Below, piece after piece: positions 1 through 64,000 of a DNA stretch of 64,000 bases. The DNA comes from Altererythrobacter sp. H2 (GTDB lineage: Bacteria > Pseudomonadota > Alphaproteobacteria > Sphingomonadales > Sphingomonadaceae), in the NCBI RefSeq assembly GCF_035319885.1, contig NZ_CP141285.1, forward strand, positions 2,170,001 through 2,234,000. The letters are read 5' to 3'. How positions within the stretch are numbered: the first letter of the stretch is position 1; each line of letters opens with the position of its first letter. The position numbers were made by a program, and so were the translations under genes. The notes beneath the pieces are model-generated. The model searched no databases. It worked only from the letters and a program-made list of their open reading frames with translations, and was not told where the DNA came from.

Positions 1-790
1 CGCTGTCGGTCACCCCTTCGCGCAGCATCAGTTCGTGCAGCACCGCCGGATCGTTGACCGCGCTGAGCACGAACTTGATCCCCGCCATCGCCCCGGCATA
101 GGGCAGACCCCAGCTTGCGGCATGGAACATCGGCACGACCGGCAGCATGACCGAGGAGGGGCTGAAATTGAACGCGCTTGGCTGGAGCCCGGCCAGCGCA
201 TGCATCATGGTAGAGCGGTGCTCGTACTGCACGCCCTTGGGATTGCCGATGGTGCCGCTGGTATAACACAGCATGCAGGGGTCACGCTCGCTGCCCTCGA
301 CCCATTCGAAATCGCCGTCCTGCTCGGCGATCCAGTCCTCGAACGCACGCGAATGGGCGCCGGAATCGTAGCAGACGTAATGCTCCACCGTGGGCCAGCG
401 GCTCTTCATCCGGTCGACGATCGGCTGGAACGCCGCGTCATAGCAGAGCACGCGGTCTTCGGCGTGATTGACAATATATTCGAGCTGGTCGTCGAACAGG
501 CGCGGGTTCACGGTGTGGAGTACGCCGCCCATGCCCGCGACTCCATACCAGCTGACCAAGTGGCGCGAGTGGTTCATGGCGAGGCTGGCGACCCGCTCGC
601 CCTTCTTCAGCCCCAGCGCCTGCAGCGCCTGCGCCATCTTCAGCGCGTCGCGGCGGATCCCGGCCCAGTCGGTCCGCGTTTCGCTGCCATCCGCCCAGCG
701 GGTGACAATCTCGCGCGCGCCGGCCTCGCGCGCCGCGTGATCGATCACCGCGGTAATGCGCATGGTCCAGTCCTGCATCGCTCCAAGCAT
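1..790 (-). CDS. AMP-dependent acyl-CoA synthetase (fatty-acid--CoA ligase), C-terminus cut by window edge
   Basis: The visible 263 residues are the N-terminal half of an acyl-CoA synthetase of the ANL superfamily, which activates a carboxylic acid with ATP and transfers it to CoA. The phosphate-binding motif YTSGTIGNPKGV is seen about 190 residues in, followed by the PMFHAAAWGLPY segment typical of medium/long-chain (AlkK-like) ligases. The start is the ATG at 790, preceded by a strong GGAGAGGA ribosome-binding site. The C-terminal adenylate-binding domain lies outside the window, so the gene is partial only because of the window edge. The acyl chain length cannot be read from this half. It is transcribed away from the small membrane protein gene at 874. 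Confidence 0.9.
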   Translation of the reverse strand, partial: MLGAMQDWTMRITAVIDHAAREAGAREIVTRWADGSETRTDWAGIRRDALKMAQALQALGLKKGERVASLAMNHSRHLVSWYGVAGMGGVLHTVNPRLFDDQLEYIVNHAEDRVLCYDAAFQPIVDRMKSRWPTVEHYVCYDSGAHSRAFEDWIAEQDGDFEWVEGSERDPCMLCYTSGTIGNPKGVQYEHRSTMMHALAGLQPSAFNFSPSSVMLPVVPMFHAASWGLPYAGAMAGIKFVLSAVNDPAVLHELMLREGVTDS

Positions 791-873
791 TATTGTGTCC
801 TCTCCAGTCGAATCCTCGTGCCGGTTCATGCCCATGCTTGCGCCTGTTGGCAATCGCCGCCACAGGCAGCGCG

Positions 874-1266
874 ATGAGCTCCTTCCAGTCCGCCAAGTCG
901 TTTCTTGTCGACCATACGCACCTCGCCCACGATGCCCTGCACGTCTATGTCGGGCTTGGCGTATTCCTGGGAAGCTGCCTGCTGTTCCGGTGGAAGGTGG
1001 TGGATTGGAAGCCGTGGCTTGTGGTGCTGCTGGCAGCCCTCGCCGGCGAGGGCTGGGACTATCGGGACAGTGTCCTGCAAAACAACCCGCATGACCGGGC
1101 CGAAGCGATCAAGGACCTTGTGAACACGGTTCTGGTGCCCAGCGCCTTGCTGGTGCTCGCCCGGTTCACGACCGTGTTCGAACGCCGGAGCCGCTCAGGC
1201 AACAAGGCGCAGGTTGCCAACCCCGCGGCGGGTGCCCAGGGCAACGTTGCTGAGCCCAGGGACTGA
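874..1266 (+). CDS. Small membrane protein of unknown function
   Basis: A 130-residue protein with two or three hydrophobic segments, roughly residues 15-35 (VYVGLGVFLGSCLLF), 40-53 (WLVVLLAALAG) and 82-98 (VLVPSALLVLARF), and a charged, low-complexity tail. I do not recognise a family. The ATG at 874 gives a methionine just before the first folded-looking segment, whereas the longer reading from 793 runs into the divergent synthetase promoter region. The 3' end overlaps the 3' end of dnaE by 72 bases tail to tail, so the last 24 codons are antisense to dnaE codons. The hydrophobic layout and the coding bias upstream of the overlap support a real gene, but its function is unknown. Confidence 0.6.
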   Translation: MSSFQSAKSFLVDHTHLAHDALHVYVGLGVFLGSCLLFRWKVVDWKPWLVVLLAALAGEGWDYRDSVLQNNPHDRAEAIKDLVNTVLVPSALLVLARFTTVFERRSRSGNKAQVANPAAGAQGNVAEPRD

Positions 1267-4200
1267 GGCGAGCAGTTCGGCCAGATCGCCATCGAGCGCA
1301 TAGTCGCGGCCCAGCCTCAGCAGTGGCTCGTGCTCGGCGCCGGTCCGCAGACGCACCAGCACTTCGCCATGCCCCGGCGTGCCGGGCGCGAGCGCCATCC
1401 GCAGCTCCTGCAAGGCCCCGGCGTCGTGCGCGTCAAGCGTCAGGAGCATCCGCGCAGAGCCGCGCACATCGTCGAGCGGGCGCGCGCCGCGCACCGTGAT
1501 GCGCGGGGGCTCGTCAGGGCTCGGAGCGTCGAGCTCCACCGTAAGCAGGACGCAGGTGGCATCTGCCGCCCAGCGGGTGAAATTCTCCACCATGCTTTCC
1601 TCGAAGCAGGCGGCGCTGAACTGGCCTGTGTGGTCCGAAAAATCGGCGCGGATAAAATCCTTGCCCTTGCGCGTCTGCCCCTTGCGCGCACTCTCGATCA
1701 TCGCCGCCATCACGGCTTGCGTGCGGCCACCGGCTGCACCAGCGCCGCCGCCCTGCATCAGGCTCTGATACGTCCGCGCGCCGTTGGCGGAGGCGACCTG
1801 CCAGTGCTGCTGGACCGGGTGTGCGGAGAAGTAGAAGCCGAAGTTCTCTCGCTCCTGCGCCATCCGCTCGGGCCGGGTCCAGGGCTTCGCGTCCCGCAGG
1901 CGCAGGTCTTCATTGGCGGCATCCTCGCCGCCGAACAGGCCTGCCTGTCCGCTTTCCCGTTCGCGGCTTGCAGCGTCAGCCACGGCCAGCAGCAGGTCCA
2001 CATTGCCATGGAGCCGCGCCCGGTCCGGATCGAGCGCATCAAGCGCACCGGCGCAGACCAGCCCTTCCAGCTGGCGGCTGTTCATCGACCCCTTGGGGAC
2101 GCGTTCGAACAGGTCTTTCAGGCTGGCAAAGGCCCCGCGCGCCTGCCGTTCTTCCACCAGCGCTTCCATCGCCTTTTCGCCGACGTTGCGGATGCCGGCC
2201 AGCGCATAGCGGACAGCATAGCCTTCATCGGTCTGCTCGACCGTGAACTCCGCCTCGGACGCATTGACACAGGGCGGCAGCACCGCAATCCCGTTGCGCC
2301 GCGCATCGTCCACGAACAGCGCCAGCTTTTCCGACTGGTGCATGTCGAAACACATCGATGCGGCGTAAAACTCCTCCGGGTAGTGCGCCTTGAGCCAGCC
2401 GGTCTGGTAAGCGAGCAAGGCATAGGCTGCCGCGTGCGACTTGTTGAAGCCATAGCCGGCAAACTTGTCGATCAAGTCGAACAGCTCGGACGCTTTCCTT
2501 GCCTCGATGCCGGAAACCTCGGCGCTGCCAGCGATGAAGCGGGCGCGCTGCTGGTCCATTTCAGCCTGATTCTTCTTGCCCATCGCGCGCCGCAGCAAGT
2601 CCGCTTCGCCAAGCGAATAACCGGCCAGGATCTGCGCCGCCTGCATTACCTGTTCCTGGTAGACGAAAATGCCATATGTCTCGGCCAGGATGGTTTCGAG
2701 CTTGGGGTGCGGGTACTCGATCGGCACCTCGCCCGCCTTGCGCTTGCCGAACAGCGGGATGTTGTCCATCGGGCCGGGTCGGTAGAGCGAAACGAGTGCG
2801 ATGATATCTTCGAACTTGGTTGGCTTCACAGCAGTGAGGGTGCGCCGCATTCCTTCGGATTCCAGCTGGAACACCCCCACCGTGTCGCCTCGCTTGAGCA
2901 GGTCGTACACAGCCGGATCGTCCCATTCGAGCGCGCCCAGGTCGACCTCGATACCCCGCAGCGCGAGCAGGTCCACCGCCTTGCGCAGCACCGACAGGGT
3001 CTTGAGACCGAGGAAGTCGAACTTGACCAGCCCGCTGCTCTCGACATTCTTCATGTCGTACTGGGTCACCGGCATGTCCGAACGCGGGTCGCGGTAGAGC
3101 GGCAGCAGTTGCGCCAGCGGCCTGTCACCGATCACCACGCCCGCCGCATGGGTGGAGCTGTTGCGGGGAAAACCTTCGAGCTGCATCGCCAGGTCGACCA
3201 GCCGTTTGACCTCGTTGTCGTTCTGGTACTCTCGGCGGAAATCGGCGGCGCCGTTGAGGGTGCGGGGCAAGGTCCACGGGTCGGTCGGGTGGTTGGGCAC
3301 CATCTTGCAGAGGCGATCGACCTGGCCATAGCTCATCTGCAGGATACGGCCGGTATCGCGCAGCACCGCGCGGGCCTTCAGCTTGCCGAAGGTGATGATC
3401 TGGGCGACGTGGTCGTGCCCGTATTTCTGCTGCACATAGCGGATCACCTCGCCCCGCCGCGTTTCGCAGAAGTCGATATCGAAGTCCGGCATCGAAACGC
3501 GTTCGGGGTTAAGGAAGCGCTCGAACAGCAGGCCCAGGCGGATCGGATCGAGATCGGTGATGGTCAGCGCCCAGGCGACCAGCGAGCCCGCGCCCGAACC
3601 GCGCCCCGGCCCCACTGGAATGCCCTGCTCCTTGGCCCACTTGATGAAGTCGGCCACGATCAGAAAGTAGCCGGGAAAGCCCATGCCGACGATGACTTCG
3701 ACTTCGAAGTCGAGCCGGTCAAAGTAGGTCTTGCGCTCCTCCTCAGGCAGGTCGCCATAAGGTGCCAGCCGTGCTTCCAGCCCGCGACGTGCGTCGTCCG
3801 CCAGCATCCGCGCCTCGCCCGAGAGATCGCCGGCAAGGCTTGGCAAAATCGGCTTGCGGTCAGGCGGAGCAACAGCGCAGCGCTGCGCGATCACCAGCGT
3901 GTTGGCAGTGGCTTCAGGCAGGTCGGCAAACAGCTCCTCCATCATCGGAGCGGACTTGACGAAGGCCTGCCGGTTGGAGCGGCGGCGTTCTTCCGCCTCG
4001 ATGTGGGTCGAGCCGGCAATGCAGAGCATGGCATCGTGTGCGGCATGCATGTGCGGCTCGGCGAAACAGGCCGGGTTCGTGGCGACCAGCGGCAGGTCAC
4101 GCTCGTAGGCCAGATCGACAAGCGCCGCTTCTGCCGCTTCTTCGACCGGGTTGCCCTGGCGGGAAAGCTCGACATAGAGGCGGCCGGAAAACAGTGCCTC

Positions 4201-4674
4201 CAGCCTGCCCAGCAAGTCCAGCGCATGATCCCGCTGGCCTTCGGCCAGCAGCCGCGCCAGTGCACCCTCGCCCGATCCGGTCAGCGCCAGCAGGCCATCG
4301 GCATGGCCAGCGAGATCGCCCAGCGTGACGTGCGGCGCCAGTTCCAGCGGGCGGTCAAGATGCGCCCGGCTGGTCAGGTAGCAGAGGTTGTCATAGCCCG
4401 CTTCATCCTGGGCATAGAGCGGAATGTAGTCGATCGCCGCCTCGGGCCCTTCGCGGGCCACGCCAAGCAGTGCGCCGATGATCGGCTGGACACCTTCGGC
4501 CAGGCACGCCTGCGCGAACATGACCGCCCCGTAGAGCCCGTTCCGGTCACAGATCGCGATGGCCGGAAAGCCGCGTTCTTTGGCCAGTTTGGCCATGGCC
4601 TTGGGCTCCACCGCGCCTTCAAGCAGCGAGTAGGAGGACAGGACACGGAGGGGGACGAAGGGGGCGAATGCCAT
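1195..4674 (-). CDS. dnaE: DNA polymerase III alpha subunit
   Basis: The replicative C-family polymerase, the catalytic subunit of the Pol III core, about 1,160 residues as usual for DnaE. An N-terminal PHP domain opens the protein, but its first metal-binding His is missing (LSSYSLLEGA where active PHP domains have an H-x-D/S), so it is probably not a nuclease. The palm carries the catalytic PDFDIDF motif with its paired Asp residues, and the PGRGSGAGSLVAW motif precedes it. The helix-hairpin-helix and OB-fold regions fill the C-terminus. The GTG at 4680 gives two extra residues. I prefer the ATG at 4674 (MAFAPFVPLRV), though neither has a convincing ribosome-binding site. It is the last gene of the leftward lolC-lolD-gpx group, 88 bp after the preceding membrane protein gene. 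Confidence 0.97.
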   Translation of the reverse strand: MAFAPFVPLRVLSSYSLLEGAVEPKAMAKLAKERGFPAIAICDRNGLYGAVMFAQACLAEGVQPIIGALLGVAREGPEAAIDYIPLYAQDEAGYDNLCYLTSRAHLDRPLELAPHVTLGDLAGHADGLLALTGSGEGALARLLAEGQRDHALDLLGRLEALFSGRLYVELSRQGNPVEEAAEAALVDLAYERDLPLVATNPACFAEPHMHAAHDAMLCIAGSTHIEAEERRRSNRQAFVKSAPMMEELFADLPEATANTLVIAQRCAVAPPDRKPILPSLAGDLSGEARMLADDARRGLEARLAPYGDLPEEERKTYFDRLDFEVEVIVGMGFPGYFLIVADFIKWAKEQGIPVGPGRGSGAGSLVAWALTITDLDPIRLGLLFERFLNPERVSMPDFDIDFCETRRGEVIRYVQQKYGHDHVAQIITFGKLKARAVLRDTGRILQMSYGQVDRLCKMVPNHPTDPWTLPRTLNGAADFRREYQNDNEVKRLVDLAMQLEGFPRNSSTHAAGVVIGDRPLAQLLPLYRDPRSDMPVTQYDMKNVESSGLVKFDFLGLKTLSVLRKAVDLLALRGIEVDLGALEWDDPAVYDLLKRGDTVGVFQLESEGMRRTLTAVKPTKFEDIIALVSLYRPGPMDNIPLFGKRKAGEVPIEYPHPKLETILAETYGIFVYQEQVMQAAQILAGYSLGEADLLRRAMGKKNQAEMDQQRARFIAGSAEVSGIEARKASELFDLIDKFAGYGFNKSHAAAYALLAYQTGWLKAHYPEEFYAASMCFDMHQSEKLALFVDDARRNGIAVLPPCVNASEAEFTVEQTDEGYAVRYALAGIRNVGEKAMEALVEERQARGAFASLKDLFERVPKGSMNSRQLEGLVCAGALDALDPDRARLHGNVDLLLAVADAASRERESGQAGLFGGEDAANEDLRLRDAKPWTRPERMAQERENFGFYFSAHPVQQHWQVASANGARTYQSLMQGGGAGAAGGRTQAVMAAMIESARKGQTRKGKDFIRADFSDHTGQFSAACFEESMVENFTRWAADATCVLLTVELDAPSPDEPPRITVRGARPLDDVRGSARMLLTLDAHDAGALQELRMALAPGTPGHGEVLVRLRTGAEHEPLLRLGRDYALDGDLAELLASVPGLSNVALGTRRGVGNLRLVA

Positions 4675-4762
4675 GCCCACGTTATGCGGCGGAGGAAGGG
4701 ATTCGCCAAGGCCGGACAGCCAGCTTTGCCCGGCCAGCTTTACTCATCCGCGTGATCAGGGT

Positions 4763-5098
4763 TCAATCAGCCTGACGGGCAGCGGCAATCTTGCGGCGTG
4801 TGTCGCGCACGGTCGAAACGGCCCCGTAGATCACCAGTGCCGCGAGGAATATCCAGACCCACAGGGGAATGTTCTCTCCCACAACGGCCAGGTAGAGATA
4901 GGCGGAAACAAAGCAGAACCCCGCGCACAGGGTTGGCACCACGGTAGAACGATGGGCCCGCGCCCGCTTTACCAGCCAGCCGATCGAAAGCAGGAAAAAC
5001 GGGATTGCACCCACGTAAATGGCACCGAACACATAAGGGTTGACCCCGTATTCCGCGCCAAGCGCGAGAAACCACTGGTTGAAGGATTCGATCATCAT
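4763..5098 (-). CDS. Small integral membrane protein of unknown function
   Basis: A 111-residue protein with three clear hydrophobic segments (about residues 18-40, 50-72 and 76-96) and a short basic C-terminus (TRRKIAAARQAD), so probably an inner-membrane protein with a cytoplasmic tail. I do not recognise the family. The start is one of two adjacent ATG codons at 5098/5095. A longer reading to 5239 runs through gpx and is not credible. The gene starts 32 bp after the gpx stop and points the same way, so it is likely co-transcribed with lolCD-gpx. Confidence 0.7.
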   Translation of the reverse strand: MMIESFNQWFLALGAEYGVNPYVFGAIYVGAIPFFLLSIGWLVKRARAHRSTVVPTLCAGFCFVSAYLYLAVVGENIPLWVWIFLAALVIYGAVSTVRDTRRKIAAARQAD

Positions 5099-5130
5099 GC
5101 TCGTCCGTTTCGCCTGGTTAGGCGGGGAAG

Positions 5131-5610
5131 TTACAGCAGGGCTTCGACATCCTTGGCGATCCGCTCGGGCGTATCCTGCGGCGCATAGCGTTTCACCACA
5201 TTGCCCTGACGGTCGATCAGGAACTTGGTGAAGTTCCATTTGATCCCCTTGGAGCCCATCAGACCGGGTGCCTCGGCCTTCATCCAGTCAAACAGCGGGC
5301 TGGCGTTCGCGCCGTTGACATCCACTTTGGCCATCAGCGGAAATGTGACCCCGAAGTTGAGCTTGCAGAATTCGGCGATTTCATCCGCGTCGCCCGGTTC
5401 CTGGCCGCCGAACTGGTTGCAGGGGAATCCCAGCACCTCGAACCCGCGATCCTTGTAGCCTTCGAACAGCTTTTCCAGGCCATCATACTGCGGGGTGAAA
5501 CCGCATTTGCTGGCGGTGTTGACCACCAGCAGCACCTTGCCGAGCTTTTCCGAAAGGTCGAGCGGCTCGCCTCGGTTGGTGGTGACGGTGAAATCGGCAA
5601 TGGTCGTCAT
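5131..5610 (-). CDS. gpx: Glutathione peroxidase family peroxidase
   Basis: A 159-residue thioredoxin-fold peroxidase that reduces hydrogen peroxide and organic or lipid hydroperoxides. The catalytic tetrad of the family is present: the peroxidatic Cys in NTASKCGFT (about residue 36), Gln in the FPCNQFGGQEPG block, and Trp and Asn in KWNFTKFL. A further Cys in EFCKLNFGVTFP sits where thioredoxin-dependent bacterial and plant members carry the resolving cysteine, which suggests thioredoxin rather than glutathione as reductant (inference). The ATG at 5610 lies two bases after the lolD stop, so the two genes are translationally close. Confidence 0.93.
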   Translation of the reverse strand: MTTIADFTVTTNRGEPLDLSEKLGKVLLVVNTASKCGFTPQYDGLEKLFEGYKDRGFEVLGFPCNQFGGQEPGDADEIAEFCKLNFGVTFPLMAKVDVNGANASPLFDWMKAEAPGLMGSKGIKWNFTKFLIDRQGNVVKRYAPQDTPERIAKDVEALL

Positions 5611-5612
5611 CG

Positions 5613-6308
5613 TTACAATCCCTGTTCCAGCAGGCCGTCATGCAGCCGCACTACCCGGTCCATCCGCGCTGCGAGCCGTTCGTTGTGCGTGGCGACGAGG
5701 GCTGCGCTGCCTTCCTCACGAACGAGTTCGAGAAACTGGGCCAGAACCTTGTCGGCGGTGTGTTCATCAAGGTTGCCGGTCGGTTCATCCGCCAGCACCA
5801 GGGTGGGCTTGTTGGCAAGCGCACGCGCCACCGCAACCCGTTGCTGCTCCCCGCCAGAAAGCTGGCTGGGCCGGTGAGTCAGCCGGTGTTCCAGCCCCAG
5901 CGCCGCCAAAAGTTCACGCGCCCGCGCGTCGCATTCCGCACGGGGGCGCCCGGCCACCAACTGCGGCAGGACGACATTCTCCTGCGCGGTGAAATCGGGC
6001 AGCAGGTGATGGAACTGGTAGACGAAACCCAGATGATCGCGGCGCAGGGTGGTCCGCGCGTCGCTGGCCACTTCGTGTGCGGGCGTACCGGCGATCTCGA
6101 TCTGGCCGCCGAAGCCGCCTTCCAGCAAGCCGACCGCCTGCAGCATGGTCGACTTGCCTGAACCCGACGGCCCAAGCAGTGCGACAATCTCGCCCGGCTG
6201 GATGTCGAGATCGACACCGCGCAGCACGTCGATCCGTTCGCCACCCTGCTCGAAGCTGCGGGTCAGGCCGCGCAGGCGCACAATTGGCGCGGCACCAGTT
6301 CTATTCAT
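5613..6308 (-). CDS. lolD: Lipoprotein-releasing ABC transporter ATPase
   Basis: A 231-residue ABC ATPase that powers release of lipoproteins from the inner membrane in the Lol pathway. It shows Walker A GPSGSGKS, the signature [15 protein letters not shown], Walker [13 protein letters not shown] and the switch His in VATHNE. The [16 protein letters not shown] stretch is typical of the LolD/MacB group. The ATG at 6308 overlaps the end of the permease gene by 8 bases; the longer frame to 6422 is antisense-like N-terminal junk. Pairing with a single LolC/E-type permease is the arrangement usual in alphaproteobacteria, where one permease gene serves both LolC and LolE roles. Confidence 0.95.
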
Positions 6309-7542
6309 AGCGCAGCACCTGTACCGGATCGGTGTTCGCCGCCTTGTAGGCGGGGTAAAGCGTGGCAAGGAAACTGAGGCCGAGCGCGAGCGCGGCGATG
6401 CCGAGGATCTCCATCGGATCAACCCGCGCCGGCAGTTCGGTCAGGAACCGGACCTGCGGATCCCAGATGTTTCCGCCGGTCACGAATTCGATCGCAGTCA
6501 CGATCGGCTGGCGGAAGGCCAGCACCAGGAACCCCAGCGCCAGCCCTGCCATGGTGCCGATCATCCCCACGGTGAAACCGGTCGTGACGAATATCTTGAC
6601 CAGGTTGCGCCGCGTCGCCCCCATTGTTCGCAGGATGGCAATGTCCCGCGTCTTGGAGCGGACCAGCATGACCAGCGAGGACAGGATGTTGAACGCGGCC
6701 ACCACCACGATGATGGAGAGCGCAAAGAACATGGCCACCCGCTCCACCTCCAGCGCTTCAAAGATGGATGCGTTGATGCGCTTCCAGCTGTTGACCTCTG
6801 CCCGCCCGGCAAGGCTCTGCGAAACCGGCGCGAGGATTTCGTCGACCCGGTCTGCATCCACTGTGACGACCTCGATCATGCCGATGGTGTCGCCCGTCAG
6901 CAGCAGGGTCTGCGCGTCAGGGATCGGCATGATGACAAAGGCTTTGTCGAAATCGTAGACGCCGGTTTCGAACACGGCGGCCACGCGATAGCCGATCTGG
7001 CGCGGCACAGTGCCGAACGGGGTCGATCGTCCGGCCGGATTGATGATCGTGATCGTATCGCCCACGCTGGCGCCGATGTTCATCGCCAGCCGCGCCCCGA
7101 TCGCCACGTTCCCGTCGTTGGCGCGCACTTCGGCAAGGTTGCCCATCACCAGCTTGTCTGCCAGCCCGGCGATATCCTCGGCGGTGTTGCCGCGCACCAC
7201 GACGCCCTCGACCCGCCCATTGGCCGTGCCGAGAAGCGGCTGTTCGATCAGGGGCGAGGCACTGACCACGCCTTCGGTTGCCTGGGTCCGCTCCAGCACG
7301 TCCTGCCAGTCATCCAGCCGGCCACCATAAGCCTGGATGATCGCGTGGCCATTCAGCCCGACAATCCGGTCAAGCAGTTCACCGCGAAAGCCGTTCATCA
7401 CGCTCATCACGATCACCAGCATCGCGACCGAGAGCATGACCACCACCACGCTGATACCGGCGACGAGCGCAATAAATGCCTCGCTGCGGCCGGGCAGCAG
7501 GTAACGCCGGGCGATAGTCCATTCAAAAGGGTTGAGGATCAA
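6301..7542 (-). CDS. lolC: Lipoprotein-releasing ABC transporter permease (LolC/LolE type)
   Basis: A 413-residue inner-membrane permease of the LolC/E (FtsX-like) family. One transmembrane helix near the N-terminus (about residues 23-48, ending [12 protein letters not shown]) is followed by a periplasmic domain of about 220 residues and three C-terminal helices with the FtsX-like core ([23 protein letters not shown]). The protein ends VQVLRYE, as LolC/E proteins do. Translation appears to begin at the TTG at 7542 (MILNPFEW); no ATG or GTG lies upstream in frame. It heads the leftward group lolC-lolD-gpx and is transcribed divergently from purF. Confidence 0.95.
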
Positions 7543-7719
7543 GGGAGCGCCGCTTCCGCTGGTTATGGTTTACGCCTGCGCCGCATGTAAGCAGGCTTGC
7601 CCCACCGCGCAACGAATTCCCTCGAACCGCGCACAACCTGCCCCAGCCCGTGCTTGTAATTGACCCGTAACATCGCCAAAGAGCCCGCGAGACGCGCCAC
7701 GCCCAGCCCGGAAACCGTC

Positions 7720-9186
7720 ATGAACCTCACCCACCCTTTTCTGGACCTCGACGGCGACAAGCTGCGCGAGGAATGCGGCGTATTCGGCGTCATCGGCAAT
7801 CCCGAGGCCGCCGCCGTTACCGCGCTTGGTCTCCACGCCCTGCAACATCGCGGACAGGAAGCCTGCGGCATCGTCAGCTGGGACGGGCACGAGTTCTTTG
7901 CGCGGCGCGGGCTGGGGCATGTGGCGCAGGTCTTTTCGGACCAGGTCATGCTATCGGAGTTGCCGGGCCACATGGCTTCAGGCCACGTGCGCTATTCGAC
8001 CACCGGCGGACAGGGCCTGCGCAACGTCCAGCCGCTCCACGCCGACTTGGCGCGCGGCGGGTTCTCGATTGCCCACAACGGCAACATTTCCAACGCCATG
8101 CACCTGCGGCAGGAACTGGTGGAAAAGGGCGCGATCTTCCAGTCGTCCTCGGATACCGAGGTGATCATCCACCTGGTCGCGACCAGCCGTTATCCCACGT
8201 TGCTGGACCGGTTCGTCGATGCCCTGCGCATGGTCGAAGGCGCCTATTCGCTGATCTGCATGACGCCCAAGCGGATGATCGCCTGCCGCGATCCGCTCGG
8301 CATCCGCCCGCTGGTGATGGGCCGGATCGGCGATGCAGTGGTCTTTGCGAGCGAAACAGTGGCGCTCGACGTGGTCGGCGCAACCTTCGAACGCGAGATC
8401 GAACCGGGCGAGATCGTCGAAGTGCGGCAGGACGGGCGCGTCACCAGCCACCGGCCCTTTACCCCGCAAGGGGCCCGGCCCTGCATTTTCGAACACGTCT
8501 ATTTCAGCCGCCCGGATTCGCTGTTCGCGGGCCGCAGCGTCTATGAAGCCCGCAAGGCGATCGGCGCGCAACTTGCCATCGAAAGCCCGGTCGAGGCCGA
8601 TCTGGTGGTGCCGGTGCCGGACAGCGGCGTGCCCGCGGCCATCGGTTATTCCCAGCAGTCCGGCGTGCCGTTCGAGCTGGGAATCATCCGCAGCCACTAT
8701 GTCGGCCGGACCTTTATCCAGCCATCGGACGGTGCCCGCCATTCCGGGGTCAAACGCAAACACAACGCCAACCGTGCACTGGTGGAAGGCAAGCGGATCG
8801 TGCTGATCGACGATTCGATCGTGCGCGGCACCACCAGCATGAAGATCGTCGAGATGATGCGCGATGCCGGTGCCAGCGAGGTCCATTTCCGCGTCGCCAG
8901 CCCGCCCACGGCGCACAGCTGTTTCTACGGCGTCGATACGCCGGAGCGGTCCAAGCTGCTCGCCGCGCGAATGGAGCTGGAACCGATGCGCGAGTTCATC
9001 AAGGCAGACAGCCTCGCCTTCGTCTCGATCGAAGGCCTCTATCGCGCAGTTGGCGGCATCGAACGCAGCGCAACGGCCCCGCAGTTCTGCGATGCCTGTT
9101 TCAGCGGTGATTATCCCACTTCGCTGACCGATCTTGCCCAGCGCACTCAGCGCGAATCCCAGCTTTCTTTCGACAAGGTAGCCTGA
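7720..9186 (+). CDS. purF: Amidophosphoribosyltransferase
   Basis: Catalyses the first committed step of purine synthesis, PRPP plus glutamine to phosphoribosylamine. The 488-residue product has an N-terminal Ntn-type glutaminase domain whose nucleophile is the Cys of EECGVFGV; the preceding residues are probably a cleaved propeptide. The PRPP-binding loop is VLIDDSIVRGTTS. Cysteines in RPCIFEHVY, HSCFYGVDTP and FCDACFSGDYP match the four ligands of the [4Fe-4S] form seen in Bacillus-type PurF. The ATG at 7720 (MNLTHPFLDLDG) is preferred to the upstream TTG at 7660. The stop overlaps the start of the following SDR gene by one base (TGATG). Confidence 0.97.
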   Translation: MNLTHPFLDLDGDKLREECGVFGVIGNPEAAAVTALGLHALQHRGQEACGIVSWDGHEFFARRGLGHVAQVFSDQVMLSELPGHMASGHVRYSTTGGQGLRNVQPLHADLARGGFSIAHNGNISNAMHLRQELVEKGAIFQSSSDTEVIIHLVATSRYPTLLDRFVDALRMVEGAYSLICMTPKRMIACRDPLGIRPLVMGRIGDAVVFASETVALDVVGATFEREIEPGEIVEVRQDGRVTSHRPFTPQGARPCIFEHVYFSRPDSLFAGRSVYEARKAIGAQLAIESPVEADLVVPVPDSGVPAAIGYSQQSGVPFELGIIRSHYVGRTFIQPSDGARHSGVKRKHNANRALVEGKRIVLIDDSIVRGTTSMKIVEMMRDAGASEVHFRVASPPTAHSCFYGVDTPERSKLLAARMELEPMREFIKADSLAFVSIEGLYRAVGGIERSATAPQFCDACFSGDYPTSLTDLAQRTQRESQLSFDKVA

Positions 9187-9899
9187 TGTCCGAGAACCGA
9201 CCGCTCGAAGGGCGCGTAGCGCTCGTTACCGGTGCGAGTGAGGGTATTGGAGCGGCGACCGCGCTGGCACTGGCCAAGGCCGGTGCCCACGTGGTTCTGA
9301 CGGCGCGGACGGTGAAAAAGCTCGAAGCGGTCGAAGATGCCATCCATGCGGTGGGCGGCACCTCCACCATTGCCCCGGTCGACCTGACCGAAAGCGAAGG
9401 CGTTTCGCGGCTCGCCAGCGCCATGGCGTCGCGCTGGGACAAGCTCGATGTCCTGGTGATTTCGGCGGCATATTTGCCGACGCTCACGCCCGTGACGCAA
9501 ATTGACGCCAAGCAGTTCGGCCAGGCCGTCACCATCAACCTGCTGGCGACCCAGGCCCTGCTGGCCGCGTTCGACCCCATGCTCAAGCGCAGCGGTCAGG
9601 GCCGGGTCATCGGGCTGACCAGCTCGGTCGGCTCAAACCCGCGCCCCTTCTGGGCCGCCTATGGCGCGACCAAGGCGGCGTTCGAATCGCTGCTCGAAAG
9701 CTACGCTCAGGAAGTCGAGAAAATCGGCGGAGTGCGGGTGGCCCTGCTCGATCCCGGTGCCACGCGCACGGCGATGCGGGCCAAGGCTTATCCGGGAGAA
9801 GATCCGGCCACAGTCAAGGAACCTGCTGTGGTCGCGGACCGGATCGTGGCTCTGCTGGCCGAGGACTTCCCGACCGGCCATCGCGAGCGGGTTGGTTAA
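9186..9899 (+). CDS. Short-chain dehydrogenase/reductase
   Basis: A 237-residue SDR with the nucleotide-binding TGASEGIG motif near the N-terminus and the catalytic YGATK (YxxxK) motif about 160 residues in, with a Ser in LTSSVG as the third catalytic residue. The structural NNAG motif is replaced by ISAAYLP. The substrate cannot be told from sequence. Its start codon overlaps the purF stop, so it is translationally coupled to purF. I know of no purine role for this family; the association may be only transcriptional. Confidence 0.9.
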   Translation: MSENRPLEGRVALVTGASEGIGAATALALAKAGAHVVLTARTVKKLEAVEDAIHAVGGTSTIAPVDLTESEGVSRLASAMASRWDKLDVLVISAAYLPTLTPVTQIDAKQFGQAVTINLLATQALLAAFDPMLKRSGQGRVIGLTSSVGSNPRPFWAAYGATKAAFESLLESYAQEVEKIGGVRVALLDPGATRTAMRAKAYPGEDPATVKEPAVVADRIVALLAEDFPTGHRERVG

Positions 9900-10008
9900 A
9901 ACCCCTTAACGGTCGATCCTTACCGGCAGGTAATCAGGCTCTGTGACAGTGCTGGTCGCTCGCTCCCTTCGGGGCGGGCCAAACCAGTGCTGCAAAGGTA
10001 TGCCAGTC

Positions 10009-10359
10009 ATGATCGTGAACTCGCAAGACCGCTACGAATTCGCTGCGCAGGAAGACCGCTGCTCGCCGCGCACGCGCCTGACAATCCCCGCGCAGCTGCG
10101 CGCATCGGGCGGTCGGGCGTTCCAGACTGTGGTCCACGACCTGTCCATCTCAGGCTTCAGCGCCGCTGCGATCAGCCGGATGCACCCGGGCCAGCTGTGC
10201 TGGATCACCCTCCCCGGCCTCGAGTCCCTCCAGGCTGAGGTCGTCTGGTGGGACAACTCGATCGTGGGCTGCGCCTTCGAGCAGCTCCTCAGCCCGATCG
10301 TGCACGATAATATCCTGGCGCGATATGCGCCCAGCACGGTCTATCGCTACACCGGCTAG
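10009..10359 (+). CDS. Single-domain PilZ protein, probable cyclic-di-GMP receptor
   Basis: A 116-residue protein made of little more than one PilZ domain. Both parts of the cyclic-di-GMP-binding signature are present: RxxxR (R17-C-S-P-R21) and DxSxxG (D44-L-S-I-S-G49). A product of this kind usually acts as a small adaptor that passes the second-messenger signal to motility, cell-cycle or polysaccharide systems; nothing nearby identifies the partner. The ATG at 10009 has AAAGG at good spacing; an in-frame ATG at 10000 is possible but sits too close to it. The stop codon interlocks with that of the convergent serine hydrolase gene in a shared CTAG. Confidence 0.85.
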   Translation: MIVNSQDRYEFAAQEDRCSPRTRLTIPAQLRASGGRAFQTVVHDLSISGFSAAAISRMHPGQLCWITLPGLESLQAEVVWWDNSIVGCAFEQLLSPIVHDNILARYAPSTVYRYTG

Positions 10360-11549
10360 TCGGTCGAGGGCTGGCGCGCATCGATGGCCGCCTGCACCTG
10401 CTTGTAGAACGCCTCCCGCGCCTTGCCTTCCGGGCCCATGCTGGCGCGCGGCCAGTTGCTGTTGGACGCAATCACCAGCTTGCGGGCCGGGTCGATGAAG
10501 ATGCCCTGCCCGAAGATCCCCTGGGCAGCATAAGTGCCATCATCGTAAGTCCACCACTGGTAGCCATAGGCCTTGCCCGGTGCGCCGATATCCGCCTGCC
10601 GGGTGGTTGCCTCGGCAATCCAGCCCTCCGGCAGAACTTCCTCGCCTCCGGCCACACCGCCGCCCAGCATGAACAGGCCGAAGCGGGCCATGTCGCGGGT
10701 GGCGGCCTGAACGCAGCAGCCGCTGATTTCGCGTCCCGTGGAGCCGAGCAGCCAGGTAGCGTCCTGCTCCATCCCGAAGGGTGCCCAGACCTTTTCCGAA
10801 AGGTACTGCGCCAGCGGCTTGCCAGTGGCCTCGCTCACCAGCACCCCGATGAGGTTGGTCTCGCCAGTCTTGTAGACCCACTTTTCCCCCGCCGGGGCTT
10901 CGCGCCCGAGCGTGCGCATGTAGCTGACCGTCACATCGAGCCCGTCTTCTGCCTGATGCTCGTTGAACCGGGCGACATCGGACTTCGGGTCTTCGTAGTC
11001 CTCGTTCCAGCGCACCCCGCTGGTCATGGTAAGCAGCTGGCGCACGGTCACGTTGTCGTATTCCGAGCCTTCCAGCCCCTTGATGTACTGCGAGACCTTG
11101 TCGTCGAGGCTCTTGATATGCCCGTCCTTCACCGCCGCGCCGACCATGGTCGAGGTCAGGCTCTTGGCGACGGAGAAGCTGGTCCACTTGCCTTCCGGCC
11201 CGAAATCGAGCCCGTATTCCTCCAGCACCACCTTGCCGTCATGGACGATCACCAGCGCGGCCGTGCGCTGGCTCCTCATATAGTCGGCGACATCGAGATC
11301 GAGCGGCTCGCCCTGGGGCAGCGGATAGACCGTATCCCCGGCTTCGATCACCCGCGCCTTGGCGAGAATGGGGATGGCATCAAGCGTACGGAAGGCAGCA
11401 TCGCGCTGATCCTGCGACCAGAACAGCACGTTCCGGTCGGTCGGCATGTGTGCCAGCAGGTTGCGCTCGTCCTTGCTGAGCGAGAACCAGAACAGCCCGC
11501 CCCCCACCAGCGCCACCAGCAGCACCGCGATCAATGTCCGCTTGAGCAT
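10356..11549 (-). CDS. Serine hydrolase, beta-lactamase class C / EstB family
   Basis: A 397-residue protein with an N-terminal membrane anchor or signal (residues 4-23) and a beta-lactamase-type fold. The nucleophile motif SxxK is S126-V-A-K129, within WTSFSVAKSLTS. The second motif is a YKTGETN variant about 100 residues later rather than the YxN of true AmpC enzymes. The family holds esterases, amidases and penicillin-recognising proteins that act in the envelope; I would not call this an antibiotic resistance enzyme. It starts 21 bp after the cyclopropane-synthase-like gene and is probably co-transcribed with it. Confidence 0.88.
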   Translation of the reverse strand: MLKRTLIAVLLVALVGGGLFWFSLSKDERNLLAHMPTDRNVLFWSQDQRDAAFRTLDAIPILAKARVIEAGDTVYPLPQGEPLDLDVADYMRSQRTAALVIVHDGKVVLEEYGLDFGPEGKWTSFSVAKSLTSTMVGAAVKDGHIKSLDDKVSQYIKGLEGSEYDNVTVRQLLTMTSGVRWNEDYEDPKSDVARFNEHQAEDGLDVTVSYMRTLGREAPAGEKWVYKTGETNLIGVLVSEATGKPLAQYLSEKVWAPFGMEQDATWLLGSTGREISGCCVQAATRDMARFGLFMLGGGVAGGEEVLPEGWIAEATTRQADIGAPGKAYGYQWWTYDDGTYAAQGIFGQGIFIDPARKLVIASNSNWPRASMGPEGKAREAFYKQVQAAIDARQPSTD

Positions 11550-11570
11550 CCTCTTTCCCCCTTGAATCCT

Positions 11571-12836
11571 CTATCGTTTGACCAGCGTAACCTGGTGCAC
11601 GTCAATCCCGCCGCCGCGAAAGCCGCCTTCGCAATACATCAGGTAGTAACGCCACAGGCGGATGAAGCGCCCGTCGAACCCGGCCGGCAGGTGGCCAGTG
11701 GAGACGGCAAGATCGAAGTTCTCCCGCCACAACCTGAGTGTCTCGGCATAGTCGAGCCCGAAATCGTCCTGATCACACCAGCGCAGGCCCCGCTCTTCGG
11801 CCAATTGCCGGAACTCGCTGGTGCGGATCAACAGTCCGCCGGGAAAGATATAGGCCTGGATGAAATCGGCGCTGGCAGCATAGGCATCGAACAGGTCGTC
11901 GCGCATGGAGATATACTGGATCGCCGCCCGCCCGCCCGGTTTGAGGTTGCGCGCGACGCAGTCCATGAAATCGGGCCAGTATTCGCGCCCGAGGGCCTCG
12001 ACCATCTCGACGCTGTAGATCCCGTCGTACTGGCCGTGAACATCGCGGTAGTCCTGCTTGCGGAACTCCAGGTTGGGCAGGCCGGCGTGACGTTCGCGTG
12101 CCCAGGCCAGCTGCTCGTCCGAGATGCTGATGGCAGTCACACCAACCTCGAACTGGTAAGCGAATGCCCACGACAGGGTGCCCCAGCCGCAGCCGATTTC
12201 CAGCAGCTGCTTGCCCGGATCAGGCATGATCCGTTCCGAAATCGCGCTCATCTTGAACTGCTGGCCAGCTTCGAGATCGGGCGAGATGCGCGGCGGTTCG
12301 AGGAAGCGCGCGCTTGAATAGGTCATCGTCAGGTCGAGCCACGCAGCGTAGAAATCATTGCCGAGGTCGTAGTGCGCATGGATATTGCGCTGCGCCCCGG
12401 CCTTCGAATTGCGGTTGAGCCAATGCGCCGCCTTCGCCATCACCCGCCACGGCCCCTGTGCCCGCGCCGTGCCGCCGAGAGTTGCCGCATTGGCCATGAA
12501 CAGCGCAAATAGTGAAACCGGGTCTTCGCTCGACCACTCGCCCGCTTCCCACGCCTGATACCAGCCGATCGAGCCGTTGGTGGCGAGCCGCAGCAGCGCG
12601 CGCCAGTCGTGGATCGTGACCGTGACCTCGAACCCGGGCGCGCGGCCACCCATGCGGCGGGTCGTGCCATCGGGCAGCACGCCGGTCAGCGTCCCGGTGG
12701 CGAGCCCGGCATCGATCCGGTCGAGCACTTTGTGAAAGCCGGGCGCGAAGGCCCGCGCGATCAGCCCCGGCTGGCGCTCGAACCGCGCCGCGCTGCGCAG
12801 CAGGCTACCCCCGCGAATATCCGCTCCCCTCGACAT
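11571..12836 (-). CDS. Cyclopropane-fatty-acid synthase family methyltransferase
   Basis: A SAM-dependent methyltransferase of the CFAS/mycolic acid synthase family, 421 residues from the ATG at 12836. The class I SAM-binding motif LLEIGCGWGTLSWAFA lies in the middle, preceded by the family marker HAHYDLGNDFYAAWLD. Conserved VEALGREYWPDFM and QYISMRDD segments follow. Members add a methylene bridge to unsaturated membrane phospholipid chains. The upstream GTG at 12857 adds seven residues and lacks a ribosome-binding site. It lies in a leftward run after the photolyase gene (41 bp gap); photolyase and CFA-like genes are often neighbours in proteobacteria. Confidence 0.92.
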   Translation of the reverse strand: MSRGADIRGGSLLRSAARFERQPGLIARAFAPGFHKVLDRIDAGLATGTLTGVLPDGTTRRMGGRAPGFEVTVTIHDWRALLRLATNGSIGWYQAWEAGEWSSEDPVSLFALFMANAATLGGTARAQGPWRVMAKAAHWLNRNSKAGAQRNIHAHYDLGNDFYAAWLDLTMTYSSARFLEPPRISPDLEAGQQFKMSAISERIMPDPGKQLLEIGCGWGTLSWAFAYQFEVGVTAISISDEQLAWARERHAGLPNLEFRKQDYRDVHGQYDGIYSVEMVEALGREYWPDFMDCVARNLKPGGRAAIQYISMRDDLFDAYAASADFIQAYIFPGGLLIRTSEFRQLAEERGLRWCDQDDFGLDYAETLRLWRENFDLAVSTGHLPAGFDGRFIRLWRYYLMYCEGGFRGGGIDVHQVTLVKR

Positions 12837-12877
12837 GGCCTTGCTATGGCGTTGCACCCGAAACGGGGCAAGCGCGA

Positions 12878-14251
12878 TCAGCCTGCTTTCACCGCCTTGT
12901 AGGCAGACAATGCCCGCTCGCGCGCTTCGCGGTGCTCGATGATCCGGCGCGGATAGCGCCCGCGGCGATTGTCGGCCGGATCGTGGATCTCGCTGTCGGG
13001 CAGGTGCTTCAGTTCAGGCACATAGGCGCGGATATAGCCTGCGGCATCGAACTTCTCGCTCTGGCTGAGGGGCGCCATGATCCGCACGAACATGTTGGAA
13101 TCAACGCCCGTGCCCGCGACCCACTGCCAGTTGCAGGCGTTGCTGGCATAGTCGGCATCGACCAGCGTGTCCCAGAACCACTTCTCGCCCACGCGCCAGT
13201 CGATCAGCAGGTGCTTGATCAGGAAGCTGGCGGCGATCATCCGCACCCGGTTGTGCATCCACCCGGTCTGCCACAGCTGGCGCATCCCGGCATCTACGAT
13301 GGGGTATCCGGTCATGCCCTGCTGCCATGCCGCAAGGTCTGCGGCGGCCTCGCCGGTATGATCGCGCCACTGGAGCTTGTCGAATTCCTCGCGATAGCTC
13401 TGGGTGGCATAGGCCGGGAACTGGCAGATCGCGTTCTGGGCATAGTCGCGCCAGATCAGTTCCTTCTCGAAGGTTTTCCACCCGGCCGAGCGCCGGTCCT
13501 TCAGTGCGTGCCAGATCTGCACCGGGCTGACCTCGCCAAAGTGCAGGTGCGGCGAAAGCTGGCTGGTCTTGTCGACCAAGGGGAAATTGCGGCCTTCGTC
13601 GTAGTCGGCGACGTGATCGGCCCACCAGTCGAGCCGCTCGTGCGCCGCCGCCTCGCCAACCTGCCAGAAATCGCGCATCCCACCCGCCCAGTCGGGTCTG
13701 GTCGGGAGCAGGCTCCAGTCTTCCAGCGCATCGCTCGCGGGCCATGTCTCGGGCGAGGACAGCGTCTCCAGCTCGGGCAGCGCATCGCGCGGCGGGAGTT
13801 GCTCCAGCGTCGCTTTCGAGAACGGGGTGTAGATCTTGTACGGCGTGCCGGAGCCCGTCGTCACCGCGCCGGGCGGGAGCAGGTAATTGGCGTCGTGCAG
13901 CTGGAGGTCGAGCCGTTCCTTCAGTTCGCTCTGCGCCTTGCGCCACCATGGTTCATAATGCCGGTTGGCGTGGACCGTGGTTGCGCCGACTTCCGCCGCG
14001 ACCTTCGTCAGTTCCTCCACCGCATCGCCGCGGCGCAGGATCAGGCGGCTGCCCTTTGCTTCCAGCGACCGGGCGAGGCTCTCAAGCGAATGGTGCAACC
14101 ACCAGCGGCTGGCGCCGCCATAGGCGTGCCCCTTCGCGCGGGCATCGTCGAGCACATAGACGCACACCACCGGCCCGGCCTTGGCCGCATGATGCAGTGC
14201 GGGGTTGTCGCCCAAGCGCAAATCGCGCCGCAGCCAGACGATTTGGATCAT
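12878..14251 (-). CDS. phrB: Deoxyribodipyrimidine photolyase
   Basis: Light-driven repair of cyclobutane pyrimidine dimers. The 457-residue product begins MIQIVWLRRDLRLGDNPAL, the photolyase antenna-domain start, and holds the FAD-binding C-terminal region with the motifs TSQLSPHLHFGEVS, WRDYAQ, TGYPIVDAGMRQLWQTGWMHNR and DADYASNACNWQW. The Trp residues needed for photoreduction are present in these motifs. The ATG at 14251 has a GAGGAA ribosome-binding site; longer readings enter the inverted-repeat element upstream (14270-14361). It is a class I CPD-type enzyme by motif content. Confidence 0.95.
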   Translation of the reverse strand: MIQIVWLRRDLRLGDNPALHHAAKAGPVVCVYVLDDARAKGHAYGGASRWWLHHSLESLARSLEAKGSRLILRRGDAVEELTKVAAEVGATTVHANRHYEPWWRKAQSELKERLDLQLHDANYLLPPGAVTTGSGTPYKIYTPFSKATLEQLPPRDALPELETLSSPETWPASDALEDWSLLPTRPDWAGGMRDFWQVGEAAAHERLDWWADHVADYDEGRNFPLVDKTSQLSPHLHFGEVSPVQIWHALKDRRSAGWKTFEKELIWRDYAQNAICQFPAYATQSYREEFDKLQWRDHTGEAAADLAAWQQGMTGYPIVDAGMRQLWQTGWMHNRVRMIAASFLIKHLLIDWRVGEKWFWDTLVDADYASNACNWQWVAGTGVDSNMFVRIMAPLSQSEKFDAAGYIRAYVPELKHLPDSEIHDPADNRRGRYPRRIIEHREARERALSAYKAVKAG

Positions 14252-14269
14252 CACATTCCTCGGTTGGTT

Positions 14270-14361
14270 CGTCATTGTGAGGCGACGCAGTCGCCGCGGC
14301 AATCCAGAGCCTCTCGCCCCAAACTCTGGATTGCCGCGCGGCTGCGCCGCTCGCAATGACG
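14270..14361. repeat. About 92-bp imperfect inverted-repeat element
   Basis: Two arms of about 38-40 bases, 14270-14309 and 14324-14361, are nearly perfect reverse complements. The outer ends read CGTCATTG / CAATGACG and the inner ends CAATCCAGAG / CTCTGGATTG. The 14-base loop is pyrimidine-rich. It encodes no protein and sits between the membrane hydrolase and photolyase genes. From memory, elements with CGTCATTGCGAG ends and CAATCCAGAG inner arms are dispersed in sphingomonad genomes, like REP/MITE sequences. As RNA it would form a long hairpin between the two genes. Confidence 0.8.
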
Positions 14362-14365
14362 GGGA

Positions 14366-15280
14366 CTATTGTAATGGCTCACACTTCAGATCCGGCAGCG
14401 CGACCGAGAACCGGTCCCGCGCGCGCGGGTCGTAGAACCGTGCATCGAACAGGCGATAGATACCGTCTTCCCCCGGCTCGATCATCGGAGCGCGTGCCCA
14501 GAACATGAAAGCACCTACCTGCGTGTCCCTCTCTGCCAGTTCGACCAGATTGCAAGCCGAAATGGGCACTCCGGGCAAGGCCGTACCGTTGATTGCGTAC
14601 AGGCCATCCGATCCGGTGATTACTTCCCGGCGCGCAGGAAACAGCGGCACAGGGCTGGCGATCACCATGCTCGATCCGGTCGGAGCATAGGAATATGTGG
14701 TAGCCGCTACGTGACTGATCGCCCCATTGAAACCGATATACCCCAACGCCGCCACCATCGCGATCCGCGCCGGCTTTATCCACTCCCCGCCCCGCTTCTC
14801 CCGCCGCAGCGAGAACCACGTCGCCACGCCCAGCAGCGCCCACAACCACACGTCGATGATGAACAGCGTATCGCCATAGAACCACTGGCTGGAAAAGGGC
14901 TCCAGCAGGCGGATGCCGTAGACGTTGAGCCAGTCGAGCGCAGGGTGAGTCAGGCAGCCGAGTGAGGCGAGGCCGTAAAGCCAGCCGAAATGGACCGGCA
15001 ACCGCCCTTCCGGCCGTTTCCCGCGCCTGGCCTGCCAGCGGTCGAAACCCCACAGCACCCCCGCGAGAATCAGCGGCAGCAGCACCAGCGCGGGCGGGCC
15101 ATGGGTAATCCCCCTCCGGAAGCCGAGATGCTCGACTCCGTCCAGCCAGAAGAAGCATGCCGCATCGACATCGGGCAGGTTCGCCCCGATGATCAGCGCC
15201 GGCATTGCCAGCCCCGTCTTCCGCTTGAGCCCCGCCTGTCCGATCAGTGCGCCGACGAGGCTGTGGGTGAGATTGTCCAT
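14366..15280 (-). CDS. Membrane-bound metal-dependent hydrolase-like protein (YdjM/YbcI family)
   Basis: A 304-residue protein beginning MDNLTHSLVGALIGQAG, the usual start of the YdjM-type family (LexA-regulated inner-membrane putative metal-dependent hydrolases). Candidate metal ligands are His6 in LTHS, the Asp residues in NLPDVDA, His60-region RGITHGP and THPALDW. At least four hydrophobic segments span the first 220 residues, and a soluble C-terminal domain of about 85 residues follows. The substrate is unknown for the family. Its 3' end abuts the 92-bp inverted repeat. Confidence 0.8.
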   Translation of the reverse strand: MDNLTHSLVGALIGQAGLKRKTGLAMPALIIGANLPDVDAACFFWLDGVEHLGFRRGITHGPPALVLLPLILAGVLWGFDRWQARRGKRPEGRLPVHFGWLYGLASLGCLTHPALDWLNVYGIRLLEPFSSQWFYGDTLFIIDVWLWALLGVATWFSLRREKRGGEWIKPARIAMVAALGYIGFNGAISHVAATTYSYAPTGSSMVIASPVPLFPARREVITGSDGLYAINGTALPGVPISACNLVELAERDTQVGAFMFWARAPMIEPGEDGIYRLFDARFYDPRARDRFSVALPDLKCEPLQ

Positions 15281-15314
15281 CGCCGCACCATGGCGGGAAC
15301 AGGCTACATTTCAA

Positions 15315-15349
15315 CGAAAAAGGGGCGGCAGGTCATACCCGCCGCCCCT
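15315..15349 (-). terminator. Rho-independent terminator of the EF-hand lipoprotein gene
   Basis: On the minus strand a perfect 9-bp stem AGGGGCGGC / GCCGCCCCT (15341-15349 and 15321-15329) with an 11-base loop is followed by a run of T (the A-run at 15316-15320 on the plus strand). It lies 20 bases past the lipoprotein stop codon. Confidence 0.85.
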
Positions 15350-15369
15350 CTTGCGCGCCGTGACGAGGA

Positions 15370-15999
15370 TCAGTTCACGTCACCGCCGCGGCGGGCGTTG
15401 TTGAACTCGACCTGCGACAGATAGCCGTCTCCGTCCTGATCATAATAGAAGAACGAATCCGCCGCCCGATTGGCCTGGTCTGCGGTTACATAGGGAGTGG
15501 TATCATCGTTCGGCCGGGGCGCATTCGGGTCCATCGGAATGGCCCAGATCGCATATTCCGCCACCGACAGACGGCCGTCGGAATTGCGGTCAAGATAGCT
15601 CCAGTTCATGGCGCTGCGCTCCATCAACCCGCTGCCCGTTCCCATCTGGCCGGTCGTGGTGGTGGTGGAACCGGGGCTGGTTGTCGTCGTGGTCCCGCCG
15701 GTCGTTGTCGTGCCAGTGGCGCTCCCCGACTGCGCGAGCTCATTATGCAGTTCGCGAAATTGGCTGTTGAATTCGTCCACGTCGAATTCGGCGCGGCGTT
15801 CCTGCGCCTCGGCTGACAGGGTATAGTCCCGCTCAAGCGGATTGAACTCATCCGAACTGACGGTGCTGTCAGCCACAGTGGTATCGGTCACTGCGGTGTC
15901 TGACTCGAGCGTGTCTGCATTGTCGGGTTCATTGCCGCAGGCGGCCAGCGACAGGGCAAGCCCGGTCGCGGCGGCAAGGGTGATCTTGAGGTTTCGCAT
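15370..15999 (-). CDS. EF-hand lipoprotein with a threonine-rich linker
   Basis: A 209-residue predicted lipoprotein. The signal MRNLKITLAAATGLALSLAAC puts the lipidated Cys at 21. A negatively charged, Thr/Asp-rich region follows, then a low-complexity stretch of Gly-Thr and poly-Thr (about residues 95-120). Two EF-hand loops are seen, D137-RNSDGRLSVA-E148 and D187-QDGDGYLSQV-E198, both with the canonical acidic positions, so calcium binding is likely. The ATG at 15999 has a GGAG ribosome-binding site; the longer reading to 16074 adds a non-signal sequence. The role is unknown, probably an envelope calcium-binding protein. A clear terminator follows. Confidence 0.85.
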   Translation of the reverse strand: MRNLKITLAAATGLALSLAACGNEPDNADTLESDTAVTDTTVADSTVSSDEFNPLERDYTLSAEAQERRAEFDVDEFNSQFRELHNELAQSGSATGTTTTGGTTTTTSPGSTTTTTGQMGTGSGLMERSAMNWSYLDRNSDGRLSVAEYAIWAIPMDPNAPRPNDDTTPYVTADQANRAADSFFYYDQDGDGYLSQVEFNNARRGGDVN

Positions 16000-16119
16000 A
16001 GTAATCTCCGTGCGTTGAGGCATTGCTGCCCCCCTCCGTCCCCGAAGGAACGCACGGAGCCCAAATCTGTTCAAAAAAAGGCGCGAAAGTTTCCGGCTGC
16101 GCGGCGCACCGTGCCCTGT

Positions 16120-17151
16120 CTAGGCTGGGTGCCCATCTGGCTCGACCTTCCACGTCTGCCCCTTGGCGAGCAGTGCGGCGAGGTTGGGCTCCTTGCCTTC
16201 CGACAGGCGCTTGTTCTCGGCCACCACTTCGCTCTCGAAGCTCGGGCGCGGGTCATCGTAAAGCACACCGAGCGCCATCGGGAACGGGCCGAACGGCAGT
16301 TCCACCAGCATATGCGCGATCGAGCGGTTGGTGACGTTATGGACGATCACCTTGGCCGCCTGCCAGTCACCGTCCACGACATCGACCACTTCCAGCGACA
16401 GGGTCTCGTGGTTGAGGGTGATGCCCTTGGTCCCGCCAGCGAACAGCATCGGCTGGCCGTCTTCCAGCCACAGCTGGTTCTCCTCCGCCCCCTTGGGCGC
16501 GGCGAAATCGTTGAACACGTCCTTGTTGTAGACGATGCAGTTCTGGAAGATCTCGATGAAAGCCGCGCCCTGGTGGGCGTGAGCAGCCTTGAGCACGTCG
16601 GGCAGGTTCTTCGACACGTCGAACCCGCGTGCCACGAACCGCGCCCCGGCGCCCAGTGCAAAGGCACAGGCCTGAGCCGGCCGGTCAATCGAGCCGCCGG
16701 GGGTCGAGGGGCTCAGCGTGCCGGGGCGGCTGGTGGGCGAGTATTGCCCCTTGGTCAGGCCGTAGATCTCGTTGTTGAACAGCATGATCTGCATGTTCAC
16801 GTTGCGTCGCAGAACATGCATCATGTGGTTGCCGCCAATCGAAAGGCCGTCGCCGTCACCGGTCACCAGCCAGACGTCGAGTTCCGGATTGGCCAGCTTC
16901 ACTCCGGTCGCCACCGCCGGTGCGCGGCCATGGATGGTGTGGAAGCCATAGCTTTCGATATAGTACGGGAAGCGGCTGGAGCAGCCGATCCCGCTGATGA
17001 ACACCGTCTTGGCCGGATCGCAACCGAGCTGCGGCAGCGTGCGCTGCACGGCCTTGAGGATCGCGTAGTCCCCGCACCCCGGGCACCAGCGCACTTCCTG
17101 GTCGGTTTCCCAGTCCTTGAGCGTGGTTTCGAACTTCACCGGCGCGTTCAT
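16120..17151 (-). CDS. korB: 2-oxoacid:ferredoxin oxidoreductase, beta subunit (KorB type)
   Basis: The thiamine-diphosphate subunit of a two-subunit 2-oxoacid (probably 2-oxoglutarate):ferredoxin oxidoreductase, 343 residues. The ThDP/Mg motif is TGDGDGLSIGGNHMMH with NNEIYGLTKGQYSPTS after it. Cysteines in WCPGCGDY and SGIGCSSR are the [4Fe-4S] ligands typical of KorB subunits that carry no separate ferredoxin domain. The start codon overlaps the korA stop (ATGA). In sphingomonads and other alphaproteobacteria korAB is found alongside or in place of the oxoglutarate dehydrogenase complex. Confidence 0.94.
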   Translation of the reverse strand: MNAPVKFETTLKDWETDQEVRWCPGCGDYAILKAVQRTLPQLGCDPAKTVFISGIGCSSRFPYYIESYGFHTIHGRAPAVATGVKLANPELDVWLVTGDGDGLSIGGNHMMHVLRRNVNMQIMLFNNEIYGLTKGQYSPTSRPGTLSPSTPGGSIDRPAQACAFALGAGARFVARGFDVSKNLPDVLKAAHAHQGAAFIEIFQNCIVYNKDVFNDFAAPKGAEENQLWLEDGQPMLFAGGTKGITLNHETLSLEVVDVVDGDWQAAKVIVHNVTNRSIAHMLVELPFGPFPMALGVLYDDPRPSFESEVVAENKRLSEGKEPNLAALLAKGQTWKVEPDGHPA

Positions 17152-19106
17152 TGATCGACTCCGATCGGGTTGGGCAGTTGCTGGTCGTTGGGCTCGACGT
17201 TTTCGCCCCCGGCATCACCCGGAATGCCGTCAAAATAGGTTACGATCGCTGCTTCCAGTTCGGCAATGGTGAACGGCTGACCGCTCGTCTTGGTCAGCGG
17301 CTGCGCGTCGATCAGGTACTGGTCGCGCAGGATCGTCTTGAACTGGCCGGTGTTCATTTCCGGCACCAGCACCTTGTCGAAACCGCGCAGCAGGTCGCCG
17401 AGGTTGGCCGGGAGCGGCCAGATGTGGCGGACGTGGATGTGGCTGACGTCGTGCCCGGCCTTGCGGGCCCGGGCCACGGCCTGGTGGATCGGGCCATAAG
17501 TGCTGCCCCAGCCGACCACCGCCAGCCTGCCAGTCTTTTCGCCCAGCGCAACCTGCTGGTCCCGCACCTTGATGTTGGCGATCTTGCCCATGCGCGCATC
17601 GGTCATCGCCTGGTGGTTGCCCGGCGAATAGTCGATGTGCCCGGTGTCGACCTGCTTCTCGATCCCGCCGATGCGGTGCATCAGGCCCGGCGTGCCCGGC
17701 TTGATCCACGGACGGCCGCCCAGCTCATTGCGCTTGTAGGGCAGCAGCGCGGCCTTGCCGTTTTCGTCGGCGGGCCCGTTGGGTTCGGTCAGGAACTGCG
17801 CCGGGAAGCGCTCGAAGTGGTCGGGATCGGGCACCTTCCACGGCTCGCTGGCGTTGGCGATATAGCCGTCGGTCAGCAGCATGACCGGAGTCATGTACTG
17901 CACCGCAATCCGGCACGCCTCGATCGCGCATTCGAACGAATCGGTCGGGCTGCGCGCGGCGATCACCGGCATCGGCGCATCGCCGTTGCGGCCGTAGACA
18001 GCCTGGTAGAGGTCGCTCTGCTCGGTCTTGGTCGGAAGGCCAGTGGAGGGCCCGCCGCGCTGGCTGTTGACGATCACCAGCGGCAGCTCGGTCATGATTG
18101 CCAGCCCCATCGCTTCGCCCTTCAGCGCAATGCCCGGGCCGGAGGAGGAGGTTACGCCGAGGCTGCCGGCATAGCTCGCCCCGATGGCGGCGCAAATCGC
18201 GGCGATCTCGTCTTCCGCCTGGAAGGTAGTGACGTTGAATTCCTTCAGCCGCGCCAGGTGGTGCAGGATCGCGCTGGCGGGCGTGATCGGATAGCCGCCG
18301 AAGAACATCGGCAGGCGCAGCAGCCGCGCGCCCGCAACCAGGCCGAGCGAGACCGCCTCAGCCCCGGTGACGGTGCGATAAAGCCCCGGGTTGGTCGGCA
18401 CCGGATCGAGATGGACCTGCCGCAGGGGCCCGGCCAGCTCGGCCGTTTCGCCATAGGCATGGCCGGCGTCGAGCGCGGCAATATTGGCTTCCGCCAGTTC
18501 GGGCTTGTTCCGGAACTTGCCCTTGAGCCATTCATGCAGAGGCGCGCGTTCGCGGTCGAACATCCACAGGGCCAGGCCCAGCGTCCACATGTTCTTGCAG
18601 CGCAGGGCATCCTTGTTGCCGAGGCCGAACGGCTTGACCGCCTCGATCGTCATGGCGGAAATATCGAGCTTCAGCACATCGTGCCGGGCCAGCGTGTCAT
18701 CCTCCAGCGGGTTGACCTCGTACTTGGCCTTTTCGAGGTTGCGCTTGGTGAATTCGCCAGTGTCGATAATCACCAGACCGCCGGGTTTGAGCGCAGGCAG
18801 GTTGGTCTTGAGCGCGGCCGGGTTCATCGCCACCAGCACGTCTGGCGCATCGCCTGCGGTGCTGATTTCCCTGCTGCCGAAGTTGATCTGGAAGGCCGAG
18901 ACACCAAACAGCGTGCCTTGCGGCGCGCGAATTTCAGCCGGGAAATCCGGGAACGTGGCAAAATCATTGCCCGCCAGCGCACTGGAGAGGGTGAACTGCC
19001 CGCCGGTCAGCTGCATCCCGTCGCCGGAATCCCCGGCGAAGCGAACAACAACGGATTCGGGTGAAGCGGCAGTCTGGTGCGGCCTTTCGGCGGCTGTCGT
19101 AGCCAT
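17148..19106 (-). CDS. korA: 2-oxoacid:ferredoxin oxidoreductase, fused gamma-alpha subunit (KorA type)
   Basis: A 652-residue partner of KorB. An N-terminal gamma domain (about residues 15-200, beginning VVVRFAGDSGDGMQLTGGQF) is fused to the pyruvate:ferredoxin-type alpha domain, which carries FFGGYPITPASAILHHLA, FQAEDEIAAICAAIGASYAG and the GVTSSSGPGIALKGEAMG loop. The C-terminal domain ends in VPEMNTGQ and LEAAIVTYF. The start is the ATG at 19106 with an AAGGAAAG ribosome-binding site; the reading to 19205 is too long. Substrate preference between 2-oxoglutarate and pyruvate is inferred from the two-subunit architecture, not proven. Confidence 0.94.
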   Translation of the reverse strand: MATTAAERPHQTAASPESVVVRFAGDSGDGMQLTGGQFTLSSALAGNDFATFPDFPAEIRAPQGTLFGVSAFQINFGSREISTAGDAPDVLVAMNPAALKTNLPALKPGGLVIIDTGEFTKRNLEKAKYEVNPLEDDTLARHDVLKLDISAMTIEAVKPFGLGNKDALRCKNMWTLGLALWMFDRERAPLHEWLKGKFRNKPELAEANIAALDAGHAYGETAELAGPLRQVHLDPVPTNPGLYRTVTGAEAVSLGLVAGARLLRLPMFFGGYPITPASAILHHLARLKEFNVTTFQAEDEIAAICAAIGASYAGSLGVTSSSGPGIALKGEAMGLAIMTELPLVIVNSQRGGPSTGLPTKTEQSDLYQAVYGRNGDAPMPVIAARSPTDSFECAIEACRIAVQYMTPVMLLTDGYIANASEPWKVPDPDHFERFPAQFLTEPNGPADENGKAALLPYKRNELGGRPWIKPGTPGLMHRIGGIEKQVDTGHIDYSPGNHQAMTDARMGKIANIKVRDQQVALGEKTGRLAVVGWGSTYGPIHQAVARARKAGHDVSHIHVRHIWPLPANLGDLLRGFDKVLVPEMNTGQFKTILRDQYLIDAQPLTKTSGQPFTIAELEAAIVTYFDGIPGDAGGENVEPNDQQLPNPIGVDQ

Positions 19107-19281
19107 TGGCTTTCCTTGTCGCGCGCCGTGAGCCGGCGCATCATGTGCATCGAGCGCGGCACCTATGTACCCCGCCCCGCTCCCGCAATGAAGTTTTTCT
19201 CCCATGGTTGCAAAATGTCGAGTGGAAAAGCGCAGCGGTGCGGCCTAACCTGCCGAAAAGAACAGGATGGGAGAACGACCA

Positions 19282-20235
19282 ATGGCCGAAGCCGAACATT
19301 ACGTGCGCGAGGATGTGCGCGCCTTTCTGACGATGCTGGAGCAGATCGGCGGCAAGGGGGTGGACGAGGTCGGGCACATCGAAGGCCGCCTGCAGATGCG
19401 GGCCATGTCCGGCATGGCAGAGGCTGACGCTGTGCACCTGCCGGTAGTCCGTGACCTCACCTGCCCCGGCCCGGCTGGCCCGATTCCGCTGCGGCTCTAC
19501 GATACGCAGGAAACGCGTGCCCCCGGTCCGGTGGTGGTGTTCCTACACGGCGGCGGGTTCGTGATCGGCGATCTGGAAGTCTACAACAGCCTGTGCACCG
19601 AGATCAGCCACCAGCTCGACCTGCCGGTGGTCTCGGTCGATTACCGGCTAGCGCCGGAGCACCCCTTCCCGGCTGCGCCAGACGATTGCGAGGCTGCGGC
19701 GCGGTGGATTGCGTCCTCGCCCGCCGAACTGGGCCGCCAGGTCACCGGCCTCGTCATCACGGGTGACAGCGCCGGCGGCAACCTGACCATCGTCACCACC
19801 AACCAGCTGGTCAACGAACCTGCGGCGGTGCCGGTGCTGGTGCAGGCGCCGATCTATCCGGTCGCCGACGACGTCAGCAAGCACCAGAGCCTGAAGGACT
19901 TCTTCGAAGGCTTCCTGCTGACCGGTGCGGCAATGGCCTGGTTTACCCAGCAATATGGCGGCGATCCCAGCGATCCGCGCCACACCCCGATGGTCGGGGA
20001 TTGCGCCAACACCCCGCCAACAGTGATCTGCACGGCCGGGCTCGACCCGCTGCGCGATTCCGGCCGCGCCTATGCCGCGCACCTGATCCGGCAAGGCACC
20101 GAGGTGGCCTACTTCGAGTTTCCCGGCATCATCCACGGCTTCGTCACACTGCGCAAAGCGGTGCCCAGCGGGCAGGCAGACCTCACCGCATTCCTTGGCG
20201 CGATCAAGTCCAAGCTGGCGCGCATCGCACAATGA
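19282..20235 (+). CDS. Alpha/beta-hydrolase esterase, hormone-sensitive lipase family
   Basis: A 317-residue carboxylesterase of family IV. The oxyanion motif HGGGF is at residues 89-93, the nucleophile Ser163 is in GDSAGG, the acid is in the TAGLDPLRD motif, and the catalytic His is in GIIHGF near the C-terminus. Substrates are usually short-chain acyl esters. The ATG at 19282 has GGGAG at proper spacing, unlike the ATG at 19267, which contains that site. It ends in ATGA with rppH, so the two are co-translated. Confidence 0.92.
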   Translation: MAEAEHYVREDVRAFLTMLEQIGGKGVDEVGHIEGRLQMRAMSGMAEADAVHLPVVRDLTCPGPAGPIPLRLYDTQETRAPGPVVVFLHGGGFVIGDLEVYNSLCTEISHQLDLPVVSVDYRLAPEHPFPAAPDDCEAAARWIASSPAELGRQVTGLVITGDSAGGNLTIVTTNQLVNEPAAVPVLVQAPIYPVADDVSKHQSLKDFFEGFLLTGAAMAWFTQQYGGDPSDPRHTPMVGDCANTPPTVICTAGLDPLRDSGRAYAAHLIRQGTEVAYFEFPGIIHGFVTLRKAVPSGQADLTAFLGAIKSKLARIAQ

Positions 20236-20720
20236 GCAGGGCAGACATCGAAGATCTGGGCTATCGCTTGTGCGTGGGCGTGATGCTGGTGAACTGTGAC
20301 GGAAAGGCGTTCGTCGGTCGCCGGATCGACACCAAGGAAGGCGACTGGTGGCAGATGCCCCAGGGCGGTGTCGATGACGGGGAAGACCTCAACGGGGCGG
20401 CGCTGCGCGAACTGGCCGAAGAGACAGGCGTTCAGGCTGACCGGGTCAGCATCATCAAGGCCATGACGGAACCGGTGCGGTACGATCTGCCGGAGGAACT
20501 GCAAGGCAAGCTTTGGGGGGGCAAGTATCGCGGGCAGGAGCAGGTCTGGTTCCTCGCCCGCTTCAACGGGACCGATGCGGACATCGATCTTGAAGCGCAC
20601 GATCCGCCGGAGTTTTGCGACTGGCGCTGGGTCGAGCCGGAGCAGCTGCCCGAGCTGATCATTCCCTTCAAGAAGCGCGTCTACCGCACTGTGCTGGAAG
20701 CCTTTAGCGACCTGATTTAG
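20232..20720 (+). CDS. rppH: RNA pyrophosphohydrolase (Nudix)
   Basis: A 162-residue Nudix hydrolase that removes pyrophosphate from the 5' triphosphate end of RNA and so starts mRNA decay. The full Nudix box GX5EX7REUXEEXGU is read from GGVDDGEDLNGAALRELAEE. The N-terminal YRLCVGVMLVNCDGKAFVGRR and central KLWGGKYRGQEQVWFLARF segments are characteristic of RppH/IalA. The start overlaps the esterase stop (ATGA). Confidence 0.93.
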   Translation: MSRADIEDLGYRLCVGVMLVNCDGKAFVGRRIDTKEGDWWQMPQGGVDDGEDLNGAALRELAEETGVQADRVSIIKAMTEPVRYDLPEELQGKLWGGKYRGQEQVWFLARFNGTDADIDLEAHDPPEFCDWRWVEPEQLPELIIPFKKRVYRTVLEAFSDLI

Positions 20721-20728
20721 CTTGCGCC

Positions 20729-21235
20729 TTAATTGGCCTGGGTGACCTGCGCATCGGGCATGACCGCTTCAGCGGCAATCATGCGCGGTTGCGGGCCACG
20801 AGCAATGACGGCCGACAGGGCCCGGGCTTCGGGGCAGTTACTGCCGCACATCTTCTGCAGCCGGGCAAGGTTCGCCTTGGCCTTTTCGACTGCGCCCTTC
20901 TCCAACAGTGCAGCCCCTTCGCCCGAAATTGCCGCCAGGTTCTCCGGCTCGCGGTTGAGAGCCTCCCGGTAGTACCGGATCGCCTTGCCCTGCAGCCCTT
21001 CGCGGCGGGCTGCCTCGGCCAGGTCGAGGAAAATCGGCGTATGGCCGGGATCGACTGCGAGCGCCGCTTCGTAGGCATCAATCGCCTGCTGCGGCTGCCC
21101 GGCTTCGAGCGCGGCGCGGCCTTCCATGATCAGCACCGCCGCGCGGGGATCGACCGCCCGGTCCGCAGCAGAACCGATACTCGCGCTGACAGCAAGGACC
21201 AGCGACAGGGCAGCGGCAGGAGCAGCAAAGCGCAT
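20729..21235 (-). CDS. Periplasmic tetratricopeptide-repeat protein
   Basis: A 168-residue protein with an N-terminal signal peptide (hydrophobic residues 8-20, Ala-rich cleavage region near SAADRA) and two or three TPR units (AALEAGQPQQAIDAYEAALAVDP, LDLAEAARREGLQGKAIRYY and a third, KGAVEKAKANLARL). The last repeat is followed by a Cys pair CGSNC that could form a disulphide. TPR proteins are scaffolds; no specific role is apparent. The ATG at 21235 has an AAGGAG ribosome-binding site 7 bases away. It follows the rsmB-like gene by 59 bp in the same direction and meets rppH tail to tail. Confidence 0.82.
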   Translation of the reverse strand: MRFAAPAAALSLVLAVSASIGSAADRAVDPRAAVLIMEGRAALEAGQPQQAIDAYEAALAVDPGHTPIFLDLAEAARREGLQGKAIRYYREALNREPENLAAISGEGAALLEKGAVEKAKANLARLQKMCGSNCPEARALSAVIARGPQPRMIAAEAVMPDAQVTQAN

Positions 21236-21294
21236 CACGATCTCCTTGAGCGCATCAAGACGAAAAGACTCGGACAGAGCCATAGTCCCAAGGG

Positions 21295-25485
<4,191 letters not shown>

Positions 25486-25516
25486 CCTGTGTGCCCCTGC
25501 TTTCCTGCCGCGCTGG

Positions 25517-26272
25517 CTATCCGGCGGTCCACCCGCCGTCGATACTCCAGTTGGCACCCGTCACATTGCCAGCTTCCGCGCGGCAGAGGAAGGCGGCAAG
25601 TGCGCCAACTTCTTCCGGCTGGACGAATTTCTTGGTCGGTTGTTTTGCCAGCAACACATCGTTGATGACCTGCTCGCGAGTCATCCCGCGCGCCTTCATC
25701 GTATCGGGGATCTGCCCCTCGATCAGCGGGGTCCAGACATAACCGGGGCTGATGCAGTTGGCAGTAACCCCGCTCTGCGCCAGTTCCAGAGCGATCGTCT
25801 TGGTAAAGCCCGCTATTCCGTGCTTGCTGGCATTATAGGCGCTCTTGAACGGGGACGCGGTGAGCGAATGGGCACTGGCGGTGTTGATGATCCGGCCCCA
25901 GCCCTTGGCCTTCATGCCCGGCACGGCCAGCCGCACGGTGTGGAAAGCGGCAGTCAGGTTGAGGCCGATAATCGCGTTCCACTTGTCGACCGGGAACTCC
26001 TCGACCGGGCTGACATACTGCATCCCGGCATTGTTGACGAGAATATCGACCGGGCCGAACTTTGCCATCATGGCCTCGATCTCGGCTACATCCAGCAGGT
26101 TTGCAGGGCTGTGAAGCGCGCCAAGTTCGCTGCACAGCGCGTCGATCTCGGATGCCTCGCCAAAGCCGTTGAGGATCACGTCCGCGCCGTCCGCTCGCAA
26201 GGCGCGCGCAATGGCAAGGCCAATGCCCGATGTGGAACCGGTTACGAGGGCGCGCTTTCCTACTAGGGTCAT
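25517..26272 (-). CDS. bdhA: 3-hydroxybutyrate dehydrogenase (SDR)
   Basis: A 251-residue SDR that interconverts 3-hydroxybutyrate and acetoacetate with NAD, the last step in using polyhydroxybutyrate or ketone-body carbon. TGSTSGIG binds the cofactor, NNAG is intact (LVNNAGMQYVSPVEEFP), and YNASK holds the catalytic Tyr and Lys. The sequence SAHSLTASPFKSAYNASKHG and ANCISPGYVWTPLIEGQIPD are hallmarks of D-3-hydroxybutyrate dehydrogenase, which makes the substrate call firmer than usual for an SDR. Confidence 0.92.
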   Translation of the reverse strand: MTLVGKRALVTGSTSGIGLAIARALRADGADVILNGFGEASEIDALCSELGALHSPANLLDVAEIEAMMAKFGPVDILVNNAGMQYVSPVEEFPVDKWNAIIGLNLTAAFHTVRLAVPGMKAKGWGRIINTASAHSLTASPFKSAYNASKHGIAGFTKTIALELAQSGVTANCISPGYVWTPLIEGQIPDTMKARGMTREQVINDVLLAKQPTKKFVQPEEVGALAAFLCRAEAGNVTGANWSIDGGWTAG

Positions 26273-26389
26273 TGTCGACTCCGGTGCTTGTGTGGAGAGG
26301 GTTGTCCCGCCATGCTTTTGCCGCGAAGGGGCACACTGTCCAGCGATATCAAAGGCAAGCCATGGCCATTATGCGTGGGAGGGACTGCA

Positions 26390-27262
26390 ATGAGACTGAA
26401 CCGGTTTGACCCGAACAATATCCGTGTCGGCACCACCAGCGGCGGTGGCAGCTTTCCCGGCGGAGGGGGTGGCAAGCTGGGCTGCGGCACCGTGCTAATC
26501 GCCATTATCGGGGCCCTGGTGTTCGGGCTGGACCCGGCGCAGACAATCGGTGCCCTTGGCGGCGGGGAACCCGCAGAGGTCCAGCAGCAGGCGGACACCG
26601 AAGGGCAGAGCACCGAAGAGCTATGCACCTCGAACCAGTATTCGCTCGAGACGTGCAATGCGCTCAGCTCGCTCAACCAGACGTGGGAGCGAATTTTCCA
26701 GGAACAGAACGCGGCGTTCAGCCAGCCGACCCTCAAGTTCGTCGCCAGCAACCAGTTCAACAGCGGCTGCGGACCTGCTTCGACCGGCATGGGGCCGTTC
26801 TACTGCCCCGCCGACCAGGGCATCTACATCGATACCGGCTTCTACGAGCAGCTGGCGCAGATGGCCGGAGAGCGCGGCGACTTTGCCCGATACTATGTGG
26901 TCGCTCACGAATATGGCCACCATGTGCAGACGATAACCGGGGTGGCGGAGCAGATCCGCAGCGCCCAGCAGCAGAACCCGCGCGCAGCCAATCGTCTCCA
27001 GACCCTGATGGAATTGCACGCCGATTGCTATGCCGGCGTCTGGGCCGGCCGCAACCGCAACCTGATCGAACCGGGCGACATGGAAGAAGGCATGAACGCC
27101 GCCGCGTCGATCGGCGATGACACCTTGCAACGAAATTCCGGCCAGCGCGTTGATCCCGAAAGCTTCACGCACGGGTCCAGCGCACAACGCATGCAGGCCC
27201 TGCGGCTCGGATTGGAAACAGGTGATGATCGCAGGTGTGACGGGATTTTCGAAACGGGCTAG
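26390..27262 (+). CDS. YpfJ-family neutral zinc metallopeptidase
   Basis: A 290-residue membrane-anchored protein. After a Gly-rich cytoplasmic segment (GGGSFPGGGGGKLGCGTV), one transmembrane helix (about residues 30-48) leads to an extracytoplasmic domain. The zinc motif HEYGHH, part of VVAHEYGHHVQTITGV, and the downstream MELHADCYAGVWAG block (third ligand) define the family, and paired Cys residues (CTSNQYSLETC) suggest a disulphide. The start at 26390 has a GGGAGG ribosome-binding site. The next gene starts 38 bases before this one ends, in another frame. Confidence 0.9.
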   Translation: MRLNRFDPNNIRVGTTSGGGSFPGGGGGKLGCGTVLIAIIGALVFGLDPAQTIGALGGGEPAEVQQQADTEGQSTEELCTSNQYSLETCNALSSLNQTWERIFQEQNAAFSQPTLKFVASNQFNSGCGPASTGMGPFYCPADQGIYIDTGFYEQLAQMAGERGDFARYYVVAHEYGHHVQTITGVAEQIRSAQQQNPRAANRLQTLMELHADCYAGVWAGRNRNLIEPGDMEEGMNAAASIGDDTLQRNSGQRVDPESFTHGSSAQRMQALRLGLETGDDRRCDGIFETG

Positions 27263-27887
27263 CGCCTGCCTGCTGTTGATGGCGACCGCTGCCCCCGTTT
27301 TCGCGCAGGAAGCACCGGAAAATGTGCGCGATCGCGAACCGGACGTGCAGAACATCGCCACTACCCCGATCCGGGACCTGAACCTGACCCGCGACCCGAT
27401 CCCCCAGGTGCTCCTCAGGGCGAGCGAAGCGGCCTACGATACTGTAGGGCTGGCGCGGTGCGAAGATATTGGCATGGCCATTGCCGAGCTGGACGCCGTA
27501 CTGGGGCCGGACATCGATATCGCGGCCGAAGATCGCGACCGGCTGTCATTCGGGCGAATCGCCAAGAGTGCAGTGGGTTCGCTCATCCCTTTCCGCGGCA
27601 TCGTGCGCGAGATTTCGGGAGCAGCCGACAACGAACGGGCGTTTGAGGCGGCGATCTATGCCGGATCGGTCAGGCGCGGATTTCTGAAGGGGCTGGGCCA
27701 GCAGCGTGACTGCGCCTATCCGGCCCGGCCGGCCTTCGCCAGGGTGCAGGTTACCAAGGCGGATCGGATCGACACCGCGGAAGAACGCAGGCCCGCCGAC
27801 AACAAGCCCGCCGACAACAAGGAAGAGCGCGCCGCGGACGGCACGCTCTTCATGTCCGAACCGGTGGTTCAACCGGTCGGGGACTAA
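27225..27887 (+). CDS. Secreted protein of unknown function
   Basis: A 220-residue protein with an N-terminal signal peptide (ACLLLMATAAPVFAQ, cleavage after FAQ). The mature part has a conserved-looking core, RDLNLTRDPIPQVLLRASEAAYD and a helix-rich LIPFRGIVREISGAADN stretch, two Cys residues (about positions 80 and 168) and an Asp/Asn-rich tail with an imperfect tandem repeat ADNKPADNKEE. I do not recognise the family. It overlaps the YpfJ-like gene by 38 bases and its start has a GGTG/AGG ribosome-binding region, so it is probably translated from the same mRNA. Confidence 0.72.
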   Translation: MIAGVTGFSKRASACLLLMATAAPVFAQEAPENVRDREPDVQNIATTPIRDLNLTRDPIPQVLLRASEAAYDTVGLARCEDIGMAIAELDAVLGPDIDIAAEDRDRLSFGRIAKSAVGSLIPFRGIVREISGAADNERAFEAAIYAGSVRRGFLKGLGQQRDCAYPARPAFARVQVTKADRIDTAEERRPADNKPADNKEERAADGTLFMSEPVVQPVGD

Positions 27888-27895
27888 TCGCCCGG

Positions 27896-29434
27896 CTACT
27901 CCGGTGCGGACATTTTCGCGATCTGATCGTCGAGCGCCTTGAGTACTTCGGCGCGCACTTCTCCGGTAAGGTTCTGGTCACGGGCAAGCGCCTCGCGTGC
28001 CTCGCGCAGGCCCGACAAGGCAGAGGCAGAGGCGGTCACGTTGGTCCGGCACAGGACCATGACCTTTCTGCCATCCTTTTCCTGCCAGCCGCCTTGGCCG
28101 GCGGCATCCTTGCAGTCCACATCGATGCGGCTCATTTCCTCGCCCACCGAACGGCGCATCTCGATCATCGCAATGCGCCGGTCCTTTCGGGCTTCGGCAA
28201 GGTCGCCTTCCATTTTCAGCATCTTGCCATCGAGCTCTGCGTGCAGTCGGGCTCGCTCCTCTTCGCTCAGGCCCTTGCCATCAAGGATGATGATCCGACG
28301 GTTCTCGTCAAGGGAGACGCCGGGTGCGCGCTGGCTGTCGCTCTCGCCATCCTTGCGCTTGATGACAATGACCTTGCGCTCGACTCGCTCGCTGTCTTCG
28401 GGTGCCTCCGCCGCGATCTCGCCCCCAGCCTGCAACAACAGCGGGGCCGCCGGCGCGTCGGACGCAACCGGCGCTGCAGGGACAAGTTCGACAAGCGGCG
28501 CAGCGGGAGCCTGATTGCCTTCGGCATAGCTGATCGAGGCCGTCAGCGGCAGAGCCAGCAGCCCCCCGGCCAGAAGCAGGCGACCCAGCAGGCGACGGCG
28601 CGGGGAAATATCGGTCATGGTCAGGCTCCTCAAACGTTGAATGATGCTTTTCTCGCCCAGCACCGGGCACGCCATCGGCGCGGCAAGGGCAATGTTTGGT
28701 CCGGCGGCAAGACCGGCGATCAGGGTGGCATAGGCCGCGCGCTCCGCGCGTTCGCAATGCTCGACCACCCGGGCATCGCAGGCTGCCTCCTGGTCGCGGC
28801 GCATCGCTGCCCATCCTGTCCAGCCGAGCGGGTTGAACCAGTGCAGCGCGAACAGCGGCTGCACAGCGAAGTTGGCCAGCAGATCGCGGCCGCGATGGTG
28901 CGCCAGTTCATGCGCCAGCGCGAGATCGCGAGCCGTGCGGTCCGGCCATGCCATGAAGCCCGGCGGAAGTGCGATGACCTTGTCGATCACGCCGAAGGCC
29001 ACAGGTGAGGTGGCGACCGGGGTTTCCACCAGCCTTATGGCGCCGGACTGGCCAACCGGCCGGGCATCAGCCAGCAGGACCCTCCGCATCCGCGCATAGA
29101 GCACAAACCGGCGAAACAGGAACAGCCCCGCCCCGCCCAGCCACAATGCCAGCAGCAGCGCGCTCCAGTCGACCGGCTCGGCCGCCACCGGCACAGATAA
29201 CGCCAATGCGGTGACGTCGCCAGTCAGCACGAAGATTGTTTCCGGCGGTTGCGGTGCAGGAGCCAGCATCGCTGGCAGCTCGATCGGTGGCAGCACCATC
29301 CGCGCGAACGGCAACAGCCACAGCGCATAGGCTGCCCGGGCCCCGAGCCGGGCCGCGACCGGTCGACGCAAGACCAGCACCAGTGCGATCAGCACGCCGG
29401 TCCACACCAGCGTGTCGGTAAGCCAGCCCGTCAT
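27896..29434 (-). CDS. BlaR1/MecR1-like M56 membrane peptidase, sensor of the BlaI pair
   Basis: A 512-residue membrane protease. Hydrophobic segments are at about residues 5-22, 34-50 and 90-110; the zinc-protease motif HELAHHRGRD is at 175-184, and a last transmembrane segment at 282-304 leads to a periplasmic domain of about 210 residues. In BlaR1 that domain is a penicillin-binding domain; here it is charged, coiled-coil-like (REEARLHAELDGKMLKMEGDLA) and contains no SxxK-type motif, so the inducer is not a beta-lactam by this criterion. When activated, such proteases cleave the BlaI repressor. The start overlaps the blaI-like stop by 4 bases (ATGA). Confidence 0.85.
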   Translation of the reverse strand: MTGWLTDTLVWTGVLIALVLVLRRPVAARLGARAAYALWLLPFARMVLPPIELPAMLAPAPQPPETIFVLTGDVTALALSVPVAAEPVDWSALLLALWLGGAGLFLFRRFVLYARMRRVLLADARPVGQSGAIRLVETPVATSPVAFGVIDKVIALPPGFMAWPDRTARDLALAHELAHHRGRDLLANFAVQPLFALHWFNPLGWTGWAAMRRDQEAACDARVVEHCERAERAAYATLIAGLAAGPNIALAAPMACPVLGEKSIIQRLRSLTMTDISPRRRLLGRLLLAGGLLALPLTASISYAEGNQAPAAPLVELVPAAPVASDAPAAPLLLQAGGEIAAEAPEDSERVERKVIVIKRKDGESDSQRAPGVSLDENRRIIILDGKGLSEEERARLHAELDGKMLKMEGDLAEARKDRRIAMIEMRRSVGEEMSRIDVDCKDAAGQGGWQEKDGRKVMVLCRTNVTASASALSGLREAREALARDQNLTGEVRAEVLKALDDQIAKMSAPE

Positions 29435-29799
29435 GGCTTCAACTCCCTGAGCAAGGCCTCGATCTCGGCGATGTCCTGCGGCGTCAGAGCCTCCGCTTCG
29501 GCGAGGTGGGCGAAAAGCGGCGCCGCCCGTCCGCCGAAAAGCCGGTCAACCAGCCGCTGCGATTCCTCGCCGACATAATCGGCCCGCTCAAGCAGCGGCG
29601 AATAGAGGAAACGCCGACCGTCAGGCCGGGTCTCGATCGCACCTTTCTGAACCAGCCGCGAGAGCAGCGTCTTGACCGTAGGCAAGCTCCAGTCCCGCTC
29701 GCGGCAGACCTGCTCGCACACTTCGGTCGCCGTCTGGGGGCTGCGTTCCCACAGCGCCTCCATCACGGCATGTTCCGCTTCGCTGATCCGTTCCGCCAA
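29431..29799 (-). CDS. BlaI/MecI/CopY-family transcriptional repressor
   Basis: A 122-residue winged-helix repressor. The family start MAERISEAEHAVMEALWERSP and the helix-turn-helix LPTVKTLLSRLVQKGAIETRPDGRR region are typical, and the C-terminal half forms the dimerisation helices. I place the start at the TTG at 29799, which has a perfect GGGAGGG site 5 bases upstream; the longer reading to a TTG at 29820 falls inside the operator. It lies upstream of, and overlaps, the M56 protease gene. Together they form a repressor/sensor-protease module. The two operator dyads just upstream suggest autoregulation. Confidence 0.88.
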   Translation of the reverse strand: MAERISEAEHAVMEALWERSPQTATEVCEQVCRERDWSLPTVKTLLSRLVQKGAIETRPDGRRFLYSPLLERADYVGEESQRLVDRLFGGRAAPLFAHLAEAEALTPQDIAEIEALLRELKP

Positions 29800-29819
29800 G
29801 ACGCCCTCCCGACACTTCA

Positions 29820-29853
29820 ATTACGTGTGTAAGCGTATCGATTACGTCTGTAA
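29820..29853. promoter_or_regulatory. Tandem BlaI-type operator dyads
   Basis: Two 12-bp dyads of the form TTAC-N4-GTAA are present: TTACGTGTGTAA at 29821-29832 and TTACGTCTGTAA at 29842-29853. Their start-to-start distance is 21 bp, two turns of DNA. BlaI and MecI of Gram-positive bacteria bind TTACATATGTAA-like sites, so the half-sites match exactly. They lie in the gap between the divergent blaI-like gene and the lldD-like gene. That BlaI binds here is inference from the position and consensus. Confidence 0.7.
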
Positions 29854-29910
29854 ACCTGAAGCCTGCATGAATGGATTGGTTCGCGCTCGCGGGGCTGTTA
29901 GAGCCGCCGG

Positions 29911-31065
29911 ATGCGCCTGTCCGACTGCCACAACATCGCCGATCTCCGCATCCTCGCCAAGCGGCGCCTGCCGTGGCCGGTGTTCGACTATATCGACGGC
30001 GCTGCCGATGATGAACTCACCAGGCGCCGAAATACCGCCGCGTTCGATGATGTGGACCTCGTCCCCAACGTGCTCGCCGGGGTCGAACAGATCGATACCC
30101 GCTGTACGATCATGGGACGGCAAAGCGCCCTGCCCCTTGTCCTCAGCCCCACCGCGCTCCAGCGCGTGTTCCACTGGCAGGGTGAGCGCGCGGTGGCCCG
30201 TGCGGCAGAGAAGTTCGGCCTGTGGTTCGGCATCTCCAGCCTGGCGACCGTCAGCATCGAGGAGATCGCGGCACTAACCAGCGGACCGAAGATGTTCCAG
30301 CTCTACGTCCATAAGGACAAGGGGCTCAACACCTCGATGATCGAGCGGTGCAAGGCGAGCGGGTTTGACGCCATCGCACTCACCGTCGACACCATCGTTT
30401 CGGGCAAGCGGGAACGGTGCCAGCGGTCCGGCTTCACCACCCCGCCCAGGTTCACCCCGCGCGCCGTCTGGTCCTATGCCACCCGCCCGCGCTGGGCGCT
30501 CGACTACATGTTCCACGAGAAGTTCCGCCTGCCCAACCTCGATAGCCACGTCAGCGAAGGCACCGGCAAGGCGGTGAGTATCGCGGAGTATTTCAACACC
30601 ATGCTCGATACCAGCATGGACTGGGATACCGCGGCGCGTATCCGGCAGGACTGGGGCGGAACCTTCTGCCTCAAGGGCGTGATGAGCGTGGCCGACGCCC
30701 GCCGTGCCGTGGAGATCGGCGCGAATGCGATCATGGTCTCCAACCACGGCGGGCGCCAGCTCGATGGCAGCCGCGCCCCGTTCGACCAGCTCGAGGAGAT
30801 CATCGACGCGGTTGGCGGGCAGATCGAGGTGATCTGCGACGGCGGCGTCCGACGCGGCACCCACGTGCTCAAGGCGCTCGCTACCGGAGCCACTGCGGCA
30901 TCGGGCGGGCGGCTCTATCTCTACGCCCTCGCCGCAGCCGGGCAGGACGGGGTGGAGCGCGCGCTGACCCTGCTGAAGGACGAGATCGAACGCGGAATGC
31001 GGTTGATGGGGGTGACCGAAGTCCGCCAGTTGAACCGCGAAATGCTGCGCCGCCGCTCGCAATGA
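29911..31065 (+). CDS. lldD: FMN-dependent alpha-hydroxy acid dehydrogenase (L-lactate dehydrogenase type)
   Basis: A 384-residue FMN enzyme with a TIM barrel that oxidises L-2-hydroxy acids. Key residues are present: FDYIDGAADDE at the N-terminus (substrate Tyr), MFQLYVHKDKG, the LKGVMSVADA lysine, the catalytic His in SNHGGRQLDGS, and the phosphate loop of CDGGVRRGTHVLKAL. The annotation as L-lactate dehydrogenase is likely but glycolate- or mandelate-type enzymes share these motifs. The extreme C-terminus MLRRRSQ and its stop codon come from a partial copy of the inverted-repeat element (31044-31069), so the last residues may be secondary. Confidence 0.88.
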   Translation: MRLSDCHNIADLRILAKRRLPWPVFDYIDGAADDELTRRRNTAAFDDVDLVPNVLAGVEQIDTRCTIMGRQSALPLVLSPTALQRVFHWQGERAVARAAEKFGLWFGISSLATVSIEEIAALTSGPKMFQLYVHKDKGLNTSMIERCKASGFDAIALTVDTIVSGKRERCQRSGFTTPPRFTPRAVWSYATRPRWALDYMFHEKFRLPNLDSHVSEGTGKAVSIAEYFNTMLDTSMDWDTAARIRQDWGGTFCLKGVMSVADARRAVEIGANAIMVSNHGGRQLDGSRAPFDQLEEIIDAVGGQIEVICDGGVRRGTHVLKALATGATAASGGRLYLYALAAAGQDGVERALTLLKDEIERGMRLMGVTEVRQLNREMLRRRSQ

Positions 31066-31069
31066 CGGG
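31044..31069. repeat. Half copy of the 92-bp inverted-repeat element, providing the lldD stop codon
   Basis: The stretch GCTGCGCC plus GCTCGCAATGACGGG, with a short insertion in between, matches the right arm of the element at 14324-14361. The lldD stop codon TGA lies in its CAATGACG end. No left arm is visible next to it. Confidence 0.6.
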
Positions 31070-31091
31070 ATAAGCGAGTAGACTTGCACCC

Positions 31092-31712
31092 ATGCTCCGC
31101 CGAATCATCCTCGTAATCGCCGCCTTCCTGACCGCTCCCCTTGCCGCGCAGGAAACTCCACCGCCGCGCACCGACCTGGTCGCGCTGGAAACAACCCTCG
31201 GCACGATTACCGTGCGGATCGAAACCGAACGCGCGCCGATCACCGCGGCCAACTTCCTGCGCTATGTCGATGAGAAGCGGTTTGACGGAATCGTGTTTTA
31301 CCGCGCCATGCACCTTGACCGGGAGCCCAAGCCAAATGGCCTGATTCAGGGCGGCACCCAGTGGGATCCCAAACGCATTCTGCCCGGCATCCCGCATGAG
31401 CCGACCTCGGTCACCGGCCTCAGCCACACCAACGGCGCGCTGTCGATGGCGATGGAAGAGCCGGGCACTGCCAACGGCGACTTCTCGATCATGGTGCAGG
31501 ACCAGACCGGCCTTGATGCCGACCCTGCCTCGGACGATCCCGTCTGGCGCAACGGTTATGCCGTGTTCGGATATGTCGTCGAGGGAATGGACGTGGTCCA
31601 GGCGATCCACGCTCTGCCGCCAGATCCCGACAAGGGCGAAGGCTGGCTGAAAGGGCAAATGCTGGCCCAGCCGGTCAAGGTGCTGCGGGCCAGGCGAATC
31701 CTGCCGAACTAG
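31092..31712 (+). CDS. Secreted cyclophilin-type peptidyl-prolyl isomerase
   Basis: A 206-residue cyclophilin with a signal peptide (MLRRIILVIAAFLTAPLAAQ). The fold is marked by VALETTLGTITVRIETERAPITAANFLRYV, the catalytic Arg in IVFYRAMH and the Phe in GDFSIMVQ. The loop from HLDREPK to the LIQGGTQWDP block is longer than in E. coli PpiA and the tail ends RARRILPN. It is divergent from canonical cyclophilins, lacking the WH pair, so its isomerase activity is probable but not assured. Confidence 0.85.
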   Translation: MLRRIILVIAAFLTAPLAAQETPPPRTDLVALETTLGTITVRIETERAPITAANFLRYVDEKRFDGIVFYRAMHLDREPKPNGLIQGGTQWDPKRILPGIPHEPTSVTGLSHTNGALSMAMEEPGTANGDFSIMVQDQTGLDADPASDDPVWRNGYAVFGYVVEGMDVVQAIHALPPDPDKGEGWLKGQMLAQPVKVLRARRILPN

Positions 31713-31769
31713 TCTAAAACCCGCGCGTCCGGGGTGGCGGAACGTCGCCTGAGCCACTATGGGGCCGCC

Positions 31770-32207
31770 ATGCGTATCGCCATAGCCTCAGACCATGCTG
31801 CCATCGCCCTCAAGGCTGAACTGCGCGACTGGTTGATCGAGCACGGTCACGAAGTGGCCGACCTTGGGCCGGACAGTGCTGAAAGCGTCGATTATCCGGA
31901 CTACGGCTACACCCTCGCTTCGGTGATTGCAGACGGCACGGCGACGCGCGGCATTGCCCTGTGCGGCAGCGGGATCGGCATTTCCATTGCGGTGAATCGC
32001 AACCCGGCAGTGCGCTGCGCGCTGGTGTCCGAACCGCTTTCGGCGGCTCTTGCCCGCGAACACAACGACGCCAATGTCCTTGCCATGGGCGCGCGCCTGA
32101 CTGGGATCGACATGGCCAAGGCCTGCGTCACCGCCTTCCTCGAGACACCGTTTGCCGGAGGCCGGCACCAGCGCCGCGTCGACAAGCTTTCCACCCCCAG
32201 CTGCTGA
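31770..32207 (+). CDS. rpiB: Ribose-5-phosphate isomerase B
   Basis: A 145-residue RpiB/LacAB-family isomerase of the pentose phosphate pathway (ribose 5-phosphate to ribulose 5-phosphate). It starts [15 protein letters not shown]. The catalytic Cys65 lies in [15 protein letters not shown] and the other active-site residues are His9 and the [12 protein letters not shown] region. The ATG at 31770 is chosen; a GTG-type reading from 31734 has no support. It precedes glyA by 11 bases, so they are co-transcribed. Confidence 0.93.
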
Positions 32208-32218
32208 GGCATTTTCCG

Positions 32219-33529
32219 ATGACCACCGCTGAAATGAGCACCGCCGACCTGATGACCCGCTTCTGGCAGGATGACCTCGCCACGGCCGATCCGGAAATTG
32301 CCGCTGCGGTGCAGAACGAACTCAAACGCCAGCAGAACAAGATCGAGCTGATCGCGAGCGAAAACATCGCCAGCCGCGCGGTGCTTGAAGCGACCGGCAG
32401 CGTGTTTACCAACAAGTATGCCGAAGGTTATCCCGGCAAGCGTTACTACGGCGGATGCGAATATGCCGACGTGGTCGAAACGCTGGCCATCGAGCGGGCG
32501 AAGGAGCTGTTCGGCTGCAACTTTGCCAACGTCCAGCCCAACAGCGGTAGCCAGATGAACCAGGCGGTGTTCCTCGCCCTGCTCAATCCGGGCGACACGT
32601 TCATGGGGCTGGATCTCAATTCGGGTGGCCACCTGACCCACGGATCGCCGGTCAACATGAGCGGCAAGTGGTTCAACCCCGTCGCCTATGGCGTGCGCAA
32701 GGACGACGAGCAGATCGACATGGATCAGGTCGCTGCCACCGCCCGCGAGCACAAGCCGAAGCTGATCATCTGCGGCGGCACCGCCTATTCGCGCACCTGG
32801 GACTTCAAGCGGTTCCGCGAAATCGCCGACGAAGTCGGTGCCTACCTGCTGTGCGACATGAGCCACATCTCGGGGCTGGTGGCTGGGGGCGCGCACCCCT
32901 CGCCCTTCCCCCATGCCCACATCGTCACCAGCACGACCCACAAGTCCCTGCGGGGGCCACGCTCGGGCGTGATCCTGTGGAACGACGAGGCGCTGACCAA
33001 GCCGCTCAACATGGCGGTCTTCCCCGGCTTGCAGGGCGGCCCGCTGATGCATGTGGTCGCGGCCAAGGCAGTTGCCTTCCGCGAGGCGCTGCGCCCCGAA
33101 TTCAAGGCCTATGCCCGCGCCGTGGTCGAGAATGCGCGCGCACTTGCCGCCAGCCTCGAAGAGCATGGCCTTCGGATCGTCTCGGGCGGGACTGACAACC
33201 ACTCGATGCTGGTCGATCTCACGGCAAAGAACGTGACCGGCAAGGACGCCGAAAAGGGCCTCGACCGGGCCTGGCTGACCTGCAACAAGAACGGCATCCC
33301 CTACGACACGCGCAGCCCGTTCGTGACCAGCGGCGTGCGGCTCGGCACCCCGGCGGGCACGACCCGCGGGTTCGGGGTCGAGGAGTTCCGCGAAGTCGGC
33401 AAGCTGATCGCTGAGGTGGTTGACGGCCTCGCCAAGAATGGCCCCGAAGGCGATGCCCAGGTGGAGGAAAGCGTTCGCGGCCGGGTCGAGGCACTCTGCA
33501 CCCGCTTCCCCGTCTATCCGGGACGATAA
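32219..33529 (+). CDS. glyA: Serine hydroxymethyltransferase
   Basis: A 436-residue pyridoxal-phosphate enzyme that converts serine and tetrahydrofolate to glycine and methylene-tetrahydrofolate, the main source of one-carbon units. The PLP lysine is in [15 protein letters not shown], and [25 protein letters not shown] and the [14 protein letters not shown] segment are standard for SHMT. The ATG at 32219 or the ATG at 32234 are both possible; nothing decides between them. nrdR starts immediately after the glyA stop. Confidence 0.96.
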
Positions 33530-34009
33530 ATGCGCTGCCCGTTCTGTGCCCATGACGACAGCCAGGTAAAGGACAGCCGCCCGACCGAGGACAACACCTC
33601 GATCCGGCGGCGGCGGCAGTGCGACAGCTGCGGCGCACGCTTCACCACATTTGAACGGGTGCAATTGCGCGAAGTGGTGGTGGTCAAGAGCGGCGCCGAG
33701 GAAAACGAAGGGCGCCGCGAGGCATTCGACCGGCGCAAACTGGAACAATCGGTCGCCCTCGCCTGCCGCAAGCGCGGGGTGGCGCAGGAACGGATCGACC
33801 AGCTCGTCTCCGGCATCCAGCGCCAGCTCGAAGTGTCCGGCGAGAGCGAAGTGCCGTCTTCCCGCATCGGCGAGCTGGTGATGGAAGGGCTGCGCCAGAT
33901 CGACAGCGTCGCCTACATCCGCTTCGCCAGCGTCTATCGCGATTTCAGCGAGGCAAAGGATTTCGAGGAATTCGCCAGCACTGTGCAGGAAGCAGCGGGC
34001 AAAGGTTGA
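33530..34009 (+). CDS. nrdR: Transcriptional repressor NrdR
   Basis: A 159-residue regulator of ribonucleotide reductase genes that senses ATP/dATP. The N-terminal zinc ribbon has Cys3, Cys6, Cys31 and Cys34 (MRCPFC and QCDSC), and the ATP-cone domain spans roughly residues 50-140 ([23 protein letters not shown] onward). Start ATG lies directly after the glyA stop with no gap. The pairing with glyA is common in alphaproteobacteria. Confidence 0.96.
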
Positions 34010-34016
34010 TGTCAGC

Positions 34017-34730
34017 GTGAACGCGCCCGTGATCGTCCTCGTCCGCCCGCAGCTGGGCGAGAATATCGGCAAGGCGGCGCGGGCCATGCTCAATTTCGGA
34101 TTGACCGAAATGCGGCTGGTCTCACCGCGCGATGGCTGGCCCAACCCATCAGCCGGGCCGGCCGCGGCGGGTGCAGATGCGGTGCTGGCCCAGGCAAAGG
34201 TCTATGAGACCACGGCCGAGGCCGTGGCCGACTGCGCCCATGTCTATGCCACAACCGTGCGCAAGCGCGGCGTGACCAAGCCCGTCGTGACCCCAGAGTT
34301 AGCTGCGCAGCAAATCCACGCGCAGCCAGGGCGCAATGCCATTCTATTCGGGGCCGAACGCTCCGGGTTGGAAACCGAGGATGTCGCTCTCGCCCGCACC
34401 ATCGTGACCGTGCCGATCAACCCGGACTTCGGCTCGCTCAACCTAGCCCAGGCGGTCGTCCTGTGTGCCTATGAATGGTCCAAATCACTGGATCTGGCTT
34501 CACCGCCGGAAGAGGAAATTCTGCCGCCGGCACCGCAGGAAGAGCTGGAAGGCCTGATCGCCCACTTCGAAGCCTTGCTGGAGCCGCGCGGCTATTTCCT
34601 CCCCGAAGGAAGGGCCGAAGCGACCCGCCGCACCTTGCGCGGGGTGCTGACCAAGCCGGGCTGGAACCACTTCGAAGTCCGCACCCTGCGCGGGGTGCTG
34701 ACGACGCTGGGGCGCAGCGTCAGGTCCTGA
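34017..34730 (+). CDS. trmJ: SpoU-class tRNA (cytidine/uridine-2'-O-)methyltransferase, TrmJ type
   Basis: A 237-residue SPOUT methyltransferase. The three SpoU motifs are read as VLVRPQLGENIGKAARAMLNFG, ILFGAERSGLETEDVALA and IVTVPINPDFGSLNLAQAVVLCAYE, and the C-terminal helical extension (residues about 160-237) matches TrmJ, which methylates position 32 of tRNAs. The GTG at 34017 starts the gene 7 bases after the nrdR stop; an ATG at 34009 is in a closed frame. The DNA coding the C-terminus contains two near-identical 23-base stretches (RTLRGVLT motif twice), 51 bases apart. Confidence 0.9.
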   Translation: MNAPVIVLVRPQLGENIGKAARAMLNFGLTEMRLVSPRDGWPNPSAGPAAAGADAVLAQAKVYETTAEAVADCAHVYATTVRKRGVTKPVVTPELAAQQIHAQPGRNAILFGAERSGLETEDVALARTIVTVPINPDFGSLNLAQAVVLCAYEWSKSLDLASPPEEEILPPAPQEELEGLIAHFEALLEPRGYFLPEGRAEATRRTLRGVLTKPGWNHFEVRTLRGVLTTLGRSVRS

Positions 34731-35031
34731 TCCGGTCCCACTCGACCAGTTCATAGGCAATCGAAGCCTCGACCAGCTGCTCCCAGATGGCTGCCAGTGC
34801 ATCCGCAGGAAGGCCCCGCACGGCGGCATCGGCGCGGGCATTTCCGATAACCTGTGCTTTACGCGCCTCATCGCGAACCACGCCGCGATCGGCTTTGATC
34901 CGGGCGGCGGCGCGCATGTAGCCGAACCTGCGGTCGAGCAGGTCCATCAGTGCGCGATCGGTTGCATCGACCCCGGCCCGCACTTCGGCCATGGTCGCGC
35001 AGTCCTCGGGGGCTTTCGACTGTTCGTTCAT
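34720..35031 (-). CDS. Chorismate mutase, AroQ class
   Basis: A 103-residue all-helical chorismate mutase, converting chorismate to prephenate for Phe and Tyr synthesis. The helix-1 pattern VRAGVDATDRALMDLLDRRFGYMRAAARIK has the active-site Arg and Lys, and VRDEARKAQVIGNAR and the C-terminal EQLVEASIAYELVEWDR complete the fold. It may instead be a salicylate biosynthesis isochorismate-pyruvate lyase, which shares this fold. The ATG at 35031 is preferred to the one at 35061. It overlaps trmJ tail to tail by 11 bases. Confidence 0.85.
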   Translation of the reverse strand: MNEQSKAPEDCATMAEVRAGVDATDRALMDLLDRRFGYMRAAARIKADRGVVRDEARKAQVIGNARADAAVRGLPADALAAIWEQLVEASIAYELVEWDRIRT

Positions 35032-35097
35032 GGTCGCGCGCCCTGCCCCGCGCACGGCCATTTGTCGAGTGCCGGATTGGCTTGCCCCCCAACCACC

Positions 35098-35125
35098 TTG
35101 ACGGGGGCGGCAATCCTGCTAGGGC
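35098..35125 (+). promoter_or_regulatory. Possible promoter upstream of rpsD
   Basis: A -35 TTGACG at 35098-35103 is spaced 16 bases from a weak -10 TAGGGC at 35120-35125. It is the only -35-like match in the 237-base gap between the chorismate mutase and rpsD genes. No other element is seen in this gap. Confidence 0.35.
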
Positions 35126-35268
35126 GCGCGCTCGCAATTGGCCCCGCACCCCGGTGAAGCGGTGGCCGCGCATGACAGCAAGTCAGGTGGTGCGATGCCG
35201 GGTTGAATGGCCAGCTCCAGTTCAAAGTGGATTGGGGGGATGGTTCAGCAAATCGAAGGATGCGACAC

Positions 35269-35883
35269 ATGTCGAAGCGCAAAAGCGCCAAGTACAAACT
35301 CGACCGCCGGATGGGAGAAAACATCTGGGGTCGTCCCAATTCTCCGGTTAACAAGCGTTCCTATGGCCCCGGCCAGCATGGCCAGCGCCGCAAGGGCAAG
35401 GTCAGCGACTTCGGCCTGCAGTTGCGCGCCAAGCAGAAGCTCAAGGGCTACTACGGCGATGTGACCGAGAAGCAGTTCAAGCGCACCTACCAGGAAGCGT
35501 CGCGGATGAAGGGCGATACTTCGCAGAACCTGATCGGCCTGCTCGAGCGCCGCCTTGACATGGTGGTCTACCGCGCCAAGTTCGCACCGACCATTTTCGC
35601 TGCGCGCCAGATCGTCAGCCACGGCCACATCCACGTCAACGGCGTGAAGTGCAACATTGCGAGCCGCCGGATCGACGTGGGCGACGTGATCAGCCTCGGC
35701 AAGAAGGCCCAGGAAATGGTGCTGGTGATCGAAGCGCAGAGCCTGCCCGAGCGTGACATTCCCGATTATGTTGCGCCTGACGGCACCGACAAGATCACCT
35801 TTACCCGCGTTCCCAAGCTGGACGAGGTGCCTTACCCCGTCACCATGGAACCGAACCTGGTGGTCGAATTCTACTCGCGCTGA
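35269..35883 (+). CDS. rpsD: 30S ribosomal protein S4
   Basis: A 204-residue primary 16S rRNA-binding protein of the small subunit, which in many bacteria also regulates ribosomal protein operons by binding mRNA. It starts [21 protein letters not shown] and has the S4 RNA-binding domain ([32 protein letters not shown]). The internal ATG at 35269 gives the expected S4 length; an upstream reading from 35203 would add 22 unlikely residues. The gene stands alone, with a strong terminator 26 bases after the stop. Confidence 0.97.
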
Positions 35884-35908
35884 TCCTGAGGGACAGCGAC
35901 GAAACAAG

Positions 35909-35937
35909 AGGGCGGTCCTGCGGGGCCGCCCTTTTTC
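35909..35937 (+). terminator. Rho-independent terminator of rpsD
   Basis: A 7-bp stem AGGGCGG / CCGCCCT (35909-35915, 35926-35932) with a 10-base loop is followed by TTTTT at 35932-35936. Confidence 0.85.
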
Positions 35938-35982
35938 GTTCAGCAGATATGCGATAACCCTCCTCCGAAAGGGGGGTGCACT

Positions 35983-38528
<2,546 letters not shown>

Positions 38529-38532
<4 letters not shown>

Positions 38533-39467
38533 GCCGCCTGCCCCTCTGACAGAAGGCCGACGAAAATGTCCTCCAGCGAAGATTCGTGGATGTCGATCCC
38601 GGCAAAGTCGATCCCGGCCGCCACCAGCGCCTTGACCAGCGCGGCTATCTCCGCCTTGCCCTTGCCGGTCCCGTCCCCACCGCGATAGCACAATCGGTGG
38701 CCATCCTGCTCCAGATGGACCGGGAACCCCTGCAAGGCCTCGGGAAGCGAAGCGAGTGGCTGAACCAGATCGATGATCGCTTCAGTCCGCCCGAGTCGGG
38801 CCATCATGGCCGCCTTGTCGTCCACCATCAGGATCCGGCCGCCGCGAATGATTCCCACGCGGTCCGCCATTTCTTCGGCTTCCTCGATGTAGTGGGTGGT
38901 GAGCACGATGGTCACCCCGCGCGCGCGCATGGCATCGATCTGGCGCCACATGTCGCGCCGCAGTTCTACGTCGACGCCGGCGGTCGGCTCGTCGAGGAAC
39001 AGCAGGTCAGGCTCGTGCGCCATAGCCTTGGCAATCAGCACCCGCCGCTTCATCCCGCCTGACAGCGCCATGATCCGCTCGTCACGCTTGTCCCACAGGC
39101 TGAGCGAGCGGAGGATTTCTTCGATCCGGGCCTTATCGGGCGGCAGGCCGAACAGCCCGCGCGAATAGCTAACCGCGCGGATGACCGGCTCGAACATATC
39201 AGTGGCGAGTTCCTGCGGTACCAGCCCGATCCGGGCCCGCGCGCGGCGCCAGTCGGTCGCGAGGTCATGCCCGAAGGCGCGCATCGTTCCGGCCGTGGGC
39301 CGCACCAAGCCGCAGACCGCACCGATCAGCGTGGTCTTGCCCGCACCGTTGGGGCCGAGCAGCGCGAAGATTTCGCCCTTGTGGACAGTCAGGTCGACCG
39401 AATCGAGCGCCTTCAACCCACCCGGGTAGGTCTTGCTGAGCCCTTCGAGTTCGAGAATCGCATCCAC
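38529..39467 (-). CDS. ABC transporter ATPase (YadG-type)
   Basis: A 312-residue ATPase for the adjacent ABC-2 permease. It has Walker [11 protein letters not shown]-loop region, signature [20 protein letters not shown], Walker [13 protein letters not shown] and the switch His in [19 protein letters not shown]-terminal extension (about residues 230-312) follows the family. The frame begins at a GTG (39467); an overlapping ATG is in a different frame. It follows the carotenoid oxygenase gene by 5 bases in the same direction. Confidence 0.92.
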
Positions 39468-39472
39468 CTGCC

Positions 39473-40897
39473 TCAGCTAGCGGCAATCCAGTTGCCGTGG
39501 AACCCCGGCGGAACGAGATGGGGGATAGCGACTGAGGCAACCGGGCCCAGCGTCATGGCATCAAGGATTTCCAGCACGCTGGTGCGGGCGTTGCGGTCGA
39601 TCACATAGCCCATAACCCAGCCATCGCCTTCAGGGGCACTTTCGTTGCGCGGGACGAAGACGAACTCGCCAGGAATGCGGCCCTCGCCGAAATCATGCGC
39701 GATCCGCTCGCCGGTTACGAGGTCGTGGCGATAAAGCGGCATCGGCGCGACGAATTCCAGATCCCCATCCTCCGGGAGGCCCATCGACCAGAGGTAGCGA
39801 TAGGGCTTGGTGAAGTAGCGTTCGTCCGGACGCGGGAACTCCTGCCCGGCCCGGTCCAGCGTCATCCGGGAAACCGTGCCGGTTTGTGGGTCGATGGTCC
39901 ACCGCTCGAGCCCAAGGGGGCGGCCGTAGGGCCCCGGCATATCGCCATCGAAAATCGTCTCGTAAGCGCACAGGTCGATCACGACCCGGCCAGAATCATC
40001 CTCGAAGCTGTTGCCAACGTGGAAAACGTAGCAGGGATCAACCTCGCACCAGATCGGCTCACCGCCCTGGCGCGGCACCAGCCCGACGCGTGCCTTGTGG
40101 TCCGCGTTCCAGCGGTATGGGAACTGGTAACCGTTGATCACCGCCTTAATCGAGAAGGTCACCGGCAGATCCAGCACCACCGCGTAGTTTGCGGTCAGCG
40201 CGCAGTCATGAATCGAGGGGCCGTTGACCACTGTGACAGGCGTTTCCCGCAGGACCTTGCCCGCACGATCAAGGACTACGTGGCGGATCGTGTCATGGAC
40301 CATCCCGTCATAGCAGATCGCATGGAATTCGCCTGTGTCAGGGCACTGGTGCGGATGGGCCGTAAAGCTGCCGGTCAGGCCGCCGCCGAAGTCGGAATAG
40401 GCCACCGATTCGAGATTATCGTCCAGTTCGACCGGAAACGATCCGGCCTCGACCAGGGCCATGATCTTGCCGCCCACGCCCAGTACATTGGTGTTGACCG
40501 TGTCAGCCCGCCCCCGTCGCGGACCGGGAACGGCCGCCGGACCACCCTTGCCCTCCAGTTCCTGCGAACGGATGTAGCGGTTGCGATACCACTCAGCCTT
40601 CCCGGCGCGCAGCCGGACGCCGTGAACCATCCCGTCGCCCAGGAACCAGTGATGGCCCTTGCCGGGATCACGAAACGGGTTCGGACCGATCCGCACATAG
40701 CGACCATCCAGTTCAGCGGGGATTGTACCAGTCACCGTCAAAGCGTCGAGCGTCAATTCGTCGGCCATCGGTGTGTGGACGCCGTTGACGAAGGGATTGC
40801 GGTCGGCCCCATCGAGCCGGGTGCGGTTCATTCCTGCAACGGCCATGATGGCCGGGGTAACCGCCTTGCGGATGGTTCTCTCGATGACACTTGCCAT
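39473..40897 (-). CDS. Carotenoid cleavage oxygenase (RPE65 family)
   Basis: A 474-residue non-haem iron dioxygenase of the carotenoid/stilbene cleavage family. The four iron-ligand histidines are recognisable: TAHPHQ, SIHDCAL, FHVGNSFED and PPGFHGNW (C-terminal). GPNPFRDPGKGHHWFLGDGMVHGV is a strong family marker. Substrates may be apocarotenoids or lignin-derived stilbenes, both known for this family in sphingomonads. The ATG at 40897 has a GAAGGCGAG site. It is divergent from a TetR-type regulator and overlaps, or nearly so, in its promoter. Confidence 0.9.
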   Translation of the reverse strand: MASVIERTIRKAVTPAIMAVAGMNRTRLDGADRNPFVNGVHTPMADELTLDALTVTGTIPAELDGRYVRIGPNPFRDPGKGHHWFLGDGMVHGVRLRAGKAEWYRNRYIRSQELEGKGGPAAVPGPRRGRADTVNTNVLGVGGKIMALVEAGSFPVELDDNLESVAYSDFGGGLTGSFTAHPHQCPDTGEFHAICYDGMVHDTIRHVVLDRAGKVLRETPVTVVNGPSIHDCALTANYAVVLDLPVTFSIKAVINGYQFPYRWNADHKARVGLVPRQGGEPIWCEVDPCYVFHVGNSFEDDSGRVVIDLCAYETIFDGDMPGPYGRPLGLERWTIDPQTGTVSRMTLDRAGQEFPRPDERYFTKPYRYLWSMGLPEDGDLEFVAPMPLYRHDLVTGERIAHDFGEGRIPGEFVFVPRNESAPEGDGWVMGYVIDRNARTSVLEILDAMTLGPVASVAIPHLVPPGFHGNWIAAS

Positions 40898-40914
40898 GAC
40901 CGACTCGCCTTCCC

Positions 40915-40960
40915 TATAAAGTGAACGACGTTAACATAGCCGCAAAGATAACAGTGTCAA
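40915..40960. promoter_or_regulatory. Overlapping divergent promoters of the carotenoid oxygenase and TetR genes
   Basis: Leftward: -35 TTGACA (complement of 40955-40960) and -10 TATGTT (complement of 40933-40938), 16-base spacer, perfect -35. Rightward: -35 TTGCCA at 40891-40896 and -10 TATAAA at 40915-40920, 18-base spacer. An imperfect dyad based on GAC-n-GTTA lies between them, a candidate TetR operator. The rightward -10 sits just before the GTG at 40921, which suggests translation of the regulator starts later, at 40954. Confidence 0.5.
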
Positions 40961-41520
40961 CATCGCCTGAAACCTACCACCACGGCGCCCTGCGCGAAGC
41001 CCTGATCGAGGCGGGACTGGCTGCGCTTGAGAAGGATGCTGGGGACGTCGACATCTCGCTGCGGGCGCTGGCCCGCTCGGTCGGCGTCTCGCCAACCGCA
41101 GTCTATCGCCACTTTCCCAACAAGAGCGCCCTGCTTGCTGCCCTCGCCGCCGAAGGGCTGGACCGGCTTGCATCTGCGCAACAGAGGGCGGCCGAAGAAG
41201 CTGGCGGCGGCGCGGCCGGTTTCAGTGCCTCTGGGCGGACCTACGTCCGCTTTGCCCTGGCCCATCCCGCCCTGTTCCGTCTGATGTTCTCGCATGGAGT
41301 CCCGGAAAGTCACGCCGGTCACAAGGAAGACCGCGCCTGGCTGCTGCTGGTACAGATGACTCGGAGCCTCACACCCGATGAAGACAGTGCGGAACGCATG
41401 GCCCTGCAAGCCTGGGCGATCGCCCACGGCATCGCCATGCTCATGCTCGATGGACGATTTCCTGCCGATGACGCCCTGATTGACCGGCTACTCGACACCG
41501 AGGGGCTGTTTCTCCGCTGA
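40954..41520 (+). CDS. TetR-family transcriptional regulator
   Basis: A TetR regulator with the N-terminal helix-turn-helix LRALARSVGVSPTAVYRHFPNKSALLAALAAEGLDRL. The C-terminal ligand-binding domain follows a conserved segment (GRTYVRFALAHPALFRLMFSHGV). The two possible starts are the GTG at 40921 and the GTG at 40954; the promoter positions make 40954 (188 residues) more plausible. It probably controls the divergent carotenoid oxygenase gene. The ligand is unknown. Confidence 0.88.
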   Translation: MSTSPETYHHGALREALIEAGLAALEKDAGDVDISLRALARSVGVSPTAVYRHFPNKSALLAALAAEGLDRLASAQQRAAEEAGGGAAGFSASGRTYVRFALAHPALFRLMFSHGVPESHAGHKEDRAWLLLVQMTRSLTPDEDSAERMALQAWAIAHGIAMLMLDGRFPADDALIDRLLDTEGLFLR

Positions 41521-41525
41521 TCGGA

Positions 41526-42554
41526 TCAGGGAATCAGCAGACTGGAATCCCCGTAGCTGTAGAAGCGATATCCATCGCGGATAGCGTGGGCATAGGCCGC
41601 CATCATCCGCTCGCGGCCCATCAGCGCACTGACAAGCATCATCAATGTTGATTTCGGCAGGTGGAAATTGGTCATCAGTCCGTCGACCGCGCGGAAGCTG
41701 TAACCGGGCGTGATGAAGATGTCGGTGTCGCCCGCGAACGGGCGGATGACGCCGTCCTCTCCGGTCGCGCTTTCAAGCAGGCGCAGGCTGGTGGTGCCAA
41801 CCGCGATCACCCGGCCACCTGCCGCGCGCGCTGCGTTGAGGCGATCAGCGGTGGCAGCCTCGATCCGGCCCCACTCGCTGTGCATCTGGTGGTCGGCCGT
41901 GTCCTGCGCCTTCACGGGAAGGAACGTACCTGCGCCAACATGCAGGGTGAGCGTCTCGCGTCTGAACCCGCGCGCATCGAGGGCCGCCAACAGCCCGGGT
42001 GTAAAATGAAGCGCGGCCGTAGGCGCAGCAACCGCCCCATCCTCGCGCGCGAACATGGTCTGGTAATCCTCGCGATCACGCTCGTCGATCGCGCGCTTCC
42101 CCGCGATATAGGGCGGCAGCGGAACCTGCCCTGCCCTTTCCAGCAGCACCTCCACCGGCTCGTCGCCCTCAAACCGAAGGGTGAAGCTGCCATCAGCGAG
42201 CCGAGCCTCGGCAATCGCGCAAACTCCGGCAGGAAATTCGATCCTGTCCCCTTCGCGCAGGCGCTTGGCATTGCGGATGAAGGCCTGCCAGCGGCGCAGG
42301 TCGAGCCGCTTGTGCAGCGTTGCGCCAATCCTGGCCTCTCCCCGCAGCCCCTCCAGTTGCGCCGGGATCACGCGGGTATCGTTGAACACCAGCACGTCGC
42401 CCGGCTGTAGCAGGTCGGGCAGGTCACGCACGGTTCGATCAGTGAACGGTCCGTCTGCGGTGACATGGAGCAACCGCGCGGCATCGCGCGGCACGGCCGG
42501 CCTCAGGGCGATCAGCTCCTGCGGCAGGTCGAAGTCGAACAGGTCGACCTTCAT
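41526..42554 (-). CDS. queA: S-adenosylmethionine:tRNA ribosyltransferase-isomerase
   Basis: A 342-residue QueA that converts preQ1-tRNA to epoxyqueuosine-tRNA with SAM as ribosyl donor, the step after Tgt. The family signature is read in [62 protein letters not shown] and [14 protein letters not shown], with the C-terminal [17 protein letters not shown]. It begins nine bases after the cyclophilin gene in the same direction. Confidence 0.96.
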
Positions 42555-42563
42555 GGCTGAATC

Positions 42564-43232
42564 TTACTGGCTGATCGGGGCGTTGAGATCGTCGACCGAG
42601 ATCGCCTCCGGCGCCGCCGGCGGCGGGGCAAGGCGTGGCGGCTTGTTGTCTGCGGCGATCGAGGCCTGCAGGATCGTGGTCGGGTTGGCGGGCGGCTCGC
42701 CGCGCTGGATCGCGTCAACCGCATCCATCCCCGCTATCACCCGGCCGAAGTTGGTGTACTTCTTGTCGAGGCTGAAGCGCGGGTAAAAGACGATGAAAAA
42801 CTGGCTGTTGGCACTGTCATCCGACGCCGCACGGGCCATCGACACAGTGCCGCGCAAGTGCGGCATCGGATTGAATTCAGCAGTGAGGTCCGGCAATTCC
42901 GATCCGCCACGGCCGGTTCCGGTCGGGTCGCCGGTCTGCGCCATGAATCCGTCGATCACGCGGTGAAAAATCACCCCGTCATAGAAGCCCTGCCGGGCGA
43001 GAGTCTTGACCCGGTCGATATGGGCAGGTGCCCAGTCCGGCATTAGGCGGATCGCCACCCGCTTGCCGTTGGACAGGTCGAGCAGGAGAATGTTCTCCCG
43101 GTCCTCTTCGATGTTGAAGTTGATCGGCTGGTATACGCGCGGCGCAGCCGGCGCTTCCTCCTGGGCACGGGCAACGGCGGGTGTGGCAACCAGCGCGGCA
43201 AGCGCACCAGCAGCAATCAGGGCTTTGAGCAT
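42564..43232 (-). CDS. Cyclophilin-type peptidyl-prolyl isomerase, secreted
   Basis: A 222-residue cyclophilin with a signal peptide (AALVATPAVARAQ). All main motifs are intact: FHRVIDGFMAQTGDPTGTGRGGSELPD, GTVSMARAASDDSANSQFFIVF and KYTNFGRVIAGMDAVDAI. It is the canonical periplasmic cyclophilin of this window, while the one at 31092 is divergent. It precedes queA in the coaD-cyclophilin-queA arrangement common to alphaproteobacteria. The protein has an alanine/proline-rich C-terminal tail. Confidence 0.94.
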   Translation of the reverse strand: MLKALIAAGALAALVATPAVARAQEEAPAAPRVYQPINFNIEEDRENILLLDLSNGKRVAIRLMPDWAPAHIDRVKTLARQGFYDGVIFHRVIDGFMAQTGDPTGTGRGGSELPDLTAEFNPMPHLRGTVSMARAASDDSANSQFFIVFYPRFSLDKKYTNFGRVIAGMDAVDAIQRGEPPANPTTILQASIAADNKPPRLAPPPAAPEAISVDDLNAPISQ

Positions 43233-43320
43233 GGAAATCCCGTACTGTCCTTCGGTATCGAGGATGCGGTCTAGCCGCGCGCGGCTGTCACTTCAATGAA
43301 TAGCTGACGGGCAATGGCGT

Positions 43321-43833
43321 TCAGTAGTCCCCGAGCTGGCCCAGGGTTTCCACCCGGGCGATCACATCGTCACACACGACCTTGCTGACGAACGGCGTTA
43401 TGTCACCGCCAAACAGAGCGATTTCCTTGACCAGTTTCGACGCGATCGGCTGGAGCGAGACGTCGGCCATAAGAAAGACCGTCTCGATCGAATGGTCGAG
43501 CTGCTGATTCATGCCCGCCATCTGGTACTCGTATTCGAAGTCAGCCACCGCCCGCAGGCCCCGCACCAGAACATTGGCACCCTTTGCCCGCGCGAACTTG
43601 ACCAGGAGCGCGTTGAAGCCGACCACCTCGACGTTATCGAGGCCGAGCGCAGCCACCTCGCGCTCGACCATGGCGAGGCGCTCCTCGGTCGAAAACATCG
43701 GGTTCTTGCTGGGATTGGTAGTGACGCCAATGATCAGCGTGTCGACCAGCTTGCTGCCGCGCCGGATAATGTCGGCGTGGCCCAGCGTGATCGGGTCGAA
43801 TGTGCCCGGATAGATGCCGATGCGTTGGCTCAT
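43321..43833 (-). CDS. coaD: Phosphopantetheine adenylyltransferase
   Basis: A 170-residue enzyme of the nucleotidyltransferase superfamily. It makes dephospho-CoA from 4'-phosphopantetheine and ATP in CoA synthesis. TFDPITLGHADII contains the T/HxGH motif, RGLRAVADFEYEYQMAGMN and ASKLVKEIALFGGDI follow the family pattern. Its start codon overlaps the stop of ispA by one base. Confidence 0.96.
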   Translation of the reverse strand: MSQRIGIYPGTFDPITLGHADIIRRGSKLVDTLIIGVTTNPSKNPMFSTEERLAMVEREVAALGLDNVEVVGFNALLVKFARAKGANVLVRGLRAVADFEYEYQMAGMNQQLDHSIETVFLMADVSLQPIASKLVKEIALFGGDITPFVSKVVCDDVIARVETLGQLGDY

Positions 43834-44750
43834 CAGTGGTCCCTCTCCACAATATAACGGGCAAGTGCGCGCAAAAGGTCCGCCTCGCGGCCATGCGCGG
43901 CGAGATGGCCCACTGCCTGCTCGACCAGAGCATTCGCCTGCGCCCGCGCCCCCGCGACTCCCATCAGGGTGACGAAGGTCTGCTTGCCCTGTTCCTCGTC
44001 CTTGCGCAGCGCCTTGCCGGCCTTGTCTGCGTCGCCCTCAACGTCGAGCAGATCGTCGGCGATCTGGAAAGCGAGGCCGATGTCACGGGCATAGGCGCGC
44101 AGGTGCCCGCGCCCCTCGGGCGACAGATGGCCCAGGATTGCCCCCATCTCGACCGAGGCGGCAAGCAGTGCGCCGGTCTTGAGCTGTTGCAGGCGGGTGA
44201 TGGTGTGGAGGTCATAGTCCGCCCCGTCTGCCATCATGTCCATCATCTGGCCGCCGGCCATGCCGTTCATCCCGCTCGCCGTCGCCAGCGTGGAGACCAG
44301 TTGTGCCCGCGTAAAGGGATCGCCGCTGAGCATGGGATCGGCCAGGATCTCGAACGCCAGCGCATGGAGCGAATCCCCGGCCAGCACCGCGGTTGCCTCG
44401 TCGAACGCCTTGTGCAGCGTCGGTTTGCCGTGGCGCAGGTCGTCATCGTCCATACACGGCAGGTCATCGTGGATCAGCGAATAGACGTGGATCGCCTCGA
44501 CCGCGCAGCCCGCCCGGACCGCGATATTGCGCTCGACCCCGTACATGCCGGCAACTGTGGCCACCAGCAACGGGCGGACCCTCTTGCCGCCGCCAATTAC
44601 GGCATAACGCATGGCCTCCACCAGCCGTGCACGGGTATCCGGCGGCACTGGGAGCATGGAGTCAAAAGTTCCGTCGACCTCGCTCTGAATGGCCGTCAGC
44701 GCTTCGGACAGGATGGTCGGAGCGGCACCCACCGCGTCAGCCGTCGGCAT
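43833..44750 (-). CDS. ispA: Farnesyl/geranyl diphosphate synthase (polyprenyl synthetase)
   Basis: A 305-residue short-chain isoprenyl diphosphate synthase. The aspartate-rich motifs are DDLPCMDDDD (first) and DDLLDV (second), with GGKRVRP and EMGAILG also conserved. It elongates DMAPP to FPP (or GGPP), feeding carotenoids, quinones and undecaprenyl phosphate. The ATG at 44750 (MPTADAVGAAPT) overlaps the xseB end by 14 bases; upstream frame is the shadow of xseB. It forms an operon xseB-ispA-coaD. Confidence 0.92.
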   Translation of the reverse strand: MPTADAVGAAPTILSEALTAIQSEVDGTFDSMLPVPPDTRARLVEAMRYAVIGGGKRVRPLLVATVAGMYGVERNIAVRAGCAVEAIHVYSLIHDDLPCMDDDDLRHGKPTLHKAFDEATAVLAGDSLHALAFEILADPMLSGDPFTRAQLVSTLATASGMNGMAGGQMMDMMADGADYDLHTITRLQQLKTGALLAASVEMGAILGHLSPEGRGHLRAYARDIGLAFQIADDLLDVEGDADKAGKALRKDEEQGKQTFVTLMGVAGARAQANALVEQAVGHLAAHGREADLLRALARYIVERDH

Positions 44751-44988
44751 CGAACGGCACCGCCCCGCGCGCTTCGCCATTGGCGCCGGTGACGATCTTT
44801 TCGATCCGGGCCTGAGCCGCGTCGAGCCGCGCCTGGCAGTGCTTGCGCAGCGCCTCGCCGCGTTCGTAGAGATCGATCGACTGGTCGAGCGGCACTTCGC
44901 CGCTTTCGAGCTTGCGCACGACTTCTTCGAGCGCACGCAGCGCATCCTCGAAGCTCAGCCCTGCGATATCCGGGGAACCCTCTGCCAT
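44737..44988 (-). CDS. xseB: Exodeoxyribonuclease VII small subunit
   Basis: An 83-residue helical subunit that pairs with XseA to degrade single-stranded DNA. The typical pattern is SFEDALRALEEVVRKLESGEVPLDQSIDLYERG. The ATG at 44988 (MAEGSPDI) is preferred to 45000. Its position just upstream of ispA, with overlap, is a common arrangement in bacteria. Confidence 0.92.
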   Translation of the reverse strand: MAEGSPDIAGLSFEDALRALEEVVRKLESGEVPLDQSIDLYERGEALRKHCQARLDAAQARIEKIVTGANGEARGAVPFDADG

Positions 44989-45049
44989 GTGCAGGAGCAT
45001 TGACCGGCGGCCCGCGCTTGGTCAAGCTGCGCAAAACGGGGAAAGCCAA

Positions 45050-45451
45050 ATGAAGTGGATTATCGCCTATCTTGCCGCCGCCATTTCGTTCGGCATTCTT
45101 GACGCCTTCTGGCTGCGCTGGGCCGCGCCCAATCTCTATCGTCCGGTGATCGGCGCGATCATGGCGAGCGAGGTGCGCTGGGGCGCGGCCATAGCATTTT
45201 ACCTGATCTACGTTGCCGGGATGGTCTGGTTCGCGATCAAACCTGGCATCGCCAGCGGACAGGTATCCATCGCAGTCCTCAATGGCGCGCTGCTGGGCGC
45301 CCTGTGCTACGCCACATTCGACCTGACCAGCCAAGCGGTGCTCAAGGTGTGGTCGACCCAGATCAGCGTGATGGACATCGCCTGGGGCGCATTCGCCACG
45401 GCGGTTGCCTCCGGCGTCGCCTGCTGGGCCACGCTGAAATTCGCCAGCTAG
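45050..45451 (+). CDS. DUF2177-family membrane protein
   Basis: A 133-residue protein with four hydrophobic helices, beginning MKWIIAYLAAAISFGILDAFWL. The family consensus is LDAFWLRWAAPNLYRPVIGA, FYLIYVAGMVWFAIKPGIASG and NGALLGALCYATFDLTSQAVLKVWS, matching DUF2177 by memory. No function is known. The start has GGGGAAAG. The next gene starts five bases after its stop, so they are transcribed together. Confidence 0.82.
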   Translation: MKWIIAYLAAAISFGILDAFWLRWAAPNLYRPVIGAIMASEVRWGAAIAFYLIYVAGMVWFAIKPGIASGQVSIAVLNGALLGALCYATFDLTSQAVLKVWSTQISVMDIAWGAFATAVASGVACWATLKFAS

Positions 45452-45455
45452 CCGC

Positions 45456-46112
45456 GTGTTCATCGGTCACTGGGCCCCTGCCCTCGCCGCTGCGGCGGTC
45501 AGCAAGAAGTCACCCGGCCTAGGCACGCTGTTCGTCGCCGCGCAACTGGTCGACTGGGGATTCTTTGCCCTCGCCTGGGCTGGCATGGAGCACATGCGGG
45601 TGGTGCCCGGTCTGACGGTGATGAACCCGATTGATTTCTATCACATGCCCTATACCCATAGCCTGCTGGGGAGCGCGGTATGGGCTGCCGGCTTTGCTGG
45701 TCTGCTGTGGGTGATCGTGCGTGACCGCACTGCGGCAATGATTGGCGGCGCGGTGGTGCTAGCTCACTGGTTCCTTGATCTGCTGGTGCACGCGCCTGAT
45801 CTGACACTGGCGGGCAGCCCGCCGCCGCTGGGTTTGGCGCTGTGGGATCACCCGATGATCGCCATGCCATTGGAACTGGTGCTGACCTTCGGCGCGCTCG
45901 CCTGGTATGTGAAAGTGCGGCGCGGGCCGTTACTGCCGGTTATGGCGCTCGGCGGCGTGCTCGCGCTCATCCAGGCCGTAAACTGGTTCGGTCCGCCCCC
46001 GACCGAGGCCGGGCCGGAGCTCTACGGCACCGCGCTGATTGCCTACGCACTGGTTACGGCGCTCGCCTGGTGGGTGGGGAGAACCCGCACGCAGGCGTCT
46101 GCGCGGGGCTAG
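45456..46112 (+). CDS. Integral membrane protein of unknown function
   Basis: A 218-residue protein with about six hydrophobic segments. It starts at a GTG (MFIGHWAPALAAAAVSKKSP) and contains scattered His/Asp residues (HMPYTHSLLGS, HWFLDLLVHAPD) resembling the YdjM-type metal-dependent hydrolase fold. The family is not clear. It lies between the DUF2177-like gene and purL, 32 bases before purL, and may be co-transcribed with them. Confidence 0.75.
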   Translation: MFIGHWAPALAAAAVSKKSPGLGTLFVAAQLVDWGFFALAWAGMEHMRVVPGLTVMNPIDFYHMPYTHSLLGSAVWAAGFAGLLWVIVRDRTAAMIGGAVVLAHWFLDLLVHAPDLTLAGSPPPLGLALWDHPMIAMPLELVLTFGALAWYVKVRRGPLLPVMALGGVLALIQAVNWFGPPPTEAGPELYGTALIAYALVTALAWWVGRTRTQASARG

Positions 46113-46144
46113 CGGGAAAGCCCGCCGCCCGCTAAGGGCGCGCC

Positions 46145-48385
46145 ATGAGCCAGATCACGCCCGAAATCGTCGAGTCCCACGGCCTCTCCCCGGAAGAATA
46201 CGAGCGCGTCCTGCATGCGCTGGGGCGCGAGCCCAATACGGTGGAGCTCGGCATCTTCTCGGTCATGTGGTCGGAGCATTGCTCGTACAAGTCGAGCCGC
46301 CTGCACCTCAAGAAACTGCCGACCGAGGCCCCGTGGGTCATTTGCGGCCCGGGCGAGAACGCGGGCGTGATCGACATCGGCGATGGTCAGGCGGCGATCT
46401 TCAAGATGGAGAGCCACAACCACCCCAGCTACATCGAGCCCTATCAGGGCGCGGCAACCGGTGTGGGCGGCATCCTGCGCGACGTGTTTACCATGGGCGC
46501 GCGCCCCATCGCCAACGCCAACGCGCTGCGCTTCGGCCGGCCAGAGCACCCCAAGATGCAGCATCTGGTCAAGGGCGTGGTCGCGGGGATCGGCGGCTAC
46601 GGCAATTGCGTGGGCGTGCCGACTGTGGCGGGCGAGACCAATTTCCACCCCGCCTATGACGGCAATATCCTCGTCAACGCGATGACCGTCGGCGTCGCGG
46701 ATGCGGACAAGATTTTCTACAGCGCCGCCACCGGGGTCGGCAATCCGATCGTCTATGTCGGCTCCAAGACCGGGCGTGACGGCATCCACGGAGCAACCAT
46801 GGCCAGCGCGGATTTCGGCGAGGATGCCGATGCCAAGCGCCCCACGGTGCAGGTGGGCGATCCCTTCACCGAGAAGCTGCTGATCGAGGCCTGCCTCGAA
46901 CTGATGGCCACGGATGCCATCGTCGCGATCCAGGATATGGGCGCGGCGGGGCTGACCAGCTCCAGCGTCGAAATGGCGACCAACGGCAAGGCCGGCATCC
47001 GGCTCGACATGAACATGGTCCCCTGCCGCGAAGAAGGCATGACGCCCTACGAGATGATGCTGAGCGAGAGCCAGGAGCGGATGCTCATGGTCCTCAAGCC
47101 CGGCAAGGAGCCGATGGCGGAAGCGATCTTCAGGAAGTGGGAACTCGACTTCGCGGTGATCGGCGAAGTGACCGATACCGGGCATATGGTGCTGGAATGG
47201 AACGGCGAGGTCGTGTGCGACATTCCGCTGGGGCCCTTGGCCGCCGACGCGCCGCTCTATGACCGGCCCTATCTTTCCAAGGAAGAATACAAGGCCTGGG
47301 CGCAGATCAAGCCGCTCGGCGAGGTGCCCGAAAGCACCGATATCGGCGCGGATCTGCTCAAGCTGATGGCCACGCCCAACCTCGCCAGCAAGCGATGGAT
47401 TTACGAACAGTATGACAGCCAGGTCGGGGCCGACACGCTCCAGACCGGCGGTGATGCGGGCGTGGTGCGGGTGCATGGCACCAGGAAGGCGCTGGCAATC
47501 ACCACCGACTGCACCCCGCGCTATGTCTATGCTGACCCCTACGAAGGCGGCAAGCAGGCGATTGCCGAGGCTTACCGCAACCTCTGCGCGGTGGGCGCGC
47601 GGCCGCTGGCGGTGACCAACTGCCTCAACTTCGCCAACCCGCAGCGGCCCGAAATCATGGCGCAGCTGGTCCATGCGCTTGAAGGCATGGGCGACGCCTG
47701 CCGCGCGCTCGACTTTCCGATCGTGAGCGGCAACGTCAGCCTCTACAACGAGAGCAAGGCGACCGGCGGCGGCTCGGCCATCCTACCCACCCCCGCGATC
47801 GGCGGGGTCGGCATCATCGATGACTATTCCAGGATGATGACGATGGGGTTCAAGAACGACGGGGATGCGATCTATCTGGTCGCGCCCGACTTCTGGGCCA
47901 AGCCCGACCCGACCCGCTCTCACCTCGGTAAGTCGCGCTGGCTGCTCGACGTCATGGGCCGCGATGAAGGCCGCGCACCTCCGGTCGACCTGCAAGCGGA
48001 ACTGGGCGTCGGTTTGATCGTACGCAACTTGATCGCCGCCGGGCTGGTCAATGCGGTGCATGACATCTCAGATGGCGGTCTGGCAGTGGCGCTGGCAGAA
48101 ATGGCCCTCAAGGGCGGTATCGGTGCGACCGTCATGCAAGACAAAGCCTACACCCCAGCACAGTGGTGGTTTGGCGAGGATCAGGCCCGTTATGTGGTGA
48201 CGGTTTCTGACACCGATATCGACGCCTTCAACGCCATTCTTGCCGAAGGGCCGGAGTCCGAGGCGGCCTCTCTGATCGGTTTCCAGCGCATCGGGACAGT
48301 CGGCGGAGAGGCTGTGCTAGACGTTGCGCTATCTGACCTGCGAGCCGCGAATGATCACTTCTTTGCGGAGTGGATGGAGGGGTGA
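46145..48385 (+). CDS. purL: Phosphoribosylformylglycinamidine synthase, large subunit
   Basis: A 746-residue small-type PurL that uses the ammonia delivered by PurQ, with PurS, to convert FGAR to FGAM in purine synthesis. Duplicated AIR-synthase-like domains bind ATP: the motifs [18 protein letters not shown] and [24 protein letters not shown] open the first half, and [10 protein letters not shown] and [17 protein letters not shown] mark the second. It begins [19 protein letters not shown]. PurF in this window is another enzyme of the same pathway, but the two genes are far apart. Confidence 0.97.
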
Positions 48386-48389
48386 GGCC

Positions 48390-48403
48390 CCCGCGCAGGC
48401 GGG
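48390..48403. repeat. Short GC-rich hairpin after purL
   Basis: CCCGC (48390-48394) and GCGGG (48399-48403) pair around a 4-base GCAG loop, five bases past the purL stop. There is no T-run. A CCCCGC/GCGGG motif of this kind is frequent between genes in related genomes, by memory; it may be a processing or weak termination signal. Confidence 0.35.
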
Positions 48404-48417
48404 AACTTACGGACTGA

Positions 48418-49559
<1,142 letters not shown>

Positions 49560-49653
49560 CGGGCACTCCATGCACGGGTGTACTTACAATACTGTCAATA
49601 GTGCTCCGTAACAAGACCCTCGCGGCGGGCGAACAGGCGGGATAGAAAGCCCC

Positions 49654-50325
49654 ATGCGACCGCACCAGACCCTGCCCTACACCCTGCCCGACCTGACCGA
49701 TGCCGAGCGCATTGCCCGCGCCACGGCAATGCGAGAGCGGCTGGCAACCCGGCGCAGCTGCCGTTATTTCGCCGATGCCCCGGTGCCGCGCCAAGTGATC
49801 GAACACGCGATCCTTGCGGCTGGCAGCGCACCCAACGGCGCCAACCACCAACCGTGGCACTTTGCGGTCATCTCCTCGCCTGAAACCAGGCGCGCAATCC
49901 GCGAAGCAGCAGAGGCGGAAGAGCGCGCCTTCTATGCAGGCAAGGCAAGCGATGAATGGCTCGATGCGCTCAAGGATCTCGGCACCGATGCCGACAAGCC
50001 GTTCCTCGAAACCGCGCCCTGGCTGATCGTCGTGTTCGCCCAACGCAAGGGCGGGATCGAGGAAGACGGCAAGACGCAGAACTACTATATCAACGAGAGC
50101 GTCGGGATCGCCTGCGGGCTGCTGCTGGCGACCCTGCACGAAGCGGGCTGCGCGACACTGACCCACACGCCCTCCCCGATGGGTTTCCTGCGGAAGATCT
50201 GCGGCCGGCCGGAGCACGAAAAGCCTCTGATGATCGTGGTTACAGGCCTGCCCGCCCCCGACGCGACCGTGCCCGCCCATGCCGTGCGCAAGAAGCCGCT
50301 GGAGCAGATCACCAGCTGGCTCTAG
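49654..50325 (+). CDS. Nitroreductase-family flavoenzyme, iodotyrosine-deiodinase-like
   Basis: A 223-residue FMN protein of the nitroreductase superfamily. The motif RRSCRYFADAPVPRQVIEHAILAAGSAPNGANHQPWHF is shared with iodotyrosine deiodinase, and the later NYYINESVGIACGLLLATLHEAGCATLTHTPSPMGFL matches its FMN and substrate-binding segment. Bacterial members of this group dehalogenate or reduce aromatics; the true substrate is unknown. The ATG at 49654 begins the gene. Its stop interlocks with serB in a shared CTAG. Confidence 0.88.
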   Translation: MRPHQTLPYTLPDLTDAERIARATAMRERLATRRSCRYFADAPVPRQVIEHAILAAGSAPNGANHQPWHFAVISSPETRRAIREAAEAEERAFYAGKASDEWLDALKDLGTDADKPFLETAPWLIVVFAQRKGGIEEDGKTQNYYINESVGIACGLLLATLHEAGCATLTHTPSPMGFLRKICGRPEHEKPLMIVVTGLPAPDATVPAHAVRKKPLEQITSWL

Positions 50326-51206
50326 GCCGCCGTCCAGTCGCTGCGCGGGATGCCGAGCAGCTTCAAGACGCTGGTCAGGTCGCCCCGGTCAATGCGGCCG
50401 TTGGCGGCGAGGCGGGCCTTGGGCTTGGCCCGGTAGGCAACGCCATAGGTCGCCGCCTCGATCATCGGGATGTCGTTGGCCCCGTCGCCGGTCGCCAGGG
50501 TGACGACATTCTCCCCAAGTTGCGCCGCTTCATCCTGTAATACCCGCAGCTTGGTCCCACTGTCGGCGACATCGCCGAGCAGCCCGCCGGTCAGCTGGCC
50601 CGCGCCCACTTCCAGCCGGTTGCCGACCACTCGCTCAAACCCCAGCAACTCGGCCACCGGGTCGGCAAAGTGGTGAAAGCCGCCGGTCACCAGCACTGTC
50701 CGCACCCCATGCGCCCGCAGGGTGGCAACGAGGGTGCGCGCGCCTTCCATCGGGCGAATCCGGTCGGTCAGGCATTGATCAATCGCCTCCTCACCCAAGC
50801 CCGCAAGCAGGCCGACCCGTTCGCGCAAGGCGCTTTCAAAATCGAGTTCCCCCTGCATGGCCCGCTCGGTGATTCCGGCGATCTGATCCTTCAGCCCGGC
50901 ATAATCGGCCAGCTCGTCAATGCATTCCTGCCCGATCATGGTCGAATCCATGTCGGAGACGAACAGGCGCGGCAGGGTGATCAGATCCTGCGCGGCCAGC
51001 ATGTCGGCGGAATCGAAATGGCTGTCCAGCACCGCCAGCAGCGCCGCAGGATCGCCTTCCGGCAAAGTCAGTTCAACCACGCCTTCAACTCGTTCGAGCA
51101 GCGCGGCCGAGGCCACCCGCAGACTATTTTCCTCCAGCGCAGCAATTGCCGCGTCGAGGCGCGTTTCAAGTGTGGCCGGGTCTGCTATCAGCCGGGCGAT
51201 GAGCAC
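50322..51206 (-). CDS. serB: Phosphoserine phosphatase
   Basis: A 294-residue HAD phosphatase for the last step of serine synthesis. The nucleophile motif is [14 protein letters not shown], motif II is LVTGGFHHF, and [23 protein letters not shown] holds motif IV. An ACT-like N-terminal region precedes the catalytic domain. I choose the GTG at 51206 because AGGAG lies eight bases upstream; longer frames to ATG 51242 cross the divergent miaA start. The beginnings of serB and miaA overlap by eight bases. Confidence 0.94.
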
Positions 51207-52146
51207 TGCCTGTTCTCCTGAGCGAAATCCGGTCGCGCTCATCGCAGGGCCGACCGCCAGCGGCAAGAGCGCATTGGCCGTCGCGCTGGCTCAGCGGCTG
51301 GAGCAGGCCGGCCGGCGAGCGGTGATTCTCAACGCCGACAGCGCCCAGGTTTATGCTGACCTTGCCGTACTGAGCGCGCGGCCCACGCCGGAGGAAATGG
51401 GCTGCATCGAGCATCGCCTGTTCGGTGCATGGGATGGGGCCAGCGCCTGTTCCGCCGCAGACTGGGCCGCAGCGGCGAAGCGCGAGATTGGGGTTCTCCA
51501 TACCGAGGGTGCCGTGCCAGTGCTGGTCGGCGGGACCGGGCTTTACCTGCGCACCCTGCTGGACGGGATCGCGCCAATCCCGGCAATCGAGCCGGAAGTG
51601 CGCACCGCCGTTCGTGCCCTACCGGTCGAGCAGGCCTATGCGGCACTTCAGACAGAAGATCCCGAACGCGCTGCGCGGCTCGCCCCGGCTGACAGTCAGC
51701 GAATCGCCCGGGCGCTGGAGGTGGTCCGCTCCACCGGGCGGCCGCTCGGTGAATGGCAGGGCCGGATCGAGGGCGGGATCGCCAGCCAGATTGCGCTCCA
51801 CCCGCTCGTTCTCCTGCCCCCGCGAGAATGGCTGTTCGCACGGTGCGACCGGCGGTTTGCACAGATGCTCGAACAAGGCGCGTTGGCGGAAGTAGAGGCC
51901 CTGCTGGGGCGAGCACTTGATCCCGCCCTGCCCGTCATGCGCGCCATTGGCGTTCCCGAAATCTCGGCGCTGCTGAAAGGCGAGGTTTCGCCGGAGCAAG
52001 CCTTGGCTGCTGGACAGCTTGCCACCCGTCAGTATGCCAAACGGCAGTATACCTGGTTCCGCAACCAGCCACCCCGGGAATGGCCCCGCATCGAGTTACA
52101 AAATGATTCGATTGAGCGGCATTTCGCATCATTGTTTCATTTTTAG
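51199..52146 (+). CDS. miaA: tRNA dimethylallyltransferase
   Basis: A 315-residue enzyme that prenylates A37 of tRNAs reading codons that begin with U. The P-loop is [51 protein letters not shown] and [12 protein letters not shown] follow. The ATG at 51199 is the only available start before the P-loop that fits; no good ribosome-binding site is seen. The gene runs into the ilvB promoter region, four bases before its -35. Confidence 0.95.
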
Positions 52147-52149
52147 ACG

Positions 52150-52211
52150 TTGACAGGATATTTTTCGTCTCCTAGAGGCACCCACCTACCCGGTGCGGCC
52201 TCGCGCCGGGT
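52150..52211 (+). promoter_or_regulatory. Promoter and leader hairpin of ilvBNC
   Basis: A -35 TTGACA at 52150-52155 and a weak -10 TAGAGG at 52173-52178, 17-base spacing, start just after miaA ends. A leader hairpin ACCCGG / CCGGGT (52188-52193, 52206-52211) follows with a 12-base loop. No leader peptide with Ile/Val/Leu codons and no T-run are seen, so attenuation here is not shown. The ilvB start has a GGAGG site. Confidence 0.5.
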
Positions 52212-52232
52212 TATGTTTATGTGGAGGTTGCA

Positions 52233-53993
52233 ATGTCGGCTGGAGAGCAGCGACAGGAAAGATGCGGAGCGGCGCTGCTGGTCGATTGCCTGGCAGCGCA
52301 AGGCGTGGAGTTCGTGTTCGGCTATCCCGGCGGGGCAGTGCTGCCGATCTATGACGAGCTGTTCTCTGATCAGCGCATCCGCCACATCCTCGTCCGGCAC
52401 GAAGCAGGTGCAGCCCATGCCGCCGAAGGCTATGCCCGCTCCACTGGCAAGCCGGGCGTCGTCCTCGTCACCTCCGGCCCGGGCGCAACCAATGCGGTGA
52501 CCGGCATCGCCGACGCCTTCATGGACTCGATCCCGATGGTGGTCATCACCGGCCAGGTACCGACTGCGCTGATCGGGACCGATGCGTTCCAGGAAGCCGA
52601 TACGATCGGAATCACGCGCCACTGCACCAAGCACAACTATCTGGTCAAAGATCCGGACGAACTGCAGTCCGTGATTGAAGAGGCGTTTCGCATCGCCACC
52701 ACCGGCCGCCCCGGCCCGGTGCTGATCGACATTCCCAAGGATGTGCAGATTGCGATGGCCGCATCCGGCCGCGGCAAGGTCGTGCCGGCCACCGCGCGCT
52801 ATCAGCCGCAGATGGCGGGCGCAGAGGCACGCATTGCTGAAGCGATCGAACTGCTCGTCCGTGCGGAGCGGCCAATCCTGTACACTGGTGGCGGCGTGAT
52901 CAATTCCGGCCCGCGCGCCAGCGAGCTGCTGCGCCAGTTGCAGGCGCTGACCGGCGCGCCGGTGACCTCCACCTTGATGGGCCTTGGCGCGTTCCCGGCC
53001 GACCATCCCGACTGGCTCGGGATGCTGGGCATGCACGGGACCTTTGAAGCGAACATGGCGATGAACCGGTGCGACGTTATGCTGTGCGTCGGCGCGCGCT
53101 TCGATGACCGGGTCACTGGAAGGCTCGACGCATTCAGCCCGGATTCGAAGAAGATCCACATCGATATTGACCGGTCTTCGATCAACAAGACGGTGGCGGT
53201 GGACGTGCCGATCGTGGGCGATTGCGCCACGGTGCTGGAACAGCTGATCGCCGCGTGGGGTGGCCGCAAGGCGCAGGACCTGGGCGAATGGAAAGCGCGC
53301 GTCGCAGGATGGCGGGCCCGCGAAAGCCTCGCCTATCCTGACCGCAAAGGCGAATTGATGCCGCAAAGGGCGGTCGAGCGCCTGTTCGCGCTCACCCGCA
53401 CGGCTGATCCGGTCATCACCACCGAAGTCGGCCAGCACCAGATGTGGGCGGCGCAGTATTTCGGCTTCTTCGGCCCCAACCGCTGGCTCACCAGCGGCGG
53501 GCTTGGCACCATGGGCTATGGCCTGCCCGCCGCAATCGGCGCGCAGCTCGGCAATCCGGGGCGGCTGGTGATCGACATTGCGGGTGAAGCGAGCATCCAG
53601 ATGAACATCCAGGAACTCGGCACCGCCAGCCAGTATCGCCTGCCGGTCAAGGTGTTCATCCTCAACAACGAATACATGGGCATGGTCCGCCAATGGCAGG
53701 AACTGACCTATGAGAGCCGTTATTCCAATTCCTACAGCGACAGCCTGCCCGATTTCGTCAAGCTGGCTGAAGCCTACGGCTGGAAGGGCATCCGGATCGA
53801 GGACGAAAGCCAGCTCGATGCCGGAATCGAGGCGATGCTGGCGCACGATGGCCCGGTGATCGTCGATTGCATGGTGTCGAAAAGCGCCAACTGCTTCCCG
53901 ATGATCCCCAGCGGCGCGGCCCACACCGACATGCTGCTCTATGGCGACCATGTCGAAGGGACGATGGACGACGAAGCGAAGGCTTTGGTTTAG
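52233..53993 (+). CDS. ilvB: Acetolactate synthase, large (catalytic) subunit
   Basis: A 586-residue ThDP- and FAD-dependent enzyme that makes acetolactate or acetohydroxybutyrate in valine, leucine and isoleucine synthesis. The catalytic Glu57 is in [27 protein letters not shown], the FAD region [15 protein letters not shown] and the C-terminal [17 protein letters not shown] are typical. The ThDP motif reads G451-E452-A453 with N478-N479 downstream, where the usual form is G-D-G/A; the Mg-binding Asp is replaced by Glu. ATG 52233 has a GTGGAGG site. Confidence 0.95.
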
Positions 53994-54006
53994 GGGCTCT
54001 GGTCTA

Positions 54007-54885
54007 ATGAAAATCAAGCAACAGAGTGCCGAGCGCCACGTGCTCGCCATCACGGTCGATAACGAGGCGGGTATCCTGGCCAAGATCGCCGGGCTGTTCA
54101 CCGCGCGCGGCTACAACATCGACAGCCTGACCGTGGCCGACATCTCCGATGACCATGCGGTAAGCCGGATCACCATCGTCACCAACGGGCCGCCGGCGGT
54201 GATCGACCAGATCCAGGCCCAGCTCGAACGACTGGTGCCGGTACACAAGGTGGTGGACCTGACCGAGGAAGGCCCGCACGTCGAGCGCGAGCTTGCGCTG
54301 GTCAAGGTCGCCGGCACGGGAGAGAAGCGGGTCGAGGCGCTGCGGCTGGCAGACATCTTCCGCGCCCGACCGGTCGACACCACCACCGAAAGCTTCATCT
54401 TCGAAATCACCGGACCGCCGGACAAGCTCGACAGCTTCATCGCCCTGATGCGGCAGTTGGGGCTGGTCGAGGTGGGCCGGACCGGGATCGTGGGCATGAT
54501 GCGCGGGGCGCAGGGGGCCGATACTCCCAGGTTCAACTCGCAAAGTCCGATTAGCGAAACGCCAAAGCAACCCGATGAGGTCACTGTCTCACCGTTGGCG
54601 GGGCGAACGCACGGCAGACCCCTCGATGACGTAGGACTACCAGGACAAAGTGATGTCACCGATGCCCTACTCGCCTTTCTTTATCGTCAAAACGACTGGA
54701 TCAAACCAAGTGTGACCTACTCCGCACTGTCAGATCATTTCGGACTAACGTCCGCGGCTCTGTCTGCCGCAATGAATGACGGTCGGAACCATTGGGAAAA
54801 TCGCGTTCAGTGGGCGCGGAAAGAACTTGTTGACCGTGGCTTGCTGGACAACAGCCGTCACGGATTTTGGAAGCTTTTCAAGTAG
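54007..54885 (+). CDS. ilvN: Acetolactate synthase small subunit fused to an Mrr_N-like winged-helix domain
   Basis: Residues 1-171 form a normal regulatory subunit: an ACT domain (HVLAITVDNEAGILAKIAGLFTARGYNIDSLTV) and the C-terminal half ending GIVGMMRGAQG, which should give feedback sensing of valine. Instead of stopping, the frame continues about 120 residues. After a linker (172-215), residues 216-292 resemble the Mrr N-terminal winged-helix domain: FGLTSAALSAAMNDGRNHW, ENRVQWARKELVDRGLL and RHGFWKL. The DNA from about 54520 uses codons such as CTA, CAA, AAA and CCA unlike its neighbours, so it looks transferred. Reading frame and stop at 54885 are intact, nine bases before ilvC. Confidence 0.9.
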   Translation: MKIKQQSAERHVLAITVDNEAGILAKIAGLFTARGYNIDSLTVADISDDHAVSRITIVTNGPPAVIDQIQAQLERLVPVHKVVDLTEEGPHVERELALVKVAGTGEKRVEALRLADIFRARPVDTTTESFIFEITGPPDKLDSFIALMRQLGLVEVGRTGIVGMMRGAQGADTPRFNSQSPISETPKQPDEVTVSPLAGRTHGRPLDDVGLPGQSDVTDALLAFLYRQNDWIKPSVTYSALSDHFGLTSAALSAAMNDGRNHWENRVQWARKELVDRGLLDNSRHGFWKLFK

Positions 54886-55914
<1,029 letters not shown>

Positions 55915-55924
55915 GCTGCATCTG

Positions 55925-55948
55925 GCCTCTCCCCATCCGGGGAGAGGC
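55925..55948. terminator. Bidirectional hairpin between ilvC and the epoxide hydrolase gene
   Basis: A perfect 10-bp stem GCCTCTCCCC / GGGGAGAGGC (55925-55934, 55939-55948) with a 4-base loop lies between two converging genes. There is no clear T-run on either strand, so termination strength is uncertain. Confidence 0.6.
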
Positions 55949-57070
55949 TCATAGCATTTTGCCGAAGCACGCCCGAAGTTCAGCTGCGAACACTTCCGGT
56001 TGCTCCCAAGCGGCGAAGTGCCCGCCCTTGTCGAGGTCGTTCCAGTAGATGAGATTGGGCATCCCCCGCTCCGCCCACGCGCGCGGGGCGGGGATGACTT
56101 CCCGGGGAAACGCGCTCGCCCCGGCAGGAAGCTGCACCACCCCTTCGCCAACCTTGCTGAAGCTCTCCCAGTAAAGCCGCGCTGCCGAGGCGCCGGTGGC
56201 AGGCAGCCAGTAAAGCATCAGGTTGTCGCAGATCTGGTCCTTGGACAGGGCATCGAACGGCGAGCCGTCGTTGTCGGTCCAGGCATGGATTTTCTCGAGG
56301 ATCCAGCCGGCCAGCCCGACCGGTGAATCGACCAGCGAATAGCCGATCGTCTGCGGCCGGGTGCCCTGCTGCTTGGAGTAGCCGGAATCCCATTCCTGAT
56401 AATGACCGAGCCGCTGCAAGGCCGACAGCACGGCCGGGTCATTGCTCTGCATATCTTCCGGGGTCGGGCGGCCAAGCGGCATGTTGACATGGATACCTGC
56501 GCAACCCGCCGGGGCTTGCCGCCCGATCATGGTGGTGACGACCGAGCCCCAGTCCCCGCCTTGCGCCACCCAGCGGTCATACCCAAGCCGCGCCATCAGC
56601 TTGCCCCAGGCAGCGCCGATCTTTTCCACGCCCCATCCGGCCTTTGCCGGCTTTCCGGAAAACCCGTACCCCGGCAGCGACGGTGCGACGACGTGGAACG
56701 CCATGCCTTCTTCAGGCTCGGTCAGCAGCGGGATCGCCTCGAGAAACTCGATCACCGAGCCGGGCCAGCCATGGGTCATCACCAGCGGCACAGCATCCGC
56801 GCGCGGAGAGCGGACGTGGAGGAAGTGAATGTCGAGCCCGTCAATCTCGGTCACATACTGGCCGAATGCGTTGAGCCGCGCCTCGCACGCACGCCAGTCA
56901 TAATGGTTGCGCCAGTGGTCAACCAGTTCACGCAAGGTGGCCAGCGGCGTGCCCTGGCTCCAGTCGTCCACCGGCTCCTTTTCCGGCCAGCGCGCCGTGT
57001 CGAGGCGGCGATGGAGGTCGTTGATCTCCGCTTGCGGAATATCGAGGTAGAAGGGCCGGACCTCGCTCAT
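55949..57070 (-). CDS. Epoxide hydrolase (EHN-type alpha/beta hydrolase)
   Basis: A 373-residue enzyme. The N-terminal EHN domain (VRPFYLDIPQAEINDLHRRLDTARWP) comes first, then the alpha/beta fold with oxyanion HGWPGS, nucleophile Asp in QGGDWGS, and the catalytic His in LDKGGHFAAWEQP. This is the microsomal-type epoxide hydrolase group, opening epoxides with water. Substrate unknown. Its start overlaps the thioesterase stop (ATGA). Confidence 0.92.
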   Translation of the reverse strand: MSEVRPFYLDIPQAEINDLHRRLDTARWPEKEPVDDWSQGTPLATLRELVDHWRNHYDWRACEARLNAFGQYVTEIDGLDIHFLHVRSPRADAVPLVMTHGWPGSVIEFLEAIPLLTEPEEGMAFHVVAPSLPGYGFSGKPAKAGWGVEKIGAAWGKLMARLGYDRWVAQGGDWGSVVTTMIGRQAPAGCAGIHVNMPLGRPTPEDMQSNDPAVLSALQRLGHYQEWDSGYSKQQGTRPQTIGYSLVDSPVGLAGWILEKIHAWTDNDGSPFDALSKDQICDNLMLYWLPATGASAARLYWESFSKVGEGVVQLPAGASAFPREVIPAPRAWAERGMPNLIYWNDLDKGGHFAAWEQPEVFAAELRACFGKML

Positions 57071-57507
57071 GCCTGTTCTCCTGTTGCAGCCTGCGCCGCC
57101 GCCTCAACCTTGCGCCGGTCGGCCAGCATGATCGTGCTGCTGGCCTTGGCGAGAACGGTTCCGTCCGCGCTACGCAGTTCGCCTTCGTAAAAGCAGGTGC
57201 GGCGCCCGTGGCGCACCACCCAACCTTCCGCGATCACCGGGCCTGGGCGGGTCGGGGCAAAGAAGCTGACCTTGAGTTCAAGCGACATCGGGGTCACGTC
57301 AGGGCCGTTCAGCGCAATCGCGGCGTGGGCCATGGCCGCATCAATCCACCCGGTGACGAAGCCGCCCTGCACCACCCCGCCGGAATGGCACATATGTGGC
57401 CCGGCTTTGTACTCGATCACTGCCCGGCCCGCCGGGTCCATGCTGACGATCCGTTCCAACCCCATCGTTTCGTACAAAACGTCTGCTGGCACTGCCGCTT
57501 CGGCCAT
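57067..57507 (-). CDS. PaaI-like hotdog-fold thioesterase
   Basis: A 146-residue hotdog thioesterase. The family segment HSGGVVQGGFVTGWIDAAMAHAA contains the active-site region, and TPMSLELKVSFFAPTRPG is the following strand. Acyl-CoA substrates, often aromatic, are hydrolysed. The ATG at 57507 has AGGGGAGG just upstream, so earlier starts are excluded. It is translationally coupled to the epoxide hydrolase gene by ATGA and diverges from the leuA leader. Confidence 0.88.
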   Translation of the reverse strand: MAEAAVPADVLYETMGLERIVSMDPAGRAVIEYKAGPHMCHSGGVVQGGFVTGWIDAAMAHAAIALNGPDVTPMSLELKVSFFAPTRPGPVIAEGWVVRHGRRTCFYEGELRSADGTVLAKASSTIMLADRRKVEAAAQAATGEQA

Positions 57508-57568
57508 ATTCCTCCCCTTTTGCACCGTATTCGCGCAATTTTCCGAGCGATGCCGCGCGCGGCGGGGC

Positions 57569-57597
57569 TTTACAAGCTGCGATTGTGCCAGCATAGG
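57569..57597 (+). promoter_or_regulatory. Predicted leuA promoter, giving a leaderless leader-peptide transcript
   Basis: A -35 TTTACA (57569-57574) and a -10 CATAGG (57592-57597) have 17-base spacing. The predicted start of transcription, about seven to nine bases later (57604-57606), coincides with the ATG of the leader peptide, as known for the leaderless trpL of Sinorhizobium. Confidence 0.45.
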
Positions 57598-57605
57598 CTT
57601 GAGCC

Positions 57606-57656
57606 ATGATCACCGGTCCGGCCCTGCTTCTGCGACTTACACGCCCTTGGGCGTGA
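57606..57656 (+). CDS. leuL: leuA leader peptide (LeuL)
   Basis: A 16-residue frame, ATG to TGA, reads MITGPALLLRLTRPWA. Four of its residues are Leu in a Leu-Leu-Leu-Arg-Leu run, ending 88 bases before leuA. Such a run is the hallmark of an attenuation leader that senses charged tRNA-Leu. It has no ribosome-binding site, consistent with leaderless initiation at the predicted transcript 5' end. The frame is too short to be supported by coding bias. Confidence 0.65.
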   Translation: MITGPALLLRLTRPWA

Positions 57657-57696
57657 CCTGCGGCGTGGCCTGAGCGGCGCGCCGGTCGCCCAAGGG
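57641..57696 (+). promoter_or_regulatory. Alternative RNA pairings of the leuA leader
   Basis: ACGCCC TT GGGCGT (57641-57654) forms a short hairpin at the end of the leader frame. The same strand CCCTTGGGCG (57644-57653) is fully complementary over 10 bases to CGCCCAAGGG (57687-57696), so a second, mutually exclusive pairing exists. A CGGCGCGCCG palindrome lies in between (57675-57684). No T-run follows, so any termination would need Rho or act on translation. Confidence 0.55.
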
Positions 57697-57743
57697 AACC
57701 GAGCCGCCAATCCTGACCTGACCTGATCCGAAGACCATCACCC

Positions 57744-59423
57744 ATGACCATGCTCAAGCACCCGGCGTCGAAGTACTGCGCCTTTCCGCAAGTGCCGCTG
57801 GAAAACCGCCAGTGGCCTGCCCGCACCATCACCACCCCACCGCGCTGGCTCAGCACCGATCTGCGCGATGGCAACCAGTCGATCATCGATCCGATGGACG
57901 CAGTGAAGAAGAACCGGTTCTTCGACCTGCTGGTGGAAGTGGGGCTCAAGGAGATCGAAGTCGGCTTCCCCAGTGCCGGGGCGACCGAATTCGATTTCAT
58001 CCAGGGGCTGGTCCGCTCTGGCCGTATTCCCGACGATGTTATGGTGCAGGTCCTCACCCAGAGCCGTGAGGATCTGATCCGCACCAGCTTTGCCAGCCTC
58101 GAAGGAGCACGGGCGGCAATCGTTCACCTTTACAATGCTGTAAGCCCGGCCTGGCGCGATATCGTGTTCCGCATGAGCAAGGCCGAGGTGATCGAGATCG
58201 CCCGCACCGGGGCAAAGGTGATGCGCGACGAGGCCGGTAAACGGCCCGGCACGGACTGGCATTTCCAGTACAGCCCGGAAACCTTTTCGACTGCCGAACT
58301 CGACTTCAGCATCGAGGTCTGTGAAGCGGTGATGTCGATTTTGCAGCCCACCCCCGAGCATCCGATCATCCTCAACCTGCCGGCAACGGTGGAGGCGGCA
58401 ACGCCCAACATTTACGCCGACCAGATCGAGTACTTCATCCGCCACTTGCCGAACCGCGAAAGCGCGGTGATTTCGCTCCACACCCACAACGATCGCGGCA
58501 CGGGCGTGGCGGCGGCGGAACTGGGGCTGATGGCCGGCGCAGACCGGGTGGAAGGTTGCCTGTTCGGCAATGGCGAACGGACCGGCAACTGCTGTCTCGT
58601 CACCATGGCTCTCAACATGTACACTCAAGGCGTTGATCCGGGTCTGGATTTCTCCGACATCGACCGGGTGATCGAGACGGTGGAGTATTGCAACCAGATC
58701 CCCGTCCACCAGCGCCACCCCTATGGCGGCGAGCTGGTCTACACCGCCTTTTCAGGCAGCCATCAGGATGCGATCAAGAAGGGCTTCGAGGCTGGCGCCA
58801 CCCAGAACGACGAGATCTGGCGCGTCCCCTACCTGCCGATCGACCCGGCTGACCTTGGCCGCAGCTACGAAGCGGTCATCCGGGTCAACTCCCAATCCGG
58901 CAAGGGCGGGTTTGCCTGGGTGCTGGAGCAGGACCAGGGCCTGAAACTGCCCAAGAAGCTGCAGGCCGATTTTTCGCGCCATGTCCAGCGGGTGGCGGAC
59001 GAACTGGGCCGGGAGCTCAACGCTGCCGACATCTGGGAAACCTTCAAGCGCACCTATCACGTGCAGACCTATCCCAAGCACTTCCAGCTGGTCGAGTACG
59101 AGGAAAGCCGGGCCTCTGACGGCACCCGGGTGTTCGCCGGCAAGATCGAAGTCGAGGGCAAGGCGCAGAGCGTCTCAGGGCGCGGCAACGGCCTGATTTC
59201 ATCGGTTGTCGGCACGATCCGCGAGCACTTCGGGGTCGATCTGGAGGTGCTCGACTACACCGAGCACGCGCTCGGCACAGGCACGGATGCGCGTGCCGCT
59301 GCCTATCTCGAATGCCGTGACGGAGAGGGACGCGCCGTGTGGGGTGTCGGCATTGACGAGGACGTTGCCACCGCCAGCGTTCGTGCGGTGCTGAGCGCGG
59401 CGAACGGAGCAGTTGCCCGGTAG
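57744..59423 (+). CDS. leuA: 2-isopropylmalate synthase
   Basis: A 559-residue LeuA of the longer type seen in fungi, actinobacteria and many alphaproteobacteria. It joins acetyl-CoA and 2-oxoisovalerate in leucine synthesis. The HMGL-like catalytic barrel has RWLSTDLRDGNQSIIDPMD, the HxH metal motif in SLHTHNDRGTGVAAAE, and GCLFGNGERTGNCCLVTMALN. The C-terminal LeuA dimer/allosteric domain (about residues 430-559) follows, so leucine feedback is likely. ATG 57744 or 57750 are both possible. Confidence 0.95.
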   Translation: MTMLKHPASKYCAFPQVPLENRQWPARTITTPPRWLSTDLRDGNQSIIDPMDAVKKNRFFDLLVEVGLKEIEVGFPSAGATEFDFIQGLVRSGRIPDDVMVQVLTQSREDLIRTSFASLEGARAAIVHLYNAVSPAWRDIVFRMSKAEVIEIARTGAKVMRDEAGKRPGTDWHFQYSPETFSTAELDFSIEVCEAVMSILQPTPEHPIILNLPATVEAATPNIYADQIEYFIRHLPNRESAVISLHTHNDRGTGVAAAELGLMAGADRVEGCLFGNGERTGNCCLVTMALNMYTQGVDPGLDFSDIDRVIETVEYCNQIPVHQRHPYGGELVYTAFSGSHQDAIKKGFEAGATQNDEIWRVPYLPIDPADLGRSYEAVIRVNSQSGKGGFAWVLEQDQGLKLPKKLQADFSRHVQRVADELGRELNAADIWETFKRTYHVQTYPKHFQLVEYEESRASDGTRVFAGKIEVEGKAQSVSGRGNGLISSVVGTIREHFGVDLEVLDYTEHALGTGTDARAAAYLECRDGEGRAVWGVGIDEDVATASVRAVLSAANGAVAR

Positions 59424-59437
59424 TGAGGTTGGCCAGC

Positions 59438-59452
59438 GATGGCGGGGCCATC
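59438..59452 (+). terminator. Short hairpin after leuA
   Basis: GATGGC / GCCATC (59438-59443, 59447-59452) pair around a 3-base loop, 14 bases after the leuA stop. There is no T-run, so this is only a weak termination candidate. Confidence 0.3.
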
Positions 59453-59544
59453 TGGTCCTGCAATCGCGGCAACCATTTTCCTTGCCAGAACCGGCCCCTG
59501 TGTGTTCCACCTTCCCGCAACGTCAGTGGGGAGGCTGAATACAG

Positions 59545-60594
59545 ATGACCGAAGAGATCCTCGAACCGCAATTGCCGATCATCGATCCGCACCACCACCT
59601 GTGGGATCTGCGGCCACTGATTCCCCACTTTCCCGAGCCCCGGCACCACTTCATCGCCGCGATTGCTCAGAAGCCCTACTACACGTTCAATGAGCTTCAG
59701 GCTGACGTGACGACCGGCCACAACGTGATCGGCACCGTGTTCATGGAATGCGGCGCGTTCTATAATGCGGATCGCGGCGAAGACCTGAAGGTTACGGGCG
59801 AGGTCGAGTATGTGAACGGCGTCGCCGCACAATCGGCCAGCGGTCTCTATGGCGACTTGCGCGCCTGCGCCGGGATTGTCGGCCATGCGAACCTGCTGCT
59901 GGGGGACCGCGTCGGCCACGTGCTTGAGGCGCTGGAAGCCGCCGGAAACGGTCGCTTCAAAGGTATCCGCCACCAGGGGGCGTGGGATGCCGACCCAGAG
60001 GTGCTCGGCCCGCCGTTCCATGCACCGGGCGAGCTCTACCGTGATGCCACGTTCCGCCAGGGGTTCGCCGAACTCGGCAAGCGCGGGCTCACCTTCGATG
60101 CCTGGGTGCTGGAGCCCCAAATCGGTGACGTGATCGATCTCGCCCGGGCTTTTCCCGACCAGCCGATCTGTCTCGACCACTGCGGCACCCCGCTCAATGT
60201 AGCCTGCTACCACGGCAAGCTGCATGAGCGGTTCGACCTCTGGCGCCATGCCATCCGTGAACTGGCGCAGTGCGAAAACGTGACGGTGAAGCTGGGCGGC
60301 CTGGCCATGGCCTTTTGCGGGATGCCCGAACAGGGCCCGGCCGCCGGGCTTGGCTCGGAAACGCTGGCCGCCATGTGGCGTCCCTATATCGAGACCTGCA
60401 TCGATGCCTTCGGTCCGGAGCGGGCGATGTTCGAAAGCAACTACCCGGTCGATCACTGGGGGGCGAGTTACCCGGTGCTGTGGAACGCCTTCAAGCGCCT
60501 CGCCCACGCCCATTCGGCGGACGAGAAGCGTGCGCTGTTCGCTGGCACGGCGGCACGGTTCTACGGGATCGAAGATATCCTTCCCCCCGCCTAA
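59545..60594 (+). CDS. Amidohydrolase family 2 protein
   Basis: A 349-residue TIM-barrel metal-dependent hydrolase of the Amidohydro_2 (PF04909) type. HHHLWDLRP near the N-terminus supplies two metal ligands (PHHHLWD), ICLDHCGTP the third region, and MFESNYPVDHWGASY the catalytic Asp. Such enzymes include lactonases and decarboxylases of aromatic degradation; the substrate is not known here. The ATG at 59545 follows a GGGGAGG site. It is followed by a nitronate monooxygenase-like gene. Confidence 0.9.
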   Translation: MTEEILEPQLPIIDPHHHLWDLRPLIPHFPEPRHHFIAAIAQKPYYTFNELQADVTTGHNVIGTVFMECGAFYNADRGEDLKVTGEVEYVNGVAAQSASGLYGDLRACAGIVGHANLLLGDRVGHVLEALEAAGNGRFKGIRHQGAWDADPEVLGPPFHAPGELYRDATFRQGFAELGKRGLTFDAWVLEPQIGDVIDLARAFPDQPICLDHCGTPLNVACYHGKLHERFDLWRHAIRELAQCENVTVKLGGLAMAFCGMPEQGPAAGLGSETLAAMWRPYIETCIDAFGPERAMFESNYPVDHWGASYPVLWNAFKRLAHAHSADEKRALFAGTAARFYGIEDILPPA

Positions 60595-60670
60595 CATTTG
60601 TGCCCCCTCGACAGCGGCGCAAGGGCATCATATGCGGCTTGCCGATAACGTAAACGTCAAGGAGACCGCG

Positions 60671-61642
60671 ATGCCCCTCCCCGCCCCGTTCGACCGCCTG
60701 CGCCTCCCGCTGATCGGCAGCCCGCTGTTCATCGTGTCCGGCCCGGAACTGGTGATCGCGCAGTGCAAGGCGGGGATTATCGGCAGCTTCCCGGCCCTGA
60801 ACGCGCGGCCCCAGTCGCAGCTCGATGAGTGGCTCCACCAGATCACCGAAGAACTGGCCCAGCATAATCGCGACAATCCGGATCGCCCTGCGGCTCCGTT
60901 CGCCGTGAACCAGATCATCCACAAGACCAACGACCGCGTGGATGCCGATATGGCGACTTGCGAGAAGTGGCAGGTGCCGATGATCATCACCTCGCTCGGC
61001 GCGCGCGAGGAAATCTTCCAGGCTGTGCGCAAATGGGGCGGGATCACGATGCACGACGTGATCAACAACCGCTTTGCCCGCAAGGCAATCGAGAAGGGTG
61101 CGGACGGGCTTATTCCGGTCGCGGCGGGTGCTGGTGGCCACGCCGGGGCGCAGTCTCCGTTCGCGCTGATGGCAGAAATCCGTGAATGGTTCAGCGGCCT
61201 GGTTGCCCTGTCGGGCTCGATTGCCAACGGTTATTCGATCCTTGCAGCGCAAGCCTTGCGCGCCGACTTTGCCTATGCCGGAAGCGCCTTCATCGCGACG
61301 AAGGAAGCCAACGCTGATGAACGCTACAAGCAGGCGATCGTGGAGAGCAGCGCGGAAGGCATCGTCTACACCAACCTGTTCACCGGAGTGCACGGCAACT
61401 ACCTGCGCAACTCGATCGAGGCAGCAGGGATGGACCCGGACAACCTGCCGGTCAGCGATCCCAGCAAGATGAACTTCGGCAGCGGCGGCAACACCAAGGC
61501 CAAGGCGTGGAAAGACATCTGGGGCTCGGGCCAGGGAATTGGTGCCATCAAGCAGGTCGGCACGGTGGCCGACATGGTCGACCGGTTCGAGCGTGAATAT
61601 CGGGACGGCCTTGCCCAGCTCAAGGCCCGCACCGGCGGCTGA
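60671..61642 (+). CDS. Nitronate monooxygenase-like FMN enzyme
   Basis: A 323-residue TIM-barrel flavoenzyme. The signature is LRLPLIGSPLFIVSGPELVIAQCKAGIIGSFPALNARP, then GADGLIPVAAGAGGHAG with the catalytic His, and ALSGSIANGYSILAAQALRADFAYAGSAFIAT. Proteins of this group oxidise nitronates or act as enoyl reductases. It begins at an ATG with a AAGGAG site, 76 bases after the amidohydrolase gene, so both may be in one unit. Confidence 0.88.
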   Translation: MPLPAPFDRLRLPLIGSPLFIVSGPELVIAQCKAGIIGSFPALNARPQSQLDEWLHQITEELAQHNRDNPDRPAAPFAVNQIIHKTNDRVDADMATCEKWQVPMIITSLGAREEIFQAVRKWGGITMHDVINNRFARKAIEKGADGLIPVAAGAGGHAGAQSPFALMAEIREWFSGLVALSGSIANGYSILAAQALRADFAYAGSAFIATKEANADERYKQAIVESSAEGIVYTNLFTGVHGNYLRNSIEAAGMDPDNLPVSDPSKMNFGSGGNTKAKAWKDIWGSGQGIGAIKQVGTVADMVDRFEREYRDGLAQLKARTGG

Positions 61643-61656
61643 TCAGGCTGCCTCAG

Positions 61657-62487
61657 TCAGTTTGACCAGGCCCGGACGAACCGCCCGTTCGCGGACGGTT
61701 CGATCCGCACCTGTTCCCCTGATGGACCGGTGAACAGCTCCGCTTCGAACACGCGCCCCCGGTGGATCAGCATTTCGGCCAGCCGCAAGCCAAGGCGCGC
61801 GGCGTAGCCGGGATCGGTCACCAGATCAGCCTCGATCCGCAGCTCCTGGCCGGTAAAAAACGCCAGCCCGCGGCTCTGGAGGGCGTGCCCCATCGCGCTC
61901 CGGAAAGTGACAAGGCCCGGGGAGGGAATCGGGCCACCTTTCTCCCATCCCGCCACCAGGGCGCAGAAAGCCTCCCGGCTGACAAGCGAAGCCGATGGGC
62001 CCCACCCGGCGGCCAGAACGCCCGGAAGCACAGTGCACAGGCGCATGGCCAGACGGAACTGCCCACGCACGACCGGCAGGCTGTGCGGGGCACCGTCGAG
62101 ATGCGGGCCGGGAACCAGCCTTAAGGCCACTGCCGACATATCGCGGGGCAGGATGTCCGGCCGGGACTCGTACACCGGCCCGCCTTTCGTTCGTTTCACA
62201 TGGGTCAGACAGGCGTCATACGTCAAACCATCGAGCAGGAGCTCAAAGGCGGGCCGCAGCTCGCCCGATTGATCGGAAATGCCGGTAACCGGCCCGAAGT
62301 CGTGACTCAGCAATTCTGGCCCGTGCCTCGCAAACGCCTGCCGCAATGTCTCGTGACCGGCATCAGTCCCGGCCATGAAATGAAGCCAGAGTCCGGACTT
62401 GGGGTCAGATCCGTCCGATGTTCCCCCGCTGGCGATGATGGTGCACCCCTCGTGCTCGATAACCGGGGTTTTCTTGCCGCGATTCAA
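61657..62487 (-). CDS. Unknown protein, weak resemblance to DUF4261
   Basis: A 276-residue protein beginning at a TTG (62487) with GGGGG just upstream; the frame to 62682 enters the flavodoxin-like gene. The N-terminal half has GLWLHFMAGTDAGHETLRQAF and GELRPAFELLLDGLTYDACLTHVKR. The C-terminal half (VLAAGWGPSASLVSREAFCAL, SRGLAFFTGQELRIEADL, RLGLRLAEMLIHRGRVFEAE) resembles the DUF4261 pattern. I cannot assign a function. It is in line with the flavodoxin-like gene, 52 bp downstream. Confidence 0.6.
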   Translation of the reverse strand: MNRGKKTPVIEHEGCTIIASGGTSDGSDPKSGLWLHFMAGTDAGHETLRQAFARHGPELLSHDFGPVTGISDQSGELRPAFELLLDGLTYDACLTHVKRTKGGPVYESRPDILPRDMSAVALRLVPGPHLDGAPHSLPVVRGQFRLAMRLCTVLPGVLAAGWGPSASLVSREAFCALVAGWEKGGPIPSPGLVTFRSAMGHALQSRGLAFFTGQELRIEADLVTDPGYAARLGLRLAEMLIHRGRVFEAELFTGPSGEQVRIEPSANGRFVRAWSN

Positions 62488-62539
62488 TGCCCCCGTCGAG
62501 TCCTGCGGCCGACGAAACCTCCGAAATCGAGGCGATTTT

Positions 62540-63031
62540 TCAAAAGATTCCCTGTTCCAGAGCCGCCGCGAAACCTGCCCCGAGATCACGTGCGTGGGCC
62601 AGATCGCGGGGCGGCACGATTTTCCGCGCCAGAATGGCTTCCGGCGTTTGCGCGGCGAGATTGACAATGGCCGGCTCGGCAATCCGCCTCAGGCGCCAGC
62701 CTGTTGCGATGCGGTCGATCTGGCGCTGTGCGCCCTCGCCGTCCGACCCGGCGGCGATGATCGTGGCATAGCCCCGCCCCTCGATCCGGCCCAGCACCGG
62801 GTAATAGCACCGGTCGAACATGTCCTTCATCAAGCCGCTCATCGTGCCCAGGTTTTCGGGGCAGACGAACAGGTATCCGGACGCGGCGAGGAAATCGTCA
62901 AACGCGACCCGGTCGCAGGCAATCAGGCGCGCCCTCTCCCCGGCACCGCTGGCAGCAGCCTGAGCCAGCGCCTGCGATGCACCGGTCCGGCTGTGCCATG
63001 CGATCAGGAGGTGCGGATCGGTCTTTCCCAT
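62540..63031 (-). CDS. Flavodoxin/NADPH-dependent FMN reductase-like protein
   Basis: A 163-residue flavodoxin-fold protein. LLIAWHSRTGASQALAQAAA near the N-terminus is the FMN phosphate loop, and YLFVCPENLGTMSGLMKDMFDRCYYPVLGRIEGRGYATIIAAGSDGEGAQRQIDRIATGW matches NAD(P)H-dependent reductase-type flavodoxins. The reaction and partner are unknown. The ATG at 63031 is used, since the GTG at 63058 lacks a ribosome-binding site. It diverges from recJ. Confidence 0.85.
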   Translation of the reverse strand: MGKTDPHLLIAWHSRTGASQALAQAAASGAGERARLIACDRVAFDDFLAASGYLFVCPENLGTMSGLMKDMFDRCYYPVLGRIEGRGYATIIAAGSDGEGAQRQIDRIATGWRLRRIAEPAIVNLAAQTPEAILARKIVPPRDLAHARDLGAGFAAALEQGIF

Positions 63032-63111
63032 CCGCCGAGCTTCGTTCGATGCTACCACTTGTCAACCGCCCCGCGTTTGCCCGTTGGCGCAAGCCGGGCT
63101 AGAGGGTCGCC

Positions 63112-64000
63112 ATGGCCTCTCGCTCCATCGCCCCTGTTTTCGGTGTCTCGCGCTCGATCACGGGCAAGGCCTGGCACTGGCGGGGCGGTAACATGGAACT
63201 GGGCGCCGACGCCCGGGACCTCGGCAATGACATCGTGCGCCAGCTGCTGCTTTCGCGCGGGGTGGCGCCGGACGATATCGAGCGGCACCGCAATCCCACC
63301 TTGCGCGATTTCCTGCCTGACCCTTCGCTGTTCCGCGACATGGACTCCGCCGCCGAGCGCCTCGCACAGGCTGTTCTCACCGGCGAAACCGTCACCGTCT
63401 ATGGTGATTACGATGTCGATGGCGCAACCAGCGCCGCGCTGATGATCCGCCTGCTGCGGATGCTGGGCCACGACGCCCGCTACTACATCCCCGACCGCCT
63501 GCTGGAGGGATACGGCCCCTCAGGCGAGGCGCTGGTCCGCATTGCACAGGACGGCAGCAGCCTGATCGTCACGGTCGATTGCGGCGCAATGGCGCACGAG
63601 GCACTGCAGATGGCGCATGACGCCGGGGTCGACGTGATCGTGGTCGATCACCACAAATGCTCGCCTGAGCTCCCGCGCGCTGCGGCTCTGGTCAATCCCA
63701 ACCGGCTCGATGAGTGCGACGAAGGTGCCGCGCATGGCCATCTGGCGGCTGTGGGCGTCGCTTTCCTGCTGGCGGTGGCGCTGGTGAGGACGCTGCGCCA
63801 GCGCGGATATTTCAGCGAACGCAAGGAACCGTCGCTGATGGGCCTGCTCGATCTGGTGGCGCTGGGCACGGTAGCGGATGTCGCGGCCCTGCACGGCTTG
63901 AACCGCGCTTTCGTGGCCCAGGGCCTCAAGGTGATGGCCCGCCGCGAAGGCACCGGGATGGCGGCACTGATTGACGCCAGCCGCCTGACCCGCGCGCCCA
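63112..64000 (+). CDS. recJ: Single-stranded-DNA-specific exonuclease, C-terminus cut by window edge
   Basis: The first 296 residues of RecJ, a 5'-3' single-strand exonuclease in recombination and mismatch repair. The DHH-family metal motifs are present: VTVYGDYDVDGATSAALMI (motif I), VTVDCGAMAHEAL (II) and VIVVDHHKCSPELP (III, DHH). A following Asp (TVADVAALHGLNR) belongs to motif IV. The start has a GAGGG site at 63112. The C-terminal DHHA1 and OB-fold parts lie beyond the window. Confidence 0.95.
   Translation, partial: MASRSIAPVFGVSRSITGKAWHWRGGNMELGADARDLGNDIVRQLLLSRGVAPDDIERHRNPTLRDFLPDPSLFRDMDSAAERLAQAVLTGETVTVYGDYDVDGATSAALMIRLLRMLGHDARYYIPDRLLEGYGPSGEALVRIAQDGSSLIVTVDCGAMAHEALQMAHDAGVDVIVVDHHKCSPELPRAAALVNPNRLDECDEGAAHGHLAAVGVAFLLAVALVRTLRQRGYFSERKEPSLMGLLDLVALGTVADVAALHGLNRAFVAQGLKVMARREGTGMAALIDASRLTRAP

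Follow-up and report, generated by a model that had tools for sequence, protein, structure and literature searches.

What does an Mrr_N domain, a relative of the winged-helix domains of restriction enzymes, do at the C-terminus of IlvN, the regulatory subunit of acetolactate synthase, and how did it get there? The question is raised by a single open reading frame in the 64,000 nucleotides of the Altererythrobacter sp. H2 chromosome analysed here (the window). A preliminary description, made from the letters alone, had proposed that a foreign fragment was fused to ilvN within the ilvBNC operon, either as a neutral leftover of a defence gene or as a DNA-binding or protein-binding arm.

Literature searches of open-licence PMC articles, with subscription journals outside their scope, gave no fusion of IlvN or a carboxylase with a winged helix among the matches listed, and core metabolic enzymes joined to a restriction-type sensing domain were likewise absent from these matches. 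The articles listed for Mrr_N dealt with unrelated subjects. The available portions of two articles, PMC5727371 and PMC11090510, held nothing on such fusions; in that of PMC11090510 the carboxylase is named in the reference list only.

The fused reading frame

The frame (54007..54885, plus strand) extended from an ATG at 54007-54009 to a TAG at 54883-54885, without an internal stop across its 292 residues, and comprised IlvN, a linker and an Mrr_N winged helix. Residues 1-171 (54007..54519) formed a complete IlvN core that exceeded the cut-offs of NF008864 (215.1 bits against 119), TIGR00119 (172.6 against 56.9) and PF10369 (89.1 against 23.2), with ALS_ss_C placed by Pfam at residues 94-167 and the ACT domains N-terminal of it. 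The protein resembled the IlvN/IlvH small subunits in that this part was complete and matched the equivalog models, but differed from them by the 121 residues that followed in frame after residue 171, as the preliminary description had stated.

These residues comprised a linker, residues 172-210 (54520..54636), which from alignment and a low-confidence model is probably disordered, and the winged-helix core, residues 211-292 (54637..54882), identified by Pfam, by the model and by alignment with its relatives; the alignment set these bounds, and the Pfam match was shorter. In the whole-protein Pfam scan, Mrr_N (PF14338) matched residues 235-290 with 40.5 bits (cut-off 29.5, E 3.1e-10) over profile positions 21-77 of 87, and the tail alone scored 42.4 bits against the same cut-off of 29.5, so that the domain earlier recognised from its motifs was borne out. 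The same scan found no nuclease domain in the fused protein at E values up to 10, again as previously described, and the protein consequently lacked the Mrr catalytic nuclease domain that would make it an Mrr type IV restriction enzyme. The likeness to PF14338 consisted of a score above the curated cut-off, the winged-helix model and the NRV..A...L....G.W.L core; the difference was the C-terminal position on a metabolic regulator, with no nuclease, methyltransferase or NTPase as partner.

The fused gene lay between ilvB (52221..53993, plus strand), which encodes the acetolactate synthase large subunit (TIGR00118, 780.5 bits, cut-off 538.35), and ilvC (54895..55914, plus strand; NF004017, 571.3 bits, cut-off 336). 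Both neighbours exceeded their NCBIfam cut-offs, which placed the fusion inside the ilvBNC operon.

Age of the fusion

Two relatives were compared at this locus, a genome of the same species (G059, an assembly that is 70% complete) and one of the same genus (G001), which was used as outgroup. BLAST alignment of G059 with the window gave a match up to 54518 at 97.8% and again from 54894 at 98.1%, such that 375 nt (54519..54893, plus strand) replaced 116 nt of G059, consisting of the last codon base, the stop and the spacer. The G059 IlvN was 100% identical over residues 1-171 and stopped at codon 172. In both G059 and G001, a TGA came directly after MRGAQGA and was followed by 113 nt to the ATG of ilvC. 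In the lineage of the window, 375 nt of foreign-looking DNA have thus taken the place of the ilvN stop and of the hairpin spacer, and, as judged from these alignments, the fusion is derived and young there, with G059 and G001 keeping the old state. One 10-nt direct repeat pair was found, located inside the insert; no inverted repeat pair was found at the insertion.

The fusion occurred in one of the three genomes of the genus. Within the family, 260 of 298 genomes had an ilvN match, and the 3' end of ilvN was read in 32 other genomes drawn from these, 29 in one set and a further three (G104, G061 and G031) with long open frames, which proved to extend upstream only. The extension was absent from all 32, each of which had an IlvN that ended at the same position or a few residues away. 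A family-wide IlvN feature, which would have contradicted the preliminary description, was rejected on this count (0/32).

Because the fusion was present in one assembly and missing from G059 and G001, it could in principle be an assembly or sequencing artefact. This is extremely unlikely, since the host genome (G000) is a single contig of 3.24 Mb with 99.99% completeness and 0.06% contamination, the insert carries an in-frame family domain, and a search of that genome for further copies of the tail gave none at E <= 0.001. The genome contained one ilvN match and one Mrr_N match, so the fused gene is the only ilvN copy found.

Composition of the insert and the ilvC junction

The preliminary description had regarded the tail DNA as foreign from its codons, and the third-position GC content (GC3) agreed. 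In 20-codon blocks it was 0.80-1.00 for residues 1-180 and fell to 0.45-0.67 from residue 181 on; by segment, it was 0.889 in the ilvN core, 0.590 in the linker, 0.512 in the Mrr_N domain and 0.865 in ilvC. By its low GC3, then, the insert is foreign-looking.

The stop of the fused frame was separated from the ilvC ATG by 9 nt, and an AGGA overlapped the stop codon. The spacer that was lost is palindromic; the G059 form was calculated to fold at -54.8 kcal/mol (z -3.73), with none of 200 shuffled sequences folding as well, whereas the 116 nt immediately upstream of ilvC in the window folded like their own shuffles (z 0.10). Ribosomes that finish the fused frame would be expected to restart at ilvC, and the immediate change would likely be a tighter translational coupling of ilvC to ilvN together with the loss of the hairpin, not a finished regulatory switch.

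Pieces resembling the spacer gave 29 matches in G001, 3 in G000 and 1 in G059, counts in which, the element being a palindrome, both strands may be included. By eye, spacers of this kind separate ilvN from ilvC in L010, L025 and L033, which represent three other genera. Palindromic elements at this site (L003:2013-2128 and the spacers of these three loci) thus occurred, by eye, in several sphingomonad genera.

Structure of the tail

The tail was modelled from five aligned rows (the window and L079-L082). The mean pLDDT was 76.6; most of tail residues 41-120 had values of about 90, and the blocks covering tail residues 1-40, on the linker side, were below 60. The predicted elements, in tail numbering, were helices at 43-57, 63-73, 78-83 and 91-105 and strands at 109-110 and 117-119, in the order of a winged helix. 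VIA-align returned rows with Z up to 9.8 (rmsd 2.2, 68 residues aligned), many of them winged helices and one of them the Rpa2 winged-helix domain (Z 9.6), with the caveat that middling Z values are common in this comparison. No solved structure related to the tail by sequence was found, the five-row profile A4 giving one row at chance level. The full fused protein, folded without an alignment, had a mean pLDDT of 60.9 and a poor tail, and that model was set aside. The prediction makes it fairly clear that the tail has a winged-helix fold behind a low-confidence linker, as the preliminary description would lead one to expect.

According to PMC11037411, the winged helix of some type IV enzymes serves as a methyladenine sensor. 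One could imagine that the tail binds DNA, perhaps marked with N6-methyladenine like that recognised by the DpnI winged helix, and so couples acetolactate synthase, or the valine sensor of this enzyme, to the chromosome or its methylation state. DpnI (4kyw_A) did appear among the Foldseek rows for the tail model, at rank 46 (E 0.28), and a second metabolic enzyme carries a module of the same type (see below). However, the best Foldseek E-value was itself weak (0.01), DpnI was matched no better than many other winged helices, and winged helices bind proteins as well, so that a DNA target for the tail would be hypothetical. Like the fused protein, the DpnI-type sensors described in PMC11037411 pair a winged helix with another functional domain, and in DpnI the winged helix is the C-terminal part; theirs is joined to nucleases or NTPases, and the likeness drawn here is one of fold. 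A functional regulatory fusion of this kind is considered quite improbable.

Distribution of the module

With the tail alone as query, one of 59 relatives was matched, which was G000 itself, and 10 of 385 genomes of the class were matched at E <= 0.01, the best other than G000 being L066, which is of Mrr type by motif. Mrr_N matches occurred in 41 of the 298 family genomes. A two-row profile (A3) matched 29 of 396 genomes of the order; only G000, G824, G829 and G832 scored above 58 bits, the other 25 were below 40 bits, and most of the frames in these 25 carried nuclease-like motifs in a motif test. The strong matches besides G000 corresponded to loci L095 (G824), L096 (G829) and L097 (G832). 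Matches were found in 7 of 60 genomes of the genus of G824, one of them strong, in 3 of 80 of the genus of G829, one strong and a second at 52 bits, and in one of five sampled genomes of the genus of G223. Across the phylum 13 of 398 genomes were matched, none above 47 bits except G000. As far as these searches indicate, the spread of the module is sporadic across the sampled genomes.

A single-sequence GTDB scan with the tail detected no relatives in 32 stretches, and a scan with profile A3 detected four loci in 31 stretches, including L079 (G223). Nothing in the GTDB contigs was nearer as a donor than L079, at 43%, apart from a stretch of 28 residues in L081 that reached 53%. No viral contig was matched, and the window tail matched nothing among phages and one weak methyltransferase among plasmids. 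The module of a further locus, L058, matched 27 plasmid records (methyltransferases, restriction endonucleases and some unannotated), all below 60% identity, and two records of the phage collection, also below 60%; the L096 module matched four plasmid records.

The closest modules

The modules nearest to the window core were L096 (50% identity by alignment), L095 (48%), L058 (43%) and L097 (39%). L058 was the closest to the tail among loci L035-L077 (E 2.4e-15). None of the four has a nuclease, and at 39-50% identity, itself with no nuclease partner, the window core belongs with this nuclease-free set. Profile A4 scored its own five rows at 130-144 bits, by construction, and the next frame at 62. 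The GC3 was 0.48-0.65 in all five modules; for the three carboxylases to which some of them are joined it was 0.81-0.87 over the initial 192 codons.

In L095 and L096, the module stands in frame ahead of a carboxylase. The L095 protein (L135:6549-8978, on G824:C1) is a propionyl-CoA carboxylase alpha subunit of 809 residues with an N-terminal Mrr_N domain followed by the biotin carboxylase, PCC_BT and biotinyl domains. In L096 (L137:5693-6877, on G829:C31), the module is located behind bioB and is in frame with a shortened carboxylase, whose frame ends early at an IS6-type transposase. The Mrr_N frame of L058, likewise behind bioB, begins inside the end of that gene and continues in frame into the biotin carboxylase. 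The carboxylase assignment is complete for L095/L135 and rests on 79-90% identity over 192 carboxylase codons for L096 and L058. The site upstream of the carboxylase may be an insertion hot spot.

The usual carboxylase ATG is kept in L058 and L096, so that separately started carboxylases are possible there, whereas in L095 it is replaced and there is no in-frame ATG, GTG or TTG between codon 61 of the module and codon 145 of the carboxylase part. The L095 fusion therefore looks obligatory, with ATG, GTG and TTG as the starts considered, and hints that a metabolic enzyme may retain an arm of this kind. The L095 and L096 modules are 69% identical, with pN 0.275 and pS 0.865 (saturated), a pattern that fits selection on the protein. 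These carboxylase fusions contain the nearest module sequences found (43-50% identical) and resemble the fused IlvN in having a metabolic enzyme as in-frame partner and a low GC3; they differ in the N-terminal position of the module, in the enzyme and operon concerned and, for L058 and L096, in the retained carboxylase ATG.

Two further genes encode the module alone. L097 (L097:1492-1764, on G832:C1) is a solo gene of 90 residues with a good ribosome-binding sequence, GGAG, ahead of its ATG, and a phosphate-permease-like gene upstream (the PitA model was matched below its cut-off). The more distant L080 (L080:4947-5264) lies directly after trpS in a metagenome-assembled genome labelled Cloacimonadota and, as does the window tail, stops immediately behind the last strand.

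A still broader proposal would be that a family of small stand-alone winged-helix genes, freed from its ties to restriction, travels among the operons of sphingomonads and has been captured repeatedly by metabolic enzymes, at the C-terminus of IlvN and the N-terminus of propionyl-CoA carboxylase alpha, tethering branched-chain and propionate metabolism to DNA and possibly to its methylation state. We regard this proposal as improbable.

Origin of the fusion

Taken together, the observations are probably best explained by a solo winged-helix gene that landed between ilvN and ilvC and was captured as the C-terminal domain of IlvN. On this view, the DNA that arrived would have been a short independent Mrr_N gene similar to those which related bacteria carry solo or joined to carboxylases, a solo ancestor being suggested by L097 and, at a greater distance, L080. 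The core aligns with its relatives through single-residue gaps only. So far, a single genome, of one strain, is known to have the IlvN fusion.

The principal competing explanation is a neutral scar, in which a restriction or methyltransferase gene formerly stood between ilvN and ilvC and a deletion fused its 3' end to ilvN, the tail being tolerated until it decays. In the loci read and the plasmid annotations, Mrr_N was usually accompanied by a nuclease, a methyltransferase or an NTPase, PADLOC matched a type IV enzyme at E 2.3e-5, and the low GC3 and single occurrence would suit a young, unselected insert. Moreover, according to PMC11037411, DpnI and PLD-type enzymes that have been characterised end in a winged helix, and a fragment from the C-terminus of one of them would have the same appearance; by this analogy the tail may possibly be the end of a DpnI-like enzyme. 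On the other hand, the domain preceded the catalytic part in both methyltransferases scanned and in the Mrr-type frames examined, the core shows single-residue gaps only and is closed by a stop as in L080 and L097, and the four nearest modules are without a nuclease. A scar is thus credible but unlikely, and a neutral passenger is possible. The preliminary description was upheld as to the fusion of a foreign fragment; a remnant of a defence gene, as it also proposed, seems less probable than the capture of a solo gene, given nearest relatives that are nuclease-free and either solo or joined to carboxylases.

If a solo gene was captured, its own start would have been lost. The cores of L095, L096, L097 and L080 each have an ATG two or three residues upstream of their LP or FP, and the window has no ATG at the corresponding place. 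The in-frame start codon closest to the window core is a TTG (residue 197), which precedes the core by 14 residues and is badly spaced from a GAGG. The module would therefore be made mainly as a C-terminal arm of IlvN, although a tail started separately from this TTG could also be produced, because the GTG of L058 is 13 residues before its core. The fused protein would be made at about 31 kDa, its IlvN part presumably still folding, binding IlvB and sensing valine. From the model, the arm would be a separate winged helix tethered by a flexible linker, and it probably retains the ability to bind DNA or a partner.

The youth of the fusion and the existence of same-species and same-genus genomes in the old state make domain capture and operon rewiring directly testable at this locus.

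At the carboxylase loci, the DNA upstream of the propionyl-CoA carboxylase gene looked unrelated by eye between species of one genus (L085-L088).
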